Shown: positions 1 to 40,181 of the stretch, in pieces | Layout: each line of letters starts with the position of its first letter | Numbering within the stretch: the stretch's first letter is position 1 | Source: Propionicimonas sp. | GTDB taxonomy: Bacteria > Actinomycetota > Actinomycetes > Propionibacteriales > Propionibacteriaceae | Assembly: GCA_030158185.1 (NCBI GenBank) | Contig: JAOATP010000184.1 | Location: forward strand, 1-40,181 | DNA length: 40,181 nucleotides | Direction of reading: 5' to 3' | Made by a program: the position numbers and the translations under genes | Notes under the pieces: model-generated | Told to the model about the DNA's origin: nothing | Seen by the model: only the letters and a program-made list of their open reading frames with translations | Databases searched by the model: none

Positions 1-11
1 TGGCTGATGAC

Positions 12-434
12 TTGGCGCTCGACGGCGTCGCCTTGGTTCGGGTCGCTGACGTGAAGCGGGTGCGTTTCGACGCCGATCGCGGCGACGGTCCGCTCGTGAT
101 GCGCGCCCTTCGGGCTCGGGGCGACTTCCCACCGCCTGTCTATCAAGTCGGTCTGGATGATCTTGAGGCACCCCTGCGGGCAGCGGACGCCCAGATGATT
201 GCCGTGCACAGGGAGTGGTTCGGCCCGGACCTGTGCTGGATTGGGGTCGTGAGGTCGTTGGATAGCGACCGTCTGGGCCTGCTCCAGGTGGACCCGAGCG
301 GAATCTGGAGTGTCCGCCCACGCCTCTTCGACCGCGCCGCCATCACACGGGTGGATCTCAGCGGTGGCTATGAGCGCGCGCTTCAGCTTGGTGCGGGAGA
401 GCCGCCTGACCAGCAGCCCCGGCACGCATCGTGA
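12..434 (+). CDS. hypothetical protein
   Basis: 140-aa ORF with plausible actinobacterial composition; no recognisable family. Confidence 0.4.
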   Translation: MALDGVALVRVADVKRVRFDADRGDGPLVMRALRARGDFPPPVYQVGLDDLEAPLRAADAQMIAVHREWFGPDLCWIGVVRSLDSDRLGLLQVDPSGIWSVRPRLFDRAAITRVDLSGGYERALQLGAGEPPDQQPRHAS

Positions 435-737
435 TCATCGATCACGTCGGGTCCCGCGCCCCGGACGGCGCACCGTCTGGCGGCGCCGCGTAAGCGCCCA
501 AGGATCCGCGTGAACGTCGGCCGGTGATCCGCGTCACCCGACGTGAGGCCGGGGGGTCGGGAGTTCGATGGTCCGGGACTCAGTTCAGTAGGCGGAGGCC
601 CTGGAAGCCGCGAGTCACGAACCAACGCCCGATCATGCCGCGATTGGAACGATCGGTTTGGCCGGCCGGCCTTGGGGCTGCCGAGGGTTGCCGGCTCGTG
701 GAGTCGACGTGAGGGCTTGATTCTCACCACGGAAGCG

Positions 738-749
738 CCACAATTGTGG
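738..749. promoter_or_regulatory. perfect palindrome CCACAATTGTGG upstream of the antitoxin start, candidate autoregulatory operator
   Basis: 12-bp self-complementary sequence directly upstream of ATG 752. Confidence 0.55.
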
Positions 750-751
750 TC

Positions 752-1018
752 ATGACTGCTGAGCCGCTTCGCGAGGTCCGTGACCACTTCAGTGACGTTG
801 TCGATCGCGTCGAACGTCACCACGAGCGGGTCACGGTGACTCGCAACGGGCGGCCGGTCGCGGTGCTGATCAGTCCGGACGACCTGGCCGAGTTGGAAGA
901 GACCCTGGACGTGTTGTCGGACCCTGAGGCGCTGGCCGATATTCGTGAGGCCGACGCCGCCTACGTCAAGGGCGATGTCGTGCGTGGCGCGGACGCGGTT
1001 CGGGATCTGCTGCGATGA
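752..1018 (+). CDS. type II antitoxin, Phd/YefM (RelB-like) family
   Basis: Translation MTAEPLREVRDHFSDVVDRVERHHERVTVTRNGRPVAVLISPDDLAELEETLDVL has the Phd/YefM pattern; overlaps the toxin start. Confidence 0.85.
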   Translation: MTAEPLREVRDHFSDVVDRVERHHERVTVTRNGRPVAVLISPDDLAELEETLDVLSDPEALADIREADAAYVKGDVVRGADAVRDLLR

Positions 1019-1290
1019 GCACAGGGGAGGACTACGAGTTGGTCCTCACCCCGCCTGCGGTTCGTGCGGTTCAGATCGGCCTGCCCGAGGCGGTCGCGGC
1101 AGCAGTCGTCGAGTTCATGACCGGCCCACTCGTCGCGAGTCCCCGCAGGGTCGGGAAGATGCTTCGCCGTGAACTGCAAGGGATCTGGTCGGCGAGGCGC
1201 GGCACCTACCGGGTGCTGTATCGCATCAACGACAACACCAAGGAAGTCGTCGTCCTACGGATCGATCACCGTCGGGATGTTTACCACTGA
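1015..1290 (+). CDS. type II toxin, RelE/ParE family mRNA interferase
   Basis: 91 aa ending RRELQGIWSARRGTYRVLYRINDNTKEVVVLRIDHRRDVYH, a typical RelE C-terminus; 4-bp ATGA overlap with the antitoxin. Confidence 0.88.
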   Translation: MSTGEDYELVLTPPAVRAVQIGLPEAVAAAVVEFMTGPLVASPRRVGKMLRRELQGIWSARRGTYRVLYRINDNTKEVVVLRIDHRRDVYH

Positions 1291-1448
1291 TCTCTGAGTG
1301 CGGCCGGCCAAGGACGCTGGTGGCGTAACTCACGGGTGACACAGTTCGCGCCCGATCAGGGACATCCAGGAAGTTGAGAGGGTTGCTCGGACCGCTGGGG
1401 AGCGCTCACGAGGGTCAGAGGAACGCCGCCCTTGAGGGCCGGATCGAA

Positions 1449-1491
1449 CTCTCAAGGCGGTAGCGCGGGTTCGAATCCCGTCGGGGCTACA
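1449..1491 (+). pseudogene. tRNA-Glu(CTC) 3' half: anticodon loop, 3' anticodon stem, T arm and 3' acceptor strand; 5' half not found
   Basis: CTCTCAA loop + GGCGG + TAGC + GCGGG-TTCGAAT-CCCGT + CGGGGCT + A; no matching 5' acceptor or D arm upstream. Confidence 0.7.
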
Positions 1492-1496
1492 AGGTT

Positions 1497-1532
1497 AAAC
1501 CCCTTGTCGGAGGCAACTCTGGCAGGGGGTTT
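1497..1532 (+). terminator. hairpin AAACCCC...GGGGTTT directly after the tRNA fragment
   Basis: Complementary arms 1497-1503 and 1526-1532. Confidence 0.5.
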
Positions 1533-1858
1533 CTGCTTCCTCCGCCACGTAGGCAACACCAAGGTGACACAGAAACCGTGTCATAGCGTGTCACGGTAGC
1601 CTTTTCGCGGCTCGACGAACCGGCGAAACCGCGTGTGGCAAGGGGTTAAACGCATCTTCGGTGTCGACGGAGCGTTGTGTGCTACCGGGCTGGGCGGGCG
1701 ATAGCGTCGGCTGCAGCGAGTTCGGGGGAGAACGTCACTCTCAAGCCGACCCATCCGGTCTTGCCGCCGTCCGCGCGGACGTTCTTGCGGAGCTGGATGC
1801 TCCCTCGGCCTCTCAAGTACTGGCATTGAGGCGAACGGCACGGAGCGTCCTGGCGCTG

Positions 1859-2329
1859 CTATGTCGTTCGCAGGCTTCGCGACCTCAGTCGTTGCGATAC
1901 GAGGCTGACGATTAGCAGGAGGGCGTACCAGGCCACATCGAACGCAATCACGTCCAGGAGCGGCTGAGAGCTATGCACGAATCCGGCCACGCCGTACATG
2001 CTCGGAGTGAGCAAGAGCAGCAGCAGCAGCGGGAGCCACGCGGCCTGCGCCAGCACGGCGTCGTATGCGAAGACGGTGCTGATGCCCAGCCAGCACACGG
2101 TCGTCACTGCGATGACGGGGACCCAATACAGACTGGCGAGACGATGACTTCTACCGACCAGGATTGCGATCACCAGCCAGATCGCAAGGTAGGCACCAGT
2201 TGCGAGCAGTCCTGGAACCGACGCACGCGAACCCATGATGACTTCGCTCCCGTTGGCGGCCGTGGCCACGACCCAACTGAGCGCCAGTAACACCGCTAGC
2301 GACCTGTTCGAGGTGATCCGCGTCCACAT
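1859..2329 (-). CDS. hypothetical membrane protein
   Basis: 156 aa with several hydrophobic helices. Confidence 0.55.
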   Translation of the reverse strand: MWTRITSNRSLAVLLALSWVVATAANGSEVIMGSRASVPGLLATGAYLAIWLVIAILVGRSHRLASLYWVPVIAVTTVCWLGISTVFAYDAVLAQAAWLPLLLLLLLTPSMYGVAGFVHSSQPLLDVIAFDVAWYALLLIVSLVSQRLRSRSLRTT

Positions 2330-2496
2330 GAGGGGCCAAGCTCACCACAGCCTGAGGACCGCAACCGGCCAAAGCTCGATATCCGTACATCAACGGCGCG
2401 GAGTGTGGGGACGCCGCCGCCGGCCAGTTTGGGGTGACGCACTGGTCTTCGCGGCTGGTGGCCCGCGTAGGCTCTGTTGAGCAACGGAGGGGATGA

Positions 2497-2997
2497 GTGT
2501 TGAAGCGACTTGCGGGCCTCGGTTGGATTGGCTGGCTGCTATGCGCTGTGGGCGCAGTGCTGCTTGCTGTGCTCGCCAACCTCTACATCATTGTCGCCCG
2601 GCCGTTCGGGGCGACCCTCGGTATCCCCATCGACCAGACGGGGCCGGTAGGCGCCGTCATCGCCGTGATCGTGCCCTTTGTGTGGCTCTTCCTCTATGCA
2701 GGCATGGGCACAACGTTCTGGCTCTTGGCTGGGAAGGACCAGCGTATGAGCGGCCGCGCCTGGCTTGTCGTGGCGCTGGTCCTGCTGTGTGTCGGCTACC
2801 CGGTCTACACCGGCAGCCTCAACCAGCCGATCATCGCGCTGATCGGGAATGGCGTGGTCCTGGCGGTTGCTGCCATCGCAGTCTGGTCGATCTGGCCGAT
2901 TTCGAAGCTGGGGGCGGGCCTGCTCGTGCCCGTCATCGCCTGGGTATCGCTTGCCTCGGTGGCGCTGGTTGCACTGATCACGGGACAGCCGTTTTAG
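2497..2997 (+). CDS. hypothetical multi-pass membrane protein
   Basis: 166 aa with about 5 hydrophobic segments; start codon uncertain. Confidence 0.65.
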   Translation: MLKRLAGLGWIGWLLCAVGAVLLAVLANLYIIVARPFGATLGIPIDQTGPVGAVIAVIVPFVWLFLYAGMGTTFWLLAGKDQRMSGRAWLVVALVLLCVGYPVYTGSLNQPIIALIGNGVVLAVAAIAVWSIWPISKLGAGLLVPVIAWVSLASVALVALITGQPF

Positions 2998-3095
2998 GGC
3001 CAGAGCCCCGTGCTCGACGCGGCGCCGGCGGTCGCAGCGGCAGATGACCGCCCGAGGCGTCTGCCGGTCCCTGCGCACCCGGCTAGGGTGACGGC

Positions 3096-3650
3096 ATGGG
3101 GGACAGGGAAGAGGTCACCGAGCTGGCGTTGGCGGCGTCCCGAGGAGACCGCGCGGCTCTCTCCGAGTTCATTCGCAGGACGCAGTCCGACGTGTGGAGG
3201 TTCATCTCGCGTCTGTCTCAGCCCAGCCTCGCCGACGACCTGACGCAGGAGACGTATCTGCGGGTTCTGTCGGCTCTGCCTGCGTTCGAAGGACGCTCGA
3301 GCGCGCGGGCGTGGCTGCTGACCATTGCCCGGCGCGTGGTGGTGGACCGGATCCGTCATGACAGCGCGCGTCCCCGCTTGTCGGGCGCCACGAGCTGGCT
3401 GGAGGTGACGGATTCGCTGCGTGCCTCTGTCCACCCCTCGACCGACCTGGAGGTGGGGGAGCTGCTGAGCATCCTCGAGCCGGACAGGCGTGACGCGCTG
3501 GTGCTGACGCAGCTGATGGGCTTCAGTTACGCGGAGGCGGCCGAGGTGTGTGGATGCGCGGTCGGGACGATCCGGTCGCGGGTAGCCCGGGCAAGGGCCG
3601 AACTCGTCGTGGCCCTCGAGCGCCATGCGCGACAGGTGAGCGTCTCCTGA
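3096..3650 (+). CDS. RNA polymerase ECF sigma factor (SigC-like)
   Basis: Sigma-70 region 2 (DDLTQETYLRVLSALPAFEGRSSARAWLLTIARRVVVDRIR) and region 4 (GFSYAEAAEVCGCAVGTIRSRVARARAEL). Confidence 0.93.
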   Translation: MGDREEVTELALAASRGDRAALSEFIRRTQSDVWRFISRLSQPSLADDLTQETYLRVLSALPAFEGRSSARAWLLTIARRVVVDRIRHDSARPRLSGATSWLEVTDSLRASVHPSTDLEVGELLSILEPDRRDALVLTQLMGFSYAEAAEVCGCAVGTIRSRVARARAELVVALERHARQVSVS

Positions 3651-3662
3651 CCCTCGTCGGGT

Positions 3663-4541
3663 TCAGAAGGCGAGCACCGCGAAGAACGGCAGGATGGGGA
3701 CGAGCAGTCCTGTGCTCATCCAGAACATGCCGAAGTTCATCGCGAAGGCCGAGAGAACCTCGAGCCGGTACTTGGTGGTGCCGATGGGGCGCACCTCATG
3801 ACAGCTGTGAGTGGCAGCGGCTCGCGTGGCAACGGTGAGCCGCAGCGGCGAAGCGCTGCCTGGCGCCATCAGCTCCGGTTCGGTCACTGTTGGGTCGGCG
3901 TGATTCACCCGGCAAGAGCATTCACTTCCGCAGGAGCAGTCCGGGCCGCACGGGCAGCTACCCGCGACGATCGTCGTTGCGGGCTGCGCCGCTTGCCACA
4001 AGGAGCGCAGGCTCGAAGCCAGGAGATAGGTCATGAACGGAAGCCCGACGAGCGCGAAGAGCCACAGGGTTCCCCCCGGCATGCTCTGCGTCATCCTCCA
4101 GTGACCCATGTCCATGCCGCCCATGTTCGAGCCGGAGCCCATGCCGGAGCCCATGCCGGGGGACCTGGCGGCCGCCATGACGGCCATCGCCGACAGGTGC
4201 CACGTCATTGCGGCGAACATGGCGGCGTGACCGAAGAAATGCAGGCCGCCGCGACGATCCGACCTCCGCATGGCGTCGACCGCCAGCCAGACGAACCAGA
4301 CGACGCTCAGGGTGAACAGTGCCACCAGGGCGAAGGTGGGAACGATCGCAACCAGGCGGGTCCAGGTGATGGGGGCCACCATGAGCAGCATCACCACAGC
4401 CATGACCAGATGGAGGGCGTTCGAGATCCGTTGCCGGGCATCCTGCGGTCGGGTCAGCTCGTAGACGCTCCAGAGGGTGCACCAGGCGAACAACAGCAGC
4501 AGGCCCACGAACCTCACCGGCGTGTCTGCGATCGAGAACAT
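3663..4541 (-). CDS. DUF5134-like multi-pass membrane protein with Met/His-rich and Cys-rich metal-binding segments
   Basis: Translation from MFSIADTPVRFVGLLLLFAWCTLWSVYELTRP; contains GMGSGMGSGSNMGGMDMGH and CPCGPDCSCGSECSC; the track ORF extends further upstream in frame. Confidence 0.75.
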   Translation of the reverse strand: MFSIADTPVRFVGLLLLFAWCTLWSVYELTRPQDARQRISNALHLVMAVVMLLMVAPITWTRLVAIVPTFALVALFTLSVVWFVWLAVDAMRRSDRRGGLHFFGHAAMFAAMTWHLSAMAVMAAARSPGMGSGMGSGSNMGGMDMGHWRMTQSMPGGTLWLFALVGLPFMTYLLASSLRSLWQAAQPATTIVAGSCPCGPDCSCGSECSCRVNHADPTVTEPELMAPGSASPLRLTVATRAAATHSCHEVRPIGTTKYRLEVLSAFAMNFGMFWMSTGLLVPILPFFAVLAF

Positions 4542-4689
4542 GACTTCCTCTTCCTTGGCGCCGAGCGGAGGGCTCGGGGACGACACGGCGCTGCGCCCAC
4601 CAAGGAAGTCGGTTGCGGGGCGCCGAGAGTTCCCGAACGGCGAAATTCGGCGCGCAGCCGAACCGGGCCCATGCAAGTACCCTTTGCAG

Positions 4690-5022
4690 GTGGACCGGGC
4701 AGACCCAGCAGAAGACACCTGGCGTGCCGCCTTGTCTTCGCTCCTGGACGGCGAAGAGTCCCCGATCGCGGTCGGCGATCTCATGCAACACCTGGCCGAG
4801 TGCGCGTCGTGCTCGTCGTGGCTCGACCACGCGACTGTCGTGAACGCCGGTCTGCGGAGGTTGCCGATGATTCAGCCAACCTTGGGTGAGCGGGTCGTGA
4901 ACATCATCGACGTCAGACTGTGCGCCTGCCGCACCGGCGGGGCGTGCCTGTGCTCTGACTGCCAGTGCGGCCCTTCCTGCACCTGCCATCAGCCCGGACC
5001 ATCGACGCTGGCTGTGAGGTGA
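4690..5022 (+). CDS. zinc-finger anti-sigma-like protein (zf-HC2 type) with Cys-rich C-terminus
   Basis: HLAECASCSSW (HxxxCxxC) plus C-terminal CACRTGGACLCSDCQCGPSCTCHQ; GTG start inferred. Confidence 0.7.
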   Translation: MDRADPAEDTWRAALSSLLDGEESPIAVGDLMQHLAECASCSSWLDHATVVNAGLRRLPMIQPTLGERVVNIIDVRLCACRTGGACLCSDCQCGPSCTCHQPGPSTLAVR

Positions 5023-5035
5023 GCTCGCTGAATCC

Positions 5036-5061
5036 CTCTTGACAATATTTCTTGTCAAGAG
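5036..5061. promoter_or_regulatory. 26-bp inverted repeat CTCTTGACAA-N6-TTGTCAAGAG, candidate operator overlapping a -35-like TTGACA
   Basis: Two perfect 10-bp arms 12 bp upstream of the HTH-regulator start. Confidence 0.75.
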
Positions 5062-5073
5062 CAGGCTTGCGTC

Positions 5074-5652
5074 ATGCAGGATGTCGAAGTCATCGAGAGC
5101 GCCGCGGTAGCCACGGTCGCGCTGGATCCGGTCCGGGCCAGGCTGCTCAGCGAGTTGGCTGTTCCCGCCTCCGCGGCGGGGCTTGCTGCTCGGGTGGGCA
5201 TCACGCGACAGAAGGTCAACTACCACCTGAACGCGCTGGAGGCGCACGGCCTGGTGGGGCTGACCGAGGCGCGCCAGCACGGAGGTATCACCGAGCGGGT
5301 GTTGCAGGCGTCGGCGGTGTCCTACGTCGTTTCGCCGGCAGCCGTCAGCGCGTCCGCGGCAGACCCGGATGCGAACCCCGACCACCTGTCTGCTGGTTAC
5401 CTCGTTGCGCTGGCCGGCCGGCTGGTGCGCGAGGTCGGTGCCCTTGCCCGCCGGGCCGGTGCGTCCGGCAAGCGCCTGCCGACGCTGACCATCGACACGA
5501 AGATCGGCTTCCGGTCGGCCGCCGACCGGGCCGCCTTTGCCGACGACCTGACCGCAGCGGTGCTCGAACTGGCCGCCCGCTACCACCACGACGACGGGCG
5601 ACCGCACCGGCTGGTCGTCGCAGCCCACCCACTTCCTGAGGAGAGTGCATGA
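5074..5652 (+). CDS. ArsR-type helix-turn-helix transcriptional regulator
   Basis: LDPVRARLLSELAVPASAAGLAARVGITRQKVNYHLNALEAHGLVGLTEAR winged-HTH pattern. Confidence 0.85.
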   Translation: MQDVEVIESAAVATVALDPVRARLLSELAVPASAAGLAARVGITRQKVNYHLNALEAHGLVGLTEARQHGGITERVLQASAVSYVVSPAAVSASAADPDANPDHLSAGYLVALAGRLVREVGALARRAGASGKRLPTLTIDTKIGFRSAADRAAFADDLTAAVLELAARYHHDDGRPHRLVVAAHPLPEESA

Positions 5653-6443
5653 ACACGACACCCGGCGTCCCTTACCGCCTCGAGTTCAGCGTCGAGGTTC
5701 CCGGCACCCCGGAGCAGGTGTGGCAGGCCATCGCCACGGCCAGGGGCATGAGCGCCTGGTTCCTGCCAACCGAGATGGAGGAGCACGAAGGCGGCTCCCT
5801 GCACTTCGCGATGGGCCCCGAGATGGGCTCCGACGGCCACGTCACCGCCTGGGAGCCGCCGCGCCGCATCACCTACGAGGAGGATTGGGCAGCCCTCATG
5901 GGCATGGACCCGGACGCCCTCAGCCCGTTGACGTCGGAGTTCATCGTCGAGGCGCAGTCCGGCGGTACGTGCGTCGTACGTGTGACCAGCAGCGGCTTCG
6001 GGACCGGTGCCGACTGGGAGTCGGAGTTCTGGGAGGACATGGGGACCAGCTGGCTGCCGTTCTTCGACAACCTGCGCCTCTACCTGTCGCACTTCCCCGG
6101 CCAGGTGGCAACGCAGATGGAGGTCAGTGTCTCCCACCCGGGCGACCCGGAGGCGCTGTGGTTGGCCGTGCACGACGCGCTCGGGCTGGGCGGCGAGGGC
6201 GAGACGATCCACATGAGTGGCACGACGGGCACGGTCGAGCGCGTCGGCGAGCGGCAGGCGCTGGTCCGGCTCACCGCGCCGGTGCCCGGGATGCTCAACG
6301 TGTTCACGCACGCCGATGGCGAAGGCACGGCGGCGGCGGGCGTCAGGGCGTACCTGTTCTCCGCCGACGCGGCGGCCTACGTGCAGCGCGAGGAGCCTGC
6401 ATGGAAGGCCTTCCTGAGCGGCCTCGCCGTCCACGCTGGCTGA
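5649..6443 (+). CDS. SRPBCC / AHSA1-like domain protein
   Basis: YRLEFSVEVPGTPEQVWQAIATARGMSAWFLPTEME...GHVTAWEPPRRITYEEDW; ATGA overlap with the regulator. Confidence 0.85.
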   Translation: MNTTPGVPYRLEFSVEVPGTPEQVWQAIATARGMSAWFLPTEMEEHEGGSLHFAMGPEMGSDGHVTAWEPPRRITYEEDWAALMGMDPDALSPLTSEFIVEAQSGGTCVVRVTSSGFGTGADWESEFWEDMGTSWLPFFDNLRLYLSHFPGQVATQMEVSVSHPGDPEALWLAVHDALGLGGEGETIHMSGTTGTVERVGERQALVRLTAPVPGMLNVFTHADGEGTAAAGVRAYLFSADAAAYVQREEPAWKAFLSGLAVHAG

Positions 6444-6495
6444 GGCCGCAGGTCACTCACCGTGGCATCCCCAGTGGCGAGGGGCCGTCCCGGGC

Positions 6496-6762
6496 TCAGG
6501 CGGTGCGCTTGGCCCGCCGGCCCCACCACTGCCAGACCGCCGTGACGATGACGGCTCCGACCAGCGACCCGATGATGCCGGACGGACGGAGTTCGAGGCC
6601 GTCACCGGCCAGCAGGCTGATGAGCAGGCCGCCGACGAAGGATCCGCCGAGTCCGCTCACGAACGCCATGGCCCAGTCGATGCCCTTTCGCGAACGACCG
6701 AGGAGTAGTTGCGCAGCTGCGCCGACGAGCGCACCGAACAGGATCACAGCGATAATCAACAT
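6496..6762 (-). CDS. GlsB/YeaQ/YmgE-like small membrane protein (transglycosylase-associated family)
   Basis: MLIIAVILFGALVGAAAQLLLGRSRKGIDWAMAFVSGLGGSFVGGLL. Confidence 0.85.
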   Translation of the reverse strand: MLIIAVILFGALVGAAAQLLLGRSRKGIDWAMAFVSGLGGSFVGGLLISLLAGDGLELRPSGIIGSLVGAVIVTAVWQWWGRRAKRTA

Positions 6763-6875
6763 GCGCGCAGCATAGTGAGGGCCTCGCTTTCAGGCGCCAC
6801 CCGGACGCGCGCATCGCCCGGCGGGCGGCTCGACCGCGGCGATGAAGGTGTCCACATCCTCGGGACCGGTGGTCA

Positions 6876-7691
6876 TCAGGTGTCTCCGTCGTGGTCGCCG
6901 CTGACCCAGCTGATGTAGCGCTGTGCCGATCGCCGGACCGCGCCGTTGGCGTCCACCGGCACAACGCCGTGGAAGTTGTCGTACAGCCTGTCGAAGGCCA
7001 GGGCGGTCGCTGCGCCGGCAACGCGACCGACGACGGCCGCGGACAGCGGGATCTTGTTCGGGTAGGACCGCAGGAAGGTCACCCAGCCTTCCGCAGGGAC
7101 GGCCGCGATGGTGTCGCCGGTCAGCAGCACCCCGCGGCCCTCGGCTCCCGCAGTCCACAGGGCGACGGCGCTGCCCGGGAAGTGGCCGCCGGGCTGGCTG
7201 GCATGGATGCCGGGCAGCACCTCGAACGGCTCGCTCCAGGCGTGCAGCTCCGGGCCCTCGCGACGCACCCACCCGCTGTCCTTCTCCGAGATCCACACGG
7301 GGGCACCGAAGGCCCGCGCCCACTCCAGCTGGGCGCCGTACATGTGGGGGTGGCTTGCCATGATCGCCGCGACGCCGCCGAGGTTCATGACCGCGGCGAC
7401 CGCTTCGTCGTCGAGGTAGCCGGGCACATCCCAGAGCAGGTTGCCGCCGGCGGTGCGCACCAGCAGGGCCGTCTGGCCGATGTCCGCCCTGGGATGGGCC
7501 GTCAGCCCGTAGAGATCGGGTTCGAGCTCCTCGATCTCGATGCGGCAACCCTCGCCGGCACGGTCCGCCGAGGTCGTCCAGCGCTGGCCGCCCGGAGGCA
7601 GGTACTGCCGCTCGTCCGCGCAGATGATGCACAGGTCGTCGTCCAGATCGTTCTCGACGCCACACGTGGCGCAACTCCGCCAGGTCTCCAT
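6876..7691 (-). CDS. MBL-fold metallo-hydrolase with N-terminal CxxC...CxxC zinc-ribbon-like segment
   Basis: CATCGVENDLDDDLCIICADE N-terminus; SHPHMYG and GGHFPGSAVALW...LLTGDTI motifs. Confidence 0.75.
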   Translation of the reverse strand: METWRSCATCGVENDLDDDLCIICADERQYLPPGGQRWTTSADRAGEGCRIEIEELEPDLYGLTAHPRADIGQTALLVRTAGGNLLWDVPGYLDDEAVAAVMNLGGVAAIMASHPHMYGAQLEWARAFGAPVWISEKDSGWVRREGPELHAWSEPFEVLPGIHASQPGGHFPGSAVALWTAGAEGRGVLLTGDTIAAVPAEGWVTFLRSYPNKIPLSAAVVGRVAGAATALAFDRLYDNFHGVVPVDANGAVRRSAQRYISWVSGDHDGDT

Positions 7692-7811
7692 GACGGGATT
7701 CTACGGATGGCTTTCAGGAGCTCGAGGCCCGAGGATGTCGAGATCGCCGGGTTCGCTCCGACCCAGCGGTGAGAGGACGCCGACCGGCGGCCAGCATCGA
7801 AGGAGAACGAC

Positions 7812-8186
7812 ATGAAGTACCTCATCCTCATCCACCAGAACCGTGGCGCACGAGAACAGTTCGCCAGCTTCCCTCCCGAGGTGCAGGCAGCCGGCATGCA
7901 GGCCTACTACGACCTGAACTCCGAGCTGACGCGTACCGGGGAGATGGTCAGCGCCGAGGCGCTCAGCGATGACAGCACGGCAACGGTGCTCAGCCTGAAG
8001 GGCGGCTCGGTCGTCACCTCCGACGGCCCGTTCGCCGAGTCCAAGGAGATGCTCGCCGGCTTCTACCTCGTGGACGTCACTTCGCTCGACCGCGCACTGG
8101 AGATTGCCGCCCGGATCCCGGAGGTGCAGGCCGGTGCCGGCGATGTCGAGGTGCGGGCGATCATGGACACCGCGGCGATGGCCTGA
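7812..8186 (+). CDS. YCII-related / DGPF-domain protein
   Basis: MKYLILIHQN...TSDGPFAESKEMLAGFYLVDVTSLDRALEIAARIPEVQAG. Confidence 0.92.
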   Translation: MKYLILIHQNRGAREQFASFPPEVQAAGMQAYYDLNSELTRTGEMVSAEALSDDSTATVLSLKGGSVVTSDGPFAESKEMLAGFYLVDVTSLDRALEIAARIPEVQAGAGDVEVRAIMDTAAMA

Positions 8187-8188
8187 GC

Positions 8189-9562
8189 TTGTCCGGGCCG
8201 GAGCTGGAGGACCTGCTGCGCAGCCTTGCGCCGCAGGTCCTCGGCATCCTGCTGCGACGCTACGGCGGCAACTTCGCCGACGCTGAGGACGCCGTCCAGG
8301 AGGCCCTGATCGAGGCGGCGGCGACCTGGGCAGCGCAAGGGTCTCCGCGTGAGCCGCGGGCCTGGCTGATCACCGTCGCCCAGCGCCGCCTGATCGACCA
8401 CTGGCGCAGCGAGACGGCACGCCGTGCCCGCGATGAGCGCTCCCTGGCCGTCCCGGAGGCCGGTGTGGACGGGGAGCAGGCAGCCGATGACTCCCTCGAG
8501 CTCCTGCTGCTGTGCTGCCACCCGGCGCTCAGTGCGCCGTCGCAGGTGGCGCTCACCCTGCGGGCGGTCGGCGGGCTGACCACCGCAGAGATCGCCCGTT
8601 CGTTCCTCGTGCCGGAAGCCACGATCGCCCAGCGGATCAGCCGGGCCAAGAGCGGCATCCGCAAGGCCGGGGCCACCTTCGCGCTGCCCGCCGGTGACGA
8701 CCTCGTGGCAAGGGTCCAGTCGGTCGCTGCCGTCCTCTACCTGATCTTCACCGAGGGACACACGGCGAGCTCCGGCGCACAGCTGCAGCGGGGTGACCTC
8801 GCCGTCGAAGCGGTCCGGCTGACCCGGATGCTGCTGGCGCGGGTGAGGGCGGAGCCCGCGCTGGTTCCGGTGCTGGACGAGGTCGGCGGGCTGCTTGCCC
8901 TGATGTTGCTGACCGCCTCGCGCTGGTCCGCCCGCGTGGACGCGACCGGCGCGCTCGTGCCGCTCGACGAACAGGACCGGACGCTGTGGGACCGCGCGAT
9001 GATCGAGGAGGGTGTCGCGCTGGTGGAGGCGGCGCTGCGGGAGGGTCCGGTCGGGCCGTACCAGTTGCAGGCAGCCATCGCCGCGGTGCACGCGGAGGCG
9101 TCCAGCGCCCCGGAAACGGACTGGCGCGAGATCCTCGCCCTCTACGACCTGCTCGCGATGGTGTCGCCCGGTCCGATGGTCACGCTCAACCGCGTCGTCG
9201 CGCTGGCCATGGCGGTCGGGCCGGACGTCGCGCTCGCCGAACTGGCGCTGTGCTCCGCCGATCCGGCCCTTGCCGGGCACCACCGGATCCCCGCGATCCG
9301 GGCGCACCTGCTCGAACGCGCCGGACGCCACGGCGAGGCACGGCTGGACTACCTCGAGGCCGCCCGGCTCACCTCGAGTGACCCCGAGCGTCGCTACCTG
9401 CTCCAGCGGGCAGCGACGGCGGCTGGCTCGCCGGCGGGAGTGCGCACTGTTGGCGACGGGATTCGCACTCGCGTCCACGGATCCTGCCGGTGTCGCGCGC
9501 ACGATGGTCCGATCGAGTGCATTTCCCGTCGGGGTGGCCCTACAGCCAGCGGCGTCCCTTGA
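8189..9562 (+). CDS. ECF sigma factor, ECF42-like (long C-terminal extension)
   Basis: DAVQEALIEAAATWAAQGSPREPRAWLITVAQRRLIDHWR and the long C-terminal domain; next to the DGPF gene. Confidence 0.9.
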   Translation: MSGPELEDLLRSLAPQVLGILLRRYGGNFADAEDAVQEALIEAAATWAAQGSPREPRAWLITVAQRRLIDHWRSETARRARDERSLAVPEAGVDGEQAADDSLELLLLCCHPALSAPSQVALTLRAVGGLTTAEIARSFLVPEATIAQRISRAKSGIRKAGATFALPAGDDLVARVQSVAAVLYLIFTEGHTASSGAQLQRGDLAVEAVRLTRMLLARVRAEPALVPVLDEVGGLLALMLLTASRWSARVDATGALVPLDEQDRTLWDRAMIEEGVALVEAALREGPVGPYQLQAAIAAVHAEASSAPETDWREILALYDLLAMVSPGPMVTLNRVVALAMAVGPDVALAELALCSADPALAGHHRIPAIRAHLLERAGRHGEARLDYLEAARLTSSDPERRYLLQRAATAAGSPAGVRTVGDGIRTRVHGSCRCRAHDGPIECISRRGGPTASGVP

Positions 9563-10793
9563 GCAGGCCGATCAGGTGGTCGAGCACGGCGGTGTCGGCA
9601 CGCAGGCCGTTGTGCTCGTACTCGCTGGTCACCCAGGGACGGCAGTCGGGCAGCAGCGCTGCGGTCTCCATCGAGAACTCTCGCGGCACGAAGGCGTCGG
9701 CGTAGTACACCGAAGCAGCCACCGGCAGGTCCGCCTGGGCGAGGCGCTCGGGGAAGTACAGCTGGTTCCACTCGTGGTCTGCCAGCAGGTCGGCCGTCCC
9801 GGCGAACGGCTTCAGCTCGCTGTCCTCGGCGAACACCGACCGGTGCAGGTGCTCACCGCCGAGAAGCGTGACATCGTCACGGACCCGGTCGGGCATTGTC
9901 CGCTCGGCCGACCAGCGGGTGGCGACCCCGTCGGCATAGCTCGACTCGTGCAGGACGGCGTACAGCGGATTGCGTCCGACGAACGGCAGGGCGTGCGCGA
10001 GATCGTTGGCGAACCCTGCGCTGCGGTGGTCGAGCTCCAGCAGGTAGTGCAGCAGCTCGGGTCCGCCCTGGACGCCGAGGTTGCTGCCGATCGTGCGGAA
10101 CCGGGCGGGGGAGACCACATCGCCGTTCGGCAGGGCCACCTCGCCCTGTGCGCAGAGCTCGCTGAGCTCGCGGACGCGGGCACGGTCACCCGGGAAGTGC
10201 CGGTAGTAGGTCTCCGACTTCCCGATCATGATCTGCCAGGTGGCGGCATAGACGTCGTCGACCGGGCGGCGGACGGCGCTCAGCCCACCGGTGATGATCG
10301 CACCGGCGAGCGACTCGGCGTGCGTGGACAGGTAGTGCAGGGTGGTGAAGCCGCCGAAGGACTGGCCCAGCACCGTCCACTGCCTCACGCAGAGGAACTC
10401 GCGGAACAGCTCGCAGTCGTTGACGATCTCGTCCGCGCGGAAGTGCGTGAGGTAGGTGGCCTGCTCCGCGGCGCCCAGCCCCGCCAGCGGCGCCGTCATC
10501 GGCGAGGACACCGGCGTGGAACGACCGGTTCCCCGCTGGTCGAGCAGCACGACCCGGAAGTCCTGGAGCGCGCGGGCCAGCCAGGGCGGGTTCGTGGGGG
10601 TCGGCCGTCCGGCCTCGTGCCCGGGTCCGCCCTGGAGGAAGACCAGGTAGGGGAGTGCCTCTCCACCCTCGGCCGTGACGACCCGTGCGAACACCTCGAT
10701 CGTGCCGGCCGAGGGGTCGGCGTTGTCGAGCGGGGCATCGAGGGTGATGTTGGTCAGGGTCAGTCCGGGCAGCTGTTCTGTTGTCGTGCGCAC
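9540..10793 (-). CDS. alpha/beta hydrolase, proline iminopeptidase-like
   Basis: LVFLQGGPGHEAGRP, VLLDQRGTGRSTPV, VLGQSFGGFTTLHYLS. Confidence 0.9.
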   Translation of the reverse strand: MRTTTEQLPGLTLTNITLDAPLDNADPSAGTIEVFARVVTAEGGEALPYLVFLQGGPGHEAGRPTPTNPPWLARALQDFRVVLLDQRGTGRSTPVSSPMTAPLAGLGAAEQATYLTHFRADEIVNDCELFREFLCVRQWTVLGQSFGGFTTLHYLSTHAESLAGAIITGGLSAVRRPVDDVYAATWQIMIGKSETYYRHFPGDRARVRELSELCAQGEVALPNGDVVSPARFRTIGSNLGVQGGPELLHYLLELDHRSAGFANDLAHALPFVGRNPLYAVLHESSYADGVATRWSAERTMPDRVRDDVTLLGGEHLHRSVFAEDSELKPFAGTADLLADHEWNQLYFPERLAQADLPVAASVYYADAFVPREFSMETAALLPDCRPWVTSEYEHNGLRADTAVLDHLIGLLKGRRWL

Positions 10794-10803
10794 GTCCCTC
10801 AGG

Positions 10804-11439
10804 CTAGTGGCCGAGGTACCGCCCCGGACGGTGGTTCAGGGCCAGCACGATGTTCAGCACGACAGCTCCCGCTGCTGACAGCAGCACGTTGGCCGGCGGC
10901 ACGACCAACAGCGACGCGGCGATGATCGTCACGTCGAAGGCCAGCTGGACGTAGCCGGCACGCCACCCGACGCGGTCCTGCACGATCAGCGCCAGCGTGT
11001 TCAGGCCGCCGAGGCTCGAGCGGTGACGGAACAGCATCAGCATGCCCATGCCGGCCAGCAGGTTGCCGACGAGGGTTGCGTAGACCGGGTTGAGATCCGG
11101 GGTGGGCAACATCACCGGGTGCAGGTAGGCGAAGGCGGACACCAGCGTGATCGAGATCAGCGTCCGCACAGAGAAGTCGAGACCCTTCTTCTTCAGCGCG
11201 AGCACGAAGAACGGCAGGTTGATGACGAAGAACAGCAGTCCGAATGCCCAACCCGTGCCGTAGCTGAACAGCAGGGCGAGTCCTGCGGTGCCGCCGGTCA
11301 CAGCATGTGCTGTCTTCAGAAGGTAGATGCCCAGCGAAGCGACGAAGGTGCCGCTGAGCAGCCCGAACGCGTCCTCGAAGAGGCTGTGCCGCAGGGTGGG
11401 CTCCGGCAGTGCGACCACATCGATCGGACGGGTGGTCAT
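10804..11439 (-). CDS. YitT family membrane protein
   Basis: AFGLLSGTFVASLGIYLLKTAHAVTGGTAGLALLFSYGTGWAFGLLFFVINLPFFVLALKKKG. Confidence 0.85.
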   Translation of the reverse strand: MTTRPIDVVALPEPTLRHSLFEDAFGLLSGTFVASLGIYLLKTAHAVTGGTAGLALLFSYGTGWAFGLLFFVINLPFFVLALKKKGLDFSVRTLISITLVSAFAYLHPVMLPTPDLNPVYATLVGNLLAGMGMLMLFRHRSSLGGLNTLALIVQDRVGWRAGYVQLAFDVTIIAASLLVVPPANVLLSAAGAVVLNIVLALNHRPGRYLGH

Positions 11440-12539
11440 CACGCGTCCCTGTCGAAGGCCGCCAGCACGGCGAGCACCCGGTCGTTGCTCGCCGGATCGG
11501 CAAGGGTCACCCGGACCCCGTCGCCAGGGTAGCCGCGCACCATCACGCCGGCGGCGTCGAAGGCTGCGACCAGTCGCTCCCGGGCGGTGTCGTCCGCGCG
11601 GAGCCAGACGAAGTTCGCAGCACCCTCGGGCACCTCCCAGCCGGACGCCCGCGCGCCGGCCTCCACCCGTGGGCGCTCGGCGACGACGGCAGCGACCCGG
11701 TCGGCCACCTCGTCCGCCGAGTCGAGGGCTGCGAGGGCAGCGGCCTCTGCGACGTTGCTGACCGAGAACGGGATCTGGGTCTTGCGGAGGCCGTCGGCGA
11801 TGTCGGGATGGGCGATGGCGTACCCCACCCGCAGCCCGGCAAGGCCGTAGGCCTTCGAGAAGGTCCGCAGCACGCACAGGTTCGGGTAGTCCGAGCCGAG
11901 CAGGCTCACCGCGTCGGGCGATTCTCCTGCGACGAACTCCCGGTAGGCCTCGTCGAGCACGACGAGGACGCGGCCGGGCACCCGGTCGAGGAAGTCGACG
12001 AGTTCCGCGCCGGAGATGGACGTGCCGGTCGGGTTGTTCGGCGAGCAGAGCAGCACCACCCGCGTCCGGTCGGTGACGGCGGCAGCCATGGCCCGCAGGT
12101 CGTGCCGCTCGGCCAGCAGCGGGACGCGGACGGCCTCTGCCCCGGCGATCTGGCACAGGATCGGGTAGGCCTCGAAGGAGCGCCAGGCGAACACCACCTC
12201 ATCGCCCGGGTCGCACACCGCGGCGATCAGCTGCGCGAGGACGCCGACGCTGCCCGGACCGACCGCGACGGATGCCGGTGACACGCCGGCGAACTCGGCG
12301 ATCCGGTCACGCAGGGTCGCTGTGGCCATGTCGGGGTAGCGGTTGACGCGGGCCGACGCCGCAGCGATCGCGGCAAGCACCTTCGGCAGCGGGGGATAGT
12401 GGCTCTCGTTGGAGGCGAGCGCAGCAACCTGCTCGCCGGTGGCCTTGCGGCCGGCGACGTAGGCCGGCAGACCGGCCACGGCCGGGCGTTGTTGGGGCAG
12501 TGTCGACACGATTCCTCCAGGCTCCGTTTGCGTTGCCAT
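11439..12539 (-). CDS. PLP-dependent aminotransferase, histidinol-phosphate/aromatic type
   Basis: ALASNESHYPPLPKVLAAIA, CSPNNPTGT, LRTFSKAYGLAGLRVGY. Confidence 0.9.
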   Translation of the reverse strand: MATQTEPGGIVSTLPQQRPAVAGLPAYVAGRKATGEQVAALASNESHYPPLPKVLAAIAAASARVNRYPDMATATLRDRIAEFAGVSPASVAVGPGSVGVLAQLIAAVCDPGDEVVFAWRSFEAYPILCQIAGAEAVRVPLLAERHDLRAMAAAVTDRTRVVLLCSPNNPTGTSISGAELVDFLDRVPGRVLVVLDEAYREFVAGESPDAVSLLGSDYPNLCVLRTFSKAYGLAGLRVGYAIAHPDIADGLRKTQIPFSVSNVAEAAALAALDSADEVADRVAAVVAERPRVEAGARASGWEVPEGAANFVWLRADDTARERLVAAFDAAGVMVRGYPGDGVRVTLADPASNDRVLAVLAAFDRDA

Positions 12540-12619
12540 GGTCCCGAAGCCTGCCCACTCTGCGCAAACGAGCCTCTCGTGGTTGGGCAGATTGCAGCAG
12601 ATCGCAGGCCAGATGAAGC

Positions 12620-13123
12620 ATGATGATCAGCATGAGTCCCATCGACCCACTCGACGCCAGGATCCTGCTCGCCCTCGACGACGACCCGGACGCCACGATC
12701 CTCTCCCTTGCGCGCAGCCTCGGCGTCGCCCGCAACACCGTCCAGGCACGCCTCAAGCGCCTCGAGGCGGGGGCGCTGCGGTCCTTCGGGCAGCGGGTCG
12801 ACCCCGCGGCCCTCGGCTACCCGCTGGTCGCCTTCGTCTCGCTGTCGATCAGCCAGTCCGCCGGCGATGCGGCTGCCGACGACCTCAGCCGCATCCCCGA
12901 GGTGATCGAGATCCACGCGACGACCGGTGACGCCGACATGCTGGTGAAGGTGGTGGCGAGGGACACCGCGCACCTCTACGCGCTGACGACAGCCATGCTC
13001 GCCCTGCCCGGCGTGCAGCGCAGCAGCACCTCGATCTCGCTCGTGGAGCAACTGCCCACCCGGATGCGTCCCCTGCTGGAGTGCGTCGCCTTTCCCGTGC
13101 CTGACGCCGGGAGCGGTCGGTGA
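12620..13123 (+). CDS. Lrp/AsnC family transcriptional regulator
   Basis: LDARILLALDDDPDATILSLARSLGVARNTVQARLKRLEAG plus RAM-like C-terminus. Confidence 0.92.
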   Translation: MMISMSPIDPLDARILLALDDDPDATILSLARSLGVARNTVQARLKRLEAGALRSFGQRVDPAALGYPLVAFVSLSISQSAGDAAADDLSRIPEVIEIHATTGDADMLVKVVARDTAHLYALTTAMLALPGVQRSSTSISLVEQLPTRMRPLLECVAFPVPDAGSGR

Positions 13124-14172
13124 CCTCCGACGCCGCAGCGAAGGTCATCGCCGATTTCCGGGCGTTCTCGGCAACCACGCGTCGCAGGGCGCCGCTGTAC
13201 TCGAGCATCAGTTCCCGGATCGCCGACGCGCCCCTGCTGCTCAACCTGATGCTCTCGGCTCCCGAGCGCGCCCGTGTGCCGGTGAACCTGTTCGCAGCAG
13301 TCCACGACCTCCTGCTCGCAGACCGGTCCGACCGGCTGGCCCGCTACTACCCGAACCTCACCAGGAATCCGGACGGCGGTGACCCCATGCCGGAGTTCCT
13401 CGCGTTCTGCTCGGCAAGGAAGCCGCAGCTCGAGGCCTCACTGGCCACCCGGTTCCCGCAGACGAACGAGATCGGCCGCTCCGCCTTGTTCCTCGTCGGG
13501 TTCGACCAGCTCGAGCGAGGCCCGAAGGCCCACCTCGACCTCGGCGCGAGCGCCGGCCTGAACCTCATGGTCGACAGGCTCGCCTACCGCGACGTGGACG
13601 GCGGCCAGCTCGGCGAGTCGGACGTGGTCCTGGAGTGCTCGGTACGCGGCGAGCCGCACCAGCTGGCGAGGAGCCTGCCCGGGATCGATGGACGGCTGGG
13701 ACTCGACGTCGCACCCGTCGACCCGGCGGACGCTGCAGGGCTGCGCTGGTTGAAGGCCTGTGTCTGGCCCGACCAGGCGGACCGCTTCCGGCGTCTCGAG
13801 GCTGCCATCGAACTGATGGGGCGCCACCCGGTAGAACTCTGGCAGGGCGACATCGTCGACGATCTCGCACGGGCACTGGATCACCTGGCCGGGCGTGGGC
13901 ACCCGGTCGTCACGACGAGCTGGGTGCTGTGCTACCTGACACCGGACCGCCAACGGGCCTTCGTCGCGGAGCTCGAACGACTGGGCGAAGGAAGGGACCT
14001 TTCCTGGGTGTGGGCTGAGTCGCCGCCCCTTGTCGGTGTCCTGCCGGTGGCGCCGGCCCTCGCTGGCATCGACGGCACGGTGCTCGGCGTCACCACCTGG
14101 CGCGGCGGTGTGCGCACGGACACCAGCCTTGCCCGCTGCCACGAGCACGGTTACTGGCTGCACCGGCTCTGA
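13120..14172 (+). CDS. DUF2332 family protein
   Basis: YSSISSRIADAPLLLNLMLSAPERARVPVNLFAAVHDLLL...HLDLGASAGLNLMVDR. Confidence 0.85.
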   Translation: MTSDAAAKVIADFRAFSATTRRRAPLYSSISSRIADAPLLLNLMLSAPERARVPVNLFAAVHDLLLADRSDRLARYYPNLTRNPDGGDPMPEFLAFCSARKPQLEASLATRFPQTNEIGRSALFLVGFDQLERGPKAHLDLGASAGLNLMVDRLAYRDVDGGQLGESDVVLECSVRGEPHQLARSLPGIDGRLGLDVAPVDPADAAGLRWLKACVWPDQADRFRRLEAAIELMGRHPVELWQGDIVDDLARALDHLAGRGHPVVTTSWVLCYLTPDRQRAFVAELERLGEGRDLSWVWAESPPLVGVLPVAPALAGIDGTVLGVTTWRGGVRTDTSLARCHEHGYWLHRL

Positions 14173-14243
14173 CGCTTCGCCCGGCCCGTTGCGGGTACAG
14201 CTTGTGCGACCCGGAAGAGTCCGGACGGTCGATGGGAGAACGC

Positions 14244-14459
14244 ATGAGCATGGGTATCGGAATCGCGCTGCTGGTCGTCGGCGCCATCCTCAGTTTCGCC
14301 GTCAGGGACTCCGTCCCCGGTGTCGACCTGTCGGTGATCGGCTACATCTGCATGGGTGCGGGCGCCCTCGCGCTCACCCTGTCGCTGATCGCGAATGCGC
14401 AGGCGACCAACACCAAGCGCACCAACGTCGTCGAGCACCGCGACGACACTCCCCGCTGA
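14244..14459 (+). CDS. small two-TM membrane protein (DUF6458-like)
   Basis: MSMGIGIALLVVGAILSFAVRDSVPGVDLSVIGYICMGAGALALTLSLI. Confidence 0.75.
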   Translation: MSMGIGIALLVVGAILSFAVRDSVPGVDLSVIGYICMGAGALALTLSLIANAQATNTKRTNVVEHRDDTPR

Positions 14460-14471
14460 TCGGGAGGGGGC

Positions 14472-15197
14472 TCAGCCCTCGCCGCCGTTGCGCCGCAGCA
14501 CTTCGCTGAGGCGCTCGGCCGCAGCGATGACCGCCGGCGCGTGCAGGCGTCCGGGCTGGCGGGAGAGGCGCTCGATCGGGCCTGAGACGCTCACGGCGGC
14601 GATCACCTTGCCGCTGGGGGAGCGGACCGGCGCCGAAACGGAGGCAACGCCGGGCTCGCGCTCGGCGACCGACTGGGCCCAGCCGCGACGACGGACGGTG
14701 GCGAGGGCAACAGCGGAGAACGATGAGCTCTGCAGCCCGCGCTGGATCCGCTCGGGATCCTCCCAGGCCAGCAGCACCTGGGCCGCGGAGCCGGCGCCCA
14801 TCGTCAGCTGGGCACCCACCGGGATCGTGTCGCGAAGACCGGACGGGCGCTCAGCGGCAGCGGCGCACACCCTCATGTCGCCCTGACGGCGGTACAGCTG
14901 CGCGGACTCACCGGTGATGTCGCGCAAGCGTGCCAGCACGGGGCCGGCCGTTGCCAGCAGGCGGTCCTCGCCCGCTGCCGAGGCCAGTTCGGTGAGCCGG
15001 GGACCGAGCACGAAGCGTCCCTGCAGGTCACGGCTGACCAGGCGGTGATGCTCCAGCGCGACCGCCAGGCGATGGGCTGTGGGCCGGGCGAGCCCGGTCG
15101 CTGTCACCAGTCCGGCGAGAGTGGTGGGGCCCTGTTCGAGTGCCGTGAGCACGAGCGCTGCCTTGTCGAGGACTCCGACGCCACTTGAGTTGTCCAT
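14472..15197 (-). CDS. ndgR: IclR family regulator, NdgR/LtbR-like
   Basis: [49 protein letters not shown]; divergent to leuCD as usual in actinobacteria. Confidence 0.9.
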
Positions 15198-15284
15198 AGG
15201 ATAAGATTGCCGTCTCGCATCATGATATGCAAGCTGTACGCTGCAGAAACCTACGTTCACCACAGTTTTAGCAATGGAGTTCCG

Positions 15285-16682
15285 ATGGGCAAGACCCTGA
15301 GTGACAAGGTATGGGACAACCACGTCGTCCGCACCGCCGCTGGAGAGCCGGACCTGCTCTACATCGACCTGCACCTCGTGCATGAGGTCACCAGCCCGCA
15401 GGCCTTCGACGGGCTCCGCCTCGCCGGACGCCCGGTGCGGCGCACCGATCTCACGCTGGCGACGGAGGACCACAACACCCCGACCATCAACATCCTCGCC
15501 CCGATCGCCGACCCGGTGTCGAAGGTGCAGGTGGACACGCTGCGCGGCAATGCTGCCGAGTTCGGCGTACGGATCCACAGCCTCGGCGACCTCGACCAGG
15601 GCGTCGTGCACATCATCGGCCCGCAGCTGGGCCTCACCCAGCCCGGCCTCACCGTGGTCTGCGGCGACTCCCACACGTCCACCCACGGCGCTTTCGGCGC
15701 GCTGGCCTTCGGCATCGGCACCTCGGAGGTCGAGCACGTGCTGGCCACCCAGACGCTGACCCAGGCCCGCCCGAAGACCATGGCCGTGAACGTCAACGGC
15801 GAACTGCCGCACGGTGTGACGGCCAAGGACATCGTGCTGACCCTGATCGCGAAGGTCGGCACGGGCGGCGGCCAGGGCTATGTCGTGGAGTACCGCGGCT
15901 CGACCATCGAGGCCCTCTCCATGGAGGGTCGCATGACCATCTGCAACATGAGCATCGAGTGGGGTGCCAAGGCAGGCATGATGGCGCCGGACGAGACCAC
16001 CTTCGCCTACCTGAAGGGCCGCCCGCACGCGCCGGAAGGTGCCGACTGGGACGAGGCCGTCGCCTACTGGAAGACCCTCTACACCGACACGGACGCCGTC
16101 TTCGACGCACAGGTCGACATCGACGCCACCCAGCTCGCACCGTTCGTCACCTGGGGCACCAACCCTGGCCAGGGCGTCCCGCTGAGCGCGACGGTGCCTT
16201 CGCCGGAGGAGTTCACCGACCCGGTCGACCGCTCGGCAGCCGAACGTGCCCTGACCTACATGGACCTCGTCGCCGGAACCCCGATGCGTGACATCCACGT
16301 GGACACGGTCTTCCTCGGTTCGTGCACCAACGGGCGAATCGAGGACCTGCGCCTTGCAGCGTCCGTGATCGCGGGCCACAAGGTCGCAGACGGCGTCCGG
16401 ATGCTCGTCGTTCCGGGTTCTGCCCGCGTCCGCCTGCAGGCGATGGCCGAGGGCCTCGACAAGGTGTTCACCGCAGCCGGCGCAGAGTGGCGAGAGGCCG
16501 GTTGCTCGATGTGCCTCGGCATGAACCCCGACCAGCTGGCTCCCGGTGAGCGCAGTGCGTCCACCTCCAACCGCAACTTCGAGGGCCGCCAGGGCAAGGG
16601 CGGACGCACCCACCTCGTCTCGCCGCCGGTGGCCGCAGCCACGGCGATCCGCGGCACCCTCAGCTCCCCGGCCGACCTGTAA
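15285..16682 (+). CDS. leuC: 3-isopropylmalate dehydratase large subunit
   Basis: [15 protein letters not shown]...[35 protein letters not shown]...[14 protein letters not shown]. Confidence 0.98.
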
Positions 16683-16692
16683 GGACACAGCA

Positions 16693-17298
16693 ATGGACAA
16701 GTTCAGCACTCACACCGGGATCGCCGTCCCGCTGCGGCGCAGCAACGTCGACACCGACCAGATCATCCCCGCGGTCTACCTCAAGCGCGTGACCCGCACC
16801 GGCTTCGAGGACGGGCTGTTCGCCGCCTGGCGGAACGACGAGACCTTCGTGCTCAACCAGGCGGCCTACGAGAAGGGCTCGATCCTGGTCGCCGGACCCG
16901 ACTTCGGCACCGGCTCCTCCCGCGAGCACGCGGTCTGGGCCCTGCAGAACTACGGCTTCAAGGTGGTCATCGGCTCGCGTTTCGGCGACATCTTCCGCGG
17001 CAACTCCGGCAAGGCCGGCCTTGTGGTCGCCGAGGTCGGCACCGACGTGGTCGAGAAGCTGTGGGAGATCGCGGAGAGCGAGCCGGGCATCGAGTTCACC
17101 GTCGACCTGCACCACTGCACGATCGAGGCAGCCGACAACGTCTTCGCGTTCACGATCGACGACTACACCCGGCAGCGCCTGCTCGAGGGTCTCGACGACA
17201 TCGCGGTGACCCTGCAGCACGCCGACGCGATCACGGCCTACGAGGCAACGCGGCCGTCGTTCCTGCCCCGCACGATTCCTGCCAAGATTGCAGGGTGA
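16693..17298 (+). CDS. leuD: 3-isopropylmalate dehydratase small subunit
   Basis: [43 protein letters not shown]...[14 protein letters not shown]. Confidence 0.98.
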
Positions 17299-18080
17299 CC
17301 ACTTCGCCTGACCATGTCGGTGTCGACCCCCGCCTGCCGATCGGGGTCGCCAACCCGAGTCCGGTCCAGCCCGCCTACCGGCGGCTCGCCAAGATCGGCG
17401 GCTGGATCCTGCGGCGCATGACCAAGCAGGACTGGGGCAGTGGCGAAAACCTGCCCAAGACCGGCGGCATCATCGTCGTGTCGAACCACATCTCGAACTT
17501 CGACCCGGCGGTGATCGCGCAATTCCTTGCCTGGAACGGACGCTGGGCGCGCGCGCTCGGCAAGAGCGAGATCTGGGACGTGCCACTGCTCGGCCGGCTC
17601 GCGACCGCCTGCGGCCAGATCCCGGTGGAGCGCAACACGTCGCGGGCGAGCAACTCCCTGATCCACGCAGAGGAGGCCCTCGCCGCTGGCGAGTGCGTGC
17701 TGATCTACCCGGAGGGCCACCGCACCACCGATCCCGACATGTGGCCGATGACCGCCCGTCCCGGCGCGGCACGGCTGGCATTGAAGACCGGCGTCCCTGT
17801 GATCCCGGTCGGCCAGTGGGGAGCTCAGGACGTCATGCCGGGCAAGAAGCTCACCTGGCCGCGGATCTTCCCGCGCAGAACGATGCACTTCCGCGTCGGG
17901 CCGGCTGTTGACCTCTCCGACCTGTACGGACGGGTGGATGCCATTTCGGTCAACGAGGCCAACGTGCGGATCATGGCAGCCATCACCATGCTCGTCGGTG
18001 AAATCCGGGGCGAGGAGCCCCCGTCGGACCGCTACGACGTCAGGACGGGTCGGCGGGGACCCTCCCCCCAGGGCCGATAA
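17295..18080 (+). CDS. 1-acyl-sn-glycerol-3-phosphate acyltransferase (PlsC-like)
   Basis: [17 protein letters not shown] and YPEGHRTTD motifs; GTG start inferred, track ORF extends upstream. Confidence 0.9.
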
Positions 18081-18111
18081 GGTAGGCGCCGATCCAGCGA
18101 CCGGAGGCCCG

Positions 18112-19230
18112 ATGAGCAACCACCCGAACCGAGTACGGGTAGCACTGGTGTTCGGCGGGGTCAGTTCCGAGCATGAGATCAGCTGCCTGACCGCTGGCAG
18201 CGCCAGCCGCGCCATCGACGCCGAGCGGTTCGAGGTCATCGGGATCGGCATCACGGCTGACGGCACCTGGGTGCGCATCGCGCCGGAGGAGCTCGCGTCC
18301 TACGAGGTCGTCAACGGCAAGCTCCCGCGGGTCGCCGCCGACCGGCCGGAAGCCGTCCTGCTGCGCGGCGCCAACGGGGCGGAGGTCGCCACCCGGGTCG
18401 GCAACCAGCTCTGCGACATCACCGGCATCGACGCGGCCTTCGCCCTCCTGCACGGCCCGTGGGGCGAGGACGGCACCATCCAGGGCCTGTTCGAGATGCT
18501 GGGCGTCCGCTACGTCGGCGCAGGCGTCGCCGCCAGCGCGATCGGCATGGACAAGGACCTGATGAAGCGGGCCATGGCTGCGGCCGGCCTGCCGGTGGGG
18601 CCCTGGGTCGCGATCACGCCCGCCCAGTGGCGCGACGACCGTGCCGGCAGCATCGCCCGCGTCGGCGAGCTGACCTTCCCCGTCTTCGTGAAGCCCGCCC
18701 GCGGCGGCTCGAGCATCGGCATCGTGCGGGTCGACGACCCCTCCGGCCTCGAGGCGGCGATCGCTGAGGCCCGGCGGTTCGACCCGAAGGTGGTTGTCGA
18801 GCAGGGCTTCACCGGCGTCCGCGAGATCGAGGTGAGCGTGCTGGAGAACCTCGACGGTCCGCCGCGCGTCTCCCTGCCCGGCGAAGTGCTGATGCACACC
18901 GCAGACGCGTTCTACGACTTCGACGCCAAGTACCTGCCGGAGGAGCAGGTCACCCTGCAGGTGCCGGCCGACGTCACCCCCGAGCTCCTCGCAGCCGTCC
19001 AGGAGCTCGCCGGACGCACGTTCTGCGCGATGGCGGTGGAGGGCCTCGCCCGGGTTGACCTGTTCGTCGACGCCGACGGCGTGCCCTGGGTGAACGAGCT
19101 GAACACGATGCCCGGCTTCACCCGCACCTCGATGTTCCCGATGATGTGGGCGGCCAGCGGGTTGCAGTACCCCGAACTCATCGCCACGCTCGTCGACCTC
19201 GCGCTCGCCCGGCCGATGGGGCTGCGTTGA
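18112..19230 (+). CDS. ddl: D-alanine--D-alanine ligase
   Basis: VALVFGGVSSEHEISCLTA...HGPWGEDGTIQGLFEMLGVRYVGAG...VNELNTMPGFTRTSMFP. Confidence 0.97.
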   Translation: MSNHPNRVRVALVFGGVSSEHEISCLTAGSASRAIDAERFEVIGIGITADGTWVRIAPEELASYEVVNGKLPRVAADRPEAVLLRGANGAEVATRVGNQLCDITGIDAAFALLHGPWGEDGTIQGLFEMLGVRYVGAGVAASAIGMDKDLMKRAMAAAGLPVGPWVAITPAQWRDDRAGSIARVGELTFPVFVKPARGGSSIGIVRVDDPSGLEAAIAEARRFDPKVVVEQGFTGVREIEVSVLENLDGPPRVSLPGEVLMHTADAFYDFDAKYLPEEQVTLQVPADVTPELLAAVQELAGRTFCAMAVEGLARVDLFVDADGVPWVNELNTMPGFTRTSMFPMMWAASGLQYPELIATLVDLALARPMGLR

Positions 19231-20171
19231 CCGTCGGTGAGCTCGGCGAGTTCGCCCTGATCGGACGGATCACGGCAGGCCTTTCCGCGTCCGGGCCGGT
19301 CGTGCTCGGGGTGGGCGACGACTGCGCCGTGCTCCGGCTCGCCGGCGACCTCGCCGTCTCCACCGACACCATGGTCGAGAACGTCCACTTCCGCACCGAC
19401 TGGTCGGCAGCCACCGATGTGGGCCGCAAGGCCGTCGCAGCCTGCGTCGCCGACGCAGAGGCGATGGGTGCTGCGCCGATCGGGATCGTCATCAGCCTCG
19501 CCGCACCTGCCACCACCCCCACCGAGTGGGTGGACGGGTTCTCGGCCGGCGTCCGTGAGGAGTGCGGGCTGGCCGGCGTCCAGCTGGTCGGCGGCGACAC
19601 GACCTCAGCGGCGCAGATCGTCATCACGGCCACCGTGCTCGCCGACCTCGGCGGGGTGCCACCGGTGCGCCGCTCGGGCGCCCGTCCGGGCCAGGTGCTC
19701 GCGATGGTCGGGCGGCTCGGCTGGGCGGCTGCCGGCGTCGCGGTGCTGGGGCGTGGCTTCCGTTCCCCGCGGGCCGTCGTGCTCGCCCATCGTGTGCCCG
19801 AGGTCCCCTACGGGCAGGGACGGGTGGCTGCCGAGGCCGGCGCCACAGCGCTGATCGACGTCTCGGACGGCCTTCTTGCCGACCTCGGCCACATCGCGCG
19901 AGCCTCGGGCGTGCAGCTGGACGTCGATACCTCGACCTTCGAGATCGCCGAGCCGCAGAAGGCCGTCGCCGCTGCGATCGGTGGGGGAGACCCGCTGGTC
20001 TTCCAGCTCACCGGCGGTGACGACCACGCGCTGGTCGGCAGCTTCGACCCGGGTGCGGTGCCGGCCGGCTGGCGGGTGATCGGGCGCGTCCTTCCCGGCG
20101 AGCCGCAGGTGCTCGTCGATGGTGCTGCCTGGTCCGGTCCCGCCGGGGGCTGGCAGCACTTCACGTCCTGA
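19227..20171 (+). CDS. thiL: thiamine-phosphate kinase
   Basis: VGELGEFALIGRIT...GVGDDCAVLRL...LIDVSDGLLADLGHIA; TTG start inferred. Confidence 0.93.
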   Translation: MTVGELGEFALIGRITAGLSASGPVVLGVGDDCAVLRLAGDLAVSTDTMVENVHFRTDWSAATDVGRKAVAACVADAEAMGAAPIGIVISLAAPATTPTEWVDGFSAGVREECGLAGVQLVGGDTTSAAQIVITATVLADLGGVPPVRRSGARPGQVLAMVGRLGWAAAGVAVLGRGFRSPRAVVLAHRVPEVPYGQGRVAAEAGATALIDVSDGLLADLGHIARASGVQLDVDTSTFEIAEPQKAVAAAIGGGDPLVFQLTGGDDHALVGSFDPGAVPAGWRVIGRVLPGEPQVLVDGAAWSGPAGGWQHFTS

Positions 20172-20205
20172 CCCGTGTCAGCAGGATCCGCCCTAGAATT
20201 GGGGC

Positions 20206-20952
20206 GTGGGCCGCACCCAGCGGATCGTGGTGGTCGGTGTCTGCGCACTGACCGCTGTCGTGGTGGGCGCACTCGTCGCAGGGGTCCCCACCGGTGTCGT
20301 GCGGATCCTCGACGTCATCAACTCGGCGACCCTGTTCGTCATCGCAGCCTCGGTGCGGATGCTGCACCGCGAGCAGCGGCTGATCATGGCAGCCCTTGGC
20401 ATCTCCGCGCTGGGTGACCTCTTCCTGAGCCGGGTGCTGCCCGCGCCCGGCGGTGGAGCGAGCATGGCCGGAATGGCCTGCTTCCTCGCGGCGTACGTCT
20501 TCCTGACGGTCGCACTCCTGCGCGGACGGCCAGGGCCGTGGGAGGCGCTGCTCGTGATTCCGTTCCTCGGGTCGGGGACGGCCGTCGTATGGGTCCTCAA
20601 GGACGACCTCACCGGTGTCTTCCTGCTCGCCGTCCCGATCTTCCTGCTTGTCATCACCATGATGGCCTGGTCGGCCGCGACGACCCTCGTGCGCACCTAC
20701 TTCATCCCCCGGGTGCGATGGTGGGCAGCGATCGGTGCGGCCGTGATCTTCGCCAGCGACGCTGCGGTCGCGTTCGAGATGTTCCACCCGCCGTTCTCTC
20801 CACAGCCCCCGATGGCTCTCCAGCTGTTCGTGCGCGCCAGCTACATCGCAGGCTGGCTGCTGATGCTGCTGATCGTGTGCGACCCCGTCCTGCGGTTCGC
20901 CGCGGACGGCGCGACCACGGCAGAAGCCGTCGAACCGGAGGGTCGTTCCTGA
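20206..20952 (+). CDS. YhhN family (lysoplasmalogenase-like) membrane protein
   Basis: Multi-TM with LGISALGDLFLS...GMACFLAAYVFLTVAL. Confidence 0.7.
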   Translation: MGRTQRIVVVGVCALTAVVVGALVAGVPTGVVRILDVINSATLFVIAASVRMLHREQRLIMAALGISALGDLFLSRVLPAPGGGASMAGMACFLAAYVFLTVALLRGRPGPWEALLVIPFLGSGTAVVWVLKDDLTGVFLLAVPIFLLVITMMAWSAATTLVRTYFIPRVRWWAAIGAAVIFASDAAVAFEMFHPPFSPQPPMALQLFVRASYIAGWLLMLLIVCDPVLRFAADGATTAEAVEPEGRS

Positions 20953-21009
20953 CGCCCCACCCGGCGTGGAAGCTCGGAATCGTCGCACCCATCGCCTACC
21001 CTTCGTCTC

Positions 21010-23433
21010 ATGGCGACCCGCGCGTCTTCCCCTTCGCGGAGCCGTACGAGCGCGACCTCGCGCCCGAGCGCCTCCAGAAGCACAGGAAGCAAGAAACCAC
21101 CCTCGCGCACTCCCGTGCGCAAGAAGCCCCAGCAGTCGGGGCTCAGCCGGATGTTCTCCGGCATCGGGCGTGGCCTCGCCGCCACCTGGCGGGGCATCGC
21201 AACGCTGGTCGGCAATTCCGCCCGTGCGATCGGGCACGGCGCACGTGACCTGCCGGTCGAGCAGCGCCACGACGGCTCGGGCCTCGTGCTGCTGCTGTCA
21301 GGGCTCCTCGTCGCCGGCGAGTTCTGGATCGGGCTGCCCGGTGCCACAGGCAATTGGGTGAAGCTCGCCATCACCACCATCTTCGGATCGTTCGCCTACG
21401 CCGTTCCCGTGCTCTGCTTCGGCATGGCCTGGCGCACGCTGCGCCACCCCGAACGCCACGGGACGGCGGGACGCCAGCTGGTCGGCTGGCTCTCAGCGCT
21501 CTTCGGCATCCTCGGACTGATCCAGATCACTGCAGGCGTCCCGAAGTTCGCCGAACCGGCGCTCGTCCGTGACGGTGGCGGTTTCCTCGGCTACATCTCC
21601 TCCTCGCTCACCGTCCGGCTGCTGACCGTCTGGGGCGCCGTCCCCGTGCTGGCGCTGCTGACCGGCTTCGGCGTGCTCGTGATCGCCGGCATCCCGATGA
21701 GCGAACTGGGTCAGCGGCTGGGCCAGCTGCGCGAGCGCTTCCGCCGTCCGCCCAGGGACGAGATCGAGTACGGCGCCCAGCACCGGGCCTACGACACCCC
21801 GATCGTCGACGAGCCGGAGCCGGAGCCCGACCCGGCAGAAGAGGTGACGGAGCTGATCGCCAGCACGCCGGCACCCGGCAGGGCGCGCAAGCCCGTGCAG
21901 CCGCCGCTGGAGGTGCCGGTGATGTCGGCCGGACCGCTGCGCGCCGAGCAGCCGCAGATCTCCGGCGTCCTCGTCTACACCCTGCCCGACCCGGCCATCC
22001 TCAAGCCGGGCTCTGTGCCGAAGGCCCGCAGCCAGGCCAACGACCAGGTCGTCCAGCGACTCACGGAGGTGCTGCGCCAGTTCGAGATCGACGCCACCGT
22101 GACCGGCTACACCCGCGGCCCGACCGTCACCCGTTACGAGGTGGAGCTCGGCAACGCCGTCAAGGTCGAGAAGGTGACCGCGCTCAGCAAGAACATCTCC
22201 TACGCCGTCGCCTCCGCCGACGTCCGGATCCTCTCGCCCATTCCCGGCAAGTCGGCGATCGGCATCGAGATCCCCAACGCAGACAAGGAGATCGTCTCCC
22301 TCGGTGACGTGCTGCGCTCCAACCGTGCCCGCAACGACCACCACCCGATGACCGTCGGCCTCGGCAAGGACGTCGAGGGCGGGTACGTCGTCGCCAACAT
22401 GGCCAAGATGCCGCACCTGCTCGTCGCGGGTGCCACCGGCTCGGGCAAGTCCAGCTTCGTGAACTCGCTGATCACCTCCGTGCTGATGCGGGCGACGCCG
22501 GAAGAGGTCCGCATGCTGCTGGTCGACCCCAAGCGGGTCGAGCTCACCCACTACGAGGGCATTCCGCACCTGGTCACGCCGATCATCACCAGCGCGAAGA
22601 AGGCAGCAGAAGCCCTGCAGTGGGTCGTCAGGGAGATGGACGCGCGCTACGACGACCTCGCAGCCTTCGGCTTCCGGCACGTCGACGACTTCAACAAGGC
22701 CGTCCGAGGCGGCCAGGTGAAGCTCCCGCCGGGCTCAGAGCGCGTGCTGGCGCCCTACCCGTACCTGCTGGTGATCGTCGACGAGCTCGCCGACCTGATG
22801 ATGGTGGCCCCCCGCGACGTCGAGGACTCCATCGTCCGCATCACGCAGCTCGCCCGGGCCGCCGGCATCCACCTTGTGCTCGCAACCCAGCGTCCCTCGA
22901 CAGATGTGGTCACCGGCCTGATCAAGGCCAACGTGCCCTCACGGCTTGCCTTCGCGACCAGCTCCATGGTCGACTCCCGCGTCATCCTCGACACCCCCGG
23001 TGCGGAGAAGCTCGTCGGCCAGGGCGACGCACTCTTCCTGCCGATGGGCCAGTCCAAGCCGCTGCGCGTGCAGGGCTCGTGGGTGACGGAGGCCGAGATC
23101 CGTGCGGTGGTCAAGCAGGTCACCGAGCAGATGGCCCCCGAGTACCGCGAGGACCTCGTCGTCCACACCGATTCCGGCCGCTCGGTCGCCGAGGACATCG
23201 GCGACGACCTCGAGCTCGTCCTTGAGGCCGCGCAGCTCATCATCAACCTGCAGCTGGGTTCCACGTCGATGCTGCAGCGCAAGCTGCGGGTCGGTTTCGC
23301 CAAGGCTGGACGCCTGATGGACATCCTCGAGACAAGGGGAATCGTCGGGCCGTCCGAGGGTTCGAAGCCCCGCGAGGTGCTTGTCAAACCCGACGACCTC
23401 GATGAGGTATTGGCAGCGTTGCGCGCTGGCTGA
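21010..23433 (+). CDS. ftsK: DNA translocase FtsK/SpoIIIE
   Basis: N-terminal TM region; [31 protein letters not shown]; gamma-like C-terminus. Confidence 0.97.
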
Positions 23434-23439
23434 GGTAGC

Positions 23440-24897
23440 GTGACCCGGGTGAGTTCAGGGTCGAAGGGCACAACACCGGTGCATGTGGTGAGCCTCGGCT
23501 GCGCCCGGAACGAGGTGGATTCCGAGGAGTTGGCCGGGCGGCTCGCCGCCGGCGGGTTCACCCTCGTCGCCGATCCGGACGCCGCTGCGGCCATCGTCGT
23601 GAACACCTGCGGGTTCATCGACGCGGCCAAGAAGGACTCGATCGACACCCTGCTGGACGCCGCCGACCACAAGGGCAACGGCACGACGAAGGCCGTCATC
23701 GCCGTCGGCTGCCTCGCCGAGCGGTACGGCGAGGAACTGGCGGCGTCGCTGCCGGAGGCCGACGCAGTGCTCGGCTTCGACGACTACCCCGACATCGCAG
23801 AACGCCTGACCTGGATCCTCGCCGGCGGCCACCACGAGGCGCACGCCCCGAGGGATCGAAGGAGCCTGCTTCCGGTGACCCCGGTGTCCCGCCCGGCGGG
23901 CGCCGTCGGGCTTTCCGTCCCCGGCCACGGCTTCGCCGACCTTCCCGCAGGACTCGCTCCGGCCAGCGGCCCGCGCGTCGTGCGTCACCGGCTCGGCGGC
24001 GGCGCGACGGCATCGCTGAAGATCGCTTCCGGCTGCGACCGCCGGTGCGCGTTCTGCGCGATCCCCGCCTTCCGCGGCTCCTACCTCTCCCGTCCGGTGG
24101 CAGAGGTCGTCGCAGAGGCACAGTGGCTCGTGGAGACCGGCGTCCGTGAGGTCGTGCTGGTCAGCGAGAACTCCAGCGCCTACGGCAAGGACCTGGGGAC
24201 GAACCTCGAGCGACTGCTCGCCGGCCTTGCGAGGGTCGACGGGCTGGACTGGATCCGGGTGTCCTACCTGCAGCCGGCGGAGGTCCGCCCCACCCTGCTC
24301 GACGCCATGCTGTCCCTGGAGAACGTCGTGCCGTACTTCGACCTGCCGTTCCAGCACGCCTCTGCTGCCGTCCTTCGACGTATGCGACGCTTCGGCGACG
24401 CCGACTCCTTCCTCGACCTGCTCCAGCGGATCCGCACCGTCGCGCCGGAGGCCGGCGTGCGCAGCAACGTCATCGTCGGCTTCCCGGGCGAGACCGAGGC
24501 GGACGTCGAGATCCTCGCCGACTTCCTTGCCGCGGCCCGGCTGGACGCCGTCGGCGTGTTCGGCTACTCCGACGAGGAGGGCACCGAGGGCGCGACACTG
24601 GACGGCAAGCTCACCGACGACGTGATCAGCGAGCGCGTCGACCGCCTCGCGGGCCTGTGCGACGAGGCATCTGCACAACGCGCGGAGGAGCGCACCGGCG
24701 AGCGCGTCCGCGTGCTGGTCGAGGGCTCGACCGACGAGGGTGCGCCGCTGGGACGCGCAGCGCACCAGGGTCCGGAAACCGACGGCAGTACGACCATCAG
24801 CAGTGTTGGTGACTCGTTGGCTCCCGGCGTCATGGTCTGGGGTAGTGTCACGGCCACGGACGGGGTTGATCTCGTCGTAGAGCTGGAGGGGCAATGA
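23440..24897 (+). CDS. rimO: ribosomal protein S12 methylthiotransferase
   Basis: [35 protein letters not shown] radical-SAM motif, TRAM-like C-terminus. Confidence 0.96.
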
Positions 24898-25505
24898 CGC
24901 AGCGGCCGATCGGCTCGGGGGTGCCCCACTGGCTCCCCAACGCGCTGACCGTTCTGCGCCTGATACTTGTCCCGGTCTTCCTCTTCCTGCTCTTCCTGCA
25001 CCCGACGGAGTTCACCTGGCGGCTCGGCGCGACCGCTGCGTTCCTCGTCGCCATCCTCACCGATCTCTTCGACGGCAAGATCGCCCGGCGCTACGGCCTG
25101 GTCAGCGACTTCGGCAAGATCTGGGACCCGATCGCCGACAAGGCACTCACCGGCGCGGCGTTCATCTCGCTCAGCATCCTCGGCGAACTGCCCTGGTGGG
25201 TGACGATCATCATCCTCGTCCGCGAGTGGGGGATCACCTGGATGCGGGTGGCCATGCTGAAGTACGAGGTGATGGCTGCTGCCGCCGGAGGGAAGCTGAA
25301 GACGGTGCTGCAGGCAATCGCCCTCATCATGTTCCTGCCGTACCCCATGCCGCTGGTGCAGACGATCCTGCCGTTCTGGTTCGTGCTGTCCTGGCTCGTG
25401 ATGGGAGCTGCCTTCGTGCTCACCGTCGTCACCGGCGGGATGTACGTGCGGGACGCGTGGCGCCTGCGTGCCGAGGCGATCAAGGCAAAGAGTGGACTCA
25501 CCTGA
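24894..25505 (+). CDS. pgsA: CDP-diacylglycerol--glycerol-3-phosphate 3-phosphatidyltransferase
   Basis: [25 protein letters not shown]...[27 protein letters not shown]. Confidence 0.95.
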
Positions 25506-25974
25506 CACCGCTGCCGAGGTGGTCGCTGCGCTCACGGCGCGTGGCCAGGTGCTGGCGACGGCCGAGTCACTGACCGGCGGACTGCTCGGAGCGGCGATCA
25601 CGTCAGTCCCGGGGGCGTCTTCGGCCTATGTTGGGGGTGTGGTGGCCTATGCCACGTCCATGAAGCACCGCCTGGCCGGCGTGGACGCCGAACTTCTGGC
25701 AGCCCACGGGCCGGTGTCCGAGGCGACGGCGATGGCGTTGGCAACAGGGGTGAAGGAGGCGACCGGTGCCGACTGGGCCCTCGCTTCCACCGGCGTCGCA
25801 GGGCCCACCTCGCAGGACGGCCACGAGCCGGGTGAGGTCTGGGTGGGGATCGCAGGACCCGGGCGTGCCGCTTCGGCTGTCCGGTACGACTTCACCGGCG
25901 AAAGGGCTGCCGTCCGGGAAGCCACCGTGCAGGCGGCGCTCGCACTGCTGGCCGGTGCGCTGGCCGCCGACTGA
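25492..25974 (+). CDS. CinA C-terminal domain protein (nicotinamide-nucleotide amidohydrolase)
   Basis: LATAESLTGGLLGAAITSVPGASSAYVGGVVAYATSMKHRLAGV. Confidence 0.94.
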   Translation: MDSPDTAAEVVAALTARGQVLATAESLTGGLLGAAITSVPGASSAYVGGVVAYATSMKHRLAGVDAELLAAHGPVSEATAMALATGVKEATGADWALASTGVAGPTSQDGHEPGEVWVGIAGPGRAASAVRYDFTGERAAVREATVQAALALLAGALAAD

Positions 25975-26055
25975 CCTTGCGGGAACAACGACTTCCCGCG
26001 TGGCGTTGAGGGATCGTCAGTGAGCGACGAGGACGGAACAGGTAGAGTCAGGCCC

Positions 26056-26358
26056 ATGATCCAGGAAGTGCGTGAGCGACCGCTGTTGATGCGGGAGCTC
26101 CTCGGCGAGTCCCTCAGGGAGTTGCGCACGTCCTCGAGCCTTACCCTCCGCGAGGTGTCCGGGCGGGCAAGGGTGAGCCTCGGCTACCTCTCCGAGATCG
26201 AACGCGGCCAGAAGGAAGCGTCCTCGGAACTTCTCAACGCCATCTGCGGCGCCCTCGACGTGCCGCTCTCCAACGTGCTGCGGACGGTCTCCGACAAGGT
26301 CGACGCGCACTCCGGCGTCACCCAGCTCCCGGTGCGCAGCCACCGCGTGGCGGCCTGA
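26056..26358 (+). CDS. XRE-type HTH regulator, ClgR-like
   Basis: [53 protein letters not shown]; position between cinA and recA. Confidence 0.88.
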
Positions 26359-26368
26359 GCCGGACGGA

Positions 26369-26563
26369 ATGCGCGAGGCTGACCTGCGCGCCCGGCTGGA
26401 GACCCACCTCGGCAGCGGCTATTCCCTGATGTGGTCCGACACCGTCGTGCTCGGCGCGCTCGGGCAACAGACAGTGACCCAGGCGCTGGCCACAGGGGTG
26501 CCGTGCAAGCAGATCTGGCTCGCGGCCTGGGAGGCCCTCGAACTACCCCTGCGGGAACGCTGA
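26369..26563 (+). CDS. DUF3046 family protein
   Basis: MREADLRARLETHLGSGYSLMWSDTVVLGALGQQTVTQALATGVPCKQIWLA. Confidence 0.9.
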   Translation: MREADLRARLETHLGSGYSLMWSDTVVLGALGQQTVTQALATGVPCKQIWLAAWEALELPLRER

Positions 26564-26584
26564 CCGCCCCCGGTGTGTCGTGCG

Positions 26585-26613
26585 TTCATTTCGAACACCT
26601 GTTCGCCTAGGCT
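26585..26613 (+). promoter_or_regulatory. LexA-controlled recA promoter: TTCATT-N17-TAGGCT with LexA box TCGAACACCTGTTCGC (26591-26606) in the spacer
   Basis: GAAC-N4-GTTC palindrome fills the -35/-10 spacer. Confidence 0.85.
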
Positions 26614-26660
26614 GTGGATCAACACCCGGCAAGCCGTGGCTTTTCCACAGCCCCTTAGCT

Positions 26661-26679
26661 CTCTGACCGTTTGTCAGAG
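26661..26679. repeat. inverted repeat CTCTGAC-CGTTT-GTCAGAG overlapping the second recA promoter
   Basis: Perfect 7-bp arms, 5-nt loop. Confidence 0.55.
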
Positions 26680-26693
26680 GCGGTGCCTAGGGT
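26671..26693 (+). promoter_or_regulatory. RecA-NDp/PafBC-type promoter motif TTGTCAGAG-N8-TAGGGT upstream of recA
   Basis: Compare tTGTCRGTG-N8-TAnnnT known from mycobacteria; 44 bp upstream of recA ATG. Confidence 0.75.
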
Positions 26694-26737
26694 GTTGGTG
26701 ACGGGTAGGTAAATCCAGGATGGGAAGGACGCAGCTG

Positions 26738-27787
<1,050 letters not shown>

Positions 27788-27795
27788 GCCCAACG

Positions 27796-28317
27796 ATGGG
27801 CGACGATGAGGCCGGGGCCCCGGACGGTCCCGGCTCCGATCCCTACAAGGTCGCGCGCGAGATCGCGCTGCGGCAGCTGACGGTGCGCGCCCGCACCCGG
27901 GTCGAACTGGCCCGGGCGTTGGCGCGCAAGCAGGTGCCGGAGGACGTCGCGGAGAGCGTCCTTGACCGGTTCACCGAGGTGGGCCTGATCGATGACGCCG
28001 TGTTCGCCCGCGACTGGCTCGCTGCGGGTGGTCGACGGCAGAAGAGTCGCCGCGTGCTGCTGGGAGAACTGGCAGAGAAGGGCGTCGACAGGGAGCTGAT
28101 CGACGAGGCCGCCGGCGAACTCGAGGCCGAACGCGACTACGAGGTGGCCAGAGGCTTCGCGGCCCGCAAGGCCACGGCGCTCGCCGGTCTCGAGCCTGCG
28201 GTCAGGTACCGCCGACTGGCCGGAGCGCTCGCGCGACGGGGCTTCCCTGCGTCCGTCGTTGCCCAGGTGGCACGCGAGGCGCTGGCCGATCTTCGGGAGC
28301 CGGAGGACTTCGACTGA
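27796..28317 (+). CDS. recX: regulatory protein RecX
   Basis: VAREIALRQLTVRARTRVELARALARKQVPEDVAESVLDRFTEVGLIDDAVFARDWL; follows recA. Confidence 0.95.
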   Translation: MGDDEAGAPDGPGSDPYKVAREIALRQLTVRARTRVELARALARKQVPEDVAESVLDRFTEVGLIDDAVFARDWLAAGGRRQKSRRVLLGELAEKGVDRELIDEAAGELEAERDYEVARGFAARKATALAGLEPAVRYRRLAGALARRGFPASVVAQVAREALADLREPEDFD

Positions 28318-28335
28318 GGTCGCTGGACAGACTGC

Positions 28336-28365
28336 TTGCGATTGGCCCGTGGGTAGCCCTAACCT
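28336..28365 (+). promoter_or_regulatory. possible rny promoter TTGCGA-N18-TAACCT
   Basis: -35/-10-like hexamers about 175 nt upstream of the rny ATG. Confidence 0.4.
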
Positions 28366-28510
28366 GCCCTTGGGTACGCCTGCGGACCCGACTCTTGAGC
28401 GATTTGACGATTCCCTGGGGCTGAAACCCCGCTGATAACTGAGCCGGCCATGCCGGTTGTGCCTGGCAGTGCCCTCGGCTCTGCCGTGCTCGCTTGAGTT
28501 CCGGGCCCTT

Positions 28511-28541
28511 GGCGTCCCCGCACCCGCCAAAGGAGGACGCC
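28511..28541 (+). promoter_or_regulatory. SD-overlapping hairpin in rny leader: GGCGTCC pairs with GGACGCC
   Basis: Perfect 7-bp arms; the 3' arm covers the last GG of AAGGAGG and ends just before ATG 28542. Confidence 0.5.
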
Positions 28542-30086
28542 ATGGACACGACGGCCATGTTGGGGATCGCTGTAGGTGTTCTGGCGCTGGTGACCCTCGC
28601 TGTTGTGGCGTTGCTGGTCGTCCTCGTGCGGGGCCAGCAGGCGGGCAGGGGCAGGCCGCCGGCCCGCCGTGGCCCGCAGGGCCCACAGCAGGCCGCAAGG
28701 CCCGATCGGGGCCAGCGTCGGCCCGTCCCGGCCACGGCTGTGAACGTCGCCCCCGCGGCACTGGACGAGGAACTCCGGTCCCGCCGCCAGGCCGCCGACC
28801 GCCGTGAGGAACTCCTCGCGGAGCGGGAGGACCGGCTGAACCGCTACCTCACCGAGTTGCACAACCGCGAGGCCCACCTCGACACGATCGCCGAAGGGCT
28901 CGACCGGCGCGAGGCCCTGCTGGACGAGGCGGAGGCTCAGCAGACCGATGCGCTGTCCACGGTTGCCGGCCTCTCCGCCGAGGAGGCGCGCGTCGAGCTC
29001 ATGGCCCACGTGGAGAAGGACGCCCGTCTCCACGCCGCGCAGCTGACCCGGGAGATCGAGACCGAGGCCAAGCAGAACGCCGAGGCGAAGGCCCGGTCGA
29101 TCATTGTCACCAGCATCCAGCGGATCGCAGCGGAGCAGACCACCGAGTCGGTCGTTGCGGCAGTGCCGCTGCCCGGCGACGAGATGAAGGGCCGGATCAT
29201 CGGCAGGGAGGGTCGCAACATCCGGGCCTTCGAGCAGATCACCGGCGTGAACGTGCTGATCGACGACACGCCGGAGAGCGTCCTGCTGTCCTGCTTCGAC
29301 CCCGTGCGCCGCGAGACCGCGCGGATCACGCTCACCGAACTCGTCGCCGACGGCCGGATCCATCCCGCGCGCATCGAGGAGGTGCATGAGCGCAGCCAGC
29401 GGCGCGTCGAGGAGTTGTGCATCCGTGCGGCCGAGGACGCCCTCATCGAGATGGGCATCACGGACCTCGCACCCGGGCTGCTGCCGATCCTCGGCGCCCT
29501 GCAGTACCGCACCTCCTACGGCCAGAACGTGCTCAAGCACCTGATCGAGTGCGGCCACATCGCCGCCATGCTGGCGTCGGAACTGGGCCTCGACCCGGAG
29601 CTCTGCCGCCGGGCGGCGTTCCTGCACGACATCGGCAAGGCCCTCACGCACGAGGCGGAGGGCTCGCACGCCAAGGTGGGTGCCGATCTCGCCCGCCGCC
29701 ACGGCGAGCACCCCGACATCGTCCATGCCATCGAGGCCCACCACAACGAGGTCGAGCCGCGCACGGTGGAGGCCGTCCTCACCCAGGCTGCCGACGCCAT
29801 CAGCGGCAGCCGTCCCGGCGCCCGCAGGGAGAGCCTCGAGATGTACGTGAAGCGCCTCCAGCGGCTCGAGGACATCGCCAAGGAGCACGAGGGCGTCGAC
29901 AAGGTGTTCGCCATGCAGGCGGGCCGCGAGATCCGCGTGATGGTGGTCCCCGAGCTCGTCAACGACGCGCAGTCGGCCGTGATCGCCCGCGAGATCGCCA
30001 AGCGGGTGGAGGAGGAGCTCACCTACCCCGGGAACATCAAGGTGACCGTCGTGCGCGAATCGAGGGCCATCGCCCTTGCCAAGTGA
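28542..30086 (+). CDS. rny: ribonuclease Y
   Basis: N-terminal TM, coiled-coil, KH region ([31 protein letters not shown]), HD motif ([23 protein letters not shown]). Confidence 0.97.
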
Positions 30087-30105
30087 GTCGGTAGGCTACG
30101 CCGTC

Positions 30106-31551
30106 ATGCGCACCTACGAAGTGATCACCTACGGGTGCCAGATGAACGTGCACGACTCCGAGCGCATCGCCGGTGTGCTCACCGACGCCGGCTACGCTCC
30201 GGCCGACCCTGGCACGCAGGCAGACGTGGTGGTGTTCAACACCTGTGCGGTGCGCGAGAACGCCGACAACCGCCTGTACGGCAACCTCGGCCACCTCGCC
30301 CCGGTGAAACTTGCGCACCCCGGCATGCAGATCGCCGTCGGCGGCTGCATGGCCCAGAAGGACCGCCAGGTCGTCGTGGACAAGGCGCCGTGGGTCGACG
30401 TCGTGTTCGGCACCAACAACCTGGGATCGCTGCCCGTCCTGCTGGAGCGTGCCCGCGTCGAGGCCGAGGCCCAGGTGGAGATCCTGGAGTCCCTCGAGCG
30501 CTTCCCGTCCACGCTGCCCACCCGGCGCGACTCCGCCTATGCCGCCTGGGTGTCAGTGAGCGTCGGCTGCAACAACACCTGCACGTTCTGCATCGTGCCC
30601 GCCCTGCGCGGCAAGGAGTCCGACCGCAGGCCAGGGGACATCCTGGCCGAGGTGCGTGCCCTCGTTGACGAAGGGGTGCAGGAGATCACCCTGCTGGGCC
30701 AGAACGTGAACTCCTACGGCGTCGAGTTCGGCGACCGTGGAGCCTTCGCGAAGCTGCTGCGTGCCTGCGGCGGCATCGACGGCCTCGAGCGGGTGCGGTT
30801 CACCTCACCCCACCCCGCGGCCTTCACCGACGACGTGATCGCAGCCATGGCGGAGACCCCGAACGTCATGCCGTCGCTGCACATGCCGCTGCAGTCCGGT
30901 TCCGACACCGTGCTCAAGGCCATGCGTCGGTCCTACCGCAGCGAGAAGTTCCTCGGCATCCTCGACCGGGTGCGGGCGGCGATCCCGCATGCAGCGATCA
31001 CCACCGACATCATCGTCGGCTTCCCGGGCGAGACCGAGGACGACTTCGCCGCAACGCTCGACGTGGTGCGTGCGTCCCGCTTCTCTGCTGCGTTCACCTT
31101 CCAGTACTCGATCCGGCCGGGTACGCCGGCCGCAACGATGCCCGACCAGGTGCCCAAGGAGGTCGTGCAGGAGCGCTACGAGCGCCTCGTCGACCTGGTG
31201 GGCGAGATCGCCTGGGCGGAGAACCAGAAGGTCGAAGGGCAGCGCGTCGAGGTGCTGTTCGCCAACGGTGAGGGCCGCAAGGACGCAGCGACCCACCGGA
31301 TGTCCGGTCGTGCGAGGGACAACCGGCTGGTGCACGTCGCCGTCCCCGAAGCCGCGCAGGACCGCCCGCGTCCCGGTGACCTCGCCGACGTTGTGATCAG
31401 CTACGCAGCACCGCACCACCTGAACGCCGACGGCGGCCTGCTCGACCTGCGTCGCACCCGTGGTGGCGACGCGTGGGCTGCGCGGCAGTCGGCACCGCAA
31501 GCGGTTCCGGCCGGGACAGTCCTCGGCATGCCGACGCTCGCCCGGAATTGA
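30106..31551 (+). CDS. miaB: tRNA-2-methylthio-N6-dimethylallyladenosine synthase
   Basis: [39 protein letters not shown]. Confidence 0.97.
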
Positions 31552-31554
31552 CCA

Positions 31555-31582
31555 AGGGGCCGACCTCTTCAGGCCGACCCCT
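31555..31582 (+). terminator. imperfect hairpin AGGGGCCGACCT..AGGCCGACCCCT after miaB
   Basis: 12-bp stem with two mismatches shortly after the miaB stop. Confidence 0.5.
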
Positions 31583-31636
31583 CGGGTTCGTCGTGTTGCG
31601 GGAAGTGTTCCCGCGCCAGATCAGTGGATCCAGCGA

Positions 31637-31819
31637 TTACTGGGCTGTGTCAGCAGCTCCACCCAATTGATCCTTGAGGAACGACTGGGCCTGGTCCACC
31701 TGTGCCGCGTACTGGCCTCCGGTCTTCTCGTCGACGAGGTCACCGATCTTCTCGATGCCGTCAGCGATCTCAGTCTCGTGGCCAGCAGCAACACCCTTGA
31801 TCTGTTCGACGATGTCCAT
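31637..31819 (-). CDS. antitoxin-like protein (Rv0909/MT0933 antitoxin family)
   Basis: MDIVEQIKGVAAGHETEIADGIEKIGDLVDEKTGGQYAAQVDQAQSFLKDQLGG; AGGAGG-like RBS on the minus strand. Confidence 0.8.
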   Translation of the reverse strand: MDIVEQIKGVAAGHETEIADGIEKIGDLVDEKTGGQYAAQVDQAQSFLKDQLGGAADTAQ

Positions 31820-31930
31820 GCGACCTCCTCTCTGCTCCGGGGCCGAGCTCCTCTCGGCGTCGCCCTCCATTGTGTGTCACCGATCGTCACCTGCCAAGCA
31901 CTCCCGACGAAAGAACTGCAGAATGGACGG

Positions 31931-32866
31931 GTGAGTCTCCCGGTGCTGGCCATCAACGGACAGACGGCCAGCGGCAAGACCGCCATGGCCGTCGCGGTCG
32001 CCCGGCTGCTCGAGCCCGACGGGATCAGGGCGGAGATCGTGAACGCCGACTCGATGCTCGTGTACCGCGGCATGGACATCGGAACGGCCAAGCCGACGCT
32101 CGCCGAGCGCTGCGGAGTGCCGCACCACCTCGTCGACATCATGGAGGTCACGGAGGGCGCGACCGTCGCCGACTTCCAGGCGCTCGCCCGCGCAACGATC
32201 GCAGAGCTCAGGGCGGCCGGGGTGGTGCCGATCCTGGCGGGAGGCTCGGCGCTGTATGTGCACGCGATCCTCGACGAGATCGACTTCCCCGGCACGGACG
32301 CAGCCCTGCGGGCACGGCTCGAGGCGGAGCTGGAGGAGATCGGCCCGGCTGCGCTGCACGAGCGGCTGACAGCGCTCGACCCGCAGGCTGCCGCCGGCAT
32401 CCTTCCCGGCAACGCACGCCGCACCGTCCGCGCCCTCGAGGTCATCGAGCTGACCGGCGGCAGGTACACCTCCACCCTGCCGGGCTGGAACTACGCCCTC
32501 GGCGACGTGCTCCAGTTCGGCCTCGAGGTGCCCCGCGACCTGCTGGACGCCCGCATCGAGGCACGGGTGCGCCAGATGTGGGCCGACGGGTTCGTCGAAG
32601 AGGTTCGCGAGCTGGTCGACCGCGGCCTTCGCGAGGGGCGGACGGCCTGGCGCGCGCTGGGCTACCGGCAGGTTCTGGCCTTCCTCGACGGCGAACTCAC
32701 CGAGGCAGAGGCCCTGCAGGCGACGATCGCCGGCACGCGCAGGTTCTCCCGCAAGCAGATGGGCTGGTTCCGGCGTGATCCGAGGATCGTGTGGCTGCCC
32801 GTCGACGACGACGCCGCCGCGACGATGGCGTCGGCCGTGCGGGGTAGGGTGCTGCTCGGATCGTAG
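31931..32866 (+). CDS. miaA: tRNA dimethylallyltransferase
   Basis: VLAINGQTASGKTAMAVAVARLL...IVNADSMLVYRGMDIGTAKPT; GTG start. Confidence 0.96.
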   Translation: MSLPVLAINGQTASGKTAMAVAVARLLEPDGIRAEIVNADSMLVYRGMDIGTAKPTLAERCGVPHHLVDIMEVTEGATVADFQALARATIAELRAAGVVPILAGGSALYVHAILDEIDFPGTDAALRARLEAELEEIGPAALHERLTALDPQAAAGILPGNARRTVRALEVIELTGGRYTSTLPGWNYALGDVLQFGLEVPRDLLDARIEARVRQMWADGFVEEVRELVDRGLREGRTAWRALGYRQVLAFLDGELTEAEALQATIAGTRRFSRKQMGWFRRDPRIVWLPVDDDAAATMASAVRGRVLLGS

Positions 32867-32878
32867 GAGGCTCTCGGC

Positions 32879-33685
32879 ATGCTGCTGGAATTCGCGAAGG
32901 GGCACGGCACCCGGAACGACTTCGTCGTCTTCGCCGACCCCGACAACCTGCTCGACCTCACCGCTGAGCACGTCACCTTCCTCTGCGACCGCCGCGGCGG
33001 CGACGGCGGCGACGGCATCCTGCGCGCCGTCCGCGCGAACCAGGTGCCCGAATGGACCGGCGTCCGCGATGTCTGGTTCATGGACTACCGCAACGCAGAC
33101 GGCTCCATCGCCGAGATGTGCGGCAACGGCGTCCGGGTGTTCCTCCGCTACCTCGAGGAAGAGGGGCTGGTCACCGGCGAGCAGGTCAGCGTTGCCACCC
33201 GCGCGGGCCTGCGCACCGGACGCTTCCTTGCCGACGGCCGGATCGCTGTCACGATGGGCCCTGCCACCCGCGGCGGCGACGTGCGGCTCACCGTCGGCGG
33301 TGAGAGCTGGGCGGCGACCTCCGTCGACGTCGGCAATCCCCACGCTGTCGTGGAACTCGACAACGACGCACAACTGGTCGCCCTCGATCTCACCGTCGCC
33401 CCTACCTGGGAGCCGGCCGGGGCGTTCCCGAACGGCGTCAACGCCGAGTTCGTGGTCCGCGAGGCTCCCGGCCGCCTCCGCCTCCGCGTCCACGAGCGTG
33501 GCGTTGGCGAAACCGAGTCCTGCGGTACGGGCGTTGTTGCCGCGGCCGCTGCAGCCGGGCAGTCTGACCACTGCACGGTCGAGGTCATCGGTGGCACTCT
33601 GGAGGTTGACCTGTCCGGTCCCGAGGCCCTCCTGATCGGCCCTGCTGTCGTCGTGGCGCGCGGCACCTGCCTACTGCCAACCTGA
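32879..33685 (+). CDS. dapF: diaminopimelate epimerase
   Basis: FAKGHGTRNDFVVFADP...MCGNGVRVFLRYL...ERGVGETESCGTGVVAAA. Confidence 0.96.
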   Translation: MLLEFAKGHGTRNDFVVFADPDNLLDLTAEHVTFLCDRRGGDGGDGILRAVRANQVPEWTGVRDVWFMDYRNADGSIAEMCGNGVRVFLRYLEEEGLVTGEQVSVATRAGLRTGRFLADGRIAVTMGPATRGGDVRLTVGGESWAATSVDVGNPHAVVELDNDAQLVALDLTVAPTWEPAGAFPNGVNAEFVVREAPGRLRLRVHERGVGETESCGTGVVAAAAAAGQSDHCTVEVIGGTLEVDLSGPEALLIGPAVVVARGTCLLPT

Positions 33686-33692
33686 GAAGACA

Positions 33693-35108
33693 ATGACTGA
33701 ACCGTTCTACGAAGAGCCCGATCCCGAAGAGGTGGACGGCGACCAGCAGGACCTTGCCGACCGGCTGTCGCTGCGACGCGTCGCCGGCATGTCCACCCAG
33801 CTCGCCGACATCTCCGAGGTCGAGTACCGCGACCTGCAGCTCGAGCGGGTGGTGCTCGTCGGGGTCTGGACCGGCAGCAACGACCACGACATCGACTACG
33901 CCATGGCAGAGCTGAAGCTACTCGCCGAGACGGCGGGGTCAGAGGTGCTCGAAGGCCTCGTGCAGAAGCGGAAGGCGCCGGACCCGGCCACCTTCATCGG
34001 CCGCGGCAAGGTCGACGAGGTGCGCCAGGTCGTGATCGCCACCGGGGCGGACACCGTGATCTGCGACGGCGAGCTCGAGCCGGCCCAGTTGCGCAACCTC
34101 GAAGACAAGGTCGGGGTGAAGGTGATCGACCGCACGGCGCTGATCCTCGACATCTTCGCCCAGCACGCCAGGAGTTCCGAGGGCAAGGCCCAGGTCGAGA
34201 TGGCGCAGCTGCAGTACCTGCGCCAGCGCCTGCGCGGCTGGGGCGGCAACCTGTCCCGCCAGGCGGGCGGACGCGCGGCTGCCGGCGCCGGCATCGGCGG
34301 CCGTGGCCCCGGCGAGACCAAGATCGAGACCGACCGACGCCGGATCAAGACCCGCATCGCCATCCTGCGGCGCCGGCTGCGGGACCTGGACGCCGTCCGC
34401 GAGACCACACGGTCCCAGCGGGCGCGCAACCGGATTCCCGGCGCTGCGATCGTCGGCTACACCAACGCGGGCAAGAGCTCGCTGCTGAACCGGCTCACCG
34501 GGGCAGGCGTGCTGGTGGAGGACGCGTTGTTCGCGACCCTCGACCCGACCACCCGTCGCTCGCAGACCACGGACGGCCGGGTGTTCACCCTCACCGACAC
34601 CGTCGGCTTCATCCGGCACCTGCCGCACGACCTCGTCGAGGCGTTCCGCTCGACGTTGGAGGAGTCGGTGCTCGCCGACCTCCTGCTGCACGTCGTCGAC
34701 GGCTCCGACCCAGACCCGTTCGGCCAGGTGAGCGCCGTCCGCGCCGTGCTCAACGACATCGGCGCAGCCCAGGTCCCCGAACAGCTCGTTGTCAACAAGA
34801 TCGACGCGGCCGATCCCGACATGCTGCTCGCCCTGCGAGGACGGTTCCCCGAAGCGTTGTTCATCTCGGCGCGCACGGGGGAGGGGATGGACGAGCTGCG
34901 GGCACGGATGGAGGAGCGCCTGCCCCGTCCGGAGGTCGAGGTGCACGCTCTCGTGCCCTACGACCGCGGCGACCTGATCAACAAGATCCACACCAGCGGC
35001 GAGTTCGTCTCCAGCGACCACACCGAGCACGGCACCCGGGTCGTCGCTCGCGTGAACGCCGACCTTGCCGGCGAGCTGGCCCGCTACGCGATCGATGCCG
35101 ACACCTGA
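33693..35108 (+). CDS. hflX: GTPase HflX
   Basis: GGRAAAGAGIGGRGPGETKIETDRRRI...AAIVGYTNAGKSSLLNRLTGAGVLVEDALFATLDPTTR. Confidence 0.97.
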   Translation: MTEPFYEEPDPEEVDGDQQDLADRLSLRRVAGMSTQLADISEVEYRDLQLERVVLVGVWTGSNDHDIDYAMAELKLLAETAGSEVLEGLVQKRKAPDPATFIGRGKVDEVRQVVIATGADTVICDGELEPAQLRNLEDKVGVKVIDRTALILDIFAQHARSSEGKAQVEMAQLQYLRQRLRGWGGNLSRQAGGRAAAGAGIGGRGPGETKIETDRRRIKTRIAILRRRLRDLDAVRETTRSQRARNRIPGAAIVGYTNAGKSSLLNRLTGAGVLVEDALFATLDPTTRRSQTTDGRVFTLTDTVGFIRHLPHDLVEAFRSTLEESVLADLLLHVVDGSDPDPFGQVSAVRAVLNDIGAAQVPEQLVVNKIDAADPDMLLALRGRFPEALFISARTGEGMDELRARMEERLPRPEVEVHALVPYDRGDLINKIHTSGEFVSSDHTEHGTRVVARVNADLAGELARYAIDADT

Positions 35109-37038
35109 GCTGACCGGTCGGATCCTCACCGCTGCCATCGAGGCGATCGAGGGCGAGGAGCGTCCCGGCCAGACGGAGATGGCCGCAGAGGTGGCCCGCA
35201 CCATCGACAGCGGTGAGCACCTGCTCGTCCAGGCCGGCACCGGGACGGGCAAGTCGCTCGGCTACCTCGCCCCGGCGCTGGCTGCGCTCAGCGAGAACCC
35301 CGAGGGCCGGGTGGTGATCGCGACGGCGACCCTTGCACTTCAGGCCCAGCTCGCCAACAAGGACATCCCCGCGGCCGTTGCGGCCTGCGAGAAGGTGACC
35401 GGCAAGGTGATCCGCCACGCCGTGGTGAAGGGGCGCAGCAACTATGCCTGCCTGCTGCGCGTGCGTGAGGGCGGCGGCGTCGAGCAGGACGCGCTCGTCC
35501 CGGACGCCGCAGCGACGACGGCCGCGGGCGCCGAGGTCGTCGCGCTGCGCACCTGGGCAGAGGAGCAGGCGATCGAGGGCGGGCTGGCCGACCGTGACGA
35601 CGCACCCAGCCACGGCCCGCAGTCGTGGGCGCAGGTCTCGATCCCGGTGCGCGAGTGCCTCGGCGCGCAGCGCTGCCCGTTCGGCACGGAGTGCTTCGTC
35701 GAGGCGTCGAGGGAACGGGCACGGCACAGCCAGCTGGTGGTCACCAACCACGCACTGCTGGCCATCGACGCGCTGCACGGCGGCACGGCCCTGCCCGAGT
35801 ACGACGCCGCAGTGATCGACGAGGCGCACGAGCTGGTGTCGCGCGTCACCGGGGCCGCCAGTGTCGAGCTGAGCCCCCAGCAGGTCGAACGGGTGGCGAA
35901 GCGCTCCCTCACCTGGCTGACGGACGAGACCGGGCTGGCGTTCCTCGACGCAGCGGACACCCTGCAGCTCGGCCTCGACGACGCGGAGGTTGGCCGGGTA
36001 CTCGACCCCGACGCAGCGATCGTCGCAGCCTTCCGCTCCGTCAGGGACGCCGCGAGGAAGGCTGTTTCGGGCCTCGGCGGGGGCGAGGACGATCCGGCCC
36101 GGCGCCAGGCACAGGCCGCGGCGCAGGAAGTCTTCGACATCGCGGAACGCATGGCGGGGCTCTCCGACTTCGACGTGATCTGGGTCTCGGAACGCGAACG
36201 CTTCGGGCGGCAGGCGAACTGCGCCCCGCTCTCGGTCGCCGGGCTGCTGCGCGCCATGATCTTCGACGAGCACCCGGTCGTGCTGACCTCGGCAACGTTG
36301 CGCGTCGGCGGTGACTTCGCCGCCGTTGCGGCCTCGGTCGGCCTGGAGGGCAAGGACCCGGCACCGTGGCGCGGCATCGACGTCGGGTCGCCGTTCGACT
36401 ACCGGCGCCAGGGCATCCTCTACGTCGCCAAGCACCTGCCACCGCCGCACCGCGACGGCATCGGGACAGAGGTACTGGCGGAGATCGCAGAACTCGTCTG
36501 GGCCGCCGGCGGACGCACCCTCGGGCTGTTCGCCTCCCAGCGCGCTGCGGAGACCGCCGCCGTGCACTGCCGCATCAACATCCCCGGCCGGACGATCCTC
36601 TGCCAGGGGGACGCCCACCTCGCCGAGCTGACGAAGGCCTTCATCGCCGACGACGAGGCCAGCCTGTTCGGCACCCTGTCGCTGTGGCAGGGCATCGACG
36701 TGCCCGGGGACACCTGCCGGCTTGTCATCATCGACAAGATCCCGTTCCCGCGTCCCGACGACCCGCTGATGCAGGCGCGGCAGCGCGCCGTTGCCGAGGC
36801 AGGGGGAAACGGCTTCATGGCGGTCGCGGCCACCCACGCAGGGCTGCTGCTGGCGCAGGGTTCGGGCCGCCTGATCCGCACGCTCGCCGACCGCGGCGTG
36901 GTCGCCGTGCTCGATCCGCGCCTCATCACAGCCCGCTACGGGACCTACCTGCGTGCCTCGATGCCGGACTTCTGGATGACCACCGACCCCGAGACGGCGA
37001 TCGCATCGCTCCGACGCCTCGGGGAGGACAAGGCCTGA
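35095..37038 (+). CDS. DinG-family ATP-dependent DNA helicase
   Basis: LLVQAGTGTGKSLGYLAPAL, VIDEAHEL, QGSGRLIRTLADRGVVAVLDPRL. Confidence 0.93.
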   Translation: MPTPELTGRILTAAIEAIEGEERPGQTEMAAEVARTIDSGEHLLVQAGTGTGKSLGYLAPALAALSENPEGRVVIATATLALQAQLANKDIPAAVAACEKVTGKVIRHAVVKGRSNYACLLRVREGGGVEQDALVPDAAATTAAGAEVVALRTWAEEQAIEGGLADRDDAPSHGPQSWAQVSIPVRECLGAQRCPFGTECFVEASRERARHSQLVVTNHALLAIDALHGGTALPEYDAAVIDEAHELVSRVTGAASVELSPQQVERVAKRSLTWLTDETGLAFLDAADTLQLGLDDAEVGRVLDPDAAIVAAFRSVRDAARKAVSGLGGGEDDPARRQAQAAAQEVFDIAERMAGLSDFDVIWVSERERFGRQANCAPLSVAGLLRAMIFDEHPVVLTSATLRVGGDFAAVAASVGLEGKDPAPWRGIDVGSPFDYRRQGILYVAKHLPPPHRDGIGTEVLAEIAELVWAAGGRTLGLFASQRAAETAAVHCRINIPGRTILCQGDAHLAELTKAFIADDEASLFGTLSLWQGIDVPGDTCRLVIIDKIPFPRPDDPLMQARQRAVAEAGGNGFMAVAATHAGLLLAQGSGRLIRTLADRGVVAVLDPRLITARYGTYLRASMPDFWMTTDPETAIASLRRLGEDKA

Positions 37039-37047
37039 CCTGCGGGG

Positions 37048-37308
37048 TCAGGACTCCAGGAGTGCTGCGACGCCGGGACCCAGTTCGTCCGGTACCTCGA
37101 CGACCTTGGTGCGGCTCGTGGCACCGCTGACGAGCGTGACGTCCCTCGACGGGCACCCCAGGGCCTTGGCGAGGGCCGCGAGGGCCGCAGCCGTGGCCCT
37201 TCCGTCCACAGCAGGCACCTGGACGGCCACAACGAGGGCCGCGTCGCCATAGCGTCCGCCGACCCTCGTGCGTCCGGCACCGGGCTTCACCCGGATCTCG
37301 AAGCGAAT
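37048..37308 (-). CDS. DUF167 (YggU-like) family protein
   Basis: IRFEIRVKPGAGRTRVGGRYGDAALVVAVQVPAVDGRATAAALAALAKALG; start codon unclear. Confidence 0.75.
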   Translation of the reverse strand: MRFEIRVKPGAGRTRVGGRYGDAALVVAVQVPAVDGRATAAALAALAKALGCPSRDVTLVSGATSRTKVVEVPDELGPGVAALLES

Positions 37309-37310
37309 GG

Positions 37311-38069
37311 CTAGACCCGACGCAGGACCGCGACGACCTTGCCGAGGATGGAGGCGTCGTTGCCGTCGATCGGCTCGTAGGCAGGGTTGTGCGGCAGCAG
37401 CCACACCTGGCCCGGCGTGCGCTTGAACGTCTTGACGGTCGCCTCTTCCCCGATGAGGGCTGCGACGATGTCGCCGTTGGTCGCGTCGGGCTGCTGTCGC
37501 ACAACGACGTAGTCGCCATCGCAGATCGCTGCCTCGATCATCGAGTCGCCCTTCACCTCCAGCAGGAAGAGGGTGCCCTCGCCGACGAGCTGGCGGGGGA
37601 GGGCGAAGACGTCCTCGACGGCCTGCTCGGCGAGGATCGGGCCGCCGGCAGCGATGCGACCGAGGACCGGCACGCTCACCGACGGCGCGTGCTGCGGCAC
37701 GTCGGGGTCGAAGGTCGCGATCTCTTCCGGGGCCGACATCGACTCGGGGAGCCGAACCTCCAGCGCCCGCGGACGGTGCGGGTCACGGAAGAGGAAGCCC
37801 TTGGCCTGCAGCACCTTCAGCTGGTGCGCAGCAGAGGAGGAGGAGGCCAGCCCCACGCGGTCGGCGATCTCGCGGATGCTCGGCGGGTAGCCACGGTCGA
37901 CGAGGGCATCACGGATGACCTCGAGGATGCGGCGTTGCCTCGCGGTGAGCCCCTCGGCGTCGGCGGGCCCGTCGGGCATCTGGCTGACCTTGGTGCCCAG
38001 CTGGGCTGCGATGTCCTCCTTGCGCGGGCGACCGCGCTTGCGGCTTACGGGTTCTGGCTTGCTTGGCAT
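37311..38069 (-). CDS. lexA: LexA repressor
   Basis: [74 protein letters not shown]. Confidence 0.98.
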
Positions 38070-38076
38070 GTACAGC

Positions 38077-38117
38077 AAGTTAGCCCCGGCGGAGGCCGGA
38101 ATCAAACACATGTTCGA
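38077..38117 (-). promoter_or_regulatory. lexA promoter TTGATT-N17-TAACTT with LexA box TCAAACACATGTTCGA (38102-38117)
   Basis: Box overlaps the -35; the -10 ends 7 nt before the lexA ATG, suggesting a leaderless transcript. Confidence 0.8.
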
Positions 38118-38185
38118 CGTGTCGCACACTTCACCGACCTTCTGTCAGTGGCGGCTGTTTGGATGATGCATGGCCCGACACGCGG

Positions 38186-38201
38186 GCGAACAAATGTTCG
38201 A
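38186..38201. promoter_or_regulatory. LexA box GCGAACAAATGTTCGA
   Basis: GAAC-N4-GTTC palindrome upstream of the -35 of the small SOS gene. Confidence 0.8.
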
Positions 38202-38208
38202 ATCATCC

Positions 38209-38258
38209 TTGATCCGGACGGCGTTCTGGGGTAGAACAGGTATCGAACACCTGTTCGG
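38209..38258 (+). promoter_or_regulatory. promoter TTGATC-N17-TAGAAC followed by LexA box TCGAACACCTGTTCGG (38243-38258)
   Basis: Near-consensus hexamers; box covers the expected start site. Confidence 0.85.
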
Positions 38259-38275
38259 TAACGAAGGAGATGGGT

Positions 38276-38617
38276 ATGAGCGCTCTGCTGGTAGACGACA
38301 TGATGCTGGTAGACGACATGATCGTCCGGCTGCCGACGCGGACGGCGGCCACGGGCTGGCGGCACGTCGACCAGGTCGAGCCCGCCACGCGGCCGATGCC
38401 GTACCTCGTCACCGAGGCTGCGCCGGTCAGCGTCCGTGCGTCCCGTCAGGCCGCACCCCTGCGACTCACCGACCGGGGGATCGCCGTCATCGTCGTGTTC
38501 TTCCTCGCCCTGATGGCCACGGCCGCCGTCGTGCTGGTCACGAGCTTCCTCAGCATCAGCAACGACCCGATCGCTGCGCCCGGCACCCAGCCGGTCCTGG
38601 TGACAATGCAGGGGTGA
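38276..38617 (+). CDS. putative SOS-induced small single-pass membrane protein (positional counterpart of DivS/ChiZ, no visible LysM)
   Basis: RBS GAAGGAG; LTDRGIAVIVVFFLALMATAAVVLVTSFL TM helix; LexA box upstream; lies between lexA and nrdR. Confidence 0.8.
   Translation: MSALLVDDMMLVDDMIVRLPTRTAATGWRHVDQVEPATRPMPYLVTEAAPVSVRASRQAAPLRLTDRGIAVIVVFFLALMATAAVVLVTSFLSISNDPIAAPGTQPVLVTMQG
38287..38322 (+). repeat. exact tandem duplication of 18-bp unit GCTGGTAGACGACATGAT within the small SOS gene
   Basis: Two identical adjacent copies encoding LLVDDM-MLVDDM. Confidence 0.95.
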
Positions 38618-38627
38618 AGGCGGTGCC

Positions 38628-38665
38628 GCACGCCGGCTGGTCGGGCAATCGACCAGCCGGCGTGC
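38628..38665 (+). terminator. strong hairpin GCACGCCGGCTGGTCG-GGCAAT-CGACCAGCCGGCGTGC
   Basis: Perfect 16-bp stem, 6-nt loop, 11 nt after the small-gene stop; no U-tract. Confidence 0.85.
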
Positions 38666-38730
38666 GCAATTCGACTCCTCCGGCGACACGCCACGCGCGT
38701 GGCCTTGCGAGTCGCCCGCAGGGTGCGTAA

Positions 38731-38778
38731 CCTCTACATGTAGTAGTTACAGCGTTGTCGTTCATCCACAGATAGTGT
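38731..38778 (+). promoter_or_regulatory. two candidate NrdR boxes upstream of nrdR-nrdJ (38731-38746 and 38763-38778)
   Basis: CCTCTACATGTAGTAG and CATCCACAGATAGTGT resemble acaCwAtATaTwGtgt; centres 32 bp apart. Confidence 0.6.
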
Positions 38779-38842
38779 TCGTGATCCACACACTGTCCAC
38801 AGCTGGATCCACCGGCACGGCCCCCAGGAAGGAGCAAGGGAA

Positions 38843-39301
38843 GTGCACTGCCCGTTCTGCCGTCACACCGACACCAGAGTCCTGGACAGCCGCGTAGCCG
38901 AGGATGGCACCAGCATCCGGCGGCGCCGGCAATGCCCGCTGTGCGAGCGCCGGTTCACCACCCTCGAGCAGATGCAGCTGGTCGTCGTGAAGCGATCCGG
39001 CGTTGTCGAGCCCTTCTCCCGCGAGAAGGTCGTCACCGGTGTCGCGAAGGCCTGCAAGGGCCGTCCGGTGTCCGAGGCGGACCTCGCCCGGCTCGGCCAG
39101 CGGGTCGAGGAGACCCTGCGTGCCAGCGGCCAGTCGGAGATCCCGGCCGACGAGGTGGGCCTTGCGATCCTCGGGCCGCTCAGCGAGCTGGACCCGGTCG
39201 CCTACCTGCGTTTCGCCTCCGTCTACAAGCATTACGACTCGGTCGAAGACTTCGAAGCCGAGATCGACCAGCTGCGTCGTGTCGCGCTGGTCACGAACTG
39301 A
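38843..39301 (+). CDS. nrdR: transcriptional repressor NrdR
   Basis: [43 protein letters not shown]. Confidence 0.98.
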
Positions 39302-39340
39302 TCACCCTCTACCCCCAGTAAACCGAAAGGCAGTCGAACC

Positions 39341-40181
39341 ATGACCGAGACCGCGAAGGCCACCACCCGTGGAGGCCGGAAGTCGCCGGGGCTGAAGATC
39401 AATCGGGTCTTCACCACGGCCGGGGTACACCCGTACGACCAGGTCACCTGGGAGTTGCGGGATGTGGTGCAGCAGAACTGGAAGACCAATGAGGTCGTCT
39501 TCGAGCAGCGGGGCGTGGAGTTCCCGGATTTCTGGAGCCTGAACGCCTCCACCATCGTCACCACCAAGTACTTCCGCGGAGCTGTCGGGACCCCGCAGCG
39601 GGAGACCAGCCTGAAGGCGCTGATCAACCGCGTCGTGACCACGTACCGCAAGGGCGGTGAGGAGAACGGCTACTTCGCGGGTGACGAGGACGCCGAGATC
39701 TTCGAGCATGAGCTCACCTGGATGCTGCTGCACCAGTACTTCAGCTTCAACTCCCCGGTCTGGTTCAACGTCGGCACGACGAGCCCGCAGCAGGTCAGCG
39801 CCTGCTTCATCCTCAGTGTCGACGACTCGATGGAGTCGATCCTCAACTGGTACAAGGAAGAGGGCTTCATCTTCAAGGGCGGCTCCGGCGCCGGCCTCAA
39901 CCTCTCCCGGATCCGGTCCTCCAAGGAGCTGTTGTCCTCCGGCGGCACCGCGTCCGGCCCGGTCTCCTTCATGCGTGGCGCCGACGCCTCCGCCGGCACC
40001 ATCAAGTCCGGTGGCGCCACCCGCCGGGCGGCGAAGATGGTCGTGCTCGATGTCGACCACCCCGACATCTACGAGTTCGTGGAGACCAAGGCGCACGAGG
40101 AGGACAAGATCCGTGCGTTGCGGGATGCCGGCTTCGACATGGACCTGAGCGGCAAGGACATCGTCAGCGTCCAGTACCAGA
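39341..40181 (+). CDS. nrdJ: vitamin B12-dependent (class II) ribonucleotide reductase, truncated by the window end
   Basis: MTETAKATTRGGRKSPGLKINRVFTTAGVHPYDQVTWELRDVVQQNWKTNEVVFEQRGVEFPDFW...FNSPVWFNVG; frame open to the last base, so absent from the ORF track. Confidence 0.95.
   Translation, partial: MTETAKATTRGGRKSPGLKINRVFTTAGVHPYDQVTWELRDVVQQNWKTNEVVFEQRGVEFPDFWSLNASTIVTTKYFRGAVGTPQRETSLKALINRVVTTYRKGGEENGYFAGDEDAEIFEHELTWMLLHQYFSFNSPVWFNVGTTSPQQVSACFILSVDDSMESILNWYKEEGFIFKGGSGAGLNLSRIRSSKELLSSGGTASGPVSFMRGADASAGTIKSGGATRRAAKMVVLDVDHPDIYEFVETKAHEEDKIRALRDAGFDMDLSGKDIVSVQYQ

Follow-up and report, generated by a model that had tools for sequence, protein, structure and literature searches.

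Results

Organization of the lexA-nrdR Locus

The window, i.e., the whole 40,181-nucleotide stretch of Propionicimonas DNA analysed here, contains in order lexA on the reverse strand, three LexA boxes, a 113-codon open reading frame (ORF) on the forward strand, a 17-bp inverted repeat, and nrdR. The divergent neighbour lexA (37311-38087, reverse strand) matched TIGR00498 (3.4e-70) as well as PF01726 and PF00717, the conserved LexA protein start probably lying a few codons inside the annotated frame, and nrdR (38843-39301, forward strand) matched TIGR00244 (3e-48). These matches confirmed that the ORF occupies the lexA-nrdR slot in which, as stated in a first-pass annotation of this DNA, other actinobacteria encode SOS division suppressors. 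The ORF, referred to below as the slot gene (38276-38617, forward strand), encodes a LysM-less, ChiZ-type protein of 113 aa with the motif LTDRG at aa 64-68, a single transmembrane (TM) helix at about aa 66-95 and a short outer tail at aa 96-113. We placed its start at ATG 38276, 6 nt after the Shine-Dalgarno sequence GAAGGAG (38263-38269), rather than at ATG 38270, because the latter leaves no spacing to this sequence and because the relatives begin with MSA; the ORF length and the good ribosome-binding site described in the first-pass annotation were thus recovered.

The inverted repeat downstream of the slot gene (38627-38666, forward strand) is perfect, with arms at 38627-38643 and 38650-38666 and a 6-nt loop, and is probably a terminator lacking a T-run. 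The terminator stem announced earlier is therefore present, its length being 17 bp instead of 16. An imperfect palindrome, GTAACCTCTACATGTAGTAGTTAC, at 38727-38750 upstream of nrdR is possibly an NrdR box or a piece of the nrdR promoter.

LexA boxes were compared with the reference pattern TCGAAC-N4-GTTCGA. Box 1 (TCAAACACATGTTCGA, 38102-38117, one mismatch), absent from the first-pass annotation, adjoins lexA and is kept beside it in relatives; this putative operator belongs to lexA, for autoregulation. Box 2 (GCGAACAAATGTTCGA, 38186-38201) lies upstream of the slot-gene promoter and box 3 (TCGAACACCTGTTCGG, 38243-38258) over the likely transcription start, each with one mismatch and conserved in relatives. 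Between them, the putative promoter TTGATC-N17-TAGAAC (38209-38237, forward strand; TTGATC at 38209-38214 and TAGAAC at 38232-38237) was read directly, and its TTG and TAGA elements are also conserved in relatives. The bracketing of this promoter by two LexA boxes, and the LexA control predicted from them, had been proposed before and agree with our results, although the promoter was not flagged by a sigma-70 consensus scan.

The same box sequence precedes recA (TCGAACACCTGTTCGC, 26591-26606, the RecA ORF starting near 26720) and, in another part of the genome, an ImuA-like gene, both genes having been recognised by eye (RecA from its N-terminal sequence), which makes the box credible as an operator of this genome. 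Allowing at most one mismatch, the pattern occurred at 36 sites in the 2.84-Mb genome, against 13 for a backwards-read control pattern, and three of these 36 sites fall within 157 bp at the lexA-slot intergenic region. Two putative operators flank the slot promoter in most relatives. Their spacing across the genus is mostly 53-57 or 41-43 bp. TAGA-type -10 elements immediately precede the second box, and where the spacing is long, the first box is followed by a TTG element. This box-promoter-box layout, from which several relatives depart (L082, L095, L097, L104, and L146), fits a double-operator clamp by predicted LexA binding.

Features and Conservation of the Slot Protein

AlphaFold2 predicted one helix in the slot protein, at residues 66-95, with block means of 97-98 pLDDT over residues 71-90 and low confidence throughout the rest of the chain. 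ChiZ-type proteins combine a disordered N-terminus with one downstream TM helix, as the model of the slot protein does, and the single helix together with an outer C-tail devoid of K/R fits, by the charge rule, an N-in/C-out topology as in ChiZ. Neither LysM nor any other domain was detected in Pfam and NCBIfam searches, the sole NCBIfam line (CrgA, E 0.16) being far below the cut-off, and a PDB sequence search returned no match. The single helix, the lack of LysM, and the short extracytoplasmic tail were all as first described.

The slot ORF is a real gene under purifying selection, since dN/dS ranged from 0.20 to 0.50 over eight close pairs. Slot relatives were present at the same position in most genomes of the genus, and a genome-collection search with the core alignment of the slot family, rather than a full-length family alignment, gave named matches in Propionicimonas, Micropruina, and unclassified Propionibacteriaceae. 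Among 25 aligned slot proteins, M1, R67, G68, and F91 were invariant and P50, L64, T65, A70, and V71 nearly so, the linker being highly variable.

The N-terminal codons contain an exact 18-bp tandem duplication on the forward strand (38286-38321, with identical copies at 38286-38303 and 38304-38321). It is missing from the nearest relative, L087, whose protein starts with MSALLVDDLIV, and from the other relatives in the 25-protein alignment; across the genus, MSA-x-LVDD is well conserved in its single-copy form. The tandem-repeat N-terminus of the first-pass annotation thus exists in this sequence but not in the aligned relatives. We rejected a functional repeat on these grounds, and may only guess that the conserved segment is a docking motif.

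Five loci of the genus (L063, L078, L084, L089, and L094) carry a single-TM slot ORF mostly without LTxRG (L094 has FSDRG), several of them with a W-containing tail; these variants have perhaps an altered partner interface.

The Slot Across Actinomycetes

We read the slot contents across the family and the class starting from nrdR loci. Synteny of the slot with divergent lexA and nrdR, a check proposed in the first-pass annotation, held across the genus, the family, and the class. In the commonest type of slot protein in Actinomycetes, the N-terminus is cytoplasmic and is followed by the juxtamembrane motif L-T-x-R-G, a single TM, and LysM. Outside Propionibacteriaceae, LysM slot proteins were found at 45 loci from 24 families, usually in the form (R)LTRRGR-TM-LysM, and five lexA-adjacent loci were without LysM. 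Within Propionibacteriaceae, LysM never exceeded 10 bits (0 of 73 loci) and the core profile matched above 15 bits at 45 of the 73; the other loci corresponded to divergent single-TM ORFs, ORFs missed automatically and visible by eye, separated lexA and nrdR, or contig ends.

In a LexA+NrdR tree built quickly from 110 loci under a simple model, Propionibacteriaceae formed one clade (SH-aLRT 98) that was sister to a LysM-bearing family (99), and the LysM state changed at least four times overall. This topology fits one LysM loss at the base of Propionibacteriaceae and separate losses elsewhere. LysM-less slots were also present at 9 of 20 chosen loci of the family holding Mycobacterium-type loci. 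The small-genome members of that family probably represent Corynebacterium and would then match the reported absence of LysM in DivS (PMC6851548). At L092, a locus of a LysM-bearing sister family, little of the slot protein follows the TM; LysM was apparently lost or truncated separately here.

Juxtamembrane/TM profiles of Propionibacteriaceae and of LysM slot proteins were aligned by hhalign with a score of 32.4 (E 4e-6), compared with 20.4 for reversed columns and a maximum of 22.1 in 60 shuffles of the pre-TM columns (0 of 60 as high). The homology covers about 33 columns, hydrophobic TM included, and we consider its strength only moderate because the aligned region is short. LTxRG was absent from mycobacterial-type slot proteins and from some divergent members of the genus of the window. 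The juxtamembrane/TM homology and the class-wide synteny place the slot protein in the ChiZ-type family, as a branch lacking LysM; we filed it as a LysM-less relative and not as ChiZ proper, since it gave no Pfam or NCBIfam match to LysM and none of the 73 family loci carried the domain. The same alignment score and synteny speak against the "new" inhibitor of the first-pass annotation, and we set aside its "SidA-like" character, the protein being syntenic and core-homologous with LysM-bearing slot proteins.

A LysM-bearing homologue encoded elsewhere and performing the role had been named as evidence against the first proposal. In the draft genome of the window (about 80% complete), the only Pfam LysM match was a 1044-codon frame holding two repeats, and the slot-LysM profile matched nothing, so that we dropped this candidate. 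The slot-LysM profile gave only weak matches, none inspected singly, in 21 of 99 family genomes.

Discussion

We think it likely that the slot gene is the Propionibacteriaceae form of the lexA-linked ChiZ/DivS-type SOS division inhibitor, from which LysM has been lost. The gene and the selection acting on it, the putative operators, the topology features, the synteny, the homology, and the LysM loss come from sequence comparison; from them and from characterised relatives we infer induction by damage, a division block, and a partner (FtsW/FtsQ/FtsI). In ChiZ, the disordered N-terminal region and the TM are reported to be sufficient for filamentation (PMC7355643), and ChiZ is reported to contact FtsQ and FtsI (PMC7355643, PMC3989709). 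Division inhibition is the best reading because this portion of ChiZ is reported to be enough, and the predicted topology together with the ChiZ and YneA literature is best read as pointing to a brake that acts on septal wall synthesis mainly through its TM.

LexA dimers on the two operators would clamp the promoter and keep the slot gene silent. Upon DNA damage, RecA would trigger LexA self-cleavage and the slot protein would be made, entering the membrane N-in/C-out. Through the TM helix and the juxtamembrane LTxRG segment it would then contact the complex that synthesises the septal wall (FtsW, or FtsQ/FtsI), stalling septation until LexA accumulates again.

The comparison with YneA complicates this picture. 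The YneA TM binds FtsW TM7, and YneA deprived of LysM still localises yet fails to stop division, LysM being needed to block synthesis; in the same study, ChiZ and SosA were placed on FtsW by low-confidence models (PMC13396833). The LysM-less form could therefore be inactive or act otherwise. DivS and SosA, however, function without LysM (PMC6851548). A tentative extension, which we consider rather doubtful, is that the TM and LTxRG, perhaps with the N-terminal "SALLVDDL" as a cytoplasmic docking site, are alone a complete septation inhibitor whose mechanism is unlike that of LysM-dependent YneA, wall binding having been dispensed with family-wide.

Members of the slot family (ChiZ, DivS) and inhibitors without LysM (DivS, SosA) are already known; our literature search, of incomplete coverage, found no paper on the Propionibacteriaceae form or on the class-wide pattern of LysM loss. 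The slot protein resembles ChiZ (Rv2719c) of Mycobacterium in its lexA-nrdR position, disordered cytoplasmic N-terminus, one TM, and N-in/C-out orientation. ChiZ differs by its LysM, removal of which still leaves filamentation (PMC7355643), by the lack of LTxRG in mycobacterial-type slot proteins and by low overall identity. DivS of Corynebacterium glutamicum, itself SOS-induced, is likewise lexA-linked with a single TM and no LysM (PMC6851548, PMC3989709), but its likely relatives (L235-L237, probably Corynebacterium), the syntenic loci compared here, lost LysM separately on the tree. The slot proteins of sister families (e.g., L101, L103, L114, L068, and L102) share the slot, the LTRRG-TM core, and several LexA boxes, and differ in ending with a LysM of about 55 aa. 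By description, SosA of Staphylococcus is also lexA-linked, with a single TM, no LysM, and an outer C-terminus (PMC6851548), but it needs a conserved outer segment whereas the outer tail of the slot protein is short and variable. SidA of Caulobacter, described as a small, SOS-induced single-TM inhibitor, belongs to another phylum and locus, and in the published model it sits against FtsW TM7 on the opposite face (PMC13396833). YneA consists of a TM and an essential LysM, which the slot protein lacks.

Alternatively, the slot gene could encode a membrane-perturbing peptide of the DinQ/TisB kind, made upon damage and lowering membrane energy or general growth rather than acting on the divisome. 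The single TM and the predicted LexA control would suit such a role, and DinQ of Escherichia coli is an SOS-regulated toxic single-TM peptide (PMC3567139). The conserved N-terminus and juxtamembrane motif, as well as the LysM-bearing relatives filling the same slot, nevertheless make this improbable. The DinQ/TisB toxins are moreover much shorter and under antisense RNA control.

We give similarly little credence to an SOS-induced membrane protein with another job, adjusting the envelope or the nucleotide supply in connection with nrdR and the downstream ribonucleotide reductase gene. The slot gene does adjoin nrdR, but the inverted repeat stands between them, nrdR lies kilobases away in other genera where the lexA-slot linkage is kept, and the characterised slot occupants are division inhibitors (PMC3989709). 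Still less probable is a decayed LysM-less relic that persists solely because lexA uses the same promoter region: the fairly high dN/dS against L087 (0.50), the very variable linker, and the near absence of a C-tail in some genera would agree with decay, but dN/dS is 0.20-0.36 in the other pairs, the frame is open in many genera of Propionibacteriaceae, R67, G68, and F91 do not vary, and the LexA operators are conserved.

Reading the slot gene as a LysM-less division inhibitor gives a likely role to a Propionibacteriaceae gene without any domain match. The published data on LysM conflict, YneA requiring it, ChiZ not, and DivS and SosA having none; family-wide loss beside a sister family that keeps LysM provides matched pairs for finding the part that stops septation.

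The lexA-nrdR slot family extends far past Mycobacterium and Corynebacterium. At L182, L180, and L196, lexA stands beside nrdR with no recognisable slot protein. In Streptomyces, none of the known SOS division inhibitors is reported to have a clear homologue (PMC9380542), with which the empty slot at L182 would agree if this locus is from Streptomyces. In one genus (g18; L136, L137, and L167), the product encoded at the lexA position shares only 25-27% identity with the LexA of the window, no standard-consensus LexA box was found, and the slot holds a different single-TM ORF with an LGRLGQVWQGN-type sequence; the SOS operator may have diverged there. Finally, several genera of Propionibacteriaceae (L085, L088, L095, L097, L131, L141, and L164) encode upstream of nrdR a small protein, resembling DUF2752, that has several TM segments and a motif of the type CP...TGW.CP.CG.(T/S)RM and lies between the slot gene and nrdR where both were seen.
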